NCBI RefSeq assembly: GCF_021088345.1
Contig: NZ_CP088156.1
Coordinates: 992,001 to 1,056,000 of the forward strand
Origin: Bradyrhizobium ontarionense
GTDB taxonomy: Bacteria > Pseudomonadota > Alphaproteobacteria > Rhizobiales > Xanthobacteraceae
DNA length: 64,000 nt
Direction of reading: 5' to 3'
Both the position numbers and the translations under genes were made by a program. Below the pieces are notes generated by a model, which worked only from the letters and a program-made list of their open reading frames with translations, was not told the DNA's origin and made no database searches. Shown here piece by piece: positions 1-64,000 of this stretch. Position 1 is the stretch's first letter. Each line of letters opens with the position of its first letter.

Positions 1-251
1 TCGCGCTCGGCGAGGTCGGCAAGCAGCTCTCCAACCTGGTATCCGACTTCGACCCGCGCACCTATGGCTGCCGCAAGCTGAGCGATCTCGTCCGCAAGAC
101 CGGCGCCTTCGAGATCGAGGAGCAGACGAAGGGCGGCGGCTCGGTGCGCATCCGCGTCAGGGCGGTGAGCGGATCGCAGCCCAAAGCGAAGGCGCCGAGG
201 ACGGGCCAGCGCGAGGCGGTCAAGCCCGTGATGAAGGCCACGCCGAACTGA
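1..251 (+). CDS. NYN/LOTUS (OST-HTH) domain protein, C-terminal fragment
   Basis: The window opens inside a gene read in frame 3 that stops with TGA at 249-251. The visible 82 residues contain a pattern typical of the OST-HTH/LOTUS domain: LGEVGKQLSNL, then DFDPRTYGCRKLSDLV, then GAFEIEE, followed by a basic tail rich in K, A and P. In bacteria this domain commonly closes NYN (PIN-like) nuclease-fold proteins of the LabA/DUF88 group, thought to act on RNA. Only the C-terminal domain is seen, so the NYN half is inferred from family architecture. Confidence 0.7.
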   Translation, partial: ALGEVGKQLSNLVSDFDPRTYGCRKLSDLVRKTGAFEIEEQTKGGGSVRIRVRAVSGSQPKAKAPRTGQREAVKPVMKATPN

Positions 252-282
252 GCGTCGCCCTGCTCGCAACAACGGCGGACAG

Positions 283-420
283 GTAGGGTGGGCAAAGCAG
301 CCGCCGAAGGCGGCAGCGTGCCCACCGTCGGGCGGCGTGCTCAGCGGTGAGATGGTGGGCACGGCGCCACTACCAGCTCTCAGGGTGGCGAGAGCACGGC
401 CGCGCCTTTGCCCACCCTAC
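283..420. repeat. REP-like nested inverted repeat
   Basis: The outer arms GTAGGGTGGGCAAAG (283-297) and CTTTGCCCACCCTAC (406-420) are perfect 15-bp inverted repeats. Inner arms CGTGCCCACC (317-326) and GGTGGGCACG (354-363) form a second perfect 10-bp pair. The element fills the gap between the convergent NYN-type gene and the lytic transglycosylase gene. Elements with GGGTGGGCAAAG cores are, from memory, dispersed through Bradyrhizobium genomes. It could also act as a bidirectional transcription stop. Confidence 0.75.
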
Positions 421-433
421 ATTTCTTCGCCGC

Positions 434-1654
434 TCAGCCGCCCTGCCGCAGCTTCGCCAGCACCTTCAAGCCACCATATCCATCGGCCGGCTGGATGCCG
501 GCCTTGGCCTGGAAGTCGCGGATCGCCTTCATGGTGTCGTTGCCGACGCGGCCGTCGGTGCCGCCGGTGTCGAAGCCGGCCGCGGTCAGGCGCTTCTGCA
601 TCTCCTGCACCTCGGCAAGCGTCAGCGCGCGCTCGGAGCCGGGGAACGGCTGCAGGAACGGCGGCGCGCCGAGGATGCGGTCGCCGAGATGGCAGATCGC
701 GAGCGCGTAGCTCATCGCCGGATTGTAGGACTTCACCGAGTAGAAGTTCGGCCCCAGCAGGAAGGCGGGACCGCCCTCGGCCGGGATCCACAGCTGCGCC
801 GAGGCGTTGGCTTGCGGAAATGGCTGGCCGTCGGCGCGCGTGACGCCGGCCGCCTGCCAGGCCGCGTAGCTGCGGCTGCCCGACATGTTGCCGGGCGCGC
901 GGACCTCGTAGCCCCAGTGCTCGCCACGGTGATACTTGCCGCGGTTGACGAGATAGCGCGCGGTCGAGCCGAGCGCGTCATCGGGCTTGCCGAACGGGTT
1001 GATCTTGCCGTCGCCGTCATAGTCGAAGCCGACATTGAGCCAGACTTCAGGCATCCACTGCGTGTGGCCCATCGCCCCGGCCCAGGAGCCGCGCATCTCC
1101 TCGGGCGTGCTCCAGCCGCGGTCGACGATTCTGAGCGCGTTGGCGAGTTCGGTCTCCCAATAGGCCTTGCGGCGCGGCTCGTTCCAGGCCAGCGCGGCCA
1201 GCGCCGGGAACACCGGGCGCATGTGGTTTTGCTGCACCAGCGGATCGCCGAACGCGGACTCGACGCCCCATAGCGCGAGCAGGGTACCGCGCTCGACGCC
1301 AAAATCCTTCTCGATGCGGGCGAACAGCGCCTCGTTCTTCTGCAGCGCGATCTTGCCGTTGATGACGCGCCAGTCGGAGACGCGGCGGTTGATGTATTGC
1401 CAGAGCTGCTCCTTGAACTCCGGCTGGTTGCGCATCTCCTTGAACACGGTCATGTCGGGCTCGAGCCGCGCCATGACCCGCGTCCAGGTCGCCTGCGAGA
1501 TGCCCTTGGCGAGCGCGCGGCCGCGAAACCCGTCGCGCCAGGCGTCGAATTCGGCGGGCGCGGCGGCGGCAGGGAAGGTGGGGGCGAGCAGGGCGGCGGC
1601 ACTGATGCCGGAGCGGAGCAAGGCGCGGCGGGTCATGGATTCGGACTGGGTCAT
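434..1654 (-). CDS. Lytic murein transglycosylase (MltB/SLT_2 type) with peptidoglycan-binding domain
   Basis: The 406-residue protein begins with a Tat-like export signal (M-T-R-R-A-L-L-R-S-G, then an alanine-rich stretch). This is followed by an SLT_2/MltB catalytic domain and a C-terminal PG_binding_1 domain (about 340-406, GTDGRVGNDTMKAIRDFQ). The catalytic glutamate is E132 in ALWGVESAFG. Such enzymes cleave the glycan strands of peptidoglycan to 1,6-anhydromuropeptides in the periplasm. The first ATG (1654) and a second one six codons later (1636) are both possible; the second sits directly before the twin arginines. It is monocistronic in appearance. Confidence 0.9.
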   Translation of the reverse strand: MTQSESMTRRALLRSGISAAALLAPTFPAAAAPAEFDAWRDGFRGRALAKGISQATWTRVMARLEPDMTVFKEMRNQPEFKEQLWQYINRRVSDWRVINGKIALQKNEALFARIEKDFGVERGTLLALWGVESAFGDPLVQQNHMRPVFPALAALAWNEPRRKAYWETELANALRIVDRGWSTPEEMRGSWAGAMGHTQWMPEVWLNVGFDYDGDGKINPFGKPDDALGSTARYLVNRGKYHRGEHWGYEVRAPGNMSGSRSYAAWQAAGVTRADGQPFPQANASAQLWIPAEGGPAFLLGPNFYSVKSYNPAMSYALAICHLGDRILGAPPFLQPFPGSERALTLAEVQEMQKRLTAAGFDTGGTDGRVGNDTMKAIRDFQAKAGIQPADGYGGLKVLAKLRQGG

Positions 1655-1703
1655 GGCCGGCAGTCTATCCGTTGACGCAGGCCGACGGCAGGCCCCGCAG
1701 CGG

Positions 1704-2267
1704 TCAATCCTGGTGGAACTCGGCGGCCAGGCGCGCCAGCCAGCGGCGGATGGTCGCGAGTTCCCGCTCGTTCAGGCCGCCGGCGAGCCGCTGGTCCAGC
1801 GCGGTGGCCCGGCGCCGTGCCGTGGCCAGCAGAGCGAGCCCGCGGCGGGTCAGGCTCGACTGCAGCACCCGCCCATGCACGGGATGCGGCGTCCTTCGGA
1901 TGGCGCCGTCGCGTTCGAGATTACCGATGATCACGTTCACGGTCTGCGGCGTCAGCAAGGCGACGCGCGCGAGGTCGGCGCCGGACAGCCCTGGATAGGC
2001 CTTCAGCATCGTCAGCACCACGAACTGCGGATGGGTGAGGCCGGTCGACGCGAGCGCGCGGTCGAGCGACAGCCGCGCCGCGGCCTGCGCCTGGCGCAAC
2101 AGGTAGGCAAGATGGCCGTCCTCGCCGCGCTTGCCCTCGCCGGGCGCTGGCGGCCGCACCGGAACGGCGGCGGCCACGCCCAGGCGTCCGCGCCGTGCGG
2201 TCCCCTTCGGGGGCCATGCGGGCGTGGCCGTCGCCCGGGACGGCGGTCGTGTCGTCGTCTTGCGCAT
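1704..2267 (-). CDS. MarR family transcriptional regulator
   Basis: This is a winged-helix repressor of the MarR family. A basic, disordered N-terminus precedes the dimerisation helix and the wHTH (LTHPQFVVLTML, SGADLARVALLTPQTVNVII, then a wing with R-T-P-H-P-V-H-G-R). I place the start at ATG 2267 (MRKTTTRP), giving 187 residues, because the reading frame further upstream would run through the operator palindrome at 2287-2306. It is divergent from the AhpD-like gene at 2321, and a single operator between the two starts implies that it controls both itself and that gene. The ligand is unknown. Confidence 0.85.
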   Translation of the reverse strand: MRKTTTRPPSRATATPAWPPKGTARRGRLGVAAAVPVRPPAPGEGKRGEDGHLAYLLRQAQAAARLSLDRALASTGLTHPQFVVLTMLKAYPGLSGADLARVALLTPQTVNVIIGNLERDGAIRRTPHPVHGRVLQSSLTRRGLALLATARRRATALDQRLAGGLNERELATIRRWLARLAAEFHQD

Positions 2268-2286
2268 GAAATCAAAGCTCTGATAA

Positions 2287-2306
2287 GTTGTCAGTGCACT
2301 GATAAC
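2287..2306. promoter_or_regulatory. Probable MarR operator palindrome
   Basis: GTTGTCAGTGCACTGATAAC is a 20-bp palindrome with a single mismatched pair. It is centred on TGCA and lies between the divergent start codons of the MarR gene (2267) and the AhpD-like gene (2321). Size, symmetry and position match a MarR dimer site. A further half site (CTGATAA) flanks it on the left. Confidence 0.75.
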
Positions 2307-2320
2307 ATACGAGATGATCC

Positions 2321-2797
2321 ATGTCACATGCACGCAGCGAGTACACCGACTTCAGGAGCCAGGCGCCGGAGCTCTATGAGGCCATTCTTGCGGTCAGCCA
2401 GCAGGCCGCGAAAGCCGGGCTCGACAAGCAGCTGCTCGAGCTCGTCAAGATCCGGGCGTCGCAGATCAACGGCTGTGCGTTCTGCGTGCAGCATCACGTG
2501 CTGCTGGCGGAGAAGCTCGGCGTCTCCGCCGACAAGATCAACCTCGTCGTGGTCTGGCGCGAGGCGCCGCAATTCTCGGTGCGCGAGCGCGCGGCGCTGG
2601 CCTTCACCGAGGCGCTGACGACGCTGAAGGATGGCGTCAGCGACGATGTCTATGATCAGGCGAGGGCTGAATTCTCCGAGACTGAGCTGGTGTTTCTCAC
2701 GTCGGCGATCGGCGTGATCAATCTCTGGAACCGGTTCGGCGCAGCCTTCCGCTGGACGCCGACCGAGCGGCCGGCACGCGCCGCCGCCTCGTCCTGA
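2321..2797 (+). CDS. Carboxymuconolactone decarboxylase / AhpD-like protein
   Basis: The 158-residue protein has the AhpD-fold signature ASQINGCAFCVQHH, with the redox cysteines C52 and C55 and a following histidine pair. AhpD-type proteins reduce peroxides or peroxiredoxins through a CxxC pair; many uncharacterised members respond to reactive electrophiles. The gene begins 15 bp past the MarR operator, so it is likely derepressed when the regulator binds an inducer. The length is usual for the family. The exact substrate cannot be read from sequence. Confidence 0.88.
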   Translation: MSHARSEYTDFRSQAPELYEAILAVSQQAAKAGLDKQLLELVKIRASQINGCAFCVQHHVLLAEKLGVSADKINLVVVWREAPQFSVRERAALAFTEALTTLKDGVSDDVYDQARAEFSETELVFLTSAIGVINLWNRFGAAFRWTPTERPARAAASS

Positions 2798-2804
2798 GGC
2801 GCCG

Positions 2805-2830
2805 GGAACTTTGGCGCGACCCGGCGTGTT
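2805..2830 (+). promoter_or_regulatory. Candidate EcfG-type (general stress) promoter
   Basis: GGAAC at 2805-2809 is followed after 17 bp by TGTT (2827-2830). The alphaproteobacterial EcfG consensus is GGAAC-N16/17-CGTT, so the -35 is perfect and the -10 has one mismatch. The 60-codon gene starts 27 bp downstream with a GGAGG ribosome site. This is a motif match only. Confidence 0.4.
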
Positions 2831-2857
2831 GTACGTGGAAAGCTTCTGGAGGCACGC

Positions 2858-3040
2858 ATGACCGAGCAGAAAGAGCCGCTCAAGCCGAACGATTTTCCGC
2901 TCGAGGCCGAGCAGGGGCGCGTCTGTCGCCAGGACGGCAAGCCGATCGCGCGGACCAACACCGACGCGATGGCGCATGAGATCGCCGAGCGCCTCAACGC
3001 GGACGAACAGCGCCGCGAAGAGGACAAGTGGTCGGCGTGA
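2858..3040 (+). CDS. Small conserved-looking hydrophilic protein
   Basis: This 60-residue acidic/basic protein (MTEQKEPLKPNDFPLEAEQ...) has no membrane segment and ends EEDKWSA. A well-placed TGGAGG ribosome site lies 6-7 bp before the ATG, and a possible EcfG promoter lies just upstream. The middle reads R-V-C-R-Q-D-G-K-P-I-A, then helical D-A-M-A-H-E-I-A-E-R-L-N. I do not recognise a named domain. The context suggests a stress-induced small protein. Confidence 0.65.
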   Translation: MTEQKEPLKPNDFPLEAEQGRVCRQDGKPIARTNTDAMAHEIAERLNADEQRREEDKWSA

Positions 3041-3094
3041 TCGGTCGCGGCACGAGCCGGCGAGCCATGCGCTCGCCGGGCGCGTCTGCCGCCA

Positions 3095-3802
3095 TCAGAA
3101 CCGGTAGTTCAGGCCAATATTGACCGTGTTGATACGGTCCTTCAGGCTTCCGGTCGCGAACGCGTTGGCGTCCGTGAGCCTGAAAGCATTGTCGCCGAAC
3201 GAATAGAAATTGTACTCGAGGTTCGCCGACCAATGCTGCGCAAAGGCCCATTCCACGCCTGCGCCCGCGGTCCAGCCGGACACAATCCTGCTCCCTCTCG
3301 GGTCGACGGTCGGGCGCCCCGGAAGCGCGAACACAATATCGGATTTTTCGCGCGTCCAGGCCGCACCACCTCTGGCATAGGCCAGCCAACCGCTTGCGAA
3401 ACCGTAGCCGAGGCGTGCGGTGGTGGAGGCCAGGAGATCATTGCGCACGGTGAAGTGCGAGGGCACGGTCAGCCCCGTTGCAAAATCCGTCAGCCGGCCT
3501 TGTGTGTCGCTCGTCAGGCCCAGCCAGGACGCTCGCGCCTCGATCCCGACCACCCAGGGCGATGCAAGCTGATAGTCGCAACCGATCTGTCCACCCGCTG
3601 CAACACCAACAGAACTGAAATCGCCGGAGCTTCGGATCTTGTCGTCGCTGATCGCCGCTCCGAGTTGACCGCCGATGAAACAGCCGGTCCAGGAGAAGCT
3701 CGCCACAGCGGGCGCCTTCGTGACAGCCTTGAGCGGGAGGTCGGCCGCATGCGCACACGTCACGGTGGACACAACCGCCAGGATCGAACCGATCTTCAAC
3801 AT
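3095..3802 (-). CDS. Outer membrane beta-barrel protein (Omp25/RopB-like)
   Basis: The 235-residue precursor has a signal peptide ending in C-A-H-A-A-D-L-P. It continues with the usual Omp25-type opening (F-S-W-T-G-C-F-I-G-G-Q-L-G) and alternating amphipathic strands, and it terminates in NIGLNYRF. A C-terminal aromatic residue is the standard BAM recognition signal. Proteins of this class form 8-stranded barrels in rhizobial outer membranes. It is transcribed alone, facing the small gene at 2858-3040. Confidence 0.88.
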   Translation of the reverse strand: MLKIGSILAVVSTVTCAHAADLPLKAVTKAPAVASFSWTGCFIGGQLGAAISDDKIRSSGDFSSVGVAAGGQIGCDYQLASPWVVGIEARASWLGLTSDTQGRLTDFATGLTVPSHFTVRNDLLASTTARLGYGFASGWLAYARGGAAWTREKSDIVFALPGRPTVDPRGSRIVSGWTAGAGVEWAFAQHWSANLEYNFYSFGDNAFRLTDANAFATGSLKDRINTVNIGLNYRF

Positions 3803-4121
3803 GTTTCCCCCAAGACCCCCGTCTCTCTCAGCAAGGTTTTTTCATGGCCGAGCGGACCGCGACACATCGGCGCGGTTGTGACGAAATGTTTCCAGGGTTG
3901 TGTGGTTTTGGGACGACACATTGCCGGGCCGTCCGAAGGCTGCCCCTGTGTTCGCAGGGCGAGTTGCCGCCACACGATGATCATCGAGGCGTATCGATTA
4001 GGACGGCAAGTCGATCGCTACGACTCACCGAAGCTGTGATCCCGCGGCACCAGATCGAGCTGATCTCAGGACGCGCCAAGCGAGACGTCGATCCAATGGC
4101 TCCTCAATTTGCGTCAGCCCC
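3803..4121. other. Intergenic, no gene seen
   Basis: This 319-bp gap lies upstream of the outer membrane protein gene (minus strand). It presumably carries that gene's promoter. Open frames here lack ribosome sites and have no recognisable protein features. Confidence 0.5.
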
Positions 4122-4382
4122 TCAAAACGGGTTGGCCGGCTGCGCACGCTTGGGGCCTTCCGGCTTCGGCTCGACGGCGAGGCTGGGGTCGGTGGGCAGC
4201 ACGCGCGCTCCGGCGGCTTGCGTGACGTGGCCGGTCATCGAATGGCGCGCCTCGTCAGCGGATTTGATCTCGGGCGGATGCCAGCGGTCGCGCACCAGCA
4301 TGGTCAACGCTCCCACGCAGCCCACTGCGATCACGGCTGCCACGAGCGCGGCTCCGGTTCTGCTCTGAGGTTTGCTTGTCAC
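4122..4382 (-). CDS. Small single-pass membrane protein of unknown function
   Basis: This is an 86-residue protein with one N-terminal transmembrane helix (GAALVAAVIAVGCVGALTML) and a proline/alanine-rich C-terminal tail. It starts at GTG 4382: AAGGAGG lies 10 bp upstream, whereas the nearby ATG at 4392 is in another frame and abuts that ribosome site. The gene is 80 bp downstream of the M23 peptidase on the same strand, so it may be in the same transcript. No domain is recognised. Confidence 0.65.
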   Translation of the reverse strand: MTSKPQSRTGAALVAAVIAVGCVGALTMLVRDRWHPPEIKSADEARHSMTGHVTQAAGARVLPTDPSLAVEPKPEGPKRAQPANPF

Positions 4383-4462
4383 GATCGGTCATCCTCCTTG
4401 TGGGAGGCTAACCCGGAGTGGCCGGCGGCGGTTCCGGGTGCGCGGTTGTGCGCCCCGCGGCA

Positions 4463-6103
4463 TCAGTTCCGGTCGTGGCCTGCAGCCGCATCGGCCTGGG
4501 GACTCGCGACGAGTGGAAGCGTCCCCGTGGTGGCTGGCGGTGAGCTGACCGCTGACGAGATGGCAAGCGGCGAGGACGCCATGTCCGGTCCGATCTCGCT
4601 GCCGCGACCGCCGATCAGCCGCTCATAGGCCGCGATCAAGGTCGTATAGGGATTGACCCAGATCCAGCCGTCGCGCGTGAACACCTGGACGTCGAAGTGC
4701 AGGTGGCGGGTGGTGCCGTTGGGGTGGTCGAGATAGTTCGAGACGACGCCGATCGGCTCGCCTTCACGCAGCATGCGGCCGTTGAGCAGGCCGTCCGCAT
4801 CCATGGCCGCGGGGTTCATGTGCATGTAGCGGAAGCGGATGTGCTCGGTGCCGGTGTTGACCTGTACGGTCACCGCCTGCTGCCTGGTCGAGCGGATCAC
4901 GACGCCGTCGCGCACCGCGAGCACGCGTTGCCGCCAGGGATCGCAGCCGTCGGCGCCGTCGCGGCGCACCGGACAGACGCCGGGACGCAGATCCTGGCCC
5001 TGATGGCCGAAGCCGCTGGCACACTGGCCGACATTGAAGCTGCGCGCCTCGCAGAAATTGTCGCGCCAGGGATACTGGCTCCAGGGCTGCTCGAGCTTGT
5101 CGCTCGCACGCCGGCGGCCGAAGGATTGCGAATGCACATAGGCCGGCGAGTCGAGCGGGAAGCGGATCTGCGAATAGGCGGTGCGGTCGGCGCGCCCGCT
5201 CTGGCCGCGCGCGCCGCTGTTGGCGACGATGTCGCCGGTGGGGCGATAGGTGAAGTCGGCGTCGAGCGCGAGCGGCCGCTCGGTGGCAACCGGCGCGATG
5301 TCCGGCGGAGTTCGCGCCGGCAGGCCACCGGCCAGTCGCAACGATTTCAGGAAGCGCTCGGCGATCGGGTACGCCTCGCGACAGGCCAGGCGCCGCGGCC
5401 GCGGCGCGCTGTCGAGGCACTGGATCGAGACCACATAGGGCACGCCGAAGCGGGTGAAGGCGTAGCGGACATAGCCCTCGCGGATGAAGCGGCGCAGATC
5501 GGGATAGACAGCGGCAAGCGCCTTGACGGGCTCGCCCTTGAGGCCAGCGGGATCGGCGACATCGTAGCTGATCAGCGAGCCGGTGATCTGGATCTCGACC
5601 GGCTTCACGAAAGTCCGCGATGGCAGGCCGGAGACGGCCTCTGGCGGCAACGAGAACACGGCGTCGTAACCGGAAGGGCCGGCATCGAACAGGTCCGTCT
5701 GGAAGTCGGCCTGGAAGCGCGGCAGGGCTGCCGGGTCGATCGCAGTCGTACGGCGCGCGGCGAGATAGGCCGTGGTGTCGAACGGCAGCAAAACGGGGAC
5801 CGGACTGCGTCCGATCCCCGTGAAGATCGCCGAGGTCACGCCATTGAGCTGGGTGAGCGCGGGCCGCCGGCGCGGATCATCGGCCCCTACGCTGCGCCGG
5901 CGTGCTGACAGCGCAAAGTCGGCGGCGACCTCGGGCGCCGCGTTGAGCTCGGAGCGCAGCTGGTCCATCGCCGCGCGCCAGTCGGCGCGATTGACCGTGA
6001 CGGCAGGCGCGACGAACGCATCGGCCGCACGTCCCCCGGACGACGCGGCCAGCGTGATGATCATCGCCAGAACGGCGACGACGATGGTGACCCTTGCCCC
6101 CAA
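4463..6103 (-). CDS. M23 (LytM-type) metallopeptidase, exported
   Basis: The 546-residue protein has an N-terminal hydrophobic export segment (IVVAVLAMIITLAASSGG) and a long family-specific central region. The M23 domain is C-terminal. Its zinc ligands are visible as H367/D371 in GHQGQD and the H-x-H pair near 467-469 in RHLHFDV. Such enzymes cut peptide cross-links in peptidoglycan or act as activators of amidases. The N-terminal 330 residues do not match a domain I know. The serine/proline-rich C-terminus is probably unstructured. Confidence 0.85.
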   Translation of the reverse strand: MGARVTIVVAVLAMIITLAASSGGRAADAFVAPAVTVNRADWRAAMDQLRSELNAAPEVAADFALSARRRSVGADDPRRRPALTQLNGVTSAIFTGIGRSPVPVLLPFDTTAYLAARRTTAIDPAALPRFQADFQTDLFDAGPSGYDAVFSLPPEAVSGLPSRTFVKPVEIQITGSLISYDVADPAGLKGEPVKALAAVYPDLRRFIREGYVRYAFTRFGVPYVVSIQCLDSAPRPRRLACREAYPIAERFLKSLRLAGGLPARTPPDIAPVATERPLALDADFTYRPTGDIVANSGARGQSGRADRTAYSQIRFPLDSPAYVHSQSFGRRRASDKLEQPWSQYPWRDNFCEARSFNVGQCASGFGHQGQDLRPGVCPVRRDGADGCDPWRQRVLAVRDGVVIRSTRQQAVTVQVNTGTEHIRFRYMHMNPAAMDADGLLNGRMLREGEPIGVVSNYLDHPNGTTRHLHFDVQVFTRDGWIWVNPYTTLIAAYERLIGGRGSEIGPDMASSPLAISSAVSSPPATTGTLPLVASPQADAAAGHDRN

Positions 6104-6182
6104 TCCCCCGCGCCCCCCGGCGTCAGACCATCCACCCGCTCATGTGCCCGCCCTTTATGCGCCCTTGGCGCGTTCCGAGATC

Positions 6183-6749
6183 TCAGTCCTTGGCGCGCTC
6201 GCAATAGGAGCCGTCCTCGGTCATGACGACGATGCGGGTGCCGACGGTGATGTGCGCCGGCACCCCGGTGCGGACACCGTTGGAGAGCACGGCGGGCTTG
6301 TAGGAGGACGACGCGGTCTGACCCTTGGTGACCGGCTCGGTTTCCATCACCTCGAGCGTGACGCGCTGCGGCAGCGTGATCGACACCGGCACCACGTCGT
6401 GCATCGACAGCTTGACGGTCATGTTCTCCTGCAGATAGGCCGCCTGCGAGCCGACGACGTCCTTCGGAACCTGGACCTGATCGTAGCTCTCCGGGTTCAT
6501 GAAGTGGAAGCCGTCGGCATCTTCGTAGAGAAAGGTGAAGTTGCGTTCTTCGATCGTCGCCTTCTCGACCTGGTCGGTGGTCTTGTAGCGCTCGGAGATC
6601 TTCACACCATCGCTGATTCGGCGCATTTCGATCTGGCTGACCGGCGTGCCCTTGCCCGGATGGATGTTCTCGGCGGTCACGACGACATAGAGCTTTCCAT
6701 CTTGCTCAATGACGTTACCCTTGCGAATAGAGCTGGCGATGACTTTCAA
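6183..6749 (-). CDS. efp: Elongation factor P
   Basis: This is a full-length 188-residue EF-P with the three domains in order. It resolves ribosomes stalled at polyproline by entering near the E site. The lysine to be modified is K33 in HPGKGTP. The start is TTG at 6749: the frame upstream is open but not EF-P-like, AGGA stands 7 bp before the TTG, and the mature N-terminus [11 protein letters not shown] follows directly. The modification enzymes epmA and epmB are divergent on the other side of a 150-bp gap, which says this EF-P is beta-lysylated. Confidence 0.96.
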
Positions 6750-6899
6750 AGCTGTTTTCCTGACACTGAAAAGGGGGCGCCGGACTGAGCCGGGGCGCCG
6801 CGCGACGCGGAATGCGGTTTCGGGCGGCAACATACTGATTTTGTCCGGGGTTGCCAGTCTTTTGGCCAGTCTTTTGCGGCCCGCACGGGCGATTCCCTG

Positions 6900-7952
6900 A
6901 TGTCCCGCGAGCCTGCGCCTTCGCCCTGGTGGTCGCCGCAGCGGCACGCCGATGTCAGGCCGTTCCTGCTCGCGCGGGCCGCCATCACCCGCGCGCTGCG
7001 GGCCTGGTTCGACGAGCAGGGCTTCACCGAGGTCGAGACCGGCATCCTGCAGGTGTCGCCGGGCAATGAGACCCATCTGCACGCGCCGGCCACCGAGCTG
7101 ACCGGCGCGGACGGGGCCCGAGCCAGGCGGTATCTGAGAACCTCGCCGGAATTCGCCTGCAAGAAGCTGCTGGCCGCCGGGGAGCGTCGCATCTTCGAGT
7201 TTGCCCGTGTGTTCCGCGACCGCGAGCGCGGCGACCTGCATCTGCCGGAATTCACCATGCTGGAGTGGTACCGGGCAGACGCGCCCTATGACGCCATCAT
7301 GGCGGACACGATCGTCATCATCGCCCACGCCGCCCAGGCCACCGGGATCCGGCAGTTCGCCTTCCGTGGCCGGACCGCTGACCCGTTCGCCGAGCCCGAG
7401 CTGCTGACGGTTGCGGATGCGTTCGCCCGATACGCCGGCATCGACCTGCTGGCGACCATCCGCGACGGCGCGGGCGACCGCGACGCGCTGGCGGCGGGGG
7501 TTCAGGGCAAGATCCGGATCAGCGACGATGACACCTGGTCGGACCTGTTCAGCAAGGTGCTGGTCGAGCATGTCGAGCCGCGGCTCGGGCAGGGACGTTT
7601 GACGGTGCTGTACGAATACCCCACGCCGGAAGCCGCGCTGGCGCGGGTGAAGGCCGGCGAGCCCCGCGTGGCCGAGCGGTTCGAGGTCTATGCCTGCGGC
7701 GTCGAGCTTGCCAACGGTTTTGGCGAGCTCACCGACGCCGCCGAGCAGCGCCGCCGCTTCGAGGACGAGATGACGGAGAAGGAGCGGCGCTATGGCGAGC
7801 GCTATCCGCTCGACGAGGATTTCCTCGCCGCTGTGGCTGAGATGCCGCAGGCGAGCGGCGTCGCGCTCGGCTTCGACCGGCTGGTGATGCTGGCAGCCGG
7901 CGCTGTTCGAATCGACCAGGTGGTGTGGACGCCGCCGGCAGGTGAGCGATGA
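6900..7952 (+). CDS. epmA: EF-P--lysine lysyltransferase EpmA (PoxA/GenX)
   Basis: The 350-residue protein is the catalytic core of a class II lysyl-tRNA synthetase without the anticodon-binding domain. It has motif 2 ([20 protein letters not shown]), a typical active-site E-F-T-M-L-E-W-Y, and motif 3 ([10 protein letters not shown]). EpmA activates beta-lysine and attaches it to the EF-P lysine. It overlaps the start of epmB by four bases (ATGA at 7949-7952), so the two are translationally coupled, and it is divergent from efp. Confidence 0.93.
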
Positions 7953-9031
7953 ACAGAATCGAACGTCCTGCGACTCTGCGGAGCGCCGCGGATCTCGTCG
8001 CGAACCCGGCCGAGCAGCCGGTGTTGGAGCGTGTGGCGCAGCGCTATGCGGTCGCAGTGACCACGCATCTGGCCGACCTGATCGATACCAACGATCCCGA
8101 TGATCCAATCGCGCGCCAGTTCGTGCCGAGCCCCCACGAGCTGAACGCAGGTCCCGGCGAGCGCGGCGATCCGATCGGTGACGATACGCATGCGCCGGTC
8201 CCGGGCATCGTGCACCGCTACCCGGATCGCGTGCTGCTCAAGCTCGTTCATGTCTGCGCGGTGTATTGCCGCTTCTGCTTCCGCCGCGAGATGGTCGGAC
8301 CCGGCAAGGACAACGCGCTGTCGGACGAGGCCTATCGCGGGGCGATCGACTACATCCGCGGCCGAGCCGAGATCTGGGAGGTCATCCTCACCGGCGGCGA
8401 TCCCCTGATGCTGTCGCCGCGCCGGCTGAAGGAGATCATGGCCGATCTCGCCGCGATCGATCACGTCAAGATCATCCGAATCCACACGCGACTGCCGGTC
8501 GCCGATCCCCAGCGCATCACCCCCGCGCTGGTCGATGCGCTCAGGGTGCAGGGCGCGGCGACCTGGGTCGCGCTGCACGCCAATCATCCGCGCGAGCTGA
8601 GCACGGAGGTACGCGCCGCCTGCGCGCGGCTGGTCGACGCCGGAATTCCGCTCGTGAGCCAGTCCGTGCTGCTGCGCGGGGTCAATGACGATGCAGCGAC
8701 ATTGGAGGCCCTGATGCGCGCCTTCGTCGAGACCCGTATCAAGCCGTATTACCTGCACCACGGCGACCTCGCGCCGGGCACGGCGCATCTGCGCACGACC
8801 TTGGCGCACGGGCAGGAGCTGATTCGGGCGTTGCGTGGCCGAGTCTCCGGCCTGTGCCAGCCGGACTACGTGCTCGACATTCCCGGCGGCTATGGCAAGG
8901 CGCCGGCGGGGCCGCAATACATCAGTGCCGAGGATTCTGTTGAGCAGGATCATGCGGCGGGTGCGCAAACGCGCTATCGTGTGATTGACTATTGCGGCGA
9001 GGCGCACCTCTATCCGCCCGCTGGCGAATGA
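7949..9031 (+). CDS. epmB: EF-P beta-lysylation protein EpmB (lysine 2,3-aminomutase family)
   Basis: This is a 360-residue radical-SAM enzyme of the KamA family. The iron-sulfur cysteines are C103, C107 and C110 in CAVYCRFC. It also has the GGDP motif (LTGGDPLML) and the PLP region common to aminomutases. EpmB isomerises L-lysine to beta-lysine for EpmA. The length is near that of the enterobacterial enzyme and much shorter than catabolic KamA. The overlap with epmA and the neighbouring efp settle the assignment over catabolic lysine aminomutase. Confidence 0.93.
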
Positions 9032-9067
9032 CGTGACGCGCCGATTCCGCTGACACGGAGGAGCAAC

Positions 9068-9325
9068 ATGAACAGATTTTCGATCGCGATGGGGCTCCTG
9101 ATGCTCGTGGCAAGTGGCGGAGCGCTGGCGCAGAGCGGCGCCGGCTCCGCCGGCGGTGCCGGATCGAAAGGCGGCACGTCGTCACAGGCGCCGGTCGGCC
9201 ACCGTCAGGTGCGCCCGGCCGATCTGCCGAAGGCCGAGCAGGCCGAAGAGAATTCGATGAGCGGGATGACCAAGGAAGACCGCGAGCTCGACCGCAAGAT
9301 CAAGAGCATCTGCCGCGGCTGCTGA
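9068..9325 (+). CDS. Small secreted protein of unknown function
   Basis: This 85-residue protein has a clear signal peptide (IAMGLLMLVASGGALAQ) and a Gly/Ser-rich linker. Its short charged C-terminus ends KIKSICRGC with two cysteines. GGAGGAG lies 5 bp before the ATG. It follows epmB by 36 bp but its function is unlikely to be related. No domain is recognised. Confidence 0.7.
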   Translation: MNRFSIAMGLLMLVASGGALAQSGAGSAGGAGSKGGTSSQAPVGHRQVRPADLPKAEQAEENSMSGMTKEDRELDRKIKSICRGC

Positions 9326-9338
9326 AGAAGCCGCAGAA

Positions 9339-9362
9339 GCGGCGCGCGCCGAGGCGCGCCGC
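9339..9362. terminator. Bidirectional stem-loop between convergent genes
   Basis: A 9-bp GC stem (GCGGCGCGC / GCGCGCCGC) with a 6-nt loop sits between the convergent small secreted gene and the DAHP synthase gene. No T-run follows, so termination efficiency is uncertain. Confidence 0.5.
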
Positions 9363-9379
9363 CCGATCCTTGATACGCG

Positions 9380-10465
9380 TTACGCCGAGCGTTCGTGCAA
9401 CTTGTCGCAGCCCGTGGCCCGCCGGGCAGCGACCGCGTCGGCGAGCTGCTCCAGCACCTCGACCGTCGTGTCCCAGCCGATACAACCGTCGGTGATGCTC
9501 TGGCCGTAGGTCAGCGGCACGCCCGGCCGCACGTCCTGCCGTCCGGCGACGAGATGGCTCTCGACCATCACGCCCATGATGCGCTGCTCGCCGTCGGCCA
9601 GCTGGCGCGCGACGTCGGCGGCGACGAGAGGTTGGTTCTCCGGCTTCTTGCTCGAATTGGCATGGCTGGTATCGATCATCAGCCGCGCCGGCAGGCCGGA
9701 GGCGACCAGCTCGACTGCAGCCTGCTCGACATGGGCGGCATCGTAGTTGGGGCCGCTGCCGCCGCGCAGGATGATGTGGCAATCCTCATTGCCGGTGGTG
9801 GCCGCAATGCCGGAGCGCCCGCCCTTGGTCACCGCCATGAAGTGATGCGGATGGGCGGCCGATTTGACCGCGTCGGTGGCGATGCGGATGTTGCCGTCGG
9901 TGCCGTTCTTGAAGCCGACCGGGCAGGACAGGCCGGAGGCGAGCTCGCGATGGATCTGGCTCTCGGTCGTGCGCGCGCCGATGGCGGCCCAGGCGACCAG
10001 GTCCGCGATGTATTGCGGCGTCGTCATGTCCAGGAATTCGGTTGCGGCCGGCAGGCCGAGATTGTTGACGGCGGACAGCACGTTGCGGGCGAGCCGCAGG
10101 CCTTTGTTGATGTCGAAGGAGTTGTCGAGATCCGGATCGTTGATCAGGCCTTTCCAGCCGACGGTCGTCCGCGGCTTCTCGAAATAGACCCGCATCACGA
10201 CCTCGAGCCTGTCGGCAAGGCGCTCGCGCAGGGCCGCGAGGCGCGCGGCATAGTCGACTGCGGCGTCGGGATCATGGATCGAGCAGGGGCCGACGATCAC
10301 CAGCAGCCGGTCATCGGTGCCGGTGAGGATGGCGTGGATCGCGTTGCGCGCCGCCATCACGACACGCGTGGCGGTGAGGGTGCGCGGAATCTCGCCCATC
10401 ACCTCCGCAGGCGTGCTCAATTCCTTGATTTCCTTGATGCGAAGATCGTCTGTCGTACTCAGCAC
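9380..10465 (-). CDS. 3-deoxy-7-phosphoheptulonate synthase (DAHP synthase, class I/AroG type)
   Basis: The 361-residue enzyme catalyses the first step of the shikimate pathway from PEP and erythrose 4-phosphate. Type I signatures are present: IVGPCSIHDP, RVYFEKPRTTVGWKG, GFKNGTDG, the HANSSKK motif and the metal-binding end G-V-M-V-E-S-H. I choose GTG 10465 (MLSTTDDLRIKEI) because AGGAG lies 6 bp upstream; the longer open frame would run back through a terminator hairpin. Expression is probably controlled by the attenuator just upstream. Which of the AroF/G/H isozymes it matches for feedback inhibition cannot be read here. Confidence 0.93.
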   Translation of the reverse strand: MLSTTDDLRIKEIKELSTPAEVMGEIPRTLTATRVVMAARNAIHAILTGTDDRLLVIVGPCSIHDPDAAVDYAARLAALRERLADRLEVVMRVYFEKPRTTVGWKGLINDPDLDNSFDINKGLRLARNVLSAVNNLGLPAATEFLDMTTPQYIADLVAWAAIGARTTESQIHRELASGLSCPVGFKNGTDGNIRIATDAVKSAAHPHHFMAVTKGGRSGIAATTGNEDCHIILRGGSGPNYDAAHVEQAAVELVASGLPARLMIDTSHANSSKKPENQPLVAADVARQLADGEQRIMGVMVESHLVAGRQDVRPGVPLTYGQSITDGCIGWDTTVEVLEQLADAVAARRATGCDKLHERSA

Positions 10466-10504
10466 GGCGGGCTCCTGCGTTGCGTTGTGGGCACCTGCCG
10501 GCCA

Positions 10505-10532
10505 TAAAAAAAGCCGCCAGGATCTGGCGGCT
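10505..10532 (-). terminator. Attenuator terminator in the DAHP synthase leader
   Basis: Read on the minus strand, AGCCGCCAG-ATC-CTGGCGGCT is followed by an uninterrupted T-run. This makes a strong intrinsic terminator 40 bp upstream of the structural gene. Its 5' arm GCCGCCAG is also complementary to CTGGCGGC at 10579-10586 in the leader ORF, which would form an antiterminator. Upstream sequence GCCGCCACCAG (10618-10628) can pair with the same 10579-10586 segment, giving a classical 1:2 / 2:3 / 3:4 arrangement. Confidence 0.85.
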
Positions 10533-10556
10533 GTTCGGATATCTTGCTGCAATTTG

Positions 10557-10637
10557 TCAGATTGAGCGCGATCCTCCCGCCGCCAGCGAGCTGTCGTAGC
10601 TAAAGTACCAATAGAAGCTGGTGGCGGCGTTGATCAT
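10557..10637 (-). CDS. Aromatic amino acid leader peptide for DAHP synthase attenuation
   Basis: A 26-codon ORF starting ATG at 10637 and ending TGA at 10557 encodes M-I-N-A-A-T-S-F-Y-W-Y-F-S-Y-D and a Ser/Gly/Arg tail. Six of seven successive codons (F Y W Y F S Y) are aromatic, the hallmark of a ribosome-stalling leader sensing Phe, Tyr and Trp together. Stalling there would mask pairing region 1 and free region 2 (10579-10586) to form the antiterminator; full translation would cover region 2 and allow the terminator at 10505-10532. No Shine-Dalgarno is present and the predicted transcription start coincides with the A of ATG, so the leader may be translated from a leaderless message. Confidence 0.88.
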   Translation of the reverse strand: MINAATSFYWYFSYDSSLAAGGSRSI

Positions 10638-10643
10638 GGCTGC

Positions 10644-10672
10644 TCTATAGCCGGCTCACGCCGGCTTGTCAT
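10644..10672 (-). promoter_or_regulatory. Promoter of the DAHP synthase leader transcript
   Basis: On the minus strand ATGACA (10667-10672) and TATAGA (10644-10649) are separated by exactly 17 bp, close to the RpoD consensus. Counting seven bases from the end of the -10 places the +1 on the A of the leader ATG (10637). Confidence 0.65.
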
Positions 10673-10696
10673 CTCGAAAATCGCAACCCCTTCGGG

Positions 10697-11284
10697 TCAG
10701 CCGTTCCGTGCCGCGAGCGCCATGCCGATCATCGACAGTCCGCCGAACAGGAGATTGATGCCGACCAGGAGGCCGATCGCCCAGAGTGCCGTGCCGGGCA
10801 GGCCGGAGATGATGATGCCGGCGATGACGATGTCGACGACGCCTGAGGCCGCGAGCCACGACCAGCGCCCGGACAATTCACGCCGATGCTCCAGCGCGTA
10901 CATGATGGTGGCCACGCCCTCGGCCAGGAAATAGATGCCGATGACGACTGTGAGCGTCACGGTGCCCTGCACCGGCTGTGCGATCAGGATGATGCCGGCG
11001 ACGATCGCGAGCGCGGCCGATAGCAGCGACCACCAGAAGCCAGGCATCCCGCGCGCCCAGAAGGTCAGCGCAAGCCCCGCGATGCCCGAGATCAGGAACA
11101 TCCAGCCGAGGAAGATCGTCACGGCAAGGCTGGCCGCCCAGGGCAGTATCATCGCGGCCAGCCCGAGAACGGCGAGCAGGATGCCTTCGATCAGGAAGGC
11201 CTTCCAATGCGCGCGGACCGCCGCGCTCATCGCGGACCTCATGCGCTCGAGCTCGGGGGGAATCGTATCCTGGGGAAGGGTCAT
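10697..11284 (-). CDS. HdeD family membrane protein
   Basis: This 195-residue protein has six short hydrophobic segments arranged as in the HdeD/DUF308 acid-resistance family, with the family-type phrases G-W-M-F-L-I-S-G and PGTALWAIGLLVGINLLFGG. ATG 11284 (MTLPQDTIPP) is chosen because GGGAG lies upstream and the longer frame has no ribosome site. In enterobacteria HdeD contributes to acid resistance at high cell density; in rhizobia its role is unknown. Confidence 0.85.
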   Translation of the reverse strand: MTLPQDTIPPELERMRSAMSAAVRAHWKAFLIEGILLAVLGLAAMILPWAASLAVTIFLGWMFLISGIAGLALTFWARGMPGFWWSLLSAALAIVAGIILIAQPVQGTVTLTVVIGIYFLAEGVATIMYALEHRRELSGRWSWLAASGVVDIVIAGIIISGLPGTALWAIGLLVGINLLFGGLSMIGMALAARNG

Positions 11285-11422
11285 GATCGTAACTCCCGGC
11301 GAGGTCGCGCGCAGGACGCGTGCGCGCACGTGAGGAACATGGTTAGGAACCGCAGCCCGGACAAGCGCGCGATGCGCTTTTGGTTGCCGATTCCTGCCTG
11401 CCCACCTCAGCCGAATGCCGAC

Positions 11423-12451
11423 TCAAGCTGTCGTTCGCATCCGGTTGCGGCCGAGAATGTAGATCGTCGTCGTGACAATCAATAGGGCGGCGCCGAGCAG
11501 TATCGCCGTCAGTCCCAGTGGAACCAGCACCATCGTGACGTTGCGGTCGGGGTTGAGCAGCCAGTGCCGGATCGAGGTCAGCACGAATCCGAGCCCGATG
11601 AAGCCCGCGGCACCGCCGAGCAGCAGCAGCGCCCACATTCGGCGCAGCTGGCTCAGCCGGGCTCGCGCGAGGTCGGTGCGCGGCGTGTGGTGATGAGCGA
11701 CTTTCCGGACCAGGCGGATGGCGACCCCGATCGAGGAGAATCCGATCAGCACGCTGGCGCCGCCGAGCCAGAGCCGCACGATCGGGTCCAGATCTGGCAC
11801 CCTCTGCAGCATCAGGAGCGGATAATCGAAGGCGGCATGCAGGGCGACGGGCGCAGCCACCACCAGCGCCCAGCTCGACATCCGCGCCCAGTCGCGATTA
11901 TGGCGGTGGGCGCCGAGCGCCGTTCCGGCGCGCGCGATCGCGAGATAGGCGCCGGCGATGATGCCGAGCGCGCCGTGGAATGGTACGGTCAGCACGCTGC
12001 GCAGCGCCGCCAGCGAGCGCCACATCTCGGCATGCTGGACCAGATAAGCGAGGTTCTCGTAGGCTGCGAAGCCGAGGCCCACGGCGGCGCCGTAGAACAC
12101 CGTATCCATGGCATTGCCGAATTGCCGGCGCCGCGACGAGATCGCGGCAATCACCGCGATTTTCGCGATCTCCTCGGGGATGGCGACGCTGAACAAGACC
12201 CGGGTCAGCTGCGCCGCCCAGGGGGCCTCCAGCGACAATCCGATGTCGCGAAACGGCGCCCGCACGATGCCGAGCAACAGCACGCTGGCGGCTCCAAGCA
12301 GGAACGCGGTCCAGATCTTGAGCGGCGGACCAGAATTGTCACCCGCGGCGACCACGAGCCACAGGATCAGGAGCGCGGGCGCAATGGCCGCGGTCCCGAT
12401 CACGGTGGGAAGGGCTTCGAGCAGGTTCATTTGGGAAGGCAGGTAGGCCAT
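11423..12451 (-). CDS. PrsW-like intramembrane metalloprotease
   Basis: The 342-residue polytopic protein has about nine membrane segments. It carries the PrsW/CPBP-like motifs: EE in IPEEIAKIAV, the second motif YGAAVGLGFAAYEN, and conserved histidines in PFHGALG and LHAAFDYP. PrsW in Bacillus cleaves an anti-sigma factor inside the membrane. No cognate anti-sigma gene is adjacent; the sigma-like gene at 13829 is 1.4 kb away. Start alternatives are ATG 12451 and ATG 12430. Confidence 0.8.
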   Translation of the reverse strand: MAYLPSQMNLLEALPTVIGTAAIAPALLILWLVVAAGDNSGPPLKIWTAFLLGAASVLLLGIVRAPFRDIGLSLEAPWAAQLTRVLFSVAIPEEIAKIAVIAAISSRRRQFGNAMDTVFYGAAVGLGFAAYENLAYLVQHAEMWRSLAALRSVLTVPFHGALGIIAGAYLAIARAGTALGAHRHNRDWARMSSWALVVAAPVALHAAFDYPLLMLQRVPDLDPIVRLWLGGASVLIGFSSIGVAIRLVRKVAHHHTPRTDLARARLSQLRRMWALLLLGGAAGFIGLGFVLTSIRHWLLNPDRNVTMVLVPLGLTAILLGAALLIVTTTIYILGRNRMRTTA

Positions 12452-12840
12452 GTTCTCCGATCATCCGATGCCGCCGGCGGAACCGCGCTCTCCGCCTCCT
12501 GTCAATGGCATGGATTTGACATCGATGGGCGGCCGCGGGGCAAGAGCTACATGTCGGCAGAAACGACCTGCTTATCAAGGGACCAGATCTCGCGGCCGGC
12601 CCGACAGGGGACGGCCCCCGGCTTTGCCTGGGAGGCCGCAAAGGTTCGGTTCGCGATGGGATGGTCACGGCCGAAGGCGCAGGTCCCGCGGCGAGCGGGA
12701 TGATTCGGGAGGCGCGCGGACGGATCGTTTGCCGTGCAGGCTTGACCGGTCTTTTGCGGAGCGAGTGTATTGCTATGGTTCCCACCGCCCGGCGCGATCG
12801 CGTGCTGGAGCGTGGTGGGTCGTACAAGCCGATATCCAAC
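12452..12840. other. Intergenic, no convincing gene
   Basis: This 389-bp gap lies between the PrsW-like gene and the end of the PCMT-like gene. Open frames exist on both strands but lack ribosome sites, and their composition (Arg/Pro/Gly-rich) is that of out-of-frame GC-rich DNA. I see no RNA structure. Confidence 0.45.
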
Positions 12841-13719
12841 TCAGTCCGTTTGCGCGGCCACGTCCGGCGCCGCCGTCTTACGCTCGAGCCAGGAGCCCGG
12901 TGCCTGATACCAGACCCGCTCGGCGTCGGCGGGTGAGGGATCGCCGATGTGCAGGGCGTTGATCGGGACCTCGCCCGCCGCCAGGCCCTCGAGCGCGGCT
13001 TTCAATAGTTGGCTGGCGTGTTCGTCGCGGCCGTCCACGCAGGGGTAGATGCTGACCCCGCCGAGCGATGAGGCCACGAACGATTTGCCCCGCCGGGTCG
13101 CTCGCAGCAGAAATCCCGACCATGTGTCGGTGGTGAGCGGCAGCAGCAGCCGGCCGGCTTCGACCAGACCATCGAGCCATTGCGGGGCAGGGTGCGTGCA
13201 GCCTGCGAACACGATCACGAGGTCGAATGCGCCGGCGCCCGTCGTGCGGCCATCGCTCGGGACCACGTCGACCTGCGGCCAGGGTGTCAGATTGTCACGA
13301 GCCCGAACCGCCAGACCCGGATCGATCTCGACGGCCGTGACGTGACCGGTGGGGCCGACGATCTCGGCGAGGACGGCCGAATAGTAGCCGGTCCCGGCGC
13401 CGATCTGCAGCACGCGTTCGCCGCCGGCGATGTCGAGGTGTTCGAAATTGCGTGCCCAGAAGCTGGGCATGCCATTGTTGAGATTGCGGCTGGGGTCGAT
13501 CGAGACCAGAACATCGTGATAGAGCCAGCGCGGGTCGCTGTCCGGGGTCACGAACGGCTCCTGGTAGGGGTATGGAATGATACGCCAGGGACCGGGGCCG
13601 ACAAACGGCTCGCGCGGGACAGCGGCGAAGGCGTCGATCACGCGCAGGTTGCGCAGCACCGGGGTCTTGCAGCGCAGATCTTCGGCATACCAACGGCGCG
13701 CCGCCAATGTGTCGTCCAT
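12841..13719 (-). CDS. Protein-L-isoaspartate O-methyltransferase-like protein
   Basis: The 292-residue protein contains a PCMT-type SAM-binding core: motif I VLQIGAGTGYYSAVLAEI, then V-T-A-V-E-I-D-P. It has the PCMT lead-in RVIDAFAAVPREPFVGP and a long C-terminal extension. PCMT repairs isoaspartyl residues in damaged proteins; this diverged subgroup may have another acceptor. Start ATG 13719 has AGGAGA 8 bp upstream; the frame is open much further, but the upstream part overlaps the divergent sigma-like gene antisense and is not protein-like. Confidence 0.8.
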   Translation of the reverse strand: MDDTLAARRWYAEDLRCKTPVLRNLRVIDAFAAVPREPFVGPGPWRIIPYPYQEPFVTPDSDPRWLYHDVLVSIDPSRNLNNGMPSFWARNFEHLDIAGGERVLQIGAGTGYYSAVLAEIVGPTGHVTAVEIDPGLAVRARDNLTPWPQVDVVPSDGRTTGAGAFDLVIVFAGCTHPAPQWLDGLVEAGRLLLPLTTDTWSGFLLRATRRGKSFVASSLGGVSIYPCVDGRDEHASQLLKAALEGLAAGEVPINALHIGDPSPADAERVWYQAPGSWLERKTAAPDVAAQTD

Positions 13720-13828
13720 GGCTCTTTCTCCTGTTGCCGATGGAGATGATGCGGTCCCGGGTCGCCGGCGCGGACAGACCAAAATATTTCGCAAGGCGCT
13801 GTCCGCGCTGCGCCGGCTGGTCCGCATA

Positions 13829-14428
13829 ATGGGGGACATGGAACGATCGACTGTCACTTCTGGAGTCGCGACCGCGGCTGGTCGGACCACCGCCGACGCA
13901 GCGTCGGCGATCGATGCGCTGTCCGAGACCGACCTGGTGCGGCTGAAGGCCCTGGCGCAACTGTGGAGCCGCGGACTGCCGGGAGGGCTCGGTTGGGCCG
14001 ATGTGCTGCATGAGGCGATCGTGCGCGTTCTCGACGGATCGCGCGTCTGGCCGTTTGGGGTCCCGATCCTGGCGTTTTTGTCCGGCGTCATGCGCAGCAT
14101 CTGCGACGATTACTGGCGGTGCGTCCGCCGCGAGCAGCGGCTGCTCGTCAGTCGCGATGGTCAGGGCCAAGGCAGCTCATCGGCCGATCCGATCGACGAA
14201 TTGGCCGACCCTGAGCGGGTGGCTGTCGCCGTCGCAGGGCTGGCCGAAGTGATGCGGCTGTTCGCGGGAGACCCAGTCGTGCTGAAGATCATCGACGGCT
14301 TGGCCAACGGGCTCGTGGCCAGGGATATCTGCAGGGCCTATGGCATCTCCGCGCTCGACTATGACACCGCCCGGCGGCGGATGCGGCGCACGCTGCTGCG
14401 CCATCAACCGAACTGGAGCGCACCGTGA
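13829..14428 (+). CDS. Sigma-70-like (ECF-like) DNA-binding protein
   Basis: This 199-residue protein resembles atypical sigma factors. A region-2-like helical segment (G-L-G-W-A-D-V-L-H-E-A-I-V-R-V-L-D-G, then WPFGVPILAFLSGVMRSI) precedes a C-terminal HTH (NGLVARDICRAYGISALDYD, then A-R-R-R-M-R-R-T-L-L-R) similar to region 4. Starts ATG 13829 and 13838 are both possible. Its stop overlaps the GTG of the following gene. Whether it acts as a true sigma factor is inferred, not shown. Confidence 0.65.
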   Translation: MGDMERSTVTSGVATAAGRTTADAASAIDALSETDLVRLKALAQLWSRGLPGGLGWADVLHEAIVRVLDGSRVWPFGVPILAFLSGVMRSICDDYWRCVRREQRLLVSRDGQGQGSSSADPIDELADPERVAVAVAGLAEVMRLFAGDPVVLKIIDGLANGLVARDICRAYGISALDYDTARRRMRRTLLRHQPNWSAP

Positions 14429-14682
14429 CACGCTGGCACCCTCGCCTTGAGCTCACCCGGCTGCTCGACGCCCTGAGCGAGGACATCATCGCTGCGACCG
14501 ATGAGGAGGTGCGGCAGCTGCACGGACGTGCCGTCGCCGGCGCGGCGCGCGAGGTGAAGCGGCTCGTCAAGGCGGCGAGAGCCGATAAGGGGAGCGGCGC
14601 GATGGCGGGTCTGAATGATCCCGGCTCCGGCCTGCGGCCGGTTGGAGCAGCTCGACGGCCGTCGCATCAACAGCGACACTGA
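14425..14682 (+). CDS. Small protein coupled to the sigma-like gene
   Basis: This 85-residue protein starts with GTG at 14425, overlapping the previous stop (GTGA), which implies translational coupling. It is helical (LELTRLLDALSEDIIAATDE, then HGRAVAGAAREVKRLVKAAR) with a disordered, basic tail and no membrane segment. Position right after a sigma-like gene makes a partner or antagonist role possible, but no known anti-sigma motif is visible. Confidence 0.6.
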   Translation: MTRWHPRLELTRLLDALSEDIIAATDEEVRQLHGRAVAGAAREVKRLVKAARADKGSGAMAGLNDPGSGLRPVGAARRPSHQQRH

Positions 14683-14697
14683 TGCCGCTCGGCGATA

Positions 14698-14937
14698 TCA
14701 GCGTGTCCGGGAGCTTCTCGGCACGCTGCCGTCGCCGTCACGCGCCGGCGTCTCACGCCGCGGCTCTGGCGGCGTCCAGGCGTCGGTTCGAGAGGGGGCC
14801 GGTGCCTCGGCAGTGGCGGGCTTCTCGACGCAGCTCAGCCGCGGGGTGGGATCGGCGACGCGCCGGCATTCCAAGCCTTCGGCGAAGGCGGTTTGGCTGA
14901 GCGCACAGGCGGCGAGGAAGATAGGAATGCGTCTCAT
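14698..14937 (-). CDS. Small secreted protein with a Cys pair
   Basis: This 79-residue protein starts at ATG 14937 with a signal peptide (MRRIPIFLAACALSQTAFA). The short mature region has two cysteines in E-C-R-R...L-S-C-V-E, and the tail is proline/arginine-rich and looks disordered. A longer frame upstream lacks signal-peptide logic. It is convergent with the small gene at 14425-14682. Function unknown. Confidence 0.6.
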   Translation of the reverse strand: MRRIPIFLAACALSQTAFAEGLECRRVADPTPRLSCVEKPATAEAPAPSRTDAWTPPEPRRETPARDGDGSVPRSSRTR

Positions 14938-15147
14938 GAAGCTTACCCGGCGGCCATATTGAAGTGCCCCGAGCGAGTCGATCACCGAGGCTGCTGCGGT
15001 GTTGCCGTGAAAAGGCGCTTTTTTTTGGCCATTCTCGCCTTCAGTTTCAAGATGTCTGTTGTCGGGATGGCACACAGCAGACATCGTTTGCGTGAATGCT
15101 ATGTATATGATCGTTGTGGTTGCGGCGCGTTCGGCCGAGATCGACGA

Positions 15148-16452
15148 TCAGCTGCTTGCGGTCACGGTTTCCGTTGCAGTGACGGCATCGCGTGGGTCGC
15201 CGCGCATCGCGATCACCGCGATCAGGCCGAGGCCTACGCCGATCATCACGTAGAAGATCGGGGCGAGGGGCGAATGGGTGAGCGCGATCAGCCACGTCAC
15301 GAAGAACTGCGCGAAGCCACCTGAGATCAGCACCGCGACGTTGTTGACGATGGACAGCGAGGTGGAGCGCACGCGGACCGGAAACAGCTCGACCAGGGTG
15401 GTGCAATAGACGCCGAGGAAGAATGCACTGAAGCAGCCGATCACGACCTGGCAGACCAACAGCCTGCCGATCGACGGCGCGGCGATGACCCAGGCGTACA
15501 GCGGATACAGCAGCACGAAATAGCCGGCGAGCGAGACCAGCAACAGCGGCTTGCGCGGGTAGCGGTCAGACACGGCGCCGGCGATCGGCACCACAATGGT
15601 CATCACCACGGCGGCGATCAGCTGCACCAGGAAGCTCTGCATCAGCGGCAGCTTCAGCACGTCCTTGGCATAGGTCACGGTGTAGCCGAAGGTGACGTAG
15701 AACGACACGGCGCTGGCGACCACCATGCCCATGCCGATCAGATAGTTGCGGCCGGGGTGCTTGAGCGCCGCCACGAAGCGGTCGCCATGGCCTGCGGATT
15801 TGACGCGGACGAACGCCTCGGGCTCGACCAGCTTGGTCCGCATCACGAACAGGATCGGCACGATCAGGAGGCCGACGATGAAGGGAATGCGCCAGGCCCC
15901 GGCGTTGATCTGCTCCTGGGTGAAGATCATCGTGATGCCGGCGCCGAGCGTCGCGCCGAGCGCGTTGGCCATCAATTGGCCGGCGATCTGCCAGGAGCCG
16001 AAGAAGCCGGTGCGGCCGGGCGGGGCCGCCTCGATCAGATAGGCGGTCGAGGTGCCGAACTCGCCGCCGACCGAGAAGCCCTGCAGGAGGCGCGCGATCA
16101 GCACGATGAAGGGCGCGGCGAAGCCGGCCGTGGCATAGGTCGGCGTCAGCGCCAGCAGCGCGACCGACAGGCCCATCAGCGCCATGCCGAGCGTCATCGC
16201 CGCCTTGCGGCCGTGCCTGTCGCCGAAATAGCCGAGCGCGAGGCCGCCGACCGGACGCATGAAGAAGCCGGTGCCGAACAGCGCCGTCGTCAGCAGCAGC
16301 GCGTTGATCTCGCTTCCCGGCACCTTGGGGTCGACCGGAAAGAACAGGGTCTTGATGACCGGCGTCATCAGCGCGAACACCGTGAAGTCGTACCACTCCA
16401 TCGCGTTGCCGGCGATTGCCGCGATCATGGCCGTCCTGCTCTTCGTCTGCAT
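15148..16452 (-). CDS. MFS transporter, metabolite:H+ symporter family
   Basis: The 434-residue protein has 12 membrane segments. It shows the MHS-subfamily signatures: G-N-A-M-E-W-Y-D-F near the start, then G-Y-F-G-D-R-H-G-R-K after helix 2, R-L-L-Q-G-F-S-V-G-G-E-F-G in helix 4, and the large cytoplasmic loop. Relatives (ProP, KgtP, ShiA type) import organic acids or betaines. It follows the FAD monooxygenase by 30 bp on the same strand, so it probably imports the substrate of that cluster. Confidence 0.88.
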   Translation of the reverse strand: MQTKSRTAMIAAIAGNAMEWYDFTVFALMTPVIKTLFFPVDPKVPGSEINALLLTTALFGTGFFMRPVGGLALGYFGDRHGRKAAMTLGMALMGLSVALLALTPTYATAGFAAPFIVLIARLLQGFSVGGEFGTSTAYLIEAAPPGRTGFFGSWQIAGQLMANALGATLGAGITMIFTQEQINAGAWRIPFIVGLLIVPILFVMRTKLVEPEAFVRVKSAGHGDRFVAALKHPGRNYLIGMGMVVASAVSFYVTFGYTVTYAKDVLKLPLMQSFLVQLIAAVVMTIVVPIAGAVSDRYPRKPLLLVSLAGYFVLLYPLYAWVIAAPSIGRLLVCQVVIGCFSAFFLGVYCTTLVELFPVRVRSTSLSIVNNVAVLISGGFAQFFVTWLIALTHSPLAPIFYVMIGVGLGLIAVIAMRGDPRDAVTATETVTASS

Positions 16453-16482
16453 CTGTGCGGTCCCTCGTTCGCTCGGCGTTGG

Positions 16483-17964
16483 TCAGGTGGACGTGATCGG
16501 AGCAGGCTGACGTGGGACCGGCGCATCGGCGTCGGTCCATTCGTCGCCGATGATCTCCGGCGTGGCGAAGGCTTTCAGGTTCTCGAAATGCCGCTCGCGA
16601 TCCTCGACGAACAGCGCGCGGACGATGCCGCGCGCGAGCCGGTCGGCGCCCTCGCTGATCGCCGGGATGTCGCCCGAGAGCTTGCCGTGGCTCAGCGTCG
16701 CCGGGTAGTTGAAGCCGTGCAGCCGGGATAGCGCAGGGCACGTTCCCGGCACCTTCTCGAGAAACTCGAAGCCGTCGCCGAGATCCGGCGAGTCCGACAG
16801 CTCCTCATTGGCCATACCGGCCGGCGCCGGGAAGCGGTCGCGCCAGAACCGGATGTGGGGAGCGAACGCTGCGAGCTCGGGGCGCAGCGCGAGGTCGACC
16901 TTGAAGCCGGTGCCGAAGATGATGAAGTCGGTCGGGTAGCGCCCCTTGGGCGTGGTGACGACCACATGATCGTCGTGCTCCTCCAGCGCGAGGATCGGGC
17001 TTGCCAAGTGGAATTGCGCCTGCGGAAACGCCGACACGCGCAGCACGCTCGGACGCGGCGGCGGCGTCTGGGCCTTGATGGTGTGATCGAGGAAGCGCCA
17101 TTTCCATTCATCGGTCAGGCCGGCAAAGCCGTGCACGACGCCCTGGCTGCCGATGCCCGTGAACTTGTTGATGCGCGGAATGTCGGCGCGGCGGATGAAC
17201 AGGTCGAGCCGCGCGGCGCCGGTCTCGAGCGCGACCGCCGCATTGTCCATGGCCGAGGCGCCGGCACCGACCACGGCGACGCGCTTGCCCTTCAGGCGGT
17301 CGAAGTCGATCGTATCAGCGGTGTGGGCCCAGTAGCGACGGTCGATGCTGTCGGCGATCTCGGGCACGAACGGACCGCCGAGGCCGTCGCGGCCGGTGGC
17401 GAGCACGACGTGGCGGGCCAGGATCCGGCGCGGTCCCTCGGGGCTGCGGAGATCAAGGGCGAGCAACTGTTCAGCGCGCGCGTCGATGCGCACGACGGTC
17501 ACCTCGTTCTGCACCGGCAGCTCCAGCATCTTCCGGTACCAGACGAGGTAGTCCATCCACAGCGTGCGCGGGGCGCGGTCGAGGCGCTGCCAGGCTTCGC
17601 GCCCATGCTGCGCCTCATAGAATGCGCGGAAGGTCAGCGCCGGCAGGCCGATCGCGGGCCCGGTCAATTCCTTCGGCGAACGCAGCGTGAGCATGCGGGC
17701 ATAGCTGACCCATGGGCCCTCCGAGCCTGCCGTGGCACGATCGAGCACGATGTGGTTGTCGACGCCCAGCCGCTTGAGCATGGCCGAGGCCGCAAGGCCG
17801 GCCATACCGCCGCCCACAATGACGACATCGTGGACCGCGACGCCATCGACGGTGCGGCGAGGCACCCAGGATTTCGCCGGCCATTCCAGCCACGCCAGAT
17901 CCTGGCGGAGGCGCGCTTCGAGCGCGGCCAGGCCGGTCGCGTTCGGACAGGGATCGCTCATCAT
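16483..17964 (-). CDS. Flavin-containing monooxygenase-like NAD(P)/FAD oxidoreductase
   Basis: The 493-residue protein has two Rossmann motifs, VVIVGGGMAGLAA (FAD, about residue 48) and VAVVGAGASAMDNA (NADPH, about 215), separated by V-V-L-A-T-G-R. This is the arrangement of flavin-containing and N-hydroxylating monooxygenases. It lacks the exact FMO fingerprint, so it belongs to a diverged branch. The start codon overlaps the LysR stop (ATGA at 17961-17964). A heteroatom (N or S) oxygenation is likely, with substrate unknown. Confidence 0.82.
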   Translation of the reverse strand: MMSDPCPNATGLAALEARLRQDLAWLEWPAKSWVPRRTVDGVAVHDVVIVGGGMAGLAASAMLKRLGVDNHIVLDRATAGSEGPWVSYARMLTLRSPKELTGPAIGLPALTFRAFYEAQHGREAWQRLDRAPRTLWMDYLVWYRKMLELPVQNEVTVVRIDARAEQLLALDLRSPEGPRRILARHVVLATGRDGLGGPFVPEIADSIDRRYWAHTADTIDFDRLKGKRVAVVGAGASAMDNAAVALETGAARLDLFIRRADIPRINKFTGIGSQGVVHGFAGLTDEWKWRFLDHTIKAQTPPPRPSVLRVSAFPQAQFHLASPILALEEHDDHVVVTTPKGRYPTDFIIFGTGFKVDLALRPELAAFAPHIRFWRDRFPAPAGMANEELSDSPDLGDGFEFLEKVPGTCPALSRLHGFNYPATLSHGKLSGDIPAISEGADRLARGIVRALFVEDRERHFENLKAFATPEIIGDEWTDADAPVPRQPAPITST

Positions 17965-18947
17965 GCGGTTCTCTCGACTTGGACGGCCTCGCCGGCGGCC
18001 TCGGCAAACGCGGCGGCGCCGTCGTGGAGCCTCGCGCCCGGCATCAGGCTTGCCGCCGCGCGCAGCGCCGCGTTGAGCGCGGCAACGGTCGGCGTGAGCT
18101 CGCGCCCGGCGGGCGTGATGGCGGCGAACAGGAACGGAATGGCGACATCGAGCTTGCGCGTGACGATGCCGGTCATCTCCAGATGCGAGGTCAGCACGGG
18201 CTCGACGATCGCAACGCCGAGCGACTGCCGGGCCATCGCCACCGCGTTGAGCGAGGCGTTGGTCTCGATCACCTCCTGCGGCCTGACGCCGGCACGCTCG
18301 AGCGCCTCGTCGACGCGGCGGCGCAGGCGATAGGGATTGGCCATGGTCAGGAGGCGGCGGCCGCCGAGATCCTTGAGGCGGATCACCTTCTTCTTCGCCA
18401 GCGGGTGATCGGCGGCGACGCAGGCGACGCAGGGCACCTCGCAGACCCACTGCACGTCGAGGCCGGGATGCTGGATCGGCAGGCTGGCGAGGCCGAAATC
18501 CGCCGACTGGGCCAGCACGGACTGCACGACGTTCTCCGCCGACAGCGACTGCACATGGACCTGGCGCGGCAGCAGGTCGCCGCTCATGGCGGCGAGCGCG
18601 GCCGGCACCACGCCTGCGGCGAGCGCGGAGATCGCGGCGAGGCTGAGCACGGGCAGGGCGCCGGCGCCGATCGCCGTGGCGCGCGCGCGGATGTGCCTGA
18701 GGCCGAGCAGCAGCCGCTCGACCTCGGCGTGGAACAGCACCCCCTTTGGCGTCGGCGCGATGCGCGGGCCGTTGCGCGCAAACAGCAGGTAGCCGACGTC
18801 GGTCTCGAGATCCTGGATCTGCCGCGTCACCACCGGCTGCGAGCGGCCGAGCAGGCGCGCAGCCGCAGTGATGCTGCCGGCGGACATCACGGCGGAGAAG
18901 GCTTCCAGCAGCCTGATATCGATCACATCATCATGCATTCCCGGCAT
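17961..18947 (-). CDS. LysR family transcriptional regulator
   Basis: The 328-residue LTTR has the N-terminal wHTH (LEAFSAVMSAGSITAAARLL, then G-R-S-Q-P-V-V-T-R-Q-I) and a periplasmic-binding-like effector domain. It is the first gene of the minus-strand unit LysR-FMO-MFS and diverges from the PLP enzyme operon. Two T-N11-A boxes lie in the 88-bp divergent gap, so it likely controls both arms and itself. ATG 18938 is an alternative start. Confidence 0.9.
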   Translation of the reverse strand: MPGMHDDVIDIRLLEAFSAVMSAGSITAAARLLGRSQPVVTRQIQDLETDVGYLLFARNGPRIAPTPKGVLFHAEVERLLLGLRHIRARATAIGAGALPVLSLAAISALAAGVVPAALAAMSGDLLPRQVHVQSLSAENVVQSVLAQSADFGLASLPIQHPGLDVQWVCEVPCVACVAADHPLAKKKVIRLKDLGGRRLLTMANPYRLRRRVDEALERAGVRPQEVIETNASLNAVAMARQSLGVAIVEPVLTSHLEMTGIVTRKLDVAIPFLFAAITPAGRELTPTVAALNAALRAAASLMPGARLHDGAAAFAEAAGEAVQVERTA

Positions 18948-19018
18948 TATGCATCCTCTTCAATCTGCTTGAAGCATAAAGTTTCCGCGGCCGATGGCTT
19001 ATTATTCATCAGAAGAAT
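18947..19018. promoter_or_regulatory. Paired LysR-type binding sites in divergent gap
   Basis: TTCAATCTGCTTGAA (18959-18973) is a perfect T-N11-A dyad nested inside outer arms TTATGC/GCATAA (18947-18952 and 18974-18979). A second dyad ATTCATCAGAAGAAT (19004-19018) lies 30 bp away. This two-site pattern suits the recognition and activation sites of an LTTR. The outer arm of the first touches the LysR start codon, fitting autoregulation. Confidence 0.65.
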
Positions 19019-19065
19019 GACGAAATAATCTTGATGTGAAAAGTGGATTATGGTCGGTTGCGCGG

Positions 19066-20226
19066 ATGACCCCTCCGATTGCTCCCCATTCGGCGATGAT
19101 GGGCCCGCCGCGCTATCGCCGCGGCTGGGTCGACGACGCCGTCGCGGCCATCGAGGCCGACCAGTGCCGCACCGCGGACACGCATCTGATCCGCCTCATC
19201 GTGCCCGCGCTCGCCGGCATCGACATCTACCTCAAGGACGAGTCGACGCATCCGACCGGCAGCCTCAAGCATCGGCTGGCGCGGTCGCTGTTCCTGTACG
19301 CGCTGTGCAATGGTCACATCCGCGAGGGCACGCCGGTGGTCGAGGCCTCCTCGGGCTCCACCGCGGTGTCGGAGGCCTACTTCGCGCAGATGATCGGGGT
19401 GCCGTTCTACGCGGTGATGCCGCGCACGACGTCGGCTGAGAAGATCGCCGCGATCACGCATTACGGCGGCAACTGCCACCTGATCGATGACGGCAGGTTC
19501 CTCTATGCCGAGGCGGCCGCGCTCGCAGCGCGGCTCGGCGGCCACTACATGGACCAGTTCACCTTCGCCGAACGGGCCACCGACTGGCGCGGCAACAACA
19601 ACATCGCCGAGTCGATCTTCAACCAGCTGCAGGGCGAGCGCTGTCCGCTGCCGGAATGGATCGTGATGAGCGCGGGCACCGGCGGCACCTCGGCCACGAT
19701 CGGCCGCTACCTGCGCTATCGCCGCCATCCGACGCGGCTGTGCGTCGCCGATGTCGAGCACTCCGCGTTCTTCGATGCCTTCTGCAAGGGCGACTGCGCC
19801 CAGACCTGCGAGCGTCCCTCGCTGATCGAGGGCGTCGGCCGTCCGCGCTGCGAGCCGTCCTTCGTGCCGGGTGTGGTGGACCGCATGATGAAGGTGCCGG
19901 ATGCGGCCTCGATCGCGGCGATGAACGTGCTGACGCGGCGGCTGCGCCGGCCGGTCGGCGGCTCGACCGGGACCAACTTCCTCGCGCTGTGCCGGCTTGC
20001 GGCCCAGATGCGCGAGGCCGGCACGACCGGCTCGCTGGTGACGCTGATCTGCGATTCCGGCGAACGCTATCGCCAGACCTACTACGAGCCGCAATGGCTC
20101 GCCGCCCGCGGCCTCGATCCGGCGCCGGTCGAGGCTGTGCTCACCGCCTTCCTCGATACCGGCACGCCAATGGGCCTCGATATCCTGGATGCCGACAATC
20201 CCTGCCAGATGCGAGGTGCCGCATGA
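19066..20226 (+). CDS. PLP-dependent cysteine synthase-fold enzyme
   Basis: This is a fold-type II PLP enzyme of the cysteine synthase/cystathionine beta-synthase superfamily. The Schiff-base lysine lies in [13 protein letters not shown] and the substrate/phosphate loops are [11 protein letters not shown] and [17 protein letters not shown]-rich insert ([14 protein letters not shown]) is unusual. Relatives include cysteine desulfhydrases such as Cds1. Start is uncertain: GTG 19036, ATG 19066 and ATG 19096 are all in frame and none has a good ribosome site; I use 19066 to keep clear of the LysR boxes. Its stop overlaps the next start (ATGA). Confidence 0.85.
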
Positions 20227-20708
20227 CCACGCTGATCGAGAAGCTCGCGGGCATCCCCACGGGCTCGAAGCTCGGTGCCGCGCTGAAGACGCGCGCCGAG
20301 GTGCTGCGGCTCAGCGAGGCCGCGCATGATGCCGTGCTGGTGCCGCGCGATCCCGGCGGGCTCAGCCATGCGCTGCGTGCGGCACTGGCAGCACGGATGT
20401 GCCGGCACCTCGGCAGCGCCGCGCTGGTCGCGCATTACGACGGCTATCTGGCTCATTCCGGCGATGCCGACGTCGCGGCGCTCGCGCAGCCCGGCGGCGT
20501 GAGCGGCGATCCCCGCCAGGACGCCATGGCGCGGCATGCCGACCTGCTCACGCTGTCGCCACGCAACGCGACGCGCGGCGACATCGAGGCGCTGAGGTCC
20601 GCCGGTGTCGGCGAGCCCGACATCGTGCGGCTGTCAGAGCTCGCGGCGTTCGTGAACTACCAGCTGCGGGTGGTCGCGGGCCTGGTGCTGCTGAGGGATG
20701 CGTCATGA
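20223..20708 (+). CDS. CMD-domain protein (resembles the Avi_7170 family)
   Basis: This 161-residue helical protein is translationally coupled at both ends (ATGA at 20223 and again at 20705). It has no CxxC. Its layout resembles the CMD-domain family that I know as Avi_7170, usually encoded directly beside an alkylhydroperoxidase-domain partner, as here. It may be the non-catalytic half of a heteromeric AhpD-fold complex. The function of the family is not established. Confidence 0.65.
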
Positions 20709-21286
20709 GCAAGCCGGTCCACGACTTTACGGCCAAGGTCCCGGAATGGTCGCCCTATGTGACCCCGGTCGAGTTCGCCAGCGCCACGCCCGCGCAGCTG
20801 TCGGCGATGAAGGTCACGCCGTCCAACAAGGGCGTGTCGGCGTATGTGCTGACCTTGGCGCACGATCCGGAATCGCTCGAGGTGCGCTCGCCGCTGTTCA
20901 ACCTGATCATGTACGGCAAGGACGGCCTGAGCCCCGCTGAGCGCGAGCTCGGCGCGATCGCGGCCTCCGTGGTCAATCGCTGCATCTATTGCACGGCAGT
21001 GCATGCCTCGCGGTTCCTGGCCCATACCAAGCGGACCGAATTGATCGAGACGGTCTTCGCCGACGAGCTGCAGGCCAGGCTGCCGCCGCGTGACCAGGCC
21101 GTGTTCGACTTTGCCGCGCGGCTGTCGACGACGCCGATCGCGGCGACGGTTGCCGACGCAGGCGTGCTGAAGGAAGCCGGCCTCAGCGAGCTGGAGCAGC
21201 TCGACCTGATCCTGTCGGCGGCGATCTTCGGCTGGGCCAACCGTCTCATGCACACGCTGGGCGAGCCGCTCGCCGCGGAGGGCTGA
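20705..21286 (+). CDS. Alkylhydroperoxidase-domain protein (resembles the Avi_7169 family)
   Basis: The 193-residue AhpD-fold protein carries [12 protein letters not shown] with a redox CxxC and adjacent histidine. The context [12 protein letters not shown] is typical of carboxymuconolactone decarboxylase-like proteins. It is the third gene of the coupled unit with the PLP enzyme and CMD protein. Family members of this pair are repeatedly linked with flavin oxidoreductases; here an FAD monooxygenase is divergent. It might reduce a reactive product of that oxidation. Confidence 0.8.
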
Positions 21287-21329
21287 CGCCGGGGACGGCC
21301 CGCCCGACGCCCGGCATTGTGCCCAATAC

Positions 21330-21343
21330 CTGATCTGGATCAA
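21330..21343 (+). promoter_or_regulatory. FixK/FNR-type box upstream of hemA
   Basis: CTGATCTGGATCAA matches 13 of 14 positions of TTGATCnnGATCAA. It is centred 113 bp before the hemA ATG, which places a class II start site (41.5 bp downstream) near 21378. Low-oxygen control of hemA through the FixLJ-FixK route has been described for Bradyrhizobium japonicum. Confidence 0.65.
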
Positions 21344-21449
21344 CGAAGCGGGCGCAGAATTGCGCTTTCGTCCCGACCTGCAACAGACCCTTAAGGGGCC
21401 GCTGGAACTCTGGCTTCGCGCCGCGGGCAGGGGAAGGACGGATCAGGTG

Positions 21450-22679
21450 ATGGATTACGACAGCTATTTCGACCGGGCCCTCGACCAGCTGCATCAGGAG
21501 CGCCGCTATCGCGTCTTCGCCGATCTCGAGCGGCTCGCGGGCCGCTTTCCGCGCGCGATCTGGCACGCCCCGGATGGTCCGAAGGACGTCGTGATCTGGT
21601 GCTCCAACGACTATCTCGGCATGGGCCAGCATCCGAAGGTGATCGGCGCCATGGTCGACGTTGCCGCGCGAATGGGCACGGGCGCCGGCGGCACCCGCAA
21701 CATCGCCGGCACCAACCATCCACTGATCGAGCTGGAGCGCGAGCTCGCCGATCTCCACGGCAAGGAGGCGGCGCTGGTGTTCACGTCGGGCTACGTCTCC
21801 AACGAGACCGGCATCTCGACCATCGCCAAGCTGCTGCCGAACTGCCTTCTGCTGTCGGATGCGCTGAACCACAATTCGATGATCGAGGGCGTCCGCAAGG
21901 CGGGCACCGAGAAGCAGATCTGGCGCCACAACGACCTTGATCATCTCGAGCAGCTGCTGCGTGCGGCCGATCCGGACCGTCCCAAGCTGATCATCTGCGA
22001 GAGCCTGTACTCGATGGACGGCGACGTCGCGCCGCTGCACCGCATCTGCGATCTCGCCGAACGCTACGGCGCGCTGACCTATGTCGACGAAGTCCACGCG
22101 GTCGGCATGTACGGCCCGCGCGGCGGCGGCATCGCCGAGCGCGACGGCGTGATGGCCCGGATCGACATCCTCGAAGGCACGCTCGCCAAGGCCTATGGCT
22201 GTCTCGGCGGCTACATCGCCGCCAATGCGAACCTGATCGATGCCGTGCGATCCTATGCTCCGGGCTTCATCTTCACCACGGCATTGCCGCCGCCGGTCTG
22301 CGCCGCCGCGACCGCGGCGATCCGCCACCTGAAGACCTCGCAATGGGAACGCGACCGCCACCAGGATCGTGCGGCGCGGCTGAAGGCGGTGCTGAACGCC
22401 TCCGGCCTGCCGGTCATGCCCTCCGACACCCACATCGTGCCGGTCCATGTCGGCGATGCCGAGAAGTGCAAGGCGGCCTCCGACCTGCTGCTGTCCGAGC
22501 ACGGTATCTACATCCAGCCGATCAACTACCCGACCGTGCCGCGCGGCCTGGAGCGGCTGCGGATCACGCCATCCCCCTACCATGATGACGGCCTGATCGA
22601 CGCGCTGGCCGAGGCCCTGGTCGATGTCTGGGACCGGCTCAGCCTGGCGCGCGCGCCGCAGGCGCTGGCGGCGGAGTGA
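21450..22679 (+). CDS. hemA: 5-aminolevulinate synthase
   Basis: The 409-residue enzyme condenses glycine and succinyl-CoA, the first haem step in alphaproteobacteria. It shows the ALAS core: [38 protein letters not shown], and the PLP lysine K247 in [11 protein letters not shown] 21450 ([14 protein letters not shown]) matches the usual family N-terminus; the frame is open 30 codons upstream without a start signal. A FixK/FNR-type box lies upstream. It is 163 bp past the AhpD-like gene and probably has its own promoter. Confidence 0.96.
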
Positions 22680-22825
22680 CGGCTTCGCCTGTCCTGCCGG
22701 GCTGTCACGTCGATCTGTCGGTTTGATCTGCCGCAATGCCGCCCGTGCCCGCGCGGGCGTAGTGTTTGCGATCAGGGAAAATGCCGGTTCGGCCGGGCCC
22801 GGCCGGTGCACAGGCGAGGGCTGCC

Positions 22826-23404
22826 ATGGCGAGGATCATCGAGGCGCTGCTGCAGGAGCACGAGAATCTCGAGAAGCTCCTTTCGGTGCTCGAGCATGAG
22901 TTGGAGCTGTTCGATCACGATCGGCGGCCGGACTACGATATCCTGCAGAGCATCATCGCCTATTTCGAGGACTATCCGCAGCGCTGTCATCATCCCAAGG
23001 AGGAGATGATCTTCGGCAAGCTCCGCGCGCGTGATCCTGCCGCTGCCGCCGCCTATGGTGACGTCGACGACGAGCACGAGACCGAGGCGCAGCGGCTGCG
23101 CGACTTTGCTGCTGCCGTGAACGCGGTTCTCGCCGACCAGGAAATCCTGCGCGAAAGCTTTCACGCCGCGGTGCATCAGTTCATCGACAGCCAGCGCGAG
23201 CATCTGCGCAAGGAGGAGACGCTGCTGTTTCCGGCTGCGTTGCGCGCACTGCAGGCGGAGGATTGGGCCGACATCGACGCCCGCATGTCCGACCGGAAAG
23301 ATCCGCTGTTCGACGGCGACGTCGCCGAGAAATTCCACAATCTGGAGCGGACCATCCTGCGCTGGGAGCAGGAGGCGGAGCAGGGGCGTGCGGCCACCGG
23401 CTGA
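22826..23404 (+). CDS. Hemerythrin domain protein
   Basis: The 192-residue four-helix protein has the HHE iron-ligand pattern: H in EHENLEKLL, H-H-x-x-x-E in CHHPKEEMIF, and H-L-R-K-E-E in the third helix, with H in EHETEAQRL. Such proteins bind a di-iron centre and sense or store O2 or NO. ATG 22826 (MARIIEALLQ) is the natural start. It follows hemA by 146 bp. A link to oxygen or NO physiology is plausible but not shown. Confidence 0.85.
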   Translation: MARIIEALLQEHENLEKLLSVLEHELELFDHDRRPDYDILQSIIAYFEDYPQRCHHPKEEMIFGKLRARDPAAAAAYGDVDDEHETEAQRLRDFAAAVNAVLADQEILRESFHAAVHQFIDSQREHLRKEETLLFPAALRALQAEDWADIDARMSDRKDPLFDGDVAEKFHNLERTILRWEQEAEQGRAATG

Positions 23405-23486
23405 TGGCGTTTTGCCCGATTGCGCCGGGCAGGCGGAGGACTATAATTCCGGTCCGGGGGCAGGCACTCTTTTGCGGGAGCTGGCT

Positions 23487-23702
23487 ATGGCCGCTTTGGA
23501 CACAGGACCCGAACCAGTCCGAGGTTCATTGACGACGGGGGCCGCGGACGCGGCCGACACACCCGCGCAGGTCCCGATGTCGCAGCAGAACGTCTTAGGC
23601 AGCCACGGCTACGACATGCACCCGCAGGAGTTCGTGCGGCTCTCGGGATGCCAGGAACTCAAGCTCCGCAGTGACAGGAAGCGCGCGCTGCTGCTGAGCT
23701 GA
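23487..23702 (+). CDS. Small hypothetical protein
   Basis: This 71-residue protein starts at ATG 23487 with GGAG 8 bp upstream. The N-terminal half is Ala/Gly/Thr-rich and disordered; the C-terminal half (MHPQEFVRLSGCQELKL, then R-S-D-R-K-R-A-L-L-L-S) looks folded. No domain is recognised and there is no membrane segment. Confidence 0.5.
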   Translation: MAALDTGPEPVRGSLTTGAADAADTPAQVPMSQQNVLGSHGYDMHPQEFVRLSGCQELKLRSDRKRALLLS

Positions 23703-23908
23703 CGCTCCCGCCGCGTTCTAAACCCTTTAAGATGATGGTCCCTCACCGGATGCATCTCTGCGCCCGTGACGGTCATGGAGGTCGTGATCGTGGTTATTCC
23801 GGTGTCCCCGCGTTAACCTATCGTTAGCCAGGTCGCGCGACCCTGAACGCATGCTCCCCCCAGGAGTGCGGCGGAACCGGACGGCCGGAGCCGGCAGTCG
23901 CGACAAGA

Positions 23909-23939
23909 GGCCGGCGGCGTAACGCCCGCCGGTCTTTTT
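23909..23939 (+). terminator. Rho-independent terminator
   Basis: GGCCGGCGG, an 8-nt loop, then CCGCCGGTC followed by TTTTT makes a 9-bp stem (one G-T pair) with a good T-run on the plus strand. The nearest plus-strand gene ends 207 bp upstream, so the terminator may close a small non-coding transcript lying in 23703-23908. Confidence 0.75.
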
Positions 23940-23969
23940 GCTGGGCCCGGCATGAGGCAACTCACCGCA

Positions 23970-24722
23970 TCAATTGCGCCGCGCCAGCGAGCGCAGAAAA
24001 CCCTGATATTCCTCGTTCAGCTCCATATCGACGGCAGGCGCCAATCTCTGCAGGACGTTGGCAATGAAGGCTTGGTCGTTACGGGATTCTTCCAGCACCT
24101 CGCGCAACACCGGCACGTTGTCCTCGATGTGGTGCAGGAAGGCGACGCCCTTCTCGGCGGTCTCGGTCCAACGCGCGCGTGTCCATTTCGCGAGCGGATA
24201 CATGATCTCGTGGACGAAGTTCGACTTCCGCGCCTTCTCGAAGAAGCGCAGCCCGGCGCTCCAGTTTTCCTTGGCGCGCAGCGGCGGCGGTGGCAGGTCG
24301 CCGAGCAGCATCTTCTTGCCGGCCTGGCCGACGAAGTCGTCGAGCGTGGTCGGCGCGTCGATGGTGGCGCGGAAATGCCACAACGCGAACGAGCCCGGAA
24401 AATCCTTGCCCATGCTGTCCAGCAGCGCGGTCTCGACCTTGTCGACGGCAGCCTTGTCGCCTTTCAGCGCCGCCGTCATGGCGAAGGCGAACAGCGCGTC
24501 GTTGCCGACCTCGTGGACGCCGCCGTTCTTGAGTTGTGCGGCCGATAATGTCGGCGTCTTGCCATCCGGCGGCGGCGTCGCTTCGCCGGCGCGCTGCGCC
24601 TTGATGAAGGCCGTGATCTCCAGCCACCCCATCAGGTTGGCGACGAAGGCGTCGGGATCGACGTGCACGATTGCGAGATTGAGCGGCTCCTTGCGCGTTC
24701 TCAGCTCCGCCATGTCGGTCAT
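23970..24722 (-). CDS. Hypothetical cytoplasmic protein
   Basis: This 250-residue protein has no signal or membrane segment. ATG 24722 (MTDMAELRTRKEPL) has GGAG 7 bp upstream. It is mostly helical with conserved-looking stretches (HVDPDAFVANLMGWLEITAF; NDALFAFAMTAALKGDK; PLAKWTRARWTETAEKGVAF). I do not recognise the family. It is followed on its 3' side only by the terminator at 23909-23939 on the other strand. Confidence 0.75.
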   Translation of the reverse strand: MTDMAELRTRKEPLNLAIVHVDPDAFVANLMGWLEITAFIKAQRAGEATPPPDGKTPTLSAAQLKNGGVHEVGNDALFAFAMTAALKGDKAAVDKVETALLDSMGKDFPGSFALWHFRATIDAPTTLDDFVGQAGKKMLLGDLPPPPLRAKENWSAGLRFFEKARKSNFVHEIMYPLAKWTRARWTETAEKGVAFLHHIEDNVPVLREVLEESRNDQAFIANVLQRLAPAVDMELNEEYQGFLRSLARRN

Positions 24723-24941
24723 GTCGCACTCCGTCGCCGCGTCTCGCCGGCGTGCCGATCGTTCTGTCGCTTTCACGACACGACGGCGCGTCCAACGGGG
24801 TCTGTAGGGACAGGTTAGCAAGAAGGGGGCCACCGCCATCGCAAGGCTGCGGGCCGGAGATCCGGCGCTGCCGCTTTTCCGTGCTCGCGCGATTGCGCCG
24901 GCACGGCCTAGGATCGCAGGTCAATCGCACTCGAAGGGGCA

Positions 24942-25277
24942 ATGATGTTCACGCGCGTCTGCAGGGCCGACACGATCGACGAAGGCGGCATGCGCCTCGT
25001 CATCGCCGACGCCCAGCTCATCGTCCTCACCTGGCCCGACAATGGGGAGCTGAAGGCGTTCCAGGGCGTCTGTCCGCATACGGCGGCGCCGATGGAGGAG
25101 GCCGGTTTCGACGGCCGTGTGCTCAGCTGTCCCGTGCACAATTGGACGTGGGATGCGCTCACCGGCACGCCGCTCCACCCGCAGGAGAGCGCGCTGGCTG
25201 AGTATCCGGTGAAGGTCGAGGACGGCGTGGTCTACATCGACACGGACGGGATCTCGCCGTTGTTTGCGGCGCGTTAA
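24942..25277 (+). CDS. Rieske-type [2Fe-2S] ferredoxin
   Basis: The 111-residue stand-alone Rieske protein has the four ligands C44 and H46 (CPH) and C63 and H66 (CPVH). This is the spacing of oxygenase-type Rieske ferredoxins that pass electrons to terminal oxygenases. No oxygenase or reductase gene is adjacent. ATG 24945 is an equally good start. Confidence 0.9.
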   Translation: MMFTRVCRADTIDEGGMRLVIADAQLIVLTWPDNGELKAFQGVCPHTAAPMEEAGFDGRVLSCPVHNWTWDALTGTPLHPQESALAEYPVKVEDGVVYIDTDGISPLFAAR

Positions 25278-25492
25278 TCCCCGGCGCCTAGCCCGAGCAA
25301 GATGCTCACGGGCGCTTGCCCGGCCGGCAAAACGCCTCTATACGTTCGGCGCGCGCGGCACGGAATCATCGCTTATGGTTCAGCCGATCTCGCAAATCAT
25401 CGCTTCAACTCGCTGATTTGCTGAAGGTTTTGCCAAGAGCGTGCAAACGGCGATGGCGCCGGGGCAGGTTGCTCCACGCGATCGTGCGTATT

Positions 25493-25567
25493 GCTCCCTT
25501 CGTCTATCGGTTAGGACGCCACCCTTTCACGGTGGAGAGAGCGGTTCGATTCCGCTAGGGAGCGCCA
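25493..25567 (+). tRNA. tRNA-Glu (anticodon TTC)
   Basis: The cloverleaf folds with the 7-bp acceptor GCTCCCT/AGGGAGC, anticodon stem CCACC/GGTGG around loop CTTTCAC, T-arm GGTTCGATTC, discriminator G and an encoded CCA. Confidence 0.96.
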
Positions 25568-25734
25568 CTCAGCGCCGGCCTTCTCGGCCCCCCTCGAGAC
25601 CCTCGAATGACGGCCCGTCTCTGAGACGGACCACGATCCATCCCGGCTTGCGCCAACGCAACGCGGCGTCTGTTTGATCCGATCAACCGTCCATTAGGGT
25701 CCTTGGCTTACTGCAGCGGGCGAGCAGGAGCAGG

Positions 25735-25995
25735 ATGATGGCCGCGCCAAAGAAGCGGGAAGCCCGCAAATCGATGAAGCAGCCGGCGTGGATCACGCTG
25801 GATGGCGGGTTCGCCGTGCGCCATTGCGTGGTGCAGGATATTTCCAGCGCGGGCGCCAAGCTGACCCTGGAGGATGCGACCGCCCTGCCGGCGACGATCC
25901 GACTGGCCTTCGCCCGCGATGCGCGCACCGGGCGGCTGTGCCAGGTGGTCTGGCGGCGCCGCGCCTCGGCCGGGGTCAAGTTCATCGGCAAGTAG
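25735..25995 (+). CDS. PilZ domain protein
   Basis: This 86-residue single-domain protein has a basic N-terminus (KKREARKSMKQ) in place of a strict RxxxR, then the D-I-S-S-A-G-A-K-L motif and C-terminal V-V-W-R-R-R...G-V-K-F-I-G. PilZ domains bind cyclic di-GMP; here the first arginine motif is imperfect, so binding is uncertain. Short single-domain PilZ proteins of this type are abundant in Bradyrhizobium. Confidence 0.85.
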   Translation: MMAAPKKREARKSMKQPAWITLDGGFAVRHCVVQDISSAGAKLTLEDATALPATIRLAFARDARTGRLCQVVWRRRASAGVKFIGK

Positions 25996-26079
25996 GACAG
26001 ATCTGCCATCCCGGTGTCGGACCAGGACGTCCGACGTTTTCGGGCAGCGCCATCGGCGAAGATGCGCTAACAAGCAGCC

Positions 26080-26334
26080 ATGTTCAGATCTCTCGCTCTC
26101 GGCACGACCGCTTGGCTGATCGTCGTCGCTGTCGCCTTTGCCGGCTCGCCCGGCGCGCCCCTGCCGTCGCCGCAAGCCGCGGGCACGAACAAGTCGGCAC
26201 CACGTCGCAGCGCAGTCGCAACCAACCCCTGTGCGTCTTACGGCGCCGACTTCGTGCGGGTCGAGGGCACCGACACCTGCGTGAAGGTGGGAGGGGCTGC
26301 GCGCGTCGAGATGGGCAGTTCAGTCCGACACTGA
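26080..26334 (+). CDS. Small secreted protein with porin-type N-terminal signature
   Basis: The 84-residue protein has a signal peptide (ALGTTAWLIVVAVAFAG). After it comes the sequence C-A-S-Y-G-A-D-F-V-R-V-E-G-T-D-T-C-V-K-V-G-G-A-A-R-V, which is the conserved N-terminal block of rhizobial Porin_2 proteins. The barrel that normally follows is absent: the protein ends 10 residues later. It could be a truncated porin or a deliberately small protein that borrows the two-cysteine porin motif. Confidence 0.7.
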   Translation: MFRSLALGTTAWLIVVAVAFAGSPGAPLPSPQAAGTNKSAPRRSAVATNPCASYGADFVRVEGTDTCVKVGGAARVEMGSSVRH

Positions 26335-26347
26335 GCGGGCGGCGTCC

Positions 26348-26989
26348 TCACGACAGCGGCGGCGCAATATGCCGGACGAAGCCGGCACGCTGTTCGATCT
26401 GCTGATACCAGCGGGTCATGTTGGGCAGCTCCGGCTTGGCCACGCCTTCGACTCCGAACCAGCGCCGCGCATAGGCGCCGAGCGCGATATCCGCCAGCGT
26501 GAAACTCTCGGCCTCGACATACGGTCGAGTCGCCAGATGCGTGTCGAGGATGCGCCACGTCGCCGCGGCTTCGTCGGCACTCCTCTGCAAGGCCACCATG
26601 TCGCGCTGTGCGGGCGGGGTGCGCACGAGGCCCCAGAACAAGGGCCGCTCGACCGGCTGCACCGTCGACAGCGTCCAGTCCAGCCAGCGCTCGACCGCGG
26701 CGCGGTGTCGCGGCATCGGCGGGTAGAGCGGGGTATCGCCGCCGTGGGCGAGGCAGAGATAGCGCATGATCGCGTTGCTCTCCCACAGCACGAAATCACC
26801 GTCGACCAGCGTCGGAATCCGGCCGTTCGGATTCATCGCGAGGTAGTCGGCCTCGGTATTGCGGCCGAACTGCATGCCGGCGTCGATCCGCTCGAAATCG
26901 AGATCAAGCTCGTCGAGACACCACAGCACCTTCTGCACGTTCACCGAATTCGGGCGTCCCCAGATGATCAGTCGGTTTTCGGCGGGCAT
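26348..26989 (-). CDS. Glutathione S-transferase family protein
   Basis: The 213-residue GST has a thioredoxin-fold N-terminal domain (WGRPNSVNVQKVLWCLDEL; NPNGRIPTLVDGD; E-S-N-A-I-M-R-Y-L) and a helical C-terminal domain. The serine in R-P-N-S-V-N is the likely catalytic residue, as in theta/beta-like classes. ATG 26989 has AGGAG 7 bp upstream. It faces the small secreted porin-like gene. Confidence 0.9.
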   Translation of the reverse strand: MPAENRLIIWGRPNSVNVQKVLWCLDELDLDFERIDAGMQFGRNTEADYLAMNPNGRIPTLVDGDFVLWESNAIMRYLCLAHGGDTPLYPPMPRHRAAVERWLDWTLSTVQPVERPLFWGLVRTPPAQRDMVALQRSADEAAATWRILDTHLATRPYVEAESFTLADIALGAYARRWFGVEGVAKPELPNMTRWYQQIEQRAGFVRHIAPPLS

Positions 26990-27040
26990 GTGCGGCTCCT
27001 GCTCTCTGCGCAATGGTTCTCGTTGATAGCGTATCCCATG

Positions 27041-27070
27041 CAAAAAGCCCCGCCATGGGCGGGGCCTTTC
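27041..27070 (-). terminator. Terminator of the 26-residue membrane peptide gene
   Basis: GCCCCGCC-ATG-GGCGGGGC forms an 8-bp stem at 27047-27065. On the minus strand it is followed by TTTTTG, so it terminates the small gene just upstream (27095-27175). A shorter T-run on the plus strand could make it bidirectional. Confidence 0.8.
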
Positions 27071-27094
27071 GGTTGAGCGAATAGCTTACGGTGA

Positions 27095-27175
27095 TCAGCG
27101 GCCGAAGAACAGCCACAGCAGAATGATCACCGGGATCGGCACGCCCAACAACCACAACAGAAGTCCTCGACCCAT
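27095..27175 (-). CDS. 26-residue hydrophobic membrane peptide
   Basis: ATG 27175 to TGA 27095 encodes MGRGLLLWLLGVPIPVIILL followed by W-L-F-F-G-R. It has a strong GAGGAGG ribosome site 6 bp upstream and its own terminator immediately downstream. The product is a single transmembrane helix with a double-proline kink. I believe near-identical peptides occur in other alphaproteobacteria, but that is from memory. It is too short for ordinary gene calling. Confidence 0.75.
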   Translation of the reverse strand: MGRGLLLWLLGVPIPVIILLWLFFGR

Positions 27176-27263
27176 CTCGGCCTCCTCGTATCTCTCCGTC
27201 ATTCGATCGGAGCGACAACGCGAGGGGGGCCTCGATGTTCCGTCAGGGTTCGCAGGGCAGCGC

Positions 27264-27716
27264 TCACCAGTGTCCGGTGTTCGGCATCGACAGCCAGGGC
27301 TCGGCGGGAGTCTTCGGCTCGCCCTTCTGCAACAGCTCGATCGAATGCAGGTCAGGGGATCGGACGAAGGCCATGTTGCCGTCGCGCGGCGGCCGGTTGA
27401 TGGTGACGCCGAGCTTCATCAGGCGATCGCAGGTGGCGTAGATGTCGTCGACCTCATAGGCGAGATGGCCGAAGAAGCGGTCCTCGCCATAGGTCTCCTC
27501 GTCCCAATTGTAGGTGAGCTCGACCAGCGGAGCGCCGCGCGTCGGCGGCAGGCCCTTCAGCAGGTGTTCATCTTCGGGTGCGCAGAGAAACACCAGCGTG
27601 AAGCGTCCCTTGTCGTTCTCGATCCGGCGCACTTCCTTGAGGCCGAGCGCATCGGAATAGAACTTGAGCGCGACGTCGAGATTGCGCACGCGCAGCATGG
27701 TGTGGAGATAACGCAT
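27264..27716 (-). CDS. gloA: Lactoylglutathione lyase (glyoxalase I)
   Basis: The 150-residue vicinal-oxygen-chelate protein reads MRYLHTMLRVRNLD at the start, giving metal ligand H5. It continues with the paired beta-alpha-beta-beta-beta modules (FYSDALGLKEVRR; LVELTYNW; FGHLAYEVDDIYATC; SPDLHSIELLQK). It isomerises the methylglyoxal-glutathione hemithioacetal to S-lactoylglutathione. Length and ligands are those of the short Ni/Zn GloA. It faces away from the HU-like gene. Confidence 0.93.
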   Translation of the reverse strand: MRYLHTMLRVRNLDVALKFYSDALGLKEVRRIENDKGRFTLVFLCAPEDEHLLKGLPPTRGAPLVELTYNWDEETYGEDRFFGHLAYEVDDIYATCDRLMKLGVTINRPPRDGNMAFVRSPDLHSIELLQKGEPKTPAEPWLSMPNTGHW

Positions 27717-27899
27717 CGTTTCTGTTCTCCCTGAACTTGAAGCGGACGTTCAACCGCCGCCGGTGGACGTCGATCCATAGCAGCAAATCGTTCTCCGGCG
27801 CATCAGGGCTCACCGCGCGCCGGCTTCGCCTCGCGCGGAATTGTCGTCGTCGGGCAAAGGTCCCGCTCGTTGCAGGAGGTTTCGGGCGTCCCCTGGCAT

Positions 27900-27933
27900 A
27901 CCGCGAATCCCTATTTTGGCAGTGATTCGCGGT
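27900..27933. repeat. 10-bp perfect inverted repeat
   Basis: ACCGCGAATC (27900-27909) and GATTCGCGGT (27924-27933) are separated by 14 bp. This could be a regulator site or an RNA hairpin. Confidence 0.7.
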
Positions 27934-27978
27934 GTCCACGCATCGGCGCGATACGGCCGCATCAGGGTTTTTTGGGGC

Positions 27979-28024
27979 TTTTCGACTGTCATGTGCGGCC
28001 AAAATCACGCATGAAAGTCGAAAA
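27979..28024. repeat. 14-bp inverted repeat, long hairpin
   Basis: TTTTCGACTGTCAT (27979-27992) and ATGAAAGTCGAAAA (28011-28024) pair at 13 of 14 positions with an 18-nt loop that can extend the stem by about three more pairs. Confidence 0.7.
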
Positions 28025-28304
28025 TGCCTAGAAATATAGGGAAAAATGAATCACGTGATCCATTCGACGAGCATCGCAGCTTGACTTCTCCGCGCTCCGT
28101 TGGAATTTTGGCGCCGCTCTGGGTGCTTCGGGGCCCCTTGAAATGCAGGAGAATCCCGAAAAAACGCGGGGTGATACGCCACCAGACGACTCAAAGTCAC
28201 GGCTGTGCAATGCAGCCAGAAAGCCCCGACCCGTCTGCGCAGCAATGCGCTGATAGCCGCGAAGTCGTCTCGTCATTCATCGGTACCAATCCTAAGGAGA
28301 TACG

Positions 28305-28607
28305 ATGGCTACCCAACTTTCCAAGTCGCAGCTGATCGAGAAGATCGCGACCACGACCGAACTGTCCAAGCGCGACGTCAAGAACGTCGTCGAGACGCTC
28401 ACCGACGTCGGCCACAAGGAGCTGAAGAAGAACGGCGTGTTCCTCGTTCCGGGCTTTGCGAAGTTCGTCGTCGTCAAGAAGCCGGCCGTGAAGGCGCGCA
28501 AGGGCACCAACCCCTTCACCGGCGAAGAGATGATGTTCAAGGCCAAGCCGGCCCGCAAGATCGTGCGCGCCCGCCCGGTCAAGGCCGCCAAGGACGCGGT
28601 CGCCTGA
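28305..28607 (+). CDS. HU-family DNA-binding protein
   Basis: The 100-residue protein has the HU fold order: N-terminal helices SKSQLIEKIATTTELSKRDV, then V-P-G-F-A-K-F and K-G-T-N-P-F-T-G-E-E, with a basic C-terminal extension K-A-R-P-A...V-R-A-R-P-V-K-A-A-K. The prolines and arginines normally at the tip of HU arms are partly replaced, so this is an atypical HU. AAGGAG lies 6 bp before the ATG and a strong terminator follows, giving a single-gene unit. Confidence 0.88.
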   Translation: MATQLSKSQLIEKIATTTELSKRDVKNVVETLTDVGHKELKKNGVFLVPGFAKFVVVKKPAVKARKGTNPFTGEEMMFKAKPARKIVRARPVKAAKDAVA

Positions 28608-28639
28608 TCACACTGTCACGGTGGTTGATCGAGATCAGA

Positions 28640-28665
28640 GGCCCCCTGCGAAGGGGGCCTTTTTT
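28640..28665 (+). terminator. Rho-independent terminator after the HU-like gene
   Basis: GGCCCCCT-GCGA-AGGGGGCC (8 bp) is followed directly by TTTTTT. Confidence 0.9.
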
Positions 28666-29038
28666 CATGCGCAAGGCCGGGCCCAGTCAGGCGATCGCAT
28701 GCTGAAACGACAGCAGCGCCAGCGCGACGGAATATCTTCGTCGCCTGGCGCCACCCTCGTAGACTGGGCCCTGAAATCCCCAGTACTCATCTGTCTTGGC
28801 CAGCCGCCAGAAGGTTCAAGAGAAGTCGCGGTAAGATCGACGAGCCGGCGGACCACGTCGGTGGCCCGCGCTGGACGTGCGTTCCAGGCGAGAAAGCATT
28901 TTCGGAGCGCCTTTGAGCCCCTTGGGGACAAGCCCGCGCATGCTGCGCGGCAAGCCGTTGATCCCAGCCTGGATACCGAGCTCGGGCGCGCTGTGGATAT
29001 GCTGCGGATTTTCCGGGGATAAACGGCGCGGCTCAGTT
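28666..29038. other. 373-bp region without a recognisable gene
   Basis: Both strands are open over much of this stretch but the translated products are Arg/Ala-rich with no ribosome sites or domain character. I see nothing supportable here. Confidence 0.4.
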
Positions 29039-29188
29039 TCATACGCCGCCGGAGCCGGGATCTTGGGCGGCGTCCGCGACCCCCTCCGATCCGGTCGCCA
29101 TCATCTCAGGCCCGTGATGACGCGAGGCGAGGACAACGAAGCCACCATAGCCGAGGATATTGAACAGAAGTTCCAGCCAAGATTCCAT
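29039..29188 (-). CDS. Small membrane-associated hypothetical protein
   Basis: This 49-residue ORF starts at ATG 29188 with TAGGAT 7 bp upstream. It begins MESWLELLFNILGYGGFVVL, one amphipathic or membrane helix, then becomes hydrophilic. No family is recognised. The frame is open further upstream but without a start signal. Confidence 0.45.
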   Translation of the reverse strand: MESWLELLFNILGYGGFVVLASRHHGPEMMATGSEGVADAAQDPGSGGV

Positions 29189-29320
29189 CGCGATCCTACC
29201 CTTGCTCATGAACCCCTTGACGGGGCGAACGTTCCGGCGCCGCACGGGCAGGGTGGGGTCCTGCAACGATTTCGAGGCCTCCGCGTTGATTGGACGCATG
29301 TGACTTGGAGGACATCGGTC

Positions 29321-29602
29321 ATGAGAAAAGCATTGGCCGTTCTCGCGACTGCCGGCGCCGTCGCCACCGCTCTCGCCGCTCCGGCGCCGGCACAGGCGCG
29401 TGGCATCGGCCCCGGCCTAGCGTTCGGTTTGGCTGCGGGCGCGTTGACGGCGGGTGCGCTCGCAGCGTCGCATCCCTACTATTACGGCCCGGGCTACGGC
29501 TACTACGACGACGGCCCTCGCTATGCGTATGGGCCGGGTCCGTACGCCTATTATGGCGGTCCGTACTATCATCGGTATCACCACTGGCGCCATCACTGGT
29601 GA
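29321..29602 (+). CDS. Secreted Gly/Tyr/His-rich small protein
   Basis: This 93-residue precursor has a signal peptide ending PAPAQA-RG. A glycine-zipper-like helix follows (PGLAFGLAAGALTAGALAA), then a low-complexity tail rich in Tyr, Gly, Pro and finally His/Arg/Trp (H-R-Y-H-H-W-R-H-H-W). A GGAGG site is 10 bp upstream. Many rhizobia encode similar YGPG-repeat proteins. The histidine-rich end could bind metal, and the protein is probably cell-envelope associated. Confidence 0.75.
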   Translation: MRKALAVLATAGAVATALAAPAPAQARGIGPGLAFGLAAGALTAGALAASHPYYYGPGYGYYDDGPRYAYGPGPYAYYGGPYYHRYHHWRHHW

Positions 29603-29714
29603 GTGCGAACACGACGCGGCGGCGGAAGAGCCCGGACGGCACATGCCTCCGGGCTCTTCTTCTGTGTCTCTGATCCTCGCGGGTCTGATTGTCTCGAGGA
29701 GGTGCGCGGGCCGG

Positions 29715-29930
29715 CTACTCCGCGGCCTCGCCACGATTCGCTTTGCGCCAGGCCCGGCTCGCGAATTCCTCGCGCTCGCGTGCGAACTTTTCCTGCGTCG
29801 ATTTGAATACGGCAATCCTTGCCGTGATGTCGGCGCGCTCCTGGGCGCGCCGATCGTCCTGCGTCTCGTTCTGTCCCACGGATCCTCTCTGCTCCGGTCG
29901 ATGTCCGGCGAGCCTCGCCATGAGACGCAT
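29715..29930 (-). CDS. Small charged helical protein
   Basis: This 71-residue protein is dominated by a charged helix (ITARIAVFKSTQEKFARERE, then E-F-A-S-R-A-W-R-K). It is hydrophilic and lacks a signal peptide. The ATG at 29930 has only a weak upstream ribosome site. No domain is recognised, though the FKxTQEKFxREREEF pattern looks conserved rather than random. Confidence 0.5.
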   Translation of the reverse strand: MRLMARLAGHRPEQRGSVGQNETQDDRRAQERADITARIAVFKSTQEKFAREREEFASRAWRKANRGEAAE

Positions 29931-30248
29931 GACAAACTACCTGGCGAATCGCTGGCGTGATGTGCGTGCGCGATTGAGGCGTGATTGCGGACGAGCGGAT
30001 GTGGCGGCGTGCAGCCGCGCGTTCGGGTGGGGATAGCTCCGTGAAATGAAGCATCGCAAACATCTCGCGGTGGCAGCCGGCGCGATCGACTCGCGCCGCG
30101 TGCACTGGGCCCATGCCCGAATGGTTCCAGCGCACGCGAGGTGGCTCAAGGACGCACGGCCCGTCAACGTCGCGGAGGTTTCGCCGGCGAGACCATGGTA
30201 GGATGACAGGACTTGATGCGAGGTCCCTCATGTTCAAGGTCGTGCCCG
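29931..30248. other. Intergenic, no gene seen
   Basis: This 318-bp stretch precedes the Sir2-like gene and probably contains its promoter. No RNA or protein feature is supportable. Confidence 0.4.
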
Positions 30249-31010
30249 ATGATTGCACCTGATCTCCAGGACGCAGTGGACCGACTGGGCGATATGATCG
30301 CCGCCGCCCGGGTCATCGTGCCGTTCACCGGCGCCGGCATCTCGACAGAGGCCGGGATTCCCGACTTCCGATCGCCGGGAGGGCTGTGGACCCGCAACAG
30401 GCCGATCGATTTCGAGGAATTCGTCGCCAGCCGGGATGCGCGCGACGAGGCATGGCGCCGGCGTTTCGCAATGCAGGAGACGTTTGCCGCGGCGCGACCC
30501 GGCCGCGGCCATCGTGCGCTCGCGTCGCTGTACCGGGCCGGCAAGATCCCAGCCGTGATCACCCAGAACATCGATAATCTGCACCAGGAGTCCGGCTTTG
30601 CGCCGGATCACGTCGTTGAGCTGCATGGCAACACCACTTACGCGCGCTGCATCGGCTGCGGGCAACGTTATGAGCTTGCCTGGGTGCGCCAGCGTTTCGA
30701 CGGCGATGGTGCCGCGCCGGATTGTCCTGTTTGCGCCGAGCCGGTGAAGACGGCGACGGTGTCCTTCGGTCAGGCGATGCCGGAAGACGAGATGCAGCGC
30801 GCGGCCGAGCTCGCGCAGCATTGCGATCTGTTCGTCGCGATTGGCTCATCGCTGGTTGTATGGCCGGCTGCGGGCTTTCCGTTGATGGCAAAGCAGGCAG
30901 GCGCGCGACTCGTCGTCATCAATCGGGAACCTACCGATCAGGACGACGTTGCCGACCTCGTCATCCATCAGGACATCGGCGAAGTACTCGGACCATTCGT
31001 CCGTAATTGA
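30249..31010 (+). CDS. NAD-dependent protein deacylase, Sir2 family (CobB-like)
   Basis: The 253-residue sirtuin has the NAD motifs GAGISTEAGIPDFRSPGG and TQNIDNLH, the catalytic H126 in ELHGNT, and a zinc site C134-x2-C137...C159-x2-C162. It removes acyl groups from lysines, releasing nicotinamide and O-acyl-ADP-ribose. ATG 30249 (MIAPDLQDAVDRLG) is preferred; the frame is open 12 codons upstream. It has no obvious operon partner. Confidence 0.94.
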   Translation: MIAPDLQDAVDRLGDMIAAARVIVPFTGAGISTEAGIPDFRSPGGLWTRNRPIDFEEFVASRDARDEAWRRRFAMQETFAAARPGRGHRALASLYRAGKIPAVITQNIDNLHQESGFAPDHVVELHGNTTYARCIGCGQRYELAWVRQRFDGDGAAPDCPVCAEPVKTATVSFGQAMPEDEMQRAAELAQHCDLFVAIGSSLVVWPAAGFPLMAKQAGARLVVINREPTDQDDVADLVIHQDIGEVLGPFVRN

Positions 31011-31210
31011 ACGGAAATTGATGCATTTTTGCCTGCAACTCTGTTCATATGCCTCAATGAATCCGATTTTTGTCTATGCGCGGCACAAGGGAATGTTATC
31101 TTTTGATTCGAGAGATTCGCGTGACTCGTCGGGGTACAAATGATGAGTGCGCGCATGAGGACGCCGTTGCAGGGGTGGCGGCTGATAATTCATCTGTGAG
31201 GTCCGGGGTT

Positions 31211-31864
31211 ATGGGGTCGGACGGATTTGAGTCCAAAAAGCTTGGAGTACCGGTGGCTGGTGCATCTGCACCATCCCGGCTCGGAGCGGAGTTTCAGGGC
31301 GGCGTTGAGCGCGACTCGGCAATCGATGCGTTGACTGGTCTCGGCGAGAACCTCGTCGAAATCGGCGGCGTCATCAAATGGTTCGACGCGTCGAAGGGAT
31401 ACGGCTTCATCGTTCCCGACAACGGCTGGCCCGACGTGCTGCTGCACGTCACGGTGCTCAGGCGCGATGGCTATCAGACCGCCTATGAGGGGGCTCGTCT
31501 GGTGGTTGAGTGCATCCAGCGCGCGAAGGGCTATCAGGCCTTCCGTATCGTCTCGATGGACGAGTCGACGGCGATCCATCCGGCGCAGATGCTGCCGCCG
31601 CGTACCCATGTCACGGTGACGCCGACCAGCGGGCTGGAGCGGGCCCAGGTCAAGTGGTTCAACCGCCTGCGTGGCTTCGGCTTCGTGACCTGCGGCGAGG
31701 GAAGCCCGGACATCTTCGTCCACATGGAGACCCTGCGCCGGTTCGGCATGACCGAGCTGCGCCCCGGCCAATGGGTGCTGGTCCGCTACGGGCCGGGCTC
31801 CAAGGGCATGATGGCGGCGGAAATCCATCCTGAGGCGGGGTCGCCGGCGCTGTCCTCGCACTGA
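31211..31864 (+). CDS. Cold-shock protein with two CSD domains
   Basis: The 217-residue protein has a disordered N-terminus and two cold-shock domains. The first has I-K-W-F-D-A-S-K-G-Y-G-F-I and V-L-L-H-V; the second has V-K-W-F-N-R-L-R-G-F-G-F-V and I-F-V-H-M. These RNP1/RNP2 motifs bind single-stranded nucleic acid. Double-CSD proteins of this length are usual in alphaproteobacteria. ATG 31211 is chosen; the frame is open 47 codons upstream. A terminator follows. Confidence 0.9.
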   Translation: MGSDGFESKKLGVPVAGASAPSRLGAEFQGGVERDSAIDALTGLGENLVEIGGVIKWFDASKGYGFIVPDNGWPDVLLHVTVLRRDGYQTAYEGARLVVECIQRAKGYQAFRIVSMDESTAIHPAQMLPPRTHVTVTPTSGLERAQVKWFNRLRGFGFVTCGEGSPDIFVHMETLRRFGMTELRPGQWVLVRYGPGSKGMMAAEIHPEAGSPALSSH

Positions 31865-31894
31865 GCAGAACGGCCCCAAACCCAGAGATATCGA

Positions 31895-31924
31895 GGCCCC
31901 AAGGCGCCCTGCCTGGGGCCTTTT
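31895..31924 (+). terminator. Rho-independent terminator after the double-CSD gene
   Basis: GGCCCCA(A)GGC pairs with GCCTGGGGCC around a 5-nt loop, with one bulged A, followed by TTTT. Confidence 0.85.
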
Positions 31925-32022
31925 CGTTCGGGCGGCAATCCGCGGCGTGTCCGCGGTCTTGCTGCGGAGGCCGCGACCGTGTAGTGACGTGGCCTTCCAA
32001 GGACAGTGGTCCTTGAGAACAT

Positions 32023-32099
32023 CGGGGTATAGCGCAGCCTGGTAGCGCGGCAGTTTTGGGTACTGCAGGTCGTTGGTTCGAATCCAGCTGCCCCGACCA
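32023..32099 (+). tRNA. tRNA-Pro (anticodon TGG)
   Basis: Acceptor CGGGGTA/TGCCCCG, anticodon stem GCAGT/ACTGC around loop TTTGGGT, T-arm GGTTCGAATCC, discriminator A and an encoded CCA. A decayed integrase lies about 400 bp downstream, pointing back to the tRNA, consistent with past use as an integration site. Confidence 0.96.
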
Positions 32100-32163
32100 C
32101 TTCGGCCTTTGAATCTCCTCCACTTTCTCCATGCGATTCCGACGTGATTCTGACGGGCGGTTC

Positions 32164-32460
32164 TTACGCCGTTCCCTCGGTCTTGAAGGTTGCAATGATG
32201 GCTTCGGCCTGCAGACGAGCGGTCGGAAGGTAGCTCCGAATGACGTCCATGACTTGGTCGTGGCTGCCTTGGTCGAAACAGCACAGGCAAGCGCCCATCA
32301 TACCCATGCTCGTGCCGACTGTGAACGAGAAGGCCTGCTCCGAAATACTAAGCGCCCTGAAGTCGGAGTTCTGCCGCATGCTGAGCAGCAACTCGGCAAC
32401 CTGCTTGCGGAACGGATCGGCCTCGCGCTCGGCAGGATCGCTTGCATCAAACTTCTCCAT
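32164..32460 (-). CDS. Hypothetical protein next to integrase relic
   Basis: This 98-residue protein starts at ATG 32460 with GGAGG 6 bp upstream. It is helical, with a Cys-rich centre (TVGTSMGMMGACLCCFDQGS) and no signal peptide. The C-terminus reads LPTARLQAEAIIATFKTEGT. It lies between tRNA-Pro and the integrase relic, so it is probably cargo of, or a neighbour within, the same former element. Confidence 0.6.
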   Translation of the reverse strand: MEKFDASDPAEREADPFRKQVAELLLSMRQNSDFRALSISEQAFSFTVGTSMGMMGACLCCFDQGSHDQVMDVIRSYLPTARLQAEAIIATFKTEGTA

Positions 32461-32499
32461 CTGAACCTCCGCTCGTTCGCGACTGCTTGCGCGCCTCGG

Positions 32500-33168
32500 C
32501 CGGCGCCTTGATCTTGTTGCTGCGACGGCGCGGATGTAGCGGACCGTCGTCGACTCCTGCGTATGGGGTAGGCTGGCCTTGAGCAGGTCGATATCGACCA
32601 TGGCTTCCTAGGTCTCGGTGATGCCGCCGACGCGCGCGTCCATGCTCTGCACGTCACCCGGAATGCCGGCCGCCGTCGCGACCTGGCGCCACCAATCTGC
32701 GTAGGAGCGGTAGCGGATCGGCAGACCGTACTCGTCCTTGATGATGACGCCGATGCACCGCTCGACCGGTACCATCTGCATCAGCCGAAACAAAATAGGT
32801 CGTAGACCTGCAGGTCGAACTCGACCGCGGCGCGATATTTCGACTTTGAGGTGCGCGTGCGCCAACGCCAGCCGGGGTGGCGTCCCAGGTGAAGAAGCCG
32901 CGCCAGGTCCCTTCGTCGAGATGCAGCAACGAAATCCCAGAGGGATGGCGGCCATCGGCGCGGCGCGGCGCGACAGCCGGTCGCCGATGATGTCCTTCTG
33001 GCGCAGCATCAATTCGAACGCCGCCGTGCCGATGGCCATATACAGCGGATATCGAGCAGCTCGCGGCACAGGGCCTTCTGCTCGGTCTCCTTGGGCTTCT
33101 GGACTGCGGCGGCCTGAGGCCTCTGGCGCCGCGGGAACGCTGGACAAGGGCCCGCGCTCGGGCATCAT
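32500..33168 (-). pseudogene. Decayed site-specific integrase (tyrosine recombinase)
   Basis: Integrase-like pieces follow each other on the minus strand but in broken frames. In order they are FELMLRQKDIIGDR; R-G-F-F-T-W-D; Y-R-A-A-V-E-F-D-L in a second frame; GVIIKDEYGLPIRYRSYADW with W-W-R-Q-V-A-T-A-A-G-I-P; M-D-A-R-V-G-G-I-T-E-T; then an in-frame TAG at 32608-32610; and K-A-S-L-P-H-T-Q-E-S-T-T-V-R-Y-I-R. The last piece is the expected integrase C-terminal end with its H-x-x-x-S-T-T-x-R-Y core. At least one frameshift and one nonsense codon make it non-functional. Boundaries are approximate. Confidence 0.75.
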
Positions 33169-33251
33169 TGTACCATAACCTCCTAACGCAGGGTTTCCCA
33201 GCTTGGCGCCACATGATACCGCTGAGGTATCAGGGGACAGGCGAACGAGTC

Positions 33252-34247
33252 ATGGAACGTAACGGGGGGCTGCCGACCTATTGCATCGTCCTGGTCGTGC
33301 TGGCGTATTTAACCGGTGCCGTGGCCTATAGCGCCAGGGGCATCTCGATCGCAGGCTGCCGCGTCGCGCCGCCCGGCCACTTCATCAGCCTGTGCGGATC
33401 TCCGAAATTCGGTGACTACGAGCACGACGCATTCTGGTTTGGGCTCGAGCCGGCCGCGTTGGAGAACCTCAAGGCGGCGGACGTCGTTTTCACCGGCTCG
33501 AGCCGTACCATGTTCGCGTTCTCGACCTCCGAGGTGCAATCGTATTTCGCCGCGCGTGGCCTGCGCCAATTCAATCTCGGCTTCAGCGGCGAGGATGGGC
33601 AGGCCTTCTTCGCCCGCTTGGCGGTGAGGCATCAGCTGCACCCACGCATGCTCGTGATCGGCGTCGACCCCTATTTCAGCAGGCGCTTAAGTCCGGCCGC
33701 CTCGGCGGCGATCTATGACTGGCTCGAGGTCGGGCATCTCCTGGTGAAGCAGGCGCAGATCGCCTATCGATCGACGCTCTGCGAGTGGCAGATGATCGAT
33801 TGCAGTTCGGTGCAATACACCGCGTTCCGATCGGCCAGCGACGGCTATTTCGTGTGGCGCGACGTGCTGATGCCCGATGCTGAGCACCCGCGGCCGCACG
33901 AGACGCGCGCCCGCGATTTCCAGGTCGACGTCCGGCGCGACGCGCGGACGGCCAAGCGCTTCCTCTCGCGGATCGGCATATCACCCGATTGCGTCGTGCT
34001 GGTGCCCATGCCTCTCCCGGATATCTGGCCGAAGCCGGATCCGGTCAAGCGGATCGCCGACGCCATCGGGGCCGTGTACATCGATGCCGACACCGGCGAC
34101 GATCTGACCCTGGTCGACGGGATGCATCTGTCGTACTGGAGCGCGAAGCGCTTCTCGGCGGCGTTCCTGCGCGCGCTCGATCACATGCCGCAGACATGCC
34201 TCGGCGCCGCGCCGCCGCAGGTCACGGCCTTTCGGCCGGCCCGCTAG
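33252..34247 (+). CDS. Membrane-anchored SGNH-like protein
   Basis: This 331-residue protein has one N-terminal transmembrane helix (TYCIVLVVLAYLTGAVAYSA) and an extracytoplasmic domain. T-G-S-S-R-T-M-F-A-F resembles a DltD/SGNH block I, and L-V-D-G-M-H-L-S near the C-terminus supplies the Asp-x-x-His block V. Such proteins often accompany membrane acyltransferases in O-acetylation of polysaccharides, but no MBOAT gene is adjacent (OpgC, another acyltransferase, is 1 kb away). ATG 33252 is chosen from context. Confidence 0.65.
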   Translation: MERNGGLPTYCIVLVVLAYLTGAVAYSARGISIAGCRVAPPGHFISLCGSPKFGDYEHDAFWFGLEPAALENLKAADVVFTGSSRTMFAFSTSEVQSYFAARGLRQFNLGFSGEDGQAFFARLAVRHQLHPRMLVIGVDPYFSRRLSPAASAAIYDWLEVGHLLVKQAQIAYRSTLCEWQMIDCSSVQYTAFRSASDGYFVWRDVLMPDAEHPRPHETRARDFQVDVRRDARTAKRFLSRIGISPDCVVLVPMPLPDIWPKPDPVKRIADAIGAVYIDADTGDDLTLVDGMHLSYWSAKRFSAAFLRALDHMPQTCLGAAPPQVTAFRPAR

Positions 34248-34718
34248 AACGTTCTCGCAAAACCCGGCGCATCGCTTTGGCGCACGGGGTAGTAGCGCTC
34301 GGGCCGGCCGCCGCAGCGCTCGCGCAGATGCAGGCCGGAGCCGTGAGCCGGTTCGTGGCTGCTGCAATGGCAGGGCCAATAAAAATTCGGATGCTCCCGC
34401 AGCGGCAAGACCCGGGAGCATCCGAAGTGGTGCGGGTGAATCCGGGGAAGGAACATCCGCCGGGCTTCACATCATCTGAATCCAAATCTCGCGTCTTTGC
34501 GCTAAATCAAATCAGACGCCCGGCCTGCGGGCGGCCCGACAGAGGCGCGTGCCAGGCGTCATCGGCATGTCCCACCTTCGTGCCGGCGACGCTCCGGCCG
34601 CGCACCACAGGCGCGGTGCGCGAACCATGTCTCGGCTCACCCTGTCAGTGCAGTCAGGACGCCGCAGGGGTCGTAGAGGAATCCGCTGCGAACCGATACG
34701 AACGTCAGTCCCGGAATG
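34248..34718. other. 471-bp intergenic region with a long hairpin
   Basis: No convincing gene is seen. A short minus-strand frame near 34244-34456 encodes a Cys/His-rich peptide but lacks a ribosome site and spans the hairpin at 34386-34426. The rest shows nothing I can support. Confidence 0.45.
34386..34426 (-). terminator. 14-bp perfect hairpin with T-run on minus strand
   Basis: TTCGGATGCTCCCG (34386-34399) and CGGGAGCATCCGAA (34413-34426) pair perfectly. On the minus strand the stem is followed by TTTTTATT. It could terminate transcripts from the minus-strand gene at 34719-35123, about 290 bp upstream. Confidence 0.65.
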
Positions 34719-35123
34719 CTAGCCCGCGGTGCCCGTCGCCACGCGGGGCGGCGCCATCTTGAAGTGCTGCTTGGCATAGGCGACGATCTGGTGATCGGTC
34801 GGATGATCGGCGGCTTCCACTGCAACGATGCGCTTCCCGATCGCAGGGTGCTTCTCGCGCAGGTGCTTGGCAAGCTCCGTCTTTGCGCTCGCCGGGCCGA
34901 TGATGAGGATCTCACCGGCGTCATTCAGCGCGCTCGCAATCGCCTCGAGAAAATCCTTGTCGGGCGCTGCGTGGCCGCTGCCCGTCGTGTTTGCCTTGTG
35001 GTGCAGATGCTGGGTCTGCAGGTGCGGATGCAGCGTCAGTTCGTCGGCGCCCGTCAGGCCGATATGAAACAGCTTGGCCTGGCTGTGATCGAGCCACACG
35101 ACGGCGTGGAAATGGGTCGGCAT
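34719..35123 (-). CDS. Translational-machinery/host-attachment-like protein
   Basis: The 134-residue protein reads M-P-T-H-F-H-A-V-V-W-L-D-H-S-Q-A-K-L-F at the start and HHKANTTGSGHAAPDKDFLE in the middle. It ends with a Rossmann-like half (EILIIGPASAKTELAKHL, then V-E-A-A-D-H-P-T-D). This resembles the small eRF1-like/baeRF family that databases label translational machinery protein. Its actual role is unproven. It has no operon partner. Confidence 0.75.
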   Translation of the reverse strand: MPTHFHAVVWLDHSQAKLFHIGLTGADELTLHPHLQTQHLHHKANTTGSGHAAPDKDFLEAIASALNDAGEILIIGPASAKTELAKHLREKHPAIGKRIVAVEAADHPTDHQIVAYAKQHFKMAPPRVATGTAG

Positions 35124-35297
35124 GATCTGGTCCTTGTCAGCAAGTCGCCGCGTTGGCGGCAGGCGCGCTCGGTGAGAACGCGCGCCGCCGAGGGCGGCGC
35201 CATTTCTGATGCGAACCTTACCGAGCCCGGATCGAGGCCAGCTTGATGCAGGTCAACCGACACGCGGCCTCGTCGCGCGGCGCGTTCACGTTCGGGC

Positions 35298-36440
35298 TCA
35301 CTTCGGCGCGGGTGGCTTCGGCAACGGCTTGTCCTGCCGTTTCGACCACGAGATGTAATAGGCCACCGTGGTCATGATCGCGATACCAGCTGCGCTGACG
35401 AGGATCTGGGCGAGCAGCGAGCCCGAGCTCAGCATCAGGGTGAAGTGGCCGATGAAGGACAGGAACACGCCGACACAGAACACCGCGAGCGACTGCTGGC
35501 CGCATACCACAAGCGGATCGAATGCCTTCCATTCCAGGCCCGACCATTCCTTCGGCACGAAGCGGATGACCAGGATGACGATGACCACGAAGTGCACGAA
35601 GCGGTACGGCGCGAGGTTGGTCTTGTCGTTCGGATTGAACGCGCCGTAGAGCCACTGCGGAAACATCGCGCCGAAGTCCGGGAATCGTCCGGCCATGGTC
35701 ATGACGAGCGCGAGCAGCATGTAGGCGACGCAGAAATACAGCGTGGCCGGTGCCATGATGATGCCCATGGAGCGGCGGGCGCCGCCGAGGGCGCACCATG
35801 AGCCGAACACGAACAGCACCTGCCAGCAATAGGGATTGAAGTACCAGGTACCGGCCGGATAGGCGGCGAAATTCCAGCCCATCTGACGGGCGAGGAGCCA
35901 GAGGACGATCGAGGCGATCATCGTCAGGTCGGGCTGGCGCAGCATCATCCAGAGCACGGGCGGGAAGAAGCCCATCAGGATGATGTAGAGCGGCAGCACG
36001 TCGAGATTGACGGGCTTGAACTTGAGGATCAGGCCCTGCGCCAGCGTATCGCTGGCATGATCGACGAGGCCGGCGACGTTGAACTCGTCGATGATCTCGG
36101 AAACCCCGAACCGGGTCGCAAGATAGCTGATCGCCACGATGTAGATCACGAACAGCACGATATGGGCGACGTAGAGCTGCCACACCCGCTTGAACAGGCG
36201 CGTAGCGCCGACGAGGAAGCCGCGGTCGATCATCATGCGCGCATAGACGAAAGACGCGGTGTAGCCCGAGATGAACACGAACAGGTCGGCGGCGTCGCTG
36301 AAGCCGTAATTCCGGGTCGTGATCCAGTTCACCACGTTGTCCGGGATGTGATCGAGGAAGATCGCCCAGTTGGCGATGCCGCGAAACAGGTCGAGCCGAA
36401 GGTCGCGACCTCTGTCGGGCAGCGTGGCATTGATTTTCAT
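35298..36440 (-). CDS. opgC: OpgC-family membrane protein (osmoregulated periplasmic glucan succinylation)
   Basis: The 380-residue polytopic protein starts MKINATLPDRGRDLRLDLFR, with the OpgC-type R-D-L-R-L-D-x-F-R-G motif. Further family features are F-L-D-H-I-P-D-N-V-V-N and DAADLFVFISGYTASFVYAR, and there are about ten membrane segments. OpgC transfers succinyl groups to periplasmic glucans, which matter in rhizobia for osmoadaptation and host interaction. ATG 36440 is chosen over the longer frame to match the family N-terminus. Confidence 0.88.
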   Translation of the reverse strand: MKINATLPDRGRDLRLDLFRGIANWAIFLDHIPDNVVNWITTRNYGFSDAADLFVFISGYTASFVYARMMIDRGFLVGATRLFKRVWQLYVAHIVLFVIYIVAISYLATRFGVSEIIDEFNVAGLVDHASDTLAQGLILKFKPVNLDVLPLYIILMGFFPPVLWMMLRQPDLTMIASIVLWLLARQMGWNFAAYPAGTWYFNPYCWQVLFVFGSWCALGGARRSMGIIMAPATLYFCVAYMLLALVMTMAGRFPDFGAMFPQWLYGAFNPNDKTNLAPYRFVHFVVIVILVIRFVPKEWSGLEWKAFDPLVVCGQQSLAVFCVGVFLSFIGHFTLMLSSGSLLAQILVSAAGIAIMTTVAYYISWSKRQDKPLPKPPAPK

Positions 36441-36662
36441 GGCCGCTTCAACGCGCTGTTTTGAATGGAAAACGTTCGGGAGCAGGGAGGCGCCGTGGCA
36501 GTCGACCGAGATTGTCACGGGACGGCAGAATGACTATACGGAGCACGATAGACGGTCACGTCCAGGATGGGAATCACCGTTCGTGCCGAAAGTTGCCTGT
36601 ACCCCATCCCGGCCGCTTCCGCCAAACGCATCACGACCGCTGCTTCGAGGGCCCTTCCAGCC

Positions 36663-36968
36663 ATGACCGCACGCATTTTCAAGCCCGCCAAGAACGCGAT
36701 GCAATCCGGCAGGGCTAAGACCCGGGACTGGCAGCTGGACTATGAGCCGGAGCAGCCTCGCGCCGTCGAGCCGCTGATGGGCTGGACCTCCTCCTCGGAC
36801 ATGAAGCAGCAGGTCACGCTGCGCTTCGACACCAAGGAAGAGGCGGTGGCCTATTGCGAGCGCAAGGCCATTCCCTACCAGGTGATCGAGCCGAAGGAGC
36901 CGGTGAAGCGGCAGATCGCCTATGCCGACAACTTCTCGTTCCGTCGCGGCGAGCCCTGGACGCACTGA
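36663..36968 (+). CDS. NADH dehydrogenase (complex I) accessory subunit, NDUFS4-like
   Basis: The 101-residue protein opens TARIFKPAKNAMQSGRAKTR. It carries the ETC_C1_NDUFA4/NDUFS4 pattern W-x-L-x-Y-E-P...P-L-M-G-W-T-S-S-S-D and F-x-T-K-E-E-A-V-A-Y-C-E-R. It is an accessory subunit of alphaproteobacterial and mitochondrial complex I, stabilising the NADH module. It is encoded away from the nuo operon, as is common. ATG 36663 begins the conserved region. Confidence 0.92.
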   Translation: MTARIFKPAKNAMQSGRAKTRDWQLDYEPEQPRAVEPLMGWTSSSDMKQQVTLRFDTKEEAVAYCERKAIPYQVIEPKEPVKRQIAYADNFSFRRGEPWTH

Positions 36969-37033
36969 ATCGCGGCTCACTGAAGCGGGACGCATTGACC
37001 CGCCGTGCGGCGCCGGCGCCTCGGTCCATACGA

Positions 37034-37519
37034 TTATCCGGCCGCCGGTCCGCTCGGGATCGGCAGCGGCGCATCCTTGGATTGACCCAGCACCGGGAAG
37101 CTTCTGATGGCGCGGACGCCGGGCAGCGCGGCAAACTGCCGAAGCTGCCGGCTCATGCCCTCGACGCCGGTCGAGACGCATTTCAGCAGGAAATCCGCAT
37201 CGCCCGACAGCCGCCAGCATTGCTGGACCCAGGCCAGCGGCGCAATCGCGGCCTCGAACGCCTCCAGCGCGCTTTGATGCTGGCTGTCGAGCTGGATCGA
37301 GACGAACGAGACCACCCCGTAACCGAGCGAGCGCTCATCGATCGTGGCGCGGATCGACTTGATCACGCCGCTGCTGCGCAGCGCGCGGACGCGGCGCAGG
37401 CAGTTCGGATGGGAGATCCCGACCCGGTCGGCGAGCTCATTGTTGCGCAGCCGGCCGTCAGCCTGCAGCTCTGCCAGGATTTTGCGGTCGATCTCGTCGA
37501 GGTCAGGGCGCTCCGCCAT
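37034..37519 (-). CDS. Lrp/AsnC family transcriptional regulator
   Basis: The 161-residue regulator has the AsnC-type HTH (LDEIDRKILAELQADGRLRN, then N-E-L-A-D-R-V-G-I-S-H-P-N-C) and a C-terminal RAM ligand-binding domain (Y-G-V-V-S-F-V-S-I-Q-L). Members sense amino acids. It sits beside the TetR gene and the leucine catabolic operon (15 bp gap to the TetR stop), so leucine or a branched-chain signal is a reasonable guess. Confidence 0.9.
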   Translation of the reverse strand: MAERPDLDEIDRKILAELQADGRLRNNELADRVGISHPNCLRRVRALRSSGVIKSIRATIDERSLGYGVVSFVSIQLDSQHQSALEAFEAAIAPLAWVQQCWRLSGDADFLLKCVSTGVEGMSRQLRQFAALPGVRAIRSFPVLGQSKDAPLPIPSGPAAG

Positions 37520-37534
37520 CGGGGTCGAGCCCGT

Positions 37535-38179
37535 TCAGCCGGGGGTGTGGCCGGACTGGCCGCCACCGACCGGTGCAGGCTCAGCGCTCCGGGGCATGAC
37601 GCCGGAGAGGACGAGCTTCTCATGCGCCGCGATGATGGCGTCCTTGGTCAGGCGGCCGCCCGGACGATACCAGCTGCACAGTCCGGTCAGCAGCGACAGG
37701 ATCGCGAAGGTCGCGACCTGAACGTCGACCACGTCGAACACGCCTTCGGCGACGCCGTCGGTGAGGATGTCCGCGAGCCGGCGCTCGTAAGCGCCGCGCA
37801 GCGCCACCACCGCCTCATAGTTTCGCGGATCGAGGCTGCGCAGCTCCGAATTGGCGATGAACACCTCGCGCTTCCTGGTCATGTGATAGCCGACGTGGAA
37901 GGCGACGAAGACCCGCAGCCTTTCGACCGCGCCGTGCCTGTCGCGCAGCGCCGCTTCGAGCTCGCGCAGGAGGTCGTTGATGTGGTCCTGGATCAGCTCC
38001 GACAGCAGCTCCTGCTTGGTGCTGATGTGATTGTAGAGCGAGCCGGGCTGGATGCCGACCTCGGCGGCGAGCTGGCGCAGGCTCATCGCCTCATAGCCGT
38101 GCTGGAAGATCAGCCGCAGGCCGGCCTTGCGGATCGCCTCCATCGTCGTCGGACCATGCGACCCGATCGTTCGTGCCAT
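37535..38179 (-). CDS. TetR/AcrR family regulator of the leucine/isovalerate operon
   Basis: The 214-residue protein has an N-terminal TetR HTH (MEAIRKAGLRLIFQHGYEAM, then S-L-R-Q-L-A-A-E-V-G-I-Q-P-G-S-L-Y-N-H) and a helical C-terminal domain. It is divergent from the methylcrotonyl-CoA carboxylase genes across a 349-bp gap containing palindromes, so it likely represses that operon in response to an acyl-CoA intermediate. It precedes the Lrp gene by 15 bp on the same strand. Confidence 0.88.
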   Translation of the reverse strand: MARTIGSHGPTTMEAIRKAGLRLIFQHGYEAMSLRQLAAEVGIQPGSLYNHISTKQELLSELIQDHINDLLRELEAALRDRHGAVERLRVFVAFHVGYHMTRKREVFIANSELRSLDPRNYEAVVALRGAYERRLADILTDGVAEGVFDVVDVQVATFAILSLLTGLCSWYRPGGRLTKDAIIAAHEKLVLSGVMPRSAEPAPVGGGQSGHTPG

Positions 38180-38264
38180 CTCATCCTCGCCGGATCGTCC
38201 CGCGGGTGCCGGTCGGAACGACCTGACACGAGCAGCGTCCGTGGTGGGGGTCTGAAAACGCTCG

Positions 38265-38343
38265 TATTCTCAAGAAGCTGATGCTCGGCCCAAACCATAC
38301 AACAATCCGCTTGAGAATAGAATTTAAAAACGTATGATCGTTT
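38265..38343. promoter_or_regulatory. Operator region of the leucine/isovalerate operon
   Basis: TATTCTCAAG (38265-38274) and CTTGAGAATA (38310-38319) are perfect 10-bp inverted repeats 35 bp apart. AAACGTATGATCGTTT (38328-38343) is a TetR-like AAACG-N6-CGTTT dyad. The surrounding sequence is A/T-rich and stands out from the GC-rich flanks, consistent with a divergent promoter. Confidence 0.55.
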
Positions 38344-38528
38344 AATTCGAGAACGATGGACGGTCGGCAGCGACCGCCGCCGCGGGGCAGGGAGGACAGC
38401 ATGCCGGCAAAGATGTTACATCCGAGCCCGCAGCGGCCCGAACGGCCGCGCGCGATCTGACGCGTGCTCGCTCCAGGGCCGGGACATCAGCGGCTCTCCA
38501 TCCAGCTCCCGCAACGAAAACGCCGATC

Positions 38529-40136
38529 ATGACGCTTCATTCCACGATCGATCCATCGTCCTCCGATTTTGCGCGCAATGCCGACGCGATGCGCGCGCTC
38601 GTCGCCGACCTGCGCGGCCGGCTGGCCCAGGTCGCCGAAGGCGGCGGCGAGGCCTCGTGCAAGCGGCATCTGGCGCGCGGCAAGATGCTGGCGCGCCAAC
38701 GCGTCGACCTGCTGCTAGATCCCGGTACGGCGTTCCTGGAGTTGTCGCCGCTGGCGGCCCACGGGCTCTATGGTGGCGATGTGCACTCGGCAAGCATCGT
38801 CACGGGGATCGGACGTATCGCCGGGCGCGAATGCGTCGTGGTTGCCAACGATGCCACCATCAAGGGCGGCACCTACTACCCGATGACGGTGAAGAAGCAT
38901 CTGCGCGCCCAGGACATCGCGCGGCAGAACAATCTGCCCTGTGTCTACATGGTCGATTCCGGCGGTGCGTTCCTGCCGCTGCAGGACGAGATCTTTCCCG
39001 ACGAGCGGCATTTCGGCCGCATCTTCTACAACCAGGCGCAGATGTCGGCGGTAGGCATTCCGCAGATCGCCATCGTGATGGGCTCGTGCACCGCCGGGGG
39101 CGCCTATGTCCCGGCGATGTCGGATGAGAGCATCATCGTGCGCAATCAGGGCACGATCTTTCTCGGCGGGCCGCCGCTGGTGAAGGCCGCGACCGGCGAG
39201 GTGGTGAGCGCCGAAGAGCTCGGCGGCGCCGACGTGCACTCGCGCCAGTCCGGTGTGACCGATCACTACGCGCAGAACGACGCCCATGCGATCGGAATCG
39301 CGCGGCGCATCGTCGGCACCCTGAAACCACCGGGCGCGCGCAACCTGCTCAACATGCACGAGGTGCGTGAGCCGCGTTATGCCGCAGAGGAGATCTATGG
39401 CGTCGTGCCGGTCGACGGTCGCAAGCCGTTCGACGTGCGCGACATCATCGCGCGGGTCGTCGATGGCTCCGAGTTCGACGAGTTCAAGAAGCTCTACGGC
39501 CAGACGCTGGTCTGCGGCTTCGCGCATATCTGGGGCTATCCGGTCGGCATCATCGCCAACAACGGCATCCTGTTCAGCGAGAGCTCGCTGAAGGGTGCGC
39601 ACTTCATCGAGCTGTGCTGCCAGCGCAACATTCCCCTGGTGTTCCTGCAGAACATCACCGGCTTCATGGTCGGCAAGAAATACGAGGCCGGCGGCATCGC
39701 GCGCGATGGCGCCAAGCTGGTGACGGCAGTCGCGACCGCCTCGGTGCCGAAATTCACGGTCGTGATCGGCGGCTCCTATGGTGCCGGCAATTACGGCATG
39801 TGCGGCCGGGCCTATGCGCCGCGCTTCCTCTGGATGTGGCCGAATGCGCGCATCTCGGTCATGGGCGGCGAGCAGGCGGCCATGGTGCTGAGCCAGGTGC
39901 GTCGCGACGGCATCGAGGCCAAGGGCGAGAGCTGGCCGGCCGAGGACGAAGAAAAATTTCGTGCGCCCATCCGCGCCCAGTACGAGGCCCAGGGCAATCC
40001 GTACTACGCGACGGCCCGGTTGTGGGATGACGGCGTGATCGATCCGGCCGATACCCGCCTGGTGCTCGGGCTCGGACTGTCCGCCGCCGCCAATGCCCCG
40101 GTCGAGCCGACCAAATTCGGCCTGTTCAGGATGTGA
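38529..40136 (+). CDS. mccB: Methylcrotonyl-CoA carboxylase, carboxyltransferase (beta) subunit
   Basis: The 535-residue protein is a biotin-dependent carboxyltransferase with the acyl-CoA motifs [19 protein letters not shown] and [15 protein letters not shown], and the C-terminal carboxybiotin region [16 protein letters not shown]. The C-terminal [18 protein letters not shown] pattern is typical of MCC rather than propionyl-CoA carboxylase. It is the first gene of the leucine catabolic unit with mccA and the HMG-CoA lyase gene. Confidence 0.93.
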
Positions 40137-40138
40137 TC

Positions 40139-42145
40139 ATGGTTCGTCCCGGATTGTATCGTCGCTTCCGCAAGCTCCTGGTCGCCAACCGCGGCGAGAT
40201 CGCTGTGCGCGTCATCCGCACCGCGCAAGCGATGGGATTGAAGACCGTCGCGGTCTACTCCGAGGCTGATAGCAACGCGCTGCATGTCGCGCTCGCCGAC
40301 GAGGCGGTGCTGCTCGGCCCCGCACGCGCCCGCGACTCCTATCTCAACATCGAGCGGCTGCTCGAAGCCGCGAGGCAGACCGGGGCCGAGGCCGTTCATC
40401 CCGGCTACGGTTTCCTGTCCGAGAGCGCCGAGTTCGCGCAGGCCTGCCTCGATGCGGGGCTGGTCTTCGTCGGCCCGACAGCGGCGATGATCACCGCAAT
40501 GGGCTCGAAGTCCGGCTCCAAATTCCTGATGGAGCAGGCCGGGGTGCCGCTGGTGCCGGGCTATCACGGCGAGGCGCAGGACGAGGCGACGCTGGCTCAC
40601 GAGGCCGCCCGGATCGGTTTTCCCGTCCTGATCAAGGCCTCCGCCGGCGGCGGCGGCCGCGGCATACGCGTCGTCCATGCCGCCGGCGAGCTCATCGGCG
40701 CCATCACCAGCGCCAAGCGCGAGGCCAAGGCCGCCTTCGGCGACGATCGCGTGCTGATCGAGAAGTACGTCGAGAACCCGCGCCACATCGAGGTGCAGAT
40801 CGTCGGCGACAGCCACGGCAATCTGGTTTCGCTGTTCGAGCGCGAATGCACCTTGCAGCGCCGCCATCAGAAGGTGATCGAGGAAGCACCGTCGCCAACG
40901 CTCACGCCCGCCCAGCGAGAGATGGTCTGCGCTGCGGCGCGCCGCGCGGCAGGCGCAGTCGACTATGTCGGCGCCGGAACCATCGAGTTCGTCTCCGATG
41001 GCCGCGAGGTGTTCTTCATCGAGATGAACACGCGCCTGCAGGTCGAGCATCCCGTCACCGAGCTGATCACGGGCGTCGATCTGGTGGAATGGCAGCTGCG
41101 GGTCGCCTTTGGTGAAGAGCTGCCGCTGAAGCAGGAACAGATCCGGCTCAACGGCCACGCGATCGAGGCGCGTGTCTACGCGGAAAACCCCGCCAGGAAC
41201 TTCATGCCATCGGTCGGGACCATCAAGACCTGGCGGCTGCCCGCGGAGACCGGGGGCCTGCGCATCGATGCCGGCTATCGCGAGGGCGATGCCGTCTCGC
41301 CCTATTATGACGCCATGCTGGCCAAGATGATTGCCTGGGCCCCCACGCGCGAGGTCGCGATCGAGCGGCTCAACCGCGGCCTGGAGGACAGCGATGTCCG
41401 CGGCATCGTCAGCAACATTCCGTTCTTGTCGGCGCTGCTGACGCATCCTGATGTCACGGCGAATGCCATCGATACCGGCTTCATCGAGCGCGAGCTGCCG
41501 AAACTGACCGAGGTCGCTGCTGGCGCCTCCGATCTCGAATTGTGCGCGGCGGTTGCGGCCATTCTCATCGACGAGCGGAAGACGGCCGCCATGGAGCAGG
41601 GATCGCCGTGGCGATCGTCAGGCTGGATGCCGGTGGGCTTGCGGCAACGCGTGTTCTCGTTCCGCCGGGGACACGGGAGCGGGACGCAGACGGTCACACT
41701 GTCCTATGGTCCGGGCGTGCAGACCTTGTCTGTCGAGGGCCGCGTGACGTCGTTCTCGGCCGTTCCGACCGCCGATGGCGGCTTCGACCTTGTGCGCGAT
41801 GGCGTCAAATCCCATGTCGTTGCCGTCATCGAGGGCCATGAGTTCTATCTCAGGACCCGCAACGGCCGTTTCGATCTTCACTGGATCGATCCGTTCGGCG
41901 GTGACGACGAGGAGCAGGCCGGCGAGGACAAGATCGTTGCGCCGCTGCCGGGGACCGTGGTGGCACTGCTCGCACAGGAAGGTGCCGTCCTGGAGAAGGG
42001 CGCAGCGATCCTGACGCTCGAAGTGATGAAGATGGAGCAGACCCTGCGGGCGCCGTTCGCAGGCCGGCTCAAGGCGATCAAGTGCAAGGTCGGCGACATC
42101 GTGCAGGAAGGCGTCGAACTGGCGGAAGTCGAACCGTCCGCCTGA
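40139..42145 (+). CDS. mccA: Methylcrotonyl-CoA carboxylase, biotin-containing (alpha) subunit
   Basis: The 668-residue protein contains an N-terminal biotin carboxylase (KLLVANRGEIAVRVIRTAQA; ATP-grasp G-G-G-G-R-G-I-R; I-E-M-N-T-R-L-Q-V-E-H) and a C-terminal biotin carrier domain with the biotinyl lysine in EVMKME. ATG 40139 has AGGA 7 bp upstream; GTG 40133, overlapping the mccB stop, is an alternative. With mccB it carboxylates 3-methylcrotonyl-CoA in leucine breakdown. Confidence 0.94.
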   Translation: MVRPGLYRRFRKLLVANRGEIAVRVIRTAQAMGLKTVAVYSEADSNALHVALADEAVLLGPARARDSYLNIERLLEAARQTGAEAVHPGYGFLSESAEFAQACLDAGLVFVGPTAAMITAMGSKSGSKFLMEQAGVPLVPGYHGEAQDEATLAHEAARIGFPVLIKASAGGGGRGIRVVHAAGELIGAITSAKREAKAAFGDDRVLIEKYVENPRHIEVQIVGDSHGNLVSLFERECTLQRRHQKVIEEAPSPTLTPAQREMVCAAARRAAGAVDYVGAGTIEFVSDGREVFFIEMNTRLQVEHPVTELITGVDLVEWQLRVAFGEELPLKQEQIRLNGHAIEARVYAENPARNFMPSVGTIKTWRLPAETGGLRIDAGYREGDAVSPYYDAMLAKMIAWAPTREVAIERLNRGLEDSDVRGIVSNIPFLSALLTHPDVTANAIDTGFIERELPKLTEVAAGASDLELCAAVAAILIDERKTAAMEQGSPWRSSGWMPVGLRQRVFSFRRGHGSGTQTVTLSYGPGVQTLSVEGRVTSFSAVPTADGGFDLVRDGVKSHVVAVIEGHEFYLRTRNGRFDLHWIDPFGGDDEEQAGEDKIVAPLPGTVVALLAQEGAVLEKGAAILTLEVMKMEQTLRAPFAGRLKAIKCKVGDIVQEGVELAEVEPSA

Positions 42146-42167
42146 CCCTCGAACGGAAGAGATCAGC

Positions 42168-43079
42168 ATGAGCGATAGCGTGCGCATCATCGAAATGGGC
42201 CCGCGCGACGGCCTGCAGAACGAGAAGGCGCTGGTCAGCGTCGCCGATCGCATCGCGTTCGTCCGCGCGCTGGTGGACGCCGGGCTGACCACGGTCGAGG
42301 TCGGCGCGTTCGTGTCGCCCAAGGCGATCCCGCAGATGGTGGGGTCGGACGAGGTCATGCGCAGCGTGGCCGCGCTTCCCGGCGAATTTCACGTCCTGGT
42401 CCCCAACGTGAAGGGCTATGAGGCCGCGCACGCCGCCGGCGCCAAGGTCATCTCGGTGTTCACGGCGGCTTCGGAGAGTTTCTCGCGCGCCAACATCAAC
42501 TGTTCGATCGAAGAATCGCTCGAGCGTTTCAAGCCGGTCGTTGCCCACGCCAAGACTGACGGCATCCGGGTGCGCGGCTATGTCTCCTGCGCGCTCGGCT
42601 GTCCCTATGAGGGTGAGATCAGGCCACAGGCCGTGGCTCATGTAGCGAAGGCCCTGTGGGACCTCGGTTGCTATGAGATTTCGCTCGGCGACACGATCGG
42701 CGTCGGCACCCCGCTCAAGGCCAAGCACATGCTGCGCGCGGTCGCCGGAGACGTGCCGGCTGCGCATCTTGCGATGCATTTCCACGACACCTACGGCCAG
42801 GCTCTGGCCAACCTCTATGCAGGGATCGAGGAGGGGGTGCGGGTCATCGATACCGCGGCCGGCGGTCTCGGCGGCTGTCCCTTTGCACCGGGCGCAACGG
42901 GCAATGTGGCGACCGAGGACGTCGTCTACATGCTCGAGGGCATGGGCATCAGGACCGGCGTCGACATGACGAAGCTGTTGGCCGCCACCAACGAGATGAG
43001 TCGGCTGCTCGGCCGTCCGCCGGTCAGCCGCGTCGCCGCCGCGCTGAATGCGAGAGCTAAGAGGGCGAATGGTGAGTAG
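42168..43079 (+). CDS. Hydroxymethylglutaryl-CoA lyase
   Basis: The 303-residue TIM-barrel lyase has V-R-I-I-E-M-G-P-R-D-G-L-Q-N-E-K, the metal-site H-F-H-D-T-Y-G-Q-A and the active-site cysteine in GLGGCPFAPGATGN. It cleaves HMG-CoA to acetoacetate and acetyl-CoA, the last step of leucine degradation. It follows mccA by 22 bp. The hydratase and isovaleryl-CoA dehydrogenase of the pathway are not in the window. Confidence 0.94.
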   Translation: MSDSVRIIEMGPRDGLQNEKALVSVADRIAFVRALVDAGLTTVEVGAFVSPKAIPQMVGSDEVMRSVAALPGEFHVLVPNVKGYEAAHAAGAKVISVFTAASESFSRANINCSIEESLERFKPVVAHAKTDGIRVRGYVSCALGCPYEGEIRPQAVAHVAKALWDLGCYEISLGDTIGVGTPLKAKHMLRAVAGDVPAAHLAMHFHDTYGQALANLYAGIEEGVRVIDTAAGGLGGCPFAPGATGNVATEDVVYMLEGMGIRTGVDMTKLLAATNEMSRLLGRPPVSRVAAALNARAKRANGE

Positions 43080-43124
43080 CGAGTGGATCAATCCTCCATT
43101 CGCGACTCCCTATTCACCGTTCGC
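43065..43124. repeat. Imperfect 20-bp inverted repeat at the end of the HMG-CoA lyase gene
   Basis: GCGAATGGTGAGTAGCGAGT (43065-43084) pairs with the reverse complement of 43105-43124 at 17 of 20 positions. The left arm includes the last codons and stop of the HMG-CoA lyase gene. GCGAATGGTGAATAG-type elements are, from memory, dispersed in Bradyrhizobium. It may terminate both convergent operons. Confidence 0.65.
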
Positions 43125-43130
43125 TTTTCT

Positions 43131-44489
43131 TCAGCGGCTCAGATCCGGGCCCATCACGACATCCGGCAGGTAGGTTGAGATCTGCGGCACGAAGCAGAGC
43201 AGCAGCACCGCGGCCATCATCAGCAGCACGAAGGGCAGGGTGCCCCAGATCACGTCGCGCAGGGGAATGTCCGGCGCGACGTTCCTGATGACGAAGATGT
43301 TCAGGCCGACCGGCGGGTGGATCAGGCCCATCTCCATCACGATCGTCATCACCACGCCGAACCAGATGATGTCGAAATTCGCGGCCCGCAGCGGCGGCAG
43401 GATGATCGGCGCGGTCATCAGAATGATCGAGACCGGCGGCAGGAAGAAGCCGAGCATGACGACCATGAGCAGGATCGCGGCCAGCAGTTCCCAGCGCGGC
43501 AGATGCATCGCCACGATGGATTCCGCCACTGACTGCGAGATGTGCAGGTAGCTCATCACGTACGAGTAGAGGAGCGACATGCCGATGATCAGCATCAGCA
43601 TGGTCGATTCCCGCACTGTCGCCTTCATGATCGGCGCCAGATCGGTCGGGCGCCATACGCCATAAATCAGCGCGATCAGGACGAGCGCGAGAATGCCGCC
43701 CAGACCTGCAGTCTCCGACGGCGTGGCCAACCCGCCATAGAGCGCCACCATGACGCCGGTCAGGAGCAACACGAACGGAATCACGCGCGGCAGCACGGAA
43801 AAGCGCTGGGCCATCGTGTATTCGTCCTTGGTCAGGATGTCCGACCAGGTGCCCGCCTTCTCATACGCGGTCTTTGCGCTGGCATATTCGTGCCGGAAGC
43901 GCACGACCGCATAGGCGCCAAACAGCGTGACCAGCAGCAGTCCAGGACCAATCCCGGCCAGGAACAACCGGCCGAGCGACTTCTCCGCGGCGACCGCGAA
44001 CAGGATCATCGTGATCGAGGGCGGAAGCAGAATCCCAAGCGTGCCGCCGGCCGCGATGATTCCGGCAGCGAAGCCGCCGGAATAGCCGCGCTTGCGCATC
44101 TCCGGGATGCCGGCCGAGCCGATCGCCGAACAGGTGGCGGGGGACGATCCTGCCATCGCTGCGAACAGCGCGCAGGCAAACACGTTGGCCACGCCGAGGC
44201 CGCCGGGCACGCGGTGCAGCCAGGCATGAAGCGCGGAATAGAGGTCCTGGCCGGCACGGGAGCGGCCGATCGCAGCGCCCTTGAGGATGAACAGAGGAAT
44301 CGAAAGCAGCGTGATCGACGCCATTTCCTCGTAGACGTTCTGCGTCACCGTATCGAGCGACGCAGTCGGCATGTAGATGGCCATGAACACGACCGCGACC
44401 GCGCCAAGCGCGAATGCGATCGGCATGCCCGCGAACATCGCAAACAGGGTCGCAAGTCCGTAGGAAAGCCCAATTCCGAAGACACTCAT
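43131..44489 (-). CDS. TRAP transporter large permease (DctM type)
   Basis: The 452-residue protein has about 12 membrane segments and the DctM signatures M-P-I-A-F-A-L-G, then SGSSPATCSAIGSAGIPEM read as M-A-G-S-S-P-A-T-C-S-A-I-G, G-G-T-L-G-I-L-L-P-P-S-I, and FFLPPVSIILMTAPIILPP. ATG 44489 (MSVFGIGLSYGLATL) overlaps the small permease stop. It forms the sodium-coupled translocation subunit. Confidence 0.92.
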   Translation of the reverse strand: MSVFGIGLSYGLATLFAMFAGMPIAFALGAVAVVFMAIYMPTASLDTVTQNVYEEMASITLLSIPLFILKGAAIGRSRAGQDLYSALHAWLHRVPGGLGVANVFACALFAAMAGSSPATCSAIGSAGIPEMRKRGYSGGFAAGIIAAGGTLGILLPPSITMILFAVAAEKSLGRLFLAGIGPGLLLVTLFGAYAVVRFRHEYASAKTAYEKAGTWSDILTKDEYTMAQRFSVLPRVIPFVLLLTGVMVALYGGLATPSETAGLGGILALVLIALIYGVWRPTDLAPIMKATVRESTMLMLIIGMSLLYSYVMSYLHISQSVAESIVAMHLPRWELLAAILLMVVMLGFFLPPVSIILMTAPIILPPLRAANFDIIWFGVVMTIVMEMGLIHPPVGLNIFVIRNVAPDIPLRDVIWGTLPFVLLMMAAVLLLCFVPQISTYLPDVVMGPDLSR

Positions 44490-45034
44490 CGACGCGCTCC
44501 GGTCAACGGTGTCACGATCTGCAGCAGCATCTGCAGGCAGAGCAGGGTCATGCCGGCAGCCATCAGGCCGTAGGGAATGGCGAGCGGCGGCGACCACATC
44601 GAGTTCGAGACCTGGCCATCTTCCCACGCCTCGTGCGTGAGGGTCCAGGATTTCCAGGTGAAGAACGCGCAGAACAGGAAGCTCGCGACGTCGACCAGCC
44701 AGAGCCGGATACGGTTCGCCAGCGGCGACATCAGACCGACGAAGGCCTCGATGCTGACATGGCCGCGATTTTCCTGGACGTAGGCGGCCGTCATGAATGT
44801 TGCGCCAACCAGGAGGAAGACGGCGGCCTCGTCCTGCCAGTAGTTGGCGGCCTTGAACAGCGCGCGACCCGCCACGCTGTAGCTCAGGATGATGCAGGCC
44901 GCGACCAATGCGATCGCGGCCAGAACGACGATGATGCGATTGAGCAGCGAGACGACACGCTGAAGCGGCGCCAGCAGTCCGCCGGCGCCGGTGGTGGGCG
45001 CGGGCTCGCTATCGGAGACGGGAGCGTGCATCAA
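44486..45034 (-). CDS. TRAP transporter small permease (DctQ type)
   Basis: The 182-residue protein has four membrane helices and the DctQ pattern (VLAAIALVAACIILSYSVAG R; Y-W-Q-D-E-A-A-V-F-L-L-V-G-A; R-G-H-V-S-I-E-A-F). It overlaps the large permease by four bases and abuts the substrate-binding protein gene, so the three genes form one operon. Confidence 0.9.
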   Translation of the reverse strand: MMHAPVSDSEPAPTTGAGGLLAPLQRVVSLLNRIIVVLAAIALVAACIILSYSVAGRALFKAANYWQDEAAVFLLVGATFMTAAYVQENRGHVSIEAFVGLMSPLANRIRLWLVDVASFLFCAFFTWKSWTLTHEAWEDGQVSNSMWSPPLAIPYGLMAAGMTLLCLQMLLQIVTPLTGARR

Positions 45035-46057
45035 TCAGGCCGCGACGTCGGAAGCGAGCTTCAACAGTTTGGCGGCGTTGGCAGTCTTGCCGCCGTAATC
45101 CTTCCAGGCGGTATCGCGGGCGATGTCGCGCCATTTGCCCACGGTCTCGACGTCGAGTTCGCTGACCTTCGCGCCGGCCTTCTCATACACCTTGGCGACC
45201 TCGACGTCGTCGTCCTGCGCGCCCTTGCGTCCGAATGCCTCGAGCTCGCTGCCGACGGCCAGGATGATGTCCTGCTGGTTCTTCGGCAGCTTGTCGAAGG
45301 TTGCCTTGGACATCATCAGCGGCTCGAGCATGAACCAGTAGGACGCCTTGGCGCCGGAGGTCAGGGCCTTCGAAACCTCCTCCAGGCGGAACGAGATCAG
45401 GCTGGTCGACGAGGTGATGCCGGCGTCGCAGGCGCCGGTCTGCATCGCGGTGTAGATCTCGTTCGACGGCACGGACAGCACGGACGCGCCGGCGGTCTGC
45501 AGCACCATGTCCATCTCGCGCGAGCCGCCGCGCACCTTCATGCCCTTGGCATCGTCGGGAGTGACCAGCGGACGCGACCGGCTGGCGACCCCGCCCGCCT
45601 GCCAGACCCAGGTCAGCAGAATGATGCCCTTGTCGGCGAGGAAGTCGCTGAGCGCCTTGCCAACCGGCTCGTTCTTCCAGCGCATGCCCTGGTCGTAGGT
45701 CGTCACCAGCCCCGGCATCAGGGCGATGTTGGTCTCGGGAACCTCGCCGCCGGCATAGGGCATCGGATAGAGGCTGATGTCCAGCGCACCCTTCCGCATC
45801 GCGGAGAATTGCGCGACGGTCTTGATCAGCGACGAATTCGGATAGATCTCGGCCGCGATTTCGCCGCCCGAACGCTTCGACACCTCTTCGGCGAACACCC
45901 GGCACAGCCGGTCGCGGAAGTCACCCTTGTCGATGGTGCCGCCGGGAAACTGGTGCGAGATCTTCAGCGTGGTTGCAGCCTGGGCCGTACCGGTTCCGAG
46001 ACGCAGAATGGCCGGCGCGGCGAGAGCGGACGCGATGACGTGACGGCGTGAAAGCAT
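45035..46057 (-). CDS. TRAP transporter solute-binding protein (DctP family)
   Basis: The 340-residue periplasmic protein begins with a Tat-type signal (LSRRHVIASALAAPAILRL). It shows the DctP pattern, including K-G-M-K-V-R-G-G-S-R-E-M-D with the ligand-salt-bridge arginine and G-A-C-D-A-G-I-T. ATG 46057 has GGGGAT 6 bp upstream. Ligands of this family are usually carboxylates. The operon is convergent with the leucine catabolic operon, but a functional link is not evident. Confidence 0.9.
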   Translation of the reverse strand: MLSRRHVIASALAAPAILRLGTGTAQAATTLKISHQFPGGTIDKGDFRDRLCRVFAEEVSKRSGGEIAAEIYPNSSLIKTVAQFSAMRKGALDISLYPMPYAGGEVPETNIALMPGLVTTYDQGMRWKNEPVGKALSDFLADKGIILLTWVWQAGGVASRSRPLVTPDDAKGMKVRGGSREMDMVLQTAGASVLSVPSNEIYTAMQTGACDAGITSSTSLISFRLEEVSKALTSGAKASYWFMLEPLMMSKATFDKLPKNQQDIILAVGSELEAFGRKGAQDDDVEVAKVYEKAGAKVSELDVETVGKWRDIARDTAWKDYGGKTANAAKLLKLASDVAA

Positions 46058-46412
46058 GAGATATCCCCTGGACAACTTCTGATTGGGTTCCCGATCCGGT
46101 TCGTTGGCGCACTGGAGCCGGCTTGCTGGATTTACCTCTAGCTGAACAATACAGTTCGTTCGAGGTCAAATGCGCGGGAAGCGACATATTGCTGCGGCGC
46201 AAATGTCGGTCTGTGAATCCCTTGCGCAGGTTGTACTAACATGGGCTTGCCGGGCAAAATTGTGTCGGCCTTACCGATCACGGCGAAGCTCAAATCAAAA
46301 TTGATCGATTAAAATATCCCGTTCGCCCGTAACAACAGCCTCCGTCAGAACGTCGAGACTGAGGAACGGCGTCTCATCGCCGTCCAACCCGGTCTCTGAA
46401 GGAGCGATCATC
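46058..46412. other. Divergent intergenic region
   Basis: This 355-bp gap separates the TRAP operon (minus) from the MKKD-repeat gene (plus). It is relatively A/T-rich and must hold both promoters. A short dyad GAGAC...GTCTC lies near 46353-46373. No gene is seen. Confidence 0.5.
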
Positions 46413-46661
46413 ATGACCTATCGTAGCCGCCTCGTCCTCAGCCTCTCCGCCGCCGCACTCGCACTCAACATGGCCGCGGCGCCTGTCGCCTTCGCCGAAG
46501 ACAAGATGGGCAAGGATGACGCGATGAAGAAGGATGCGATGTCACACGACGGTATGAAGAAGGACACGATGGCCAAGGACGGCATGAAGAATGACGCCAT
46601 GTCCAAGGACGGGATGTCCAAGGACGGGATGAAGAAAGACGACGGCATGAAGAAGAACTGA
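46413..46661 (+). CDS. Secreted Met/Lys/Asp-repeat protein
   Basis: The 82-residue precursor has a signal peptide (LVLSLSAAALALNMAAAPVAFA-E). The remaining 50 residues are degenerate five-residue repeats of the type M-K-K-D-x or M-S-K-D-G. Regularly spaced Met and Asp in a periplasmic protein suggest metal (copper or calcium) binding, though no family name can be given with confidence. Codon usage is normal for the genome. Confidence 0.8.
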   Translation: MTYRSRLVLSLSAAALALNMAAAPVAFAEDKMGKDDAMKKDAMSHDGMKKDTMAKDGMKNDAMSKDGMSKDGMKKDDGMKKN

Positions 46662-46662
46662 G

Positions 46663-46786
46663 CCGATCCCATCAAGTTCGGGCGATGGGATCGGATCACC
46701 GCCCATCGCCCCGCTCTCGATTTGGTAAAGCCCTGCCGTTCAGCTCACGACCGACAGAGAGCGGGGCGCGGCCAACGCGCCCGCTC
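46663..46786. repeat. Overlapping hairpins between convergent genes
   Basis: Three dyads are stacked: CCGATCCCATC/GATGGGATCGG (46663-46673 with 46684-46694), CCCCGCTCTC/GAGAGCGGGG (46709-46718 with 46757-46766), and GAGCGGGGCGCG/CGCGCCCGCTC (46759-46770 with 46776-46786, one bulge). The last two share an arm and are mutually exclusive. They probably stop transcription from both sides. Confidence 0.6.
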
Positions 46787-46788
46787 CG

Positions 46789-47142
46789 TCACTTCTTCTT
46801 GCCGCGCGCCTTGCGCGCGGCATAGCGCGCATCGCGCTTCGCCTTCTGCTCGGCTTCCTGCTCGGCGAGACGAGCGGTAAGTTCTTCCGCCTCGCGGGCG
46901 AGCCGCTCGGCCTCGCTCGCCTTCATCTCTTCCTCGAGCCGCTTCTGCTCGGCGCGGGCCGCCTCGCGCTCGAGACGCGCCTGCTCGCGGCGGGCCGCAG
47001 CAGCCTCGCGCTCCTGCCGTCGCTTCACGACTTCGGGATCATCCGGTCCCGGCTGCGAGCGGAATTTGTCCATTATGCTCCGGCGCGCCTGCTGCGCAGC
47101 CTTCTGCCGATCGGCAAATCCGGGTTCCTTGAATGATCTCAT
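46789..47142 (-). CDS. DUF6481-like coiled-coil protein
   Basis: This 117-residue, highly charged protein opens M-R-S-F-K-E-P-G-F-A-D-R-Q-K-A-A. It continues as one long Glu/Arg/Ala helix and ends K-A-R-G-K-K-K. The start and composition match the family that databases call DUF6481. It lacks a signal peptide; the basic tail could touch nucleic acid. The function is unknown. Confidence 0.78.
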   Translation of the reverse strand: MRSFKEPGFADRQKAAQQARRSIMDKFRSQPGPDDPEVVKRRQEREAAAARREQARLEREAARAEQKRLEEEMKASEAERLAREAEELTARLAEQEAEQKAKRDARYAARKARGKKK

Positions 47143-47450
47143 GGAGACGTCGTCACTTCACTACTTGGGGTTTGGTCAAGGCTGCACGCGCCGCCACGCA
47201 ACTCTTCCACGATGTCGTGAACACGGGCAAAGGCCGGCGCGACGCCGTGTGTATAGGATCGCACGCGCAAATGACAAATGCTTTATCGTCACTCCTCCAC
47301 ATCCGCCGCCTTTGGCGCTTGCATGGCTGGCGCCGGACGCTATGTAAGCCTCCCCGTCGTGCTGGCGAAGGTCGGCCGGGTGTGAATTGCCTCACACCCC
47401 ACGGGGACTGGCGTCCCCGTCCGGTGCGCCCTCCAGCGGAGTTTACCGGT
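47143..47450. other. Intergenic, no gene seen
   Basis: This 308-bp region is upstream of both the DUF6481-like gene and the small membrane protein gene at 47451. Open frames crossing it have no initiation signals. Confidence 0.4.
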
Positions 47451-47696
47451 ATGACCTCTGTATTTCGCAGCCGCGGGCGCATGGTGCTCGTCCTCGCGCT
47501 TCTCGGTCTTGTGGTCAGCGCATTTGTGATGACTGCGGTCCTCGCCCGTCCTTCGGCGCCTCCGAGGGGCGCGCTGGGGGCGGAATGGGAATGCGGCCAG
47601 CTGTTCTGGGTCACGAGCTGCACGCGGATCGAAACGATCACGCCGGCATCGCGCCGTCAGCCCTATGGCGAAGCGGGTGGCTTGCGGCCGGTGTAG
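47451..47696 (+). CDS. Small single-pass membrane protein with two-Cys tail
   Basis: This 81-residue protein has one transmembrane helix (MVLVLALLGLVVSAFVMTAV) after a basic N-terminus. The predicted outer tail carries two cysteines (E-C-G-Q-L-F-W-V-T-S-C). The start may be ATG 47451 or ATG 47481. It is followed after 12 bp by another small membrane protein with the same layout, so the two are probably co-expressed. Confidence 0.55.
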   Translation: MTSVFRSRGRMVLVLALLGLVVSAFVMTAVLARPSAPPRGALGAEWECGQLFWVTSCTRIETITPASRRQPYGEAGGLRPV

Positions 47697-47708
47697 ACGT
47701 GAGGCCCT

Positions 47709-47885
47709 ATGAGCAAGCAGGATACAGGCAATGGGCGAGGGGGCGCGATCGCGGCTCTCGTCTTCGCGGCGGTCATGGTCGGGGTGGGCTTGTGGCTGGC
47801 CCATAGCCTCACATCGGCGAGCAGGATGCAGGATTGCCTGATGTCGGGTCGTACCAACTGCAATGTGATCGAGCCGGCGCGCTGA
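47709..47885 (+). CDS. 58-residue membrane protein with two-Cys tail
   Basis: ATG 47709 to TGA 47885 encodes M-S-K-Q-D-T-G-N-G-R, a transmembrane helix (GAIAALVFAAVMVGVGLWLA) and a tail with D-C-L-M-S-G-R-T-N-C-N. Two cysteines seven residues apart face the periplasm and could form a disulfide. It is too short for routine ORF lists. It forms a tandem with 47451-47696. Confidence 0.6.
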   Translation: MSKQDTGNGRGGAIAALVFAAVMVGVGLWLAHSLTSASRMQDCLMSGRTNCNVIEPAR

Positions 47886-48150
47886 GCGCGGGCGACGCAC
47901 CGGCCGGCTGGTGGCTGCGGCGGCGACAATTTTTTCGCTGATCCGGGCGGCGAATCAGGCCCTCTTTGCAATACCCTGGACACGGGTCGCGGACCCGCGC
48001 CGCAAAATTGTCGCGATTCTACCGGTTTGTCGGATAGAGCGTGGTGTGGCCGAATTGCCCGGCGCGTGGTCCGGCCGGATATCAGCGAGCCAAGGCCCTG
48101 CCCAGCGCAGCAACATTGCAGATGGCGGGCGAGCGAGGGGGTAGGCAAGA

Positions 48151-49011
48151 ATGACGTTGTTCGATCAAACCAGATTGTGGCTGCCGGCGATGGCGGTCCT
48201 GACCTTGATCTCGCTGCCCGCCCAGGCGCAGGATCAGGCCGGCCCAGGAGCCGGCGGTCATCCGCCGCAGGGGCGTCCACCGGGCGTTGTTCGCCAGCCA
48301 CAGGCTCCGGGTGGGCAGCCCGGTGGCCAGCCCCACGCGCTGGGCCCGCGCCAAGGCGGCCCCATGGTAGGCCAGCCGGGTGGAGCGCCGCCACGGGCCG
48401 CTATTGCGCCCCAGGGACGTCCGCCACAGCCCGTCGTTCAGGGGCGTCCGCCGGGACCAGGACCGGTAACCGCGGGCCGCGGCCCCGATGCGCGGTTCGC
48501 CCGCGGCGCCATCGGAATGCGCGATTATGGTGGACACGCTTATCGTGGCCGCGTCGGCTGGGAAGGCGGCCGCTGGCGTCACGAGGTCCATCACGGCCGG
48601 CCGGGCTGGTGGTGGGATGTCGGCGGCGTCTGGTATTATTATCCCGAGCCGATGGAGGGACCGCCGACCTACGTATCGGAGGATTACGCTGACGACGTAG
48701 TCTATGCGCCCGCCACAGCCTACGAGGCCGCGCCTCCGCCGGTTGCCTACGAACCGGCTCCGCCGCCGCCAGCTGATCCGGATCCCGGCGCCAGCGCTCT
48801 CGGCGGTGCCATCATCGGCGGGGTGTTGGGCGGTATCCTGACCGGCAAGGCTGGCGGTGCAGCCGCCGGCGCCGTGATCGGCGGCGCGACGGGTGCGATC
48901 GCAGGCGCGACCGCAGCGTCGCGGCCGGGCTATTATCTGTCGCAAGGCAATTGCTACTATCGCTATCCGTCCGGAGAGTACGTCGCGGTCGATCCACGAT
49001 CCTGCTACTGA
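48151..49011 (+). CDS. Secreted protein with Pro/Gly-rich region and C-terminal glycine zipper
   Basis: The 286-residue precursor has a signal peptide (AMAVLTLISLPAQAQDQ) and a low-complexity Gly/Pro/Gln region (about 28-110). A Trp/Tyr-rich segment follows (W-W-W-D-V-G-G-V-W-Y-Y-Y-P), then a glycine zipper (GGAIIGGVLGGILTGKAGGA) and a C-terminal Y-Y-R-Y-P-S-G-E-Y. Glycine zippers of this kind occur in outer-membrane lipoproteins and stress proteins. It probably associates with the envelope. Confidence 0.75.
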   Translation: MTLFDQTRLWLPAMAVLTLISLPAQAQDQAGPGAGGHPPQGRPPGVVRQPQAPGGQPGGQPHALGPRQGGPMVGQPGGAPPRAAIAPQGRPPQPVVQGRPPGPGPVTAGRGPDARFARGAIGMRDYGGHAYRGRVGWEGGRWRHEVHHGRPGWWWDVGGVWYYYPEPMEGPPTYVSEDYADDVVYAPATAYEAAPPPVAYEPAPPPPADPDPGASALGGAIIGGVLGGILTGKAGGAAAGAVIGGATGAIAGATAASRPGYYLSQGNCYYRYPSGEYVAVDPRSCY

Positions 49012-49205
49012 TCCGACGCGCGCTGCCGAGATGCGTCATGGGGCACTCGGCGGCGGCGCAGAATGATCAGCAGCGGCGACCACGCACGGTCACGTCGTCG
49101 GCGGCGTTGGCGCCCACGCGGGGCCGCAAATGTCCGGGGCACGACTTGGAACGAATCCTGATACGCTCTGCTTCATTGCTCGTTTAAGGTTAGAGTTGAG
49201 AGGCC

Positions 49206-49592
49206 ATGACCAAGGCGTCCAAGCTCGTTGCCGCCAAGGGCGGAAGGGTTCTCCTGGTTCGGCGCCGCATCGACGGACGCTGGATGTTTCCGGGCGGCCG
49301 CAAGCGATCCCAGGAAACCGCGAAGGATTGCCTCAAGCGCGAGATCAAGGAGGAGCTTCCAAAGCTGAAGCTCGGCCGTCTCCGGCTGTGGAAGGAAGTG
49401 ACCGCCAAGAACAAGCGGTCTGGCCGCAAGATGAGCGACGCGATCTTCATCGCCAAATACGCCAAAGGGCGGCTGGAGATCGGAGACAAGAAGGAGATCG
49501 ACCGCGCGGTCTGGCAAAAGCCTTACGGGCTTACTCTGACGCCGACCTCGCGCTATATCCGCGATCGGCTGTTTCCGCGCAAAGCCGACTAA
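49206..49592 (+). CDS. NUDIX hydrolase
   Basis: The 128-residue protein has the NUDIX box G-R-K-R-S-Q-E-x7-R-E-I-K-E-E-L with all catalytic glutamates; the usual final glycine is replaced by proline (E-E-L-P-K-L). Such enzymes hydrolyse nucleoside diphosphates linked to another moiety. The protein is basic and short. Its substrate is not predictable. Confidence 0.88.
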   Translation: MTKASKLVAAKGGRVLLVRRRIDGRWMFPGGRKRSQETAKDCLKREIKEELPKLKLGRLRLWKEVTAKNKRSGRKMSDAIFIAKYAKGRLEIGDKKEIDRAVWQKPYGLTLTPTSRYIRDRLFPRKAD

Positions 49593-49650
49593 AGTACCGG
49601 CAGCGACCGGCCTGGCGGGAACATCTGGCTGTCTCGGGCGTTGATGCGCC

Positions 49651-49845
49651 ATGACGTACGACAGCACAGCCAGATCGCCTCGCGTCCTGACGCCGGAAGA
49701 GCGCAGGGCGCGTGACGCCACCCGCCGCGCCGACGCCGAACAGGCCATGCGTGAACATGAGCAGGCTCAGCGGGCCTTCAAAGCCAATCGAGAGCGCCTC
49801 AGGGCCGAGCGGCTGGCGCGGGAGTCTGCCGAGAAGCGCGGCTGA
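49651..49845 (+). CDS. Small charged helical protein
   Basis: This 64-residue protein is almost entirely one charged helix after a short N-terminus (LTPEERRARDATRRADAEQA, then F-K-A-N-R-E-R-L-R-A-E-R-L). It follows the NUDIX gene by 58 bp. No domain is recognised. The regular heptad-like charge suggests a coiled coil. Confidence 0.6.
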   Translation: MTYDSTARSPRVLTPEERRARDATRRADAEQAMREHEQAQRAFKANRERLRAERLARESAEKRG

Positions 49846-49856
49846 AGCCGGCCGGG

Positions 49857-50279
49857 TCAGCCCGGCGGACGCGCCCGGAATGCGTTGGCCATCCGCAGGA
49901 ACGCCTGGTCGAGCAACGCATGCATGTCGCCCGTGATGTCGCAATCGAACATCGCGCGCCGCATGCACATCATCCATTCATCGCGTTCGGCATCGCCGAT
50001 CGGATAGGGACGGTGAGCGGACATGATGCAGCGATGTTCGGGCCGCTCGAAATAGAGAGCAGGGCCGCCGAGCCAGCCGCTGAGGAATTCGAACAGCAGT
50101 TGCTTGATCGGAGCGAGGTCGGCGCCATGCATGGCACGGATCCGGCTCGCGCCGGGCTCCTCGTCCATGATCGCATAGAAGCGCTCGGCGAGATGCCTCA
50201 CCCCTGTTTCGCCGCCGATGAGCTCGTAAGGCGTGGCCTCGATGATCGTTGCTTCGCTGGCTGAATTGGCTGCCGTCAT
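49857..50279 (-). CDS. Group II truncated haemoglobin
   Basis: The 140-residue globin has the 2-on-2 fold pattern: YELIGGETGVRHLAERFYAI, the group II motif LSGWLGGP, the proximal histidine in S-A-H-R-P-Y-P-I-G, and the tryptophan in E-W-M-M-C-M. I choose ATG 50279 because a FixK/FNR box at 50336-50349 would place transcription near 50301, after the TTG of the longer frame. Group II globins bind O2 or NO, and induction under low oxygen fits. Confidence 0.88.
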   Translation of the reverse strand: MTAANSASEATIIEATPYELIGGETGVRHLAERFYAIMDEEPGASRIRAMHGADLAPIKQLLFEFLSGWLGGPALYFERPEHRCIMSAHRPYPIGDAERDEWMMCMRRAMFDCDITGDMHALLDQAFLRMANAFRARPPG

Positions 50280-50335
50280 TGCATCTCGTTTCCACTCGCC
50301 CCCACGCAACCAACAAGGGGCAGGCGGGGAACGCC

Positions 50336-50349
50336 TTGATCTGAATCAA
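50336..50349 (-). promoter_or_regulatory. FixK/FNR-type box upstream of truncated haemoglobin gene
   Basis: TTGATCTGAATCAA has perfect TTGAT/ATCAA half sites with a 4-bp centre. It is centred 63 bp before the chosen globin ATG, which gives a class II start site near 50301. Confidence 0.8.
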
Positions 50350-50415
50350 AGAGGAAACATCGATGCACGCCCTGCGGCATTCGCCGCCGGCGTAAAGACG
50401 CCCTGTCCGGTCGCG

Positions 50416-50829
50416 TTAGCGGATGCTGGCCTTGACGAGGCGCTGGCGGTCGGTGTCGGCGGCGATCTGGCGCAGGGTCTGGCGCAACAGCGCGAGATCG
50501 ACAGGCTTGGAGAACGGCGGGTGGACGTTGAGGCCGAGGATCTTGCCGGCACGGACCGTGACGTCGCGGGTGTGATCGTCCGAGCCGCTGATGATGAGGA
50601 CCGGCGTGCGCGATCTCATATCCGCCAGGAGCTGCAGCACTTCCGTGCCGGAGCGCTCGCCGAGGTTCAGATCCAGCGTGATGCACTCGAAGTTGCGCCG
50701 GCGCAGCACGTTGATCGCGCCGTCCACCGAGTTCACGCCGGTCGTCGCAAAGCCCGCCTGCACGGCGATCTTGCGCAGGATCGACAGATGAACGTCGGCA
50801 TCTTCGATCACGAGAAGTTCGTTCAGCAT
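50416..50829 (-). CDS. Single-domain response regulator (CheY-like)
   Basis: The 137-residue receiver domain has the acidic pair E9/D10/D11 (V-I-E-D-A-D), phosphoacceptor D53 (LDLNLG), a serine at the conserved Thr position (I-I-S-G-S-D-D) and K108 (F-S-K-P). It has no output domain, so it acts through protein contact or phosphotransfer. No histidine kinase is nearby. A FixK box lies 65 bp downstream of its end but faces the globin. Confidence 0.9.
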   Translation of the reverse strand: MLNELLVIEDADVHLSILRKIAVQAGFATTGVNSVDGAINVLRRRNFECITLDLNLGERSGTEVLQLLADMRSRTPVLIISGSDDHTRDVTVRAGKILGLNVHPPFSKPVDLALLRQTLRQIAADTDRQRLVKASIR

Positions 50830-50989
50830 GGTCCCCGCGCGTCCTTGTGTCGGCTTCTGATGGACCCCAACAGCTTAAGAGCTGGTGTCTGAGTTGAGCG
50901 TAAATTCTTGGTCCCGTAGAATTACCGACGTATCTGCACGCTGTCGTGCGCGTGCGAGAAGATGCAGGTCTTCAGCGGCGCTGATCTTG

Positions 50990-51020
50990 GGGAGAGCTCA
51001 CATGCGCGCGCGGCTCTCCC
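50990..51020 (-). terminator. Stem-loop after the GDPD gene
   Basis: GGGAGAGC (50990-50997) pairs with GCTCTCCC (51013-51020). It lies directly past the stop of the minus-strand GDPD gene, with no clear T-run. Confidence 0.5.
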
Positions 51021-51023
51021 TAC

Positions 51024-52013
51024 CTAGCCACCAGGCCGTTCACGACGGGCGCGATGGTCTGAATCTCGTTGGGTGAGGATGCCGCCCGTATAGCCCGAGG
51101 GCAGGCGGCGGATGTCGTCGGCCGAGTCCAGGCCCGATGAGAAGTCGCCGCCATGGTAGGGGCCGATGGCGAAGACCGCGCTGCCCGCTGCATTCATGCG
51201 CCCCAGGAAGCGGCCGGGCCAACCCCAGAGCCAGGGCGCGACGTTGACCGGCACGAAGACGAGGCTGCCGCGACATGCCGACGGCACGCGACCGCTCCAG
51301 CCAATGACGACGTAGGACACGAGGCACGATCTGAGACTGCTGCGGGACATCGCGCGGACGGCCGGCATCTCGGCGCGGAAGGTCGCGATCGGCGCATCGC
51401 CGCCATAGACCATCAGCCGATCGATCTCGCCGATCGGTCGGTTCGTCAGCGCCGATGCGAGCAGGTGGCCTTCGTTCGGATCATTGCTCTTGATGTTGAT
51501 GAGAAACCGCTGCTTCGGAAAGGCCGCAAGGACCTCGTTCAATGACGGCATGAGTCCGACGCCCTTGCCGCGGAATGGGAACGTCCGACTGTCGTCGGCC
51601 GTGTAGCCGTAGCCGATGTCGAGCGCCTTCAGCTCGGGCATCGCGCGCTCCCGGGTCACGCCGCGGCCATCCGTGCGACAATCCAGCGTCCAGTCGTGGA
51701 ACACGGCGAACTGCCCGTCCGTCGTCGGATGCACGTCGAACTCGACAATGTCCGCGCCTGCGGCGAAGCTCGTCTGCATCGAGGCGATCGTGTTCTCGAG
51801 ATAGGCGTGCGTCGGCGGCCGCATGCGGCGCGCGGTACAGGTCTCGTTGGTCAGGTTCGTCCGATCGAAATCCTGCGACAGGCCGCGATGTGCAAGCAGC
51901 ACGGGGCGCCTGGGCACCGCTGCGACGAACAGATTCGAGTTGTTGACGAAAATGAGCCCGACGCCGCATGCCGCCAACGCGAGCAGACCAGACAGCTTCC
52001 GCGACGTCGGCAA
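51024..52013 (-). CDS. Glycerophosphodiester phosphodiesterase family protein, probable C-terminal frameshift
   Basis: The 329-residue protein has an N-terminal membrane anchor (LLALAACGVGLIFVNNSNLF) and a GDPD barrel: L-A-H-R-G-L-S, E-N-T-I-A-S-M, E-F-D-V-H-P-T-T-D-G-Q-F-A-V-F-H-D. The start is TTG 52013 with AGGA upstream. Near the end the frame changes from sensible (GYTGGILT) to basic nonsense (RDSDHRARRERPGG). Removing one G from the GGG at 51071-51073 restores N-E-I-Q-T-I-A-P-V-V-N-G-L-V-A-R ending at 51020, so a recent indel or a sequence error is likely. Confidence 0.8.
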   Translation of the reverse strand: MPTSRKLSGLLALAACGVGLIFVNNSNLFVAAVPRRPVLLAHRGLSQDFDRTNLTNETCTARRMRPPTHAYLENTIASMQTSFAAGADIVEFDVHPTTDGQFAVFHDWTLDCRTDGRGVTRERAMPELKALDIGYGYTADDSRTFPFRGKGVGLMPSLNEVLAAFPKQRFLINIKSNDPNEGHLLASALTNRPIGEIDRLMVYGGDAPIATFRAEMPAVRAMSRSSLRSCLVSYVVIGWSGRVPSACRGSLVFVPVNVAPWLWGWPGRFLGRMNAAGSAVFAIGPYHGGDFSSGLDSADDIRRLPSGYTGGILTQRDSDHRARRERPGG

Positions 52014-52139
52014 TCTGCGGTTCCTAGCTGCGCTCGTGAGGTCCGCGGCCGATGCTCGTCGGACACGGCGCTTCGGCCGGGTGCGGCCGCTGTCGTGTCG
52101 TGCGGGAAGCCAGTCGCTGCCGACCGGGAGCCGATCAGA

Positions 52140-52550
52140 TCACAGCAGCCGGCGGCTTGGCATGGCGTCGGAGGACGCCGGCAGGTTCGTGATCGATTTC
52201 GGCGGGACGGGGGCCGATCGGCGGCCCGATCCGCGCCAGTGCTGGACGTTCAGGAGGATTCCCGCCAGGAGCAGCGGCGCGATGGCTGCCACTGCCATCA
52301 GCGGGGAGAGCGGCTTCGGGGTGATCATCTCCATCGCCATCTCGCAGACGAGCCAGACCGCCGCGGACACCAGCGAGAACTCCAGCGCAGGGACGCGCAG
52401 CCAGTACATGAGCCCGGTGATGACCGCGGCCGGCGCGATGATCGGGCCGATCATGTAGAAATTCAGTTCGGGTGGCGTCAGCGCGTCAAGAAGCATGGAT
52501 GCCAGCAGCCATAGGCTGAAGAACATCACAGCGCCGTCGACGTATCTCAT
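52140..52550 (-). CDS. Four-helix membrane protein of unknown function
   Basis: This 136-residue protein has four transmembrane helices (VDGAVMFFSLWLLASMLLDA; N-F-Y-M-I-G-P-I-I-A-P-A-A-V-I; LVSAAVWLVCEMAMEMI; LMAVAAIAPLLLAGILLNV) and a basic tail. ATG 52550 has GGAGG 7 bp upstream. No family is recognised. It could share a promoter with the GDPD gene downstream. Confidence 0.65.
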   Translation of the reverse strand: MRYVDGAVMFFSLWLLASMLLDALTPPELNFYMIGPIIAPAAVITGLMYWLRVPALEFSLVSAAVWLVCEMAMEMITPKPLSPLMAVAAIAPLLLAGILLNVQHWRGSGRRSAPVPPKSITNLPASSDAMPSRRLL

Positions 52551-52787
52551 GGACCACCTCCGCCGCGACATTTTGGCGCAATCTTTGTCCGGTTTATGGC
52601 TGGTTCGTCAAGAGCGGCGACCTCCAAGGCCGGTTCGGAGCAGGTTTTTGCGGGTTTTCCGGCTTTCTGGCTGTGCCGTTTGCTGCCCTCAGGGGGGGCG
52701 CGCCGGCGCCGCGGCAGCGGCGCAGGCCGGGCGCCAAGTTGTGAAACGAGAGGCTCACGGTCATGGACCGGCCCTCACGCCGCCCAC

Positions 52788-52952
52788 TCAGTGCGCGTTG
52801 CAGCCTGCCATCCATATCGTACTGCCGATCGTCAGACGATGAGCCGTCGCGCAGTGCGACGGCCAGGCGATGATGGCGGCGATGTTTCCGAGGACGAGAA
52901 CGGCCAATATCGCGATGACGGCGCGTCGCTCGCTTCGCTTTGTTGATGACAT
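52788..52952 (-). CDS. 54-residue membrane protein with two-Cys tail
   Basis: ATG 52952 to TGA 52788 encodes M-S-S-T-K-R-S-E-R-R, one transmembrane helix (AVIAILAVLVLGNIAAIIAW) and a tail with P-S-H-C...A-G-C-N-A-H. GAGG lies 8 bp upstream. The layout of basic N-terminus, single helix and two cysteines matches the tandem at 47451-47885, suggesting a common class of small envelope proteins. It does not appear in routine ORF lists because of its length. Confidence 0.55.
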   Translation of the reverse strand: MSSTKRSERRAVIAILAVLVLGNIAAIIAWPSHCATAHRLTIGSTIWMAGCNAH

Positions 52953-53123
52953 CGAGAAGCCTCAGGATATGCCCGTTGGGGGGACGGTCGAGGCTGCACC
53001 GCGAGGGGGACCTCGCAGACCGGGTGCTGCAGCGCGCTCGAAGACACGCGGCAGACAGGGCGGTTTTGCGAAGGTTCGATTTCATCGTGTAAGGTGTTGT
53101 TGCGCCGGCGCAAGCCCGCTCCC

Positions 53124-53735
53124 TCATCGCTCCGCCAATGCGAGGCGCGCGCCGAGCAGCGCAAAGCCGCCGGCGAAAGCGCGGCGCAGCCAGACCATGA
53201 CGCGGGGCCGGCTCACCACGCGGTCGCGCACGGCCGCAGCGAACAGCCCATAGAGCACGAACACCGCGAACGTCATCGCCATGAACGTGCCCGACAGCTC
53301 CAGCATGGTCGCCAGCGGGTGCACCTCGTCAGTTGCGATGAACTGCGGCAGGAAGGCGAGGAAGAAGATCGACAGCTTCGGATTGAGGATGTTGATCAGG
53401 AAGCCCGTCAGCACCACACGCCCGGCCGAGCGCGCGTCAGTGCGGCCCTCGACCGACAGCGCGCCGCGCTCGCCCAGCGTCTGCCAGGCCATGTAGAGCA
53501 GATAGGCGACGCCGCAATATTTCAGCGCGGCAAAGGCCAGCGCGCTGGTGTGCATCACGGCGGCGAGCCCGACGATGGCAGCCAGCATCGCCGGGATGAT
53601 CCCGAGCGTGCAGCCGAAGGCGGCGGCGACGCTCATCCGCGATCCCCGCGTCAGCGCCACCGCCAGCGTGTAGAGCACGCCGGTACCCGGCGAGGCGACC
53701 ACGATCAGCGAGGTCAGGAGGAAAGCTGCGGACAT
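53124..53735 (-). CDS. LysE family amino acid exporter
   Basis: The 203-residue protein has six membrane helices and the LysE/RhtB opening F-L-L-T-S-L-I-V-V-A-S-P-G-T-G-V-L-Y, plus F-L-I-N-I-L-N-P-K-L-S-I-F-F in the middle. Members export amino acids or related metabolites. ATG 53735 has AAGGAG 7 bp upstream. It is followed on its 5' side by the ScfR/RamB-like gene on the same strand. Confidence 0.9.
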   Translation of the reverse strand: MSAAFLLTSLIVVASPGTGVLYTLAVALTRGSRMSVAAAFGCTLGIIPAMLAAIVGLAAVMHTSALAFAALKYCGVAYLLYMAWQTLGERGALSVEGRTDARSAGRVVLTGFLINILNPKLSIFFLAFLPQFIATDEVHPLATMLELSGTFMAMTFAVFVLYGLFAAAVRDRVVSRPRVMVWLRRAFAGGFALLGARLALAER

Positions 53736-53778
53736 CGGCAGGCTCCTTGTTTCAATGCAGGCCCAGCATCGCCCATTC

Positions 53779-55254
53779 TCAATCCGCTGAAAACCCGAAC
53801 GGAACGGCCGACGTCCTGAAATCGTCGGGCAGGATCTCGCGCCCGATCGGCGGTGCCGAGCGTGCCGCGCATTTCGGACGATGACAGACCCGGCAGGCGA
53901 CGCCGATCGGGGTCGGCTCGTTGGCATCAGGGCCGTGGCCGTCGCGGGTGTAGATCAATTGCCCGGCATGCTCGGCGGCGCAGCCGACCGCGATCGCGCG
54001 TTCGACCCGGACGGCGCCGTAGGAGCCGCCGCCGGCGGTCACGGTGCGGGCGATCGAGAAGAAGCGCTGGCCGTCCGGCAGCTCGAGCCATTGCGTGACG
54101 ATCTGGCGCGGCGTCTTGAAGACATCGTGCACCGACCACAGCGGGCAGGCGCCGCCGTGGCGTGCGAACGGGAAGCCGGCGCCGTCGAGCAGTTTCGAGA
54201 TGTTGCCGGCGGGATCGACGCGGATCAGAAAGAACGGGATCTTCTCGGCACCCGGCTTCTGCAGGGTGGTGACGCGGTGTGCGGTCTGCTCGAAGCTGGT
54301 GCCGAACTGCCGCGCCAACGCCTCCAGATCATATTGCCTCGTGTCGACGGCCTTCGCGAAGATCGAATAGGGCATGATGATCGCGGCCGCCGCGTAAGCC
54401 GCGAGCGCCCGGCGCGCCAGCAACTCGGCGGTCTTGCTGGCGAACTTGCCGTCTTCCAGAGCGGCGCCGATCTCGGTGTCCAGCTCGAGATAGGCGAGCT
54501 GCCGGGCGAGCTCGAATTTGAGGCTCGCACTGTCCAGCGAGTCCTCGATCAGGAGCTGGCGGCGGTGCAGGTCGAGCCGCCGGAGCGAGCCGAGCATGAC
54601 GTTCGGCGGCATGTAGCGGACCTGAAGGTTGTGGCGAACGCGAAACCGCTCGATGAAGCCGGCCGGCCCCGCCGAGACCTGGGGAGACCCTGCTGACGAT
54701 CCCTGAAACATGGCCTGGGCCAGCCGCTCGGCGGCATCGTCGAGATTGGCGAAGTTGTTGCGGCGCGCGGCCAGGAAGCGCCTGACGTCGGCGACGGGGT
54801 CGTTGGCGTCGATCGTCTCCTGGCCCGGACGCGGCGTGCTGCCTGAGATCGCCGGCGCGCGCTGCTCGGCCAGCGCCAGCTGCTCCTCGCGATACGCCGT
54901 GTAGAGGCGCAGGAAGGCTTCGGTCATGCCGGGATAGCTGACGGCGAGGTCGCTGATCTCGAGCGCGGGGATGTCGATGTCAGAAAACATCGGGTCCTTC
55001 AGGATCGACTGCATCCGCGCGGTGTGGTCGGCGCCGCCGTCGCCGGCGAGGTCGGCGAGATCGATCTTGTAGGTCCGGGCGAGGCGCAGCAGCATGTCGG
55101 CCGTCACCGGCCGCTGGTTGCGCTCCAGCAGTGCGACGTAAGGCGCTGAGATTTCGAGGTCGGCGGCCATGTCGGCCTGGGTCAGTCCCAGCTCGCGCCT
55201 GAGACGCCGCAGGCGCGGGCCCATGAAGATCGAGCGGGCGGTGGCGGTGGTCAT
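53779..55254 (-). CDS. XRE-family short-chain acyl regulator (ScfR/RamB-like)
   Basis: The 491-residue protein has an N-terminal XRE HTH (LRRLRRELGLTQADMAADLE, then I-S-A-P-Y-V-A-L-L-E-R-N-Q-R-P). A central peptidase-like IrrE/DUF955-type segment and a C-terminal Cys-rich domain (C-R-V-C-H-R-P-K-C) follow, as in RamB and propionate/acetate regulators. ATG 55254 is the start; the frame is open far upstream only because it runs antisense through isocitrate lyase. Divergence from aceA and palindromes between them make it the likely glyoxylate-shunt regulator. Confidence 0.88.
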   Translation of the reverse strand: MTTATARSIFMGPRLRRLRRELGLTQADMAADLEISAPYVALLERNQRPVTADMLLRLARTYKIDLADLAGDGGADHTARMQSILKDPMFSDIDIPALEISDLAVSYPGMTEAFLRLYTAYREEQLALAEQRAPAISGSTPRPGQETIDANDPVADVRRFLAARRNNFANLDDAAERLAQAMFQGSSAGSPQVSAGPAGFIERFRVRHNLQVRYMPPNVMLGSLRRLDLHRRQLLIEDSLDSASLKFELARQLAYLELDTEIGAALEDGKFASKTAELLARRALAAYAAAAIIMPYSIFAKAVDTRQYDLEALARQFGTSFEQTAHRVTTLQKPGAEKIPFFLIRVDPAGNISKLLDGAGFPFARHGGACPLWSVHDVFKTPRQIVTQWLELPDGQRFFSIARTVTAGGGSYGAVRVERAIAVGCAAEHAGQLIYTRDGHGPDANEPTPIGVACRVCHRPKCAARSAPPIGREILPDDFRTSAVPFGFSAD

Positions 55255-55270
55255 GGCCGGTTCCCGGTTT

Positions 55271-55317
55271 TGTAATCTCCTTACAGCTATACACGAGAAG
55301 TTTGTAAAGTGTGACAA
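55271..55317. promoter_or_regulatory. Candidate operators between regulator and isocitrate lyase
   Basis: TGTAA-TCTCC-TTACA (55271-55285) is a perfect palindrome, and TTGT-N8-ACAA (55302-55317) a second, related dyad 31 bp away. Both share TGTAA-like half sites. The whole 145-bp divergent gap is locally A/T-rich. Confidence 0.6.
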
Positions 55318-55398
55318 GTTTTCCGCGCAATGTCTGGTCCGCCCGCCGCGGGTGCTTACAACAGGTCCCAGGTTGTCTTCACCGAAGGGATCACGGAC

Positions 55399-57036
55399 AT
55401 GAACTTCCAACCGCGTGGACTCAGCGACCGGGCCATCCAGGGACCGTCGTCCTACCAGAACGAGATCGAGGCGGCGCGCGCGCTGCTCGAGACTCAGCCG
55501 ACCTGGAACGGCGTGACCGCCGAGGCCGTGGCGCGCATGCGCCTGCAGAACCGCTTCCGGACCGGCCTGGACGTCGCCCGCTACACCGCCGCGCTGATGC
55601 GCGCCGACATGGCCGCCTATGACAACGATCCCACCAAGTACACCCAGTCGCTCGGCTGCTGGCACGGCTTCATCGCCCAGCAGAAGCTGATCTCGGTCAA
55701 GAAGCACTTCGGCACCACCGACCGCCGCTACCTCTATCTGTCCGGCTGGATGATCGCGGCGCTGCGCTCGGAGTTCGGTCCGCTGCCGGACCAGTCGATG
55801 CACGAGAAGACCTCCGTGCCCGCGCTGATCGAGGAGCTCTACACCTTCCTGCGTCAGGCCGACTCCCGCGAGCTGAGCAACACCTTCCGCAGCCTCGACG
55901 CAGCCCGCAAGGCCGGTGACAAGGCCAAGGAAAAGGAGCTGATCGAAAGCATCGACAACTTCCAGACCCACGTCGTCCCGGTCATCGCCGACATCGACGC
56001 CGGCTTCGGCAATGCCGAGGCGACCTATCTGCTCGCCAAGAAGATGATCGAGGCGGGCGCCTGCGCGCTGCAGATCGAGAACCAGGTCTCCGACGAGAAG
56101 CAGTGCGGCCATCAGGACGGCAAGGTCACCGTGCCGCATGAGGTGTTCCTGGCCAAGATCCGCGCCTGCCGCCACGCCTTCCTGGAGCTCGGCGTCGAGG
56201 ACGGCATCATCGTCACCCGCACCGACTCGCTCGGCGCCGGCCTGACGCAGCAGATCGCCGTCAGCAGCAAGCCCGGCGATCTCGGCGACCAGTACAACAG
56301 CTTCCTGGACTGCGAGGAGATCACCCCGGAGACCGCCCGCAACGGCGACGTCATCATCAACCGCAACGGCAAGATGCTGCGTCCGAAGCGACTGCCGTCG
56401 AACCTCTACCAGTTCCGTCCCGGCACTGGTGAGGACCGCTGCGTGCTCGACAGCATCACCTCGCTGCAGAACGGCGCCGATCTGTTGTGGATCGAGACCG
56501 AGAAGCCGCACATCGAGCAGATCGCCAAGATGGTCGACCGCATCCGCGAGGTGATCCCGAACGCCAAGCTCGCCTACAACAACTCGCCGTCGTTCAACTG
56601 GACCCTCAACTTCCGTTGGCAGGTCTATGACGCGATGAAGGAGGCGGGCAAGGACGTCAGCAAGTACAACCGCGCCGAGCTGATGAAGGCGGAGTACGAC
56701 GACACCCCGCTGGCGAAGGAAGCCGACGAGCGCATCCGCACCTTCCAGGCGGATTCGGCCAAGCGCGCCGGCATCTTCCATCATTTGATCACGCTGCCGA
56801 CCTACCACACCGCCGCGCTGTCCACCGACAACCTCGCCCGCGAATATTTCGGCGAGCAGGGCATGCTGGGCTACGTCAAGAACGTCCAGCGCGCCGAGAT
56901 CCGCCAGGGCATCGCCTGCGTCAGGCATCAGAACATGGCCGGCTCCGACATCGGCGACGACCACAAGGAATACTTTGCGGGCGAAGCCGCGCTGAAGGCG
57001 GGCGGCGCTCACAACACGATGAACCAGTTCGGCTGA
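55399..57036 (+). CDS. aceA: Isocitrate lyase
   Basis: The 545-residue enzyme splits isocitrate into glyoxylate and succinate for growth on acetate and fatty acids. It carries the catalytic cysteine C236 in K-Q-C-G-H, the metal loop D-I-D-A-G-F-G and N-N-S-P-S-F-N-W. At 545 residues it belongs to the long ICL clade. ATG 55399 starts the conserved N-terminus. A strong terminator follows. Malate synthase is not in the window. Confidence 0.96.
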   Translation: MNFQPRGLSDRAIQGPSSYQNEIEAARALLETQPTWNGVTAEAVARMRLQNRFRTGLDVARYTAALMRADMAAYDNDPTKYTQSLGCWHGFIAQQKLISVKKHFGTTDRRYLYLSGWMIAALRSEFGPLPDQSMHEKTSVPALIEELYTFLRQADSRELSNTFRSLDAARKAGDKAKEKELIESIDNFQTHVVPVIADIDAGFGNAEATYLLAKKMIEAGACALQIENQVSDEKQCGHQDGKVTVPHEVFLAKIRACRHAFLELGVEDGIIVTRTDSLGAGLTQQIAVSSKPGDLGDQYNSFLDCEEITPETARNGDVIINRNGKMLRPKRLPSNLYQFRPGTGEDRCVLDSITSLQNGADLLWIETEKPHIEQIAKMVDRIREVIPNAKLAYNNSPSFNWTLNFRWQVYDAMKEAGKDVSKYNRAELMKAEYDDTPLAKEADERIRTFQADSAKRAGIFHHLITLPTYHTAALSTDNLAREYFGEQGMLGYVKNVQRAEIRQGIACVRHQNMAGSDIGDDHKEYFAGEAALKAGGAHNTMNQFG

Positions 57037-57067
57037 GCCGGATCTGGTGAATTGCTGAACTGACAAG

Positions 57068-57108
57068 ACCCGTCTGGGGCGGCATCGCTCCAGGCGGGTT
57101 TCTCTTTT
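57068..57108 (+). terminator. Rho-independent terminator of aceA
   Basis: ACCCGTCTGGGGC (57068-57080) pairs with GCTCCAGGCGGGT (57087-57099) over 13 positions including G-T pairs, followed by TTCTCTTTT. Confidence 0.88.
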
Positions 57109-57211
57109 GCTGGAAGGCTTGCTCAAGTCGTGGTGCGTCCGACCGCGTCCCGTTAGAACGCAGCGCAATCGCATCTGGCTGGCGCTTGAAGAAGCAGCGC
57201 GGCCTTCACCG

Positions 57212-57345
57212 TCCTTCGAGACGCCCGCCTGCGGCGAGCTCCTCAGGACGAGGACTACACTTGAGGCGCGATCAAAAACCCATATCGCGACTAAGACCCT
57301 CATGGTGAGGAGCGCCGCCCTTGCGGCGCGTCTCGAACCATGAGG
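57212..57345 (+). repeat. Composite repeat, copy 1 (units A then B)
   Basis: Unit A (57212-57253) begins CCTTCGAGACGCCCGCC and ends CTCCTCAGGACGAGG. Unit B (57301-57345) begins CATGGTGAGGAGCGCCGC and ends GCGTCTCGAACCATGAGG, itself a hairpin. An inverted copy in order B'-A' lies at 63193-63374. Such TTCGAGACGC...CTCCTCA units are, from memory, common in Bradyrhizobium. Confidence 0.85.
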
Positions 57346-57369
57346 CCCCAAGGTGAGCGCCTCGTCATG

Positions 57370-57880
57370 TTCTTAGTGCCGCAGAATGACGGGGAATTGG
57401 TCGGTCATTGGGACCCTGTGACAACGCCAGAGAAAACGCGAGTAGGGGGCGCGCTCGTTCATCGTCGCGACGCGTTTCGCGCCCGAGCTATTCAGTTCGT
57501 TTCGCCCCCAATCAAACAGAGGGCGCGGGGAATGCCGGGTGAGGGCCTCACCCATGGCCCGCCTGCAGAAGAAGTAGCAGGCGGCAGTCACCACAGGTTC
57601 AGCCGCATCATCCGGCATTCCCCGCGCGATGGTCTTCACGCTTATACGCGATCTCCCCGGTGTCCGGCTTGATAGCCACCGTCGCCCAAGGGGGTCATCA
57701 TCCCCAAAGACTTGGCGCCAGCAACGGGGCGCCAGGACCACGCGATTTCACGTCCGCAAAGAGCCGTTCGTCCGCGCGCAAAGCACGCTGCGACCCACCT
57801 GCGGCCACCGCTCCCCGCACCCAACGTCCGTGACGATCGCGATCCGCCCCTCTCGAGGAGCACGGGATGAGGGAGTGAAA
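57370..57880. repeat. Bradyrhizobium-type interspersed repeat with hairpin core
   Basis: A perfect 15-bp inverted repeat CGCGGGGAATGCCGG (57524-57538) / CCGGCATTCCCCGCG (57612-57626) lies in a roughly 500-bp block. Its translated frame (MPGEGLTHGPPAEEVAGGSH; then S-P-R-D-G-L-H-A-Y-T-R-S-P-R-C) resembles short hypothetical proteins annotated many times in Bradyrhizobium genomes, as I recall. I treat it as a repeated non-coding element. Ends are approximate. Confidence 0.6.
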
Positions 57881-58132
57881 CATGGAATTCGGAAAAATGG
57901 AAGCTTAATATTTTTCGCGAGGGGACTGGACAGGGGTGATCGTGTTGAGGCGGCAGGTGAAATGAGGTTTTCGGCGCACGCATCCCGGCACGTCACGCTG
58001 GAAAGCGTTGCGCCGTCGCGCCATGATCCGGTCTCTGCCCCATTCATGCCGGCCGGCCGCTGCAACCTCGGCGGGCGCCAAGCGTGCGGCCCGCGTCGCC
58101 GAACACGACTTAAACCCCTGGAGTGTAATGCC

Positions 58133-58438
58133 ATGAGATCCCTCGTGCTGATCCCCCTGATCGCATGCCTCGCCGGCTGCGGGATGATCGACGCCGTTCA
58201 AAACGGACTTGCCTACAGCAGGGCCGTCGAAGCCGACCTCCTCGCCGAGACCGGCGTGCGGCCCGCGGTCGGCTTCAACTGGAACAACGGCACCCTGACA
58301 TCCGTGATGGTGACCTTCCCCAAGCTCTATACAGCCAAGCCGCTGCCGGAGCTGTCGGAGAAGGTCCGGGCCGCGGTGATCAAGGAATTCAAACAGAGCC
58401 CGAAGCAGTTGGTGCTTGGATTTGCGGTGGCTGGGTGA
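58133..58438 (+). CDS. Small lipoprotein
   Basis: This 101-residue protein starts at ATG 58133 with a lipoprotein signal (MRSLVLIPLIACLAGCGMID; lipobox L-A-G-C). The mature part is about 84 residues with V-R-P-A-V-G-F-N-W-N-N-G-T-L-T-S-V-M-V-T-F. It has the look of a membrane-anchored accessory protein. It is the first gene past the repeat block. No domain is recognised. Confidence 0.7.
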   Translation: MRSLVLIPLIACLAGCGMIDAVQNGLAYSRAVEADLLAETGVRPAVGFNWNNGTLTSVMVTFPKLYTAKPLPELSEKVRAAVIKEFKQSPKQLVLGFAVAG

Positions 58439-58485
58439 GGGCTGTGGTGGTGGTGGGCGGGCCGGGCACGCAGCGACAATTTTAT

Positions 58486-58504
58486 GCAGCGTCACCGTAA
58501 TTCC
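58486..58504 (+). repeat. 19-bp motif, copy 1
   Basis: GCAGCGTCACCGTAATTCC; the same motif recurs at 60267-60285 and 61260-61278, always in gaps and on the same strand. Confidence 0.6.
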
Positions 58505-58659
58505 TAATTGATACTGGGGGGACGACAGCGACTGTGTCCTGCCCGCAACGTAGTCGGTTTTTGATAGTCGCTCTATTCCCCCCGAGGTTGCGGCTATTGT
58601 TCGTCAAATCGGCCCCTGCTACCGCTAGTCAACGACAGTGGGATGCTGTGGGGGCTCAA

Positions 58660-59214
58660 ATGAACTGTTTGCGTTGGCTTGCCACCTGGCTGGCCATCCT
58701 TGGAGGGGCGTGTCTTGGAGGGTGTGCTGCGCCGCTTGCGGTCAACAACGTGACCGACATCAGGTCGAGCACGGGCAGCCGAGGGATCGACATCTACGAG
58801 CCGAAGCGCCGAACCGACGCAAGCGTGCCCGAGTTCGCGGGTGACCAGCTTGTGGAAGTGCGGACTTTTCACAATCCCGGCCAGGGCGAGGTCGAGATGG
58901 CCGGGGCCGCTTGCTCACTGGAAGCCACCGGTTTCACCGCAACCATGACGAGCCCCGCAAAGGTACGCGTGCCGCTCTATCGCGGACAGTCGAGCACGCT
59001 TGCCGTGACCTGCCAGAAGCCTGGCTATCAGAAGCGGATGATCACGGTCGCGCCCTTTGATTCCACGCGCCAGGCTCGTCTGGCCAGCGGCGCCAATGGC
59101 GGGATCCTTGGTGCGGTGATCGTGGCAGGCATCGATGCCGCCGCCGACAACACGAAGAACGACTGGCGTTATCCCGTGGCGAAGGTCGTGCTGGAGGCCG
59201 ATGCCCCGCGGTAG
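58660..59214 (+). CDS. Lipoprotein of unknown function
   Basis: The 184-residue precursor starts at ATG 58660 with a lipobox (L-G-G-C-A-A-P) after a hydrophobic segment. The mature protein is beta-rich with two further cysteines (G-A-A-C-S-L-E-A and L-A-V-T-C-Q-K-P-G-Y) and a glycine-rich helix (GANGGILGAVIVAGIDAAAD). The second half resembles PEGA-like carrier segments (Y-R-G-Q-S-S-T-L...C-Q-K-P-G-Y). Function unknown. Confidence 0.7.
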   Translation: MNCLRWLATWLAILGGACLGGCAAPLAVNNVTDIRSSTGSRGIDIYEPKRRTDASVPEFAGDQLVEVRTFHNPGQGEVEMAGAACSLEATGFTATMTSPAKVRVPLYRGQSSTLAVTCQKPGYQKRMITVAPFDSTRQARLASGANGGILGAVIVAGIDAAADNTKNDWRYPVAKVVLEADAPR

Positions 59215-59381
59215 GGAAGGGACGGTTCTTTCGGACCGAAGCTGGCAAACGCAGCGGCTAAGGCAGGGGACGTTCGGACTTGGCCAAAACGCCGACCGTA
59301 GCGTGGGGACGCCCTGCGCTGCGGCAGTGACAAAGAGGCCGGGCGGACGCGCGATCGGTACTCAAAGTACTATCTGCTCTC

Positions 59382-60065
59382 TCAGGCACCTTTCATTATA
59401 CGTATTGCTTCCGCATCACTGCCGATGACAATATCTCGTCGCCGCTTGTTGTATTCGCCACGCGTGATTTTACCGGCAAGGTACTCTTGTCGCAAAATGT
59501 CGGCCATTGCTCTTGCCTGCTCGATGTTCACAGCCAAAGCTTCACCGTTTTTGGCATTGTACTGACGATGCGCAGCGACGATCCTTGCGTTGAGATCATT
59601 AAGCTCAGTTTTCAATTTCTCGAAGACGGCCTTTTCAGCAGCCGTAATCCGCAATCGATCGTTCAGCTGTTCGGCAGTAGCCTCACGCCCGTCGCATGGC
59701 GCCCAAGAATAATATGGATAGTACTCTGGCTTCCGACAGAGCGCCCGATTATCATCATTGATCTGTTTGATGACGGCGGCATATTCAGGTGAGCTAACTT
59801 GCGCGTTGTCGACCAACGCCCAGCCGCCTGCTTCCATGCACGCGCCATACAGAACCTGGTTCGTTGTCATTCCACCAGATGCAGAGCCCCCATAGCGATT
59901 CACAACAGCGGTTGAATAGGGCTGCTGCCCCTGCTGAAGGCACTCGTATTTCGCTTGATTGAATTCCTCCGTTCCTGCACCCGGCTTAACCCATACCTTT
60001 TGGGCACTACATCCGGCTAGGACGACGACCAAAACGGCCATCATTGTGCAATTGCGAATAAACAT
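59382..60065 (-). CDS. Lipoprotein with C-terminal SHOCT-like segment
   Basis: The 227-residue precursor has a lipobox (V-V-V-L-A-G-C-S) after ATG 60065. The central part is Cys/Tyr-rich (YECLQQGQQPYS; G-A-C-M-E-A-G-G-W; R-K-P-E-Y-Y-P-Y-Y-S-W-A-P-C), a pattern seen in many small bacterial envelope lipoproteins. The C-terminal helices (LRQEYLAGKITRGEYNKRRR) look like a SHOCT-type short domain. DNA from here to 62.5 kb is more A/T-rich than the flanks, suggesting transfer. Confidence 0.7.
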   Translation of the reverse strand: MFIRNCTMMAVLVVVLAGCSAQKVWVKPGAGTEEFNQAKYECLQQGQQPYSTAVVNRYGGSASGGMTTNQVLYGACMEAGGWALVDNAQVSSPEYAAVIKQINDDNRALCRKPEYYPYYSWAPCDGREATAEQLNDRLRITAAEKAVFEKLKTELNDLNARIVAAHRQYNAKNGEALAVNIEQARAMADILRQEYLAGKITRGEYNKRRRDIVIGSDAEAIRIMKGA

Positions 60066-60402
60066 GCATGCCCCCGAAAGAGCGACATTCAAACGCAACT
60101 TTGACGAGAGAGCAAGAAAAGTCTGTGAATCAAGGCGCTTATGTAGATTGTCGACATCGAGACCGCAGCAAGTGTGCTAACGAGCCTACATGCTTGCTCC
60201 CGAACTTCGGGGTTACGGTGCTGCAGTACATAAAATACGATGTGGACAAGGAGGGGTGCAGTCCTAGCACTGTCACCGTAATTCCATGTCTGATGAGTCA
60301 TTGACGTCTTCATAGGACGGCCTCGAAGACTACCCTCCTCATCTTGCACTAGCTTTCATTGGTTCCGCCATCTAAGATTGTGGTCGGGCGGGGTGAGAGC
60401 CG
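60066..60402. other. Intergenic region with motif copy 2
   Basis: This 337-bp gap contains the 19-bp repeat at 60267-60285. A plus-strand frame at 60068-60304 spans the repeat but lacks a ribosome site and is not called. Confidence 0.4.
60267..60285 (+). repeat. 19-bp motif, copy 2
   Basis: GCACTGTCACCGTAATTCC, differing at two positions from copy 1 (58486-58504). Confidence 0.65.
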
Positions 60403-60672
60403 TTGGCGAAAGAATCTAAGACCAAGAAGACCAGCATTCAGCTTTGGGAGGAAATGACGCCCCCTCAAAGGTGGCTTGCATATGCCGACGCCGCTGGTCG
60501 GATTCTCGGCAGAGCGGTTGCTGCGGGTGCGTTCCTCGCCACAGGAGCTCAGGTGTTCCATCTTGGTCCAGAATTCCTTGATCCCACTCGCGCCTCGGAC
60601 ATTTTCATGGCCTTAGCGGCCTACTATGGCGTGCCACTTCTGTGGAATGGTCGTTTTGGAAGAAGCAGATGA
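60403..60672 (+). CDS. Hypothetical protein with a membrane-like helix
   Basis: This 89-residue protein probably starts at TTG 60403 (MAKESKTKKTSIQLWEEM). It has a basic N-terminus, a helical membrane-like segment (AAGRILGRAVAAGAFLATGA) and ends G-R-F-G-R-S-R. No domain is recognised. It is followed after 41 bp by another small membrane protein, likely in the same transcript. Confidence 0.55.
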   Translation: MAKESKTKKTSIQLWEEMTPPQRWLAYADAAGRILGRAVAAGAFLATGAQVFHLGPEFLDPTRASDIFMALAAYYGVPLLWNGRFGRSR

Positions 60673-60713
60673 CGGCCGCTGGAATGCCGGTCAATCTGGG
60701 CTCGAGGTCTTAA

Positions 60714-61136
60714 ATGTCTGACGAAGACGCAAAACCGCCGGTGCCGACAGACGAGATGCTTGCTGCAATGCGCAGGACATTGGAGCAGTCAGAAGCCATC
60801 GCTCAGAAGGCTGTTGCCGCTGCCTACGCTGAAAGGGCTACACGGTCTCAAGCGTCCAATCGAGATGAACCGAGCTTTTTAGAAGCGCCCCCTGAAATCG
60901 CCCTGAAATACGACGTTCTTGGCCCGCCGCCTAACATTCAGAAAGTTGATCCAGACGATTCATCTGAACAAGAAAACACTGCGTTCCGGATCGCGGCGGC
61001 TATAGCTCTCGGCGGTGCGATCGCACTTTTGTTATACCTCTACGGATTCTCACCCGGCGTGGCAGGAACCATACATTTGGGCTTGGCTGCAGTGATAGGA
61101 ATAGCTGCTCGAATGTTGGTTGAGCTTAGAGCTTAG
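60714..61136 (+). CDS. Hypothetical protein with C-terminal membrane hairpin
   Basis: This 140-residue protein has a charged, helical N-terminal half (TDEMLAAMRRTLEQSEAIAQ). Two C-terminal transmembrane helices follow (IAAAIALGGAIALLLYLYGF and AGTIHLGLAAVIGIAARMLV). No domain is recognised. The N-terminal half would face the cytoplasm. Confidence 0.6.
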   Translation: MSDEDAKPPVPTDEMLAAMRRTLEQSEAIAQKAVAAAYAERATRSQASNRDEPSFLEAPPEIALKYDVLGPPPNIQKVDPDDSSEQENTAFRIAAAIALGGAIALLLYLYGFSPGVAGTIHLGLAAVIGIAARMLVELRA

Positions 61137-61452
61137 CTTTTGCTCCATCCCCACTTCTAGCTAAGTTGGCCTGGAGTCCTCGTTCGCTGGACCACTCTTT
61201 ACCACCAAGAGGGTGCGATTAGGTATTCAATCTGTCCATCGATTGGGCATGCACAACGGCACTGTCACTGCAATCCCCCAGCACGGTCACGAAACTACCA
61301 AGTGGCAAACGCTGGTGCCCCATAACAAGGTTCTAGCGTTTGCGTGGTGCAATCGCGAAAAAGGCAGTCGCTCGCAGGCTTAAGAAGGGTGGCGATGCGC
61401 GGTCGTAGCTCGCCAAGTCGAGTGAGACATGGCCGAGTGCCGGATTCCGCGC
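61137..61452. other. Intergenic region with motif copy 3
   Basis: This 316-bp gap is between convergent genes and contains the 19-bp repeat at 61260-61278. I see no gene. Confidence 0.4.
61260..61278 (+). repeat. 19-bp motif, copy 3 (diverged)
   Basis: GCACTGTCACTGCAATCCC matches copy 2 at 16 of 19 positions. Confidence 0.5.
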
Positions 61453-61647
61453 CTAACGGCTCTGATCCTTTACCGGAACTTTTTTGTCCGCCGTATGCGG
61501 GACTTTCGAAACAACCTTGTCGGCGGTGTAGTCCAGTTGGGCTTGGGCGACATAGTCCCCACGTCGAACAGATTCCATTGCAGCCGGCGAAACTTTGGCC
61601 GTGGCCTGGGCTGCTGCGGCGTAGCGAGCCATCACATCATTGGCCAT
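61453..61647 (-). CDS. Small protein coupled to the Ntn hydrolase
   Basis: This 64-residue protein starts at ATG 61647 with GGGAG upstream and overlaps the end of the Ntn hydrolase gene by 11 bp, implying coupled translation. It is hydrophilic, helical at first (MANDVMARYAAAAQATAKVS) and Lys/Asp-rich at the end. No domain is recognised. A role as partner or substrate of the hydrolase is possible. Confidence 0.6.
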   Translation of the reverse strand: MANDVMARYAAAAQATAKVSPAAMESVRRGDYVAQAQLDYTADKVVSKVPHTADKKVPVKDQSR

Positions 61648-62482
61648 GGTTAGTCTCCCTGTTGAGGTCGGCATGATAATAGTGTTTTCGTGACACCCAC
61701 TTAAAGCCTTCGTGCTTTGTAATTGCTGCAACTTCTGTTGGACCACCTATGGTCTCGGCACGCAAACCGTATCGAGCGAACTTCGCTGAAGTTTCGACCG
61801 CAAACCTAGCAACATCAATTGCATCCTGAATCGGCATCGCCGGAATGATCCATCCAAGACCGACTTGGTTAATAAGTTCCAAATGAAGCGCTTCTGCGGC
61901 TTGGGCATTTGCGATCCCGTGCTGAATAAAGAAATCGCGGAGCTTACCGGTGGTACCCAAAACAAGCCGGTCCAAGGCTTCATTTTCTCCCGCCCAACGC
62001 AAGCCATAGTCCAATTCGCCTTGCACCTTGTACGGTGGGCCGCACTCGCCGCCGAGGATCATAAACTCCCAAATTTCTGAACTCGAAGACTGAGCCGAAT
62101 AGCCGCAAACTCGATAACCCATAACAAAATTTGCGAGAGGTTCGGGATAAGCCTGCTTGTAGCAGGTCTCGTACAGAAACATCCTAGCCTTAGTTGCAAC
62201 TTCCTCGACAGTGTATGCTTCGCGATTCAGCCAATACTCGCTATCCGCCTGATCCGACAGTTTCTTGCGAAGATCCTTCGTGAGAGTTTCAACCGATGCC
62301 GATCCGATACCGCCGCTCCCATAGACGAGTGCACCTATCGGCCAAACCTTCACTAAGTTGAAGATCTTATTGGCGTTGTTGTAGATTTTGATGGGGTGCC
62401 CTTCCGCATCGAAGAAACTCGCTGCGCTGTCGGCCGCTAGAACGATGCCATCGTTCACTTTGGCGGTGACCACAACCGTCAC
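61637..62482 (-). CDS. Proteasome-like Ntn hydrolase
   Basis: The 281-residue protein begins M-T-V-V-V-T-A-K-V-N-D-G-I-V-L-A-A-D-S-A, the start of proteasome beta subunits. After loss of Met the nucleophile would be T1, with D17 in A-A-D-S and a lysine at 38 (N-A-N-K-I-F) matching T1/D17/K33, and G-S-G-G-I-G near position 56. It is longer than HslV (about 175) and typical beta subunits (about 200-240). No ATPase ring, HslU, Mpa or Anbu-type neighbours are present. It is the main cargo of the A/T-rich segment. Confidence 0.72.
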   Translation of the reverse strand: MTVVVTAKVNDGIVLAADSAASFFDAEGHPIKIYNNANKIFNLVKVWPIGALVYGSGGIGSASVETLTKDLRKKLSDQADSEYWLNREAYTVEEVATKARMFLYETCYKQAYPEPLANFVMGYRVCGYSAQSSSSEIWEFMILGGECGPPYKVQGELDYGLRWAGENEALDRLVLGTTGKLRDFFIQHGIANAQAAEALHLELINQVGLGWIIPAMPIQDAIDVARFAVETSAKFARYGLRAETIGGPTEVAAITKHEGFKWVSRKHYYHADLNRETNHGQ

Positions 62483-62641
62483 GATGCTCCCCCCGAGTAT
62501 TTTCTACATCCGAACTATCGGAATTTGGGCAGAGTCGCAATGGAAGGGATTAGGTCGCGTGCTCGACTATCTCTGGATGCAACCAGCCATCAGTATCGAG
62601 TCCCCGATCTGCACCACCTCGCTGCCATCGCATCGTGCCGG

Positions 62642-62785
62642 CTACATGACCGCTAGGGCGAGGAAAGCGGCGACGAGCGCGACCGCGGCCGCGAGGAGGG
62701 CTTTTGCTCGGATTTTCGGCGGCATCACGAGCCCAGGATCGGCCGAGACGGCAGCGCCCAGGGCTGCGTTGCGAACAGTCATCAT
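62642..62785 (-). CDS. Possible small C-terminally anchored membrane protein
   Basis: A 47-residue frame ends with a hydrophobic helix (IRAKALLAAAVALVAAFLAL, then A-V-M-stop). It could start at ATG 62785, 62782 or 62725; none has a convincing ribosome site. It lies just downstream of tRNA-Lys on the same strand. Confidence 0.3.
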   Translation of the reverse strand: MMTVRNAALGAAVSADPGLVMPPKIRAKALLAAAVALVAAFLALAVM

Positions 62786-62862
62786 GCAAACGGACCGCGG
62801 CAATGCGCCTGAAGAAAAGCCTTGGCGGCTTGTGGAGATCGTAGCTAAGTATTTTGTTCCGT

Positions 62863-62938
62863 TGGTGAGCGCGCCGGGACTCGAACCCGGGACCCCATGA
62901 TTAAAAGTCACGTGCTCTACCGGCTGAGCTACGCGCTC
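62863..62938 (-). tRNA. tRNA-Lys (anticodon TTT)
   Basis: Acceptor GAGCGCG/CGCGCTC, D-arm AGCTCAGCCGGTAGAGC, anticodon stem CGTGA/TCATG around loop CTTTTAA, T-arm GGGTTCGAGTCCC, discriminator A and an encoded CCA. It lies at the right end of the accessory segment. Confidence 0.95.
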
Positions 62939-63192
62939 GCTCCCAAGGAAGCGATGTGACGGCTGGCCGTCACTGTCCGGATCGTCGGCAGGTGACCATC
63001 AGAACGCTTGCGGCGGGGCTGTGGTTCACTGCGGGCTGCGGGAACGGGGGGAAACCCCTGACCCGTGGGCTGCATGCTGTCGTGTGGGCTGTGTAGGGGG
63101 TGGGTTCGTTCCGGTCAATAGGGCGGGCGGGTGAAACCACAGGGGCGCGGGTTGGGGAGGTGGCGGGCGGGAGTTTGCCGCGCCGGGGGAGG

Positions 63193-63374
63193 CCTCGTGG
63201 TTCGAGACGCGCCGCCTGACGGCGGCGCTCCTCACCCATGAGGGTTGAAGGGTCGGCTCGCGGCAGGAGCCTGCGTCGTTGGGGTAAGGGCTCAGACCTC
63301 GCCGCAGATCGCTCGGGCCGCGCACGCCGTCCTCATCCTGAGGAGCCCGCCGGAGGCGGGCGTCTCGAAGGATG
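63193..63374 (-). repeat. Composite repeat, copy 2 (inverted, units B' then A')
   Basis: B' (63193-63243) is the reverse complement of unit B at 57301-57345 with minor differences, and A' (63331-63374) is the reverse complement of unit A at 57212-57253. The spacer between the units is longer here (87 bp versus 47 bp) and unrelated. Confidence 0.85.
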
Positions 63375-63461
63375 GCCGCGGGCGGGATGCTTGTCCAATG
63401 GCCGCGGGGGGACCGGCGAGCGGGGCTTTGACGGACGTCTTCGTCTCCGATGCCGACGTGG

Positions 63462-63484
63462 ATGGCCGGGACAAGCCCGGCCAT
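63462..63484. repeat. Short palindromic repeat unit
   Basis: ATGGCCGGG-ACAAG-CCCGGCCAT, a 9-bp perfect hairpin of a type that, from memory, is widespread in Bradyrhizobium. It may terminate the minus-strand glycosyltransferase gene. Confidence 0.65.
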
Positions 63485-63546
63485 GACGGTGTGGGGGAGG
63501 CTGGCTCAAACGGCGGTTTTGCCCGCGGGGTGCGCCGGCCTCTCCG

Positions 63547-64000
63547 CTACACCTTCTCCGCCACCTTCGCCGCGGCCGGCACGGCCACCTTGGGCGCGGC
63601 GGTGATCGCCGCCGGCTGCATCCCAGGAGCCGCCAGCTCCGGCACCCAGACCGGGCGCAGGCCGATCAGCTCGGCGGTGCGGACGGTGGTGTAGCGCCAG
63701 AACTCGAAGGAGTTGATGCGGGACATCTCCAACAGCGCGATCGCGACCGCCGAGAGGAACGGCAGGCTCTCCAGGATCAGGACGGCGGCGAAGATGTAGA
63801 GCTCGGTGATGGCGAGCGTGTTGGTCACGATCAGGATGGTGGCGCCGATCAGGAGCAGGGCGCCGATCACGGCCTCCCAGAACGCCTGGAACTCGATCGA
63901 CATCCTGGACAGGCCGCCCTTGGAGGTCCGGGCAAAGGCGAGATGCTCGGTGATCAGGCCCTGCGCCACGGCGCGGCTGACCGTCCATTGCACTGACATC
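63547..64000 (-). CDS. Membrane glycosyltransferase family 2, C-terminal part
   Basis: The gene enters from the right edge and stops at 63547. The visible 150 residues read Q-W-T-V-S-R-A-V-A-Q-G-L-I-T-E-H-L-A-F-A-R-T-S-K-G-G, then two or three transmembrane helices and a Pro/Ala/Lys-rich tail. The F-A-R-T-S-K-G motif is typical of the C-terminal membrane region of processive glucosyltransferases (glucan or cellulose synthase-like). The catalytic domain lies outside the window, so the polysaccharide product is unknown. Confidence 0.6.
   Translation of the reverse strand, partial: MSVQWTVSRAVAQGLITEHLAFARTSKGGLSRMSIEFQAFWEAVIGALLLIGATILIVTNTLAITELYIFAAVLILESLPFLSAVAIALLEMSRINSFEFWRYTTVRTAELIGLRPVWVPELAAPGMQPAAITAAPKVAVPAAAKVAEKV

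Follow-up and report, generated by a model that had tools for sequence, protein, structure and literature searches.

The window analysed here, a stretch of 64,000 nucleotides of the Bradyrhizobium ontarionense genome, carries on its minus strand a gene for a class I DAHP synthase, aroG, and upstream of it a short open reading frame (ORF) with promoter-like boxes before it and an intrinsic terminator behind it. In reading order, the features are as follows.

10667..10672, minus strand: -35 box ATGACA, a direct reading, with a 17-nt spacer to the -10 box
10644..10649, minus strand: -10 box TATAGA, also a direct reading, with the leader ATG 6 nt downstream
10557..10637, minus strand: leader ORF MINAATSFYWYFSYDSSLAAGGSRSI, 26 codons and a stop, the A of its ATG being the predicted +1
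10617..10629, minus strand: segment 1 CGCCGCCACCAGC, partner of segment 2 (protector hairpin)
10596..10616, minus strand: control codons FYWYFSY, codons 8-14 of the leader ORF, six of the seven aromatic
10578..10587, minus strand: segment 2 GCTGGCGGCG (core CTGGCGGC, 10579-10586), within the ORF, partner of segment 1 or segment 3
10537..10574, minus strand: antiterminator internal hairpin, within which the leader stop codon lies, from fold and covariation
10524..10532, minus strand: segment 3 AGCCGCCAG, 5′ arm of the terminator and antiterminator partner
10512..10520, minus strand: segment 4 CTGGCGGCT, 3′ arm of the terminator
10506..10512, minus strand: terminator T-run, which begins with the final base of segment 4
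9380..10465, minus strand: aroG, class I DAHP synthase, with a GTG start preceded by AGGAG at 10472-10476

The aroG product scores 528.7 bits against TIGR00034 (cut-off 173.2) and 560.4 bits against the narrower AroG model NF006723, slightly below the cut-off of 568, and its GTG lies 91 nt downstream of the leader stop. The upstream neighbour, likewise on the minus strand, is hdeD-like (67.4 bits, below the cut-off of its model) and ends at 10697, with the -35 box 24 bp further on. On the other side, positions 6186-9028 hold an EF-P gene (minus strand), EpmA/GenX (plus strand) and a lysine-2,3-aminomutase-like gene (plus strand), which together look like an ordinary EF-P modification cluster. 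The RpoD-like promoter, the 26-codon FYWYFSY ORF and the terminator with its T-run, which the original prediction had placed before a DAHP synthase gene, are all present in the sequence; an ORF that is short and rich in aromatic codons thus stands immediately 5′ of a biosynthetic gene, with an intrinsic terminator between the two. The terminator reads AGCCGCCAG-ATC-CTGGCGGCT-TTTTTT (10532-10506), a nine-pair hairpin, and it is the one terminator-like site in 10300-10900, where 0.2 would be expected. The leader as a whole folds at -51 kcal/mol (z -4.4), and none of 200 shuffles was equally stable. The same prediction had counted three complementary segments: the pairing stands, but there are four segments, since 10512-10520 is segment 4 and segment 3 (10524-10532) had been passed over.

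A generic promoter scan of the leader region did not flag ATGACA-17-TATAGA, because it demands a T at position 6 of the -10 box and TATAGA has none; the case for this putative promoter is one of conservation among relatives, and not of the generic scan. A subset of 113 alphaproteobacterial loci was used to assess spacing, 56 from the genus and 57 others, in which one genome occurs twice (L155 and L211) and several rows are identical, leaving 96 distinct leaders. In 108 of them the leader ATG follows, at a distance of 29-32 nt, a -35 box whose last four bases are GACA (30 nt in 61, 29 in 35, 31 in 9 and 32 in 3), and the geometry is absent in five (L077, L137, L159, L199 and L222). The search for the box had been confined to 26-34 nt, so that these 108 loci are pre-selected; within them, 105 leader ATGs have GACA at 29-31 nt on the upstream side, as do 2 of the 441 other ATGs of these regions. 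At 16 of 20 further loci checked, namely Bordetella (L046) and 15 named as or grouping with Xanthomonadales, an extended -10 element lies 7-9 nt before the start codon, and it is absent at the remaining four (L077, L097, L130 and L137); for Burkholderia and Oxalobacteraceae a TATA box about 25-40 nt upstream was read by eye and is uncounted. The window genome's own trpE leader MSTPVRPARLWWRTL (L225, minus strand, from base 955 on) has a similar leaderless promoter spacing, and the available excerpt of a study of B. japonicum gives 320 start sites located 0-10 nt before start codons (PMC4842269). From the distance between promoter and ATG, the aroG leader is predicted to be leaderless.

Conservation was examined in 60 genomes of the same genus, inferred to be Bradyrhizobium, 56 of which encode a class I AroG. 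With a threshold of at least four aromatic codons in eight, the ORF together with a downstream terminator was found at all 56 genus loci, on none of the 56 antisense strands and in none of 280 shuffles, while the ORF alone was found at 56/56 loci, on 2/56 antisense strands and in 10/280 shuffles. Raising the threshold for the combined feature to at least five aromatic codons leaves 54/56 loci (antisense 0/56, shuffles 1/280), and at least six leaves 39/56, with none in either control. The absence of conserved aromatic codons in close relatives had been named beforehand as evidence that would count against the prediction; Phe, Tyr and Trp codons occur in all 56 genus leaders. A covariance model (R1) was built from 45 alphaproteobacterial leaders, of which 18 come from these same 56 genomes, and next to aroG it scores 80-144 bits in all 56. 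Under stricter filters, the best match in the genus beyond these 56 strong ones reaches 30.7 bits among the matches listed; the weaker matches mainly cover the terminator half, and those in G039, G054 and G019 are weak and full-length, again among the matches listed. The four genomes in which class I AroG was not found at an E-value of 1e-60 (G015, G032, G048 and G053) have no strong leader, with R1 at 30.7 bits or less among the matches listed, and they may depend on a class II DAHP synthase. Judged from these comparisons, the putative leader is not due to chance.

Related genomes had also been proposed as the place to look for the leader ORF upstream of DAHP synthase genes, and it was found there, at 56/56 genus loci and in other proteobacteria. 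With at least four aromatic codons, ORF and terminator occur together at 8/8 loci of the family outside the genus; in the order outside the genus the ORF occurs at 25/25 and is followed by a terminator at 22; and in the class the count is 4/5, the exception (L220) starting 160 bases from the contig end, with the terminator's end alone visible. More distantly, the ORF was found at 63 of 79 loci from named genomes, with a terminator at 44 (antisense 13 and 0; shuffles 49 and 11 of 395), and at 22 of 37 loci in a phylum sample, with a terminator at 14 (antisense 8 and 1; shuffles 22 and 1 of 185); these fractions are not phylum-wide rates, because the loci are mostly high-identity, best-of-list picks. 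Specifically, the named set consists of the top 80 among at least 592 relatives, less L075 with too little upstream sequence; in the phylum 225 genomes gave a match, of which 37 were taken, one gene from each and chiefly those of high identity. Leaders are present in Mesorhizobium, Devosia, Methylosinus, Xanthomonas, Dyella, Rhodanobacter, Burkholderia, Massilia and Bordetella, and the groups with a leader before aroG include Xanthomonadales and Oxalobacteraceae.

In total, 163 AroG loci had sufficient sequence, and 142 of these carry the leader label; the 21 without it include four Enterobacterales, two Vibrionaceae, three Chitinibacteraceae and two Zoogloeaceae; the ORF at the Citrobacter locus (L108) is at chance level, with 4/8 codons aromatic and without a matching terminator. 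Class I AroG is itself patchy in Alphaproteobacteria, occurring in 15/149 sampled genomes of the family (seven of them from the own genus), 30/249 of the order and 6/240 of the class. In a tree built quickly from 94 AroG proteins, in which many branches are open and L109 and L111 are long branches that meet, the label requires seven changes (at least three of them forced) against 19.2 in shuffles. The leader label is clustered on the AroG tree and does not form a single clade. From these sequences, the predicted leader is widespread among the proteobacterial loci examined. As side observations, an Anaerolineae metagenome-assembled genome labelled as lying outside Proteobacteria (L081) has an aromatic-rich short ORF SRYFSFFSWYGYF 5′ of a class I aroG, which may be a case of transfer or a binning error, and for plasmid records, the 12 of 469 that were listed come from E. 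coli, Salinivibrio, Aeromonas and Vibrio.

This distribution bears on a simpler account of the locus, namely that the terminator belongs to the hdeD-like gene, which lies on the same strand and ends only 24 bp before the -35 box, with the aromatic ORF incidental and aroG constitutive or regulated by a protein. Such an account is very unlikely, since the leader is kept where the upstream sequence differs (Mesorhizobium, Devosia, Xanthomonas and Burkholderia), R1 has no strong match, among those listed, in the four genus genomes lacking aroG, and neither the genus shuffles nor the antisense strands yield the ORF and terminator together at four or more aromatic codons.

The pairing of the segments was followed in an alignment of 45 leaders, in which the terminator cells are 99.2% paired, with G-C replaced by A-U in five sequences. 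Two terminator pairs have changed on both sides, a number reached by 22 of 500 shuffles, and six cells have both sides changed, which none of the 500 reached. Control of aroG at translation, or Rho-dependent termination in the leader, in place of attenuation by an intrinsic terminator, would agree with the 91 nt between the leader stop and the aroG start, but it is highly improbable in view of a 9-pair hairpin with a T-run that is correctly oriented, shows compensatory change and leaves the AGGAG at 10472-10476 uncovered.

For the alternative helix, the cells of segments 2 and 3 are 93.9% paired in the same alignment, against at most 66.5% for slid controls, and their covariation does not exceed that of shuffles (392 of 500 as high), because the helix hardly varies. 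The internal hairpin is 85.9% paired and covaries: both partners have changed in 7 of its 12 pairs, which 4 of 500 shuffles equal, and in 32 cells, which none of the 500 equals. Its structure was taken from the window's own sequence, which gives it an advantage over slid versions. Across clades, this inner hairpin forms in 45/45 leaders against 564/900 with shuffled cores, which is suggestive at most, and a consensus fold on a cross-clade sequence alignment gave just three pairs. In the minimum-energy fold the terminator's 5′ arm pairs with the ORF in 166 of 169 leaders (a set of 171 less L070 and L144) against 326 of 845 shuffled ones, a high background of 39%. Under a strict, gapless Watson-Crick test the mean run between segments 2 and 3 is 7.06 against 4.42 in shuffles, and only 104 of the 171 leaders have a run matched in length by at most 1 of 50 shuffles.

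Folds with a stalled ribosome, for which a footprint of 12 nt was assumed, point the same way. When the ribosome sits on Phe8 to Phe12 and segment 4 is not yet made, the exposed RNA forms eight pairs between segments 2 and 3; on Tyr14, the last aromatic codon, part of segment 2 is covered and five such pairs form; and the RNA downstream of the leader stop codon folds into the terminator alone. These computations predict an antiterminator that takes the terminator's 5′ arm as its partner, so that the two structures exclude each other. As a separate observation, the related leaders L218 and L219 carry CTGGCAG, partnered by an altered terminator arm, CTGCCAG.

Because segment 2 lies inside the ORF, conservation of the peptide tail can result from RNA pairing. 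The two can be told apart among relatives: across the 169 leaders the segment 2 motif GGC[GA]G is in frame 2 in 153, frame 1 in 8 and frame 0 in 3, and is missing in 5. In L218 and L219 both the aromatic run and the RNA are shared, with the peptide tail read in different frames, and L041, L042 and L045 have SRWQP where most leaders have LA. Thus the RNA, rather than the peptide tail, is the conserved entity. It has to be weighed against this that the tail LAAGGSRSI is well kept inside the genus and that Sinorhizobium offers a precedent, in the excerpt available (PMC7298713), for a peptide that is itself the product, be it a conserved small protein or a trans-acting one comparable to the rhizobial peTrpL, with attenuation secondary. 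This reading has very little probability here, as segment 2 RNA occurs in all three frames, L218 and L219 hold the RNA while shifting the peptide frame, and SRWQP replaces the usual residues at the three loci named above; a conserved function of the tail is disfavoured because the C-terminal half shifts frame among relatives while the RNA is kept.

The aromatic codons themselves vary in kind. It had been proposed that all three aromatic amino acids are sensed at once, which fits the genus leaders with their Phe, Tyr and Trp codons, but does not extend to every leader: Trp codons occur in 143 of the 169 leaders, and 26 have Phe and Tyr only (139 and 25, respectively, among the 164 leaders with segment 2). 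Codon choice is skewed for Phe, which in the genus is written TTT in 105 of 114 cases (92%) in leaders against 6 of 250 (2.4%) in aroG genes, and in the 169 leaders in 359 of 427 against 76 of 901 in aroG genes. Tyr codons in the genus lack such a bias (TAT fraction 0.415 in leaders, 0.43 in aroG), and Phe-Ser is written TTTAGC in 109 of 113 cases. Possible reasons for the TTT preference are slow wobble reading or an AU-rich loop.

Attenuation at DAHP synthase genes has been described before, as far as the available excerpts of the sources go. In Corynebacterium glutamicum, a putative leader peptide (Phe-Tyr-Phe) and an attenuator transcript precede the DAHP synthase gene aroF (PMC4046766), an arrangement like the present one, although this is an actinobacterium, Trp is unmentioned in the excerpt, and the likeness is one of description and not of sequence comparison. 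Similarly, Acholeplasma uORFC-13-1 before aroF is a uORF with one or more Phe codons, possible promoter boxes and an adjacent terminator (PMC8632094), again alike by description; it differs in being given for Acholeplasma and environmental sequences only, in having a ribosome-binding site, and in its at least one Phe codon, with Tyr and Trp unmentioned in that excerpt. According to the same source, E. coli aroF had been hypothesised to be under attenuation, and for Shewanella aroF an upstream regulatory RNA is given as a prediction (excerpt of PMC2659441). The rhizobial trpL/rnTrpL, whose transcript starts at the leader ATG and which combines terminator attenuation with reported trans functions (excerpt of PMC7298713), would share with the aroG leader the start at the leader ATG and the terminator attenuation, both of them predicted here; it differs in its Trp codons, its target trpE(G), its 14 residues in Sinorhizobium and the trans functions reported for it. 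The aroG leader is not itself a trpL/rnTrpL, as it has Phe, Tyr and Trp codons and precedes aroG, not trpE.

The enterobacterial-type pheA and trp leaders share the mechanism class, and their Rfam models were tried and rejected, with Phe_leader (RF01859) at 20.4 bits against a gathering threshold of 55 and Trp_leader (RF00513) at 16 bits against 41. At permissive thresholds, neither the window's leader region nor the loci of 14 relatives gave an Rfam match above gathering, the best leader match at the latter being Phe_leader at 28 of 55 bits (L106). Pfam and NCBIfam gave no match to six leader peptides, and no aromatic leader was found in the 700 bases scanned before the window genome's class II DAHP synthase gene (L001). 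No description of this aroG leader was found in the open-access literature outside supplements, nor did a term search of the available excerpts of PMC2965389, PMC1262725 and PMC5343134 return an AroG leader of this kind. Leader attenuators at DAHP synthase are already in print, and none of Rfam, Pfam and NCBIfam has a model for this proteobacterial aroG leader.

The ribosome-mediated attenuation through a Phe/Tyr/Trp leader put forward in the original prediction is strongly supported by the conserved leader, the terminator, the alternative pairing and the gene context, and the element is very probably a cis-acting, ribosome-mediated transcription attenuator of class I aroG, with a start, a stalling step and a readthrough response that we infer from the sequence. 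RNA polymerase would begin at or beside the A of the leader ATG and produce a leaderless transcript. With ample charged Phe-, Tyr- and Trp-tRNA, the ribosome would pass FYWYFSY and segment 2 and reach the stop codon; by covering segment 2 it would block it, whereupon segment 3 would pair with segment 4 to give the terminator, and transcription would end with the release of an RNA of about 132 nt. Should any one of these amino acids be scarce, the ribosome would stall at the aromatic run and cover segment 1, leaving segment 2 free to capture segment 3, aided by the internal hairpin that spans the stop codon, with readthrough into aroG as the expected outcome. If translation does not occur, segments 1 and 2 would form their hairpin and the terminator would follow.

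A broader proposal is that one ancestral RNA element moved with class I aroG through the alpha-, beta- and gammaproteobacteria and that the released leaderless transcript of about 130 nt acts as a trans-acting RNA. This is unlikely, if less so than the alternatives to attenuation discussed above; were it true, the letter-level selection seen in the frames of segment 2, in TTTAGC and in TTT would reflect more than attenuation.

The shikimate pathway starts with DAHP synthase, and a conserved leader in which Phe, Tyr and Trp codons are read together would account for the way in which many proteobacteria could set this first step through translation supply and not through a repressor. The leader family would merit its own Rfam family and small-ORF annotation, and would extend leaderless leader ORFs past trp. 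Its members may serve as natural single-gene test cases for the way several amino acid signals are combined by mixed control codons.
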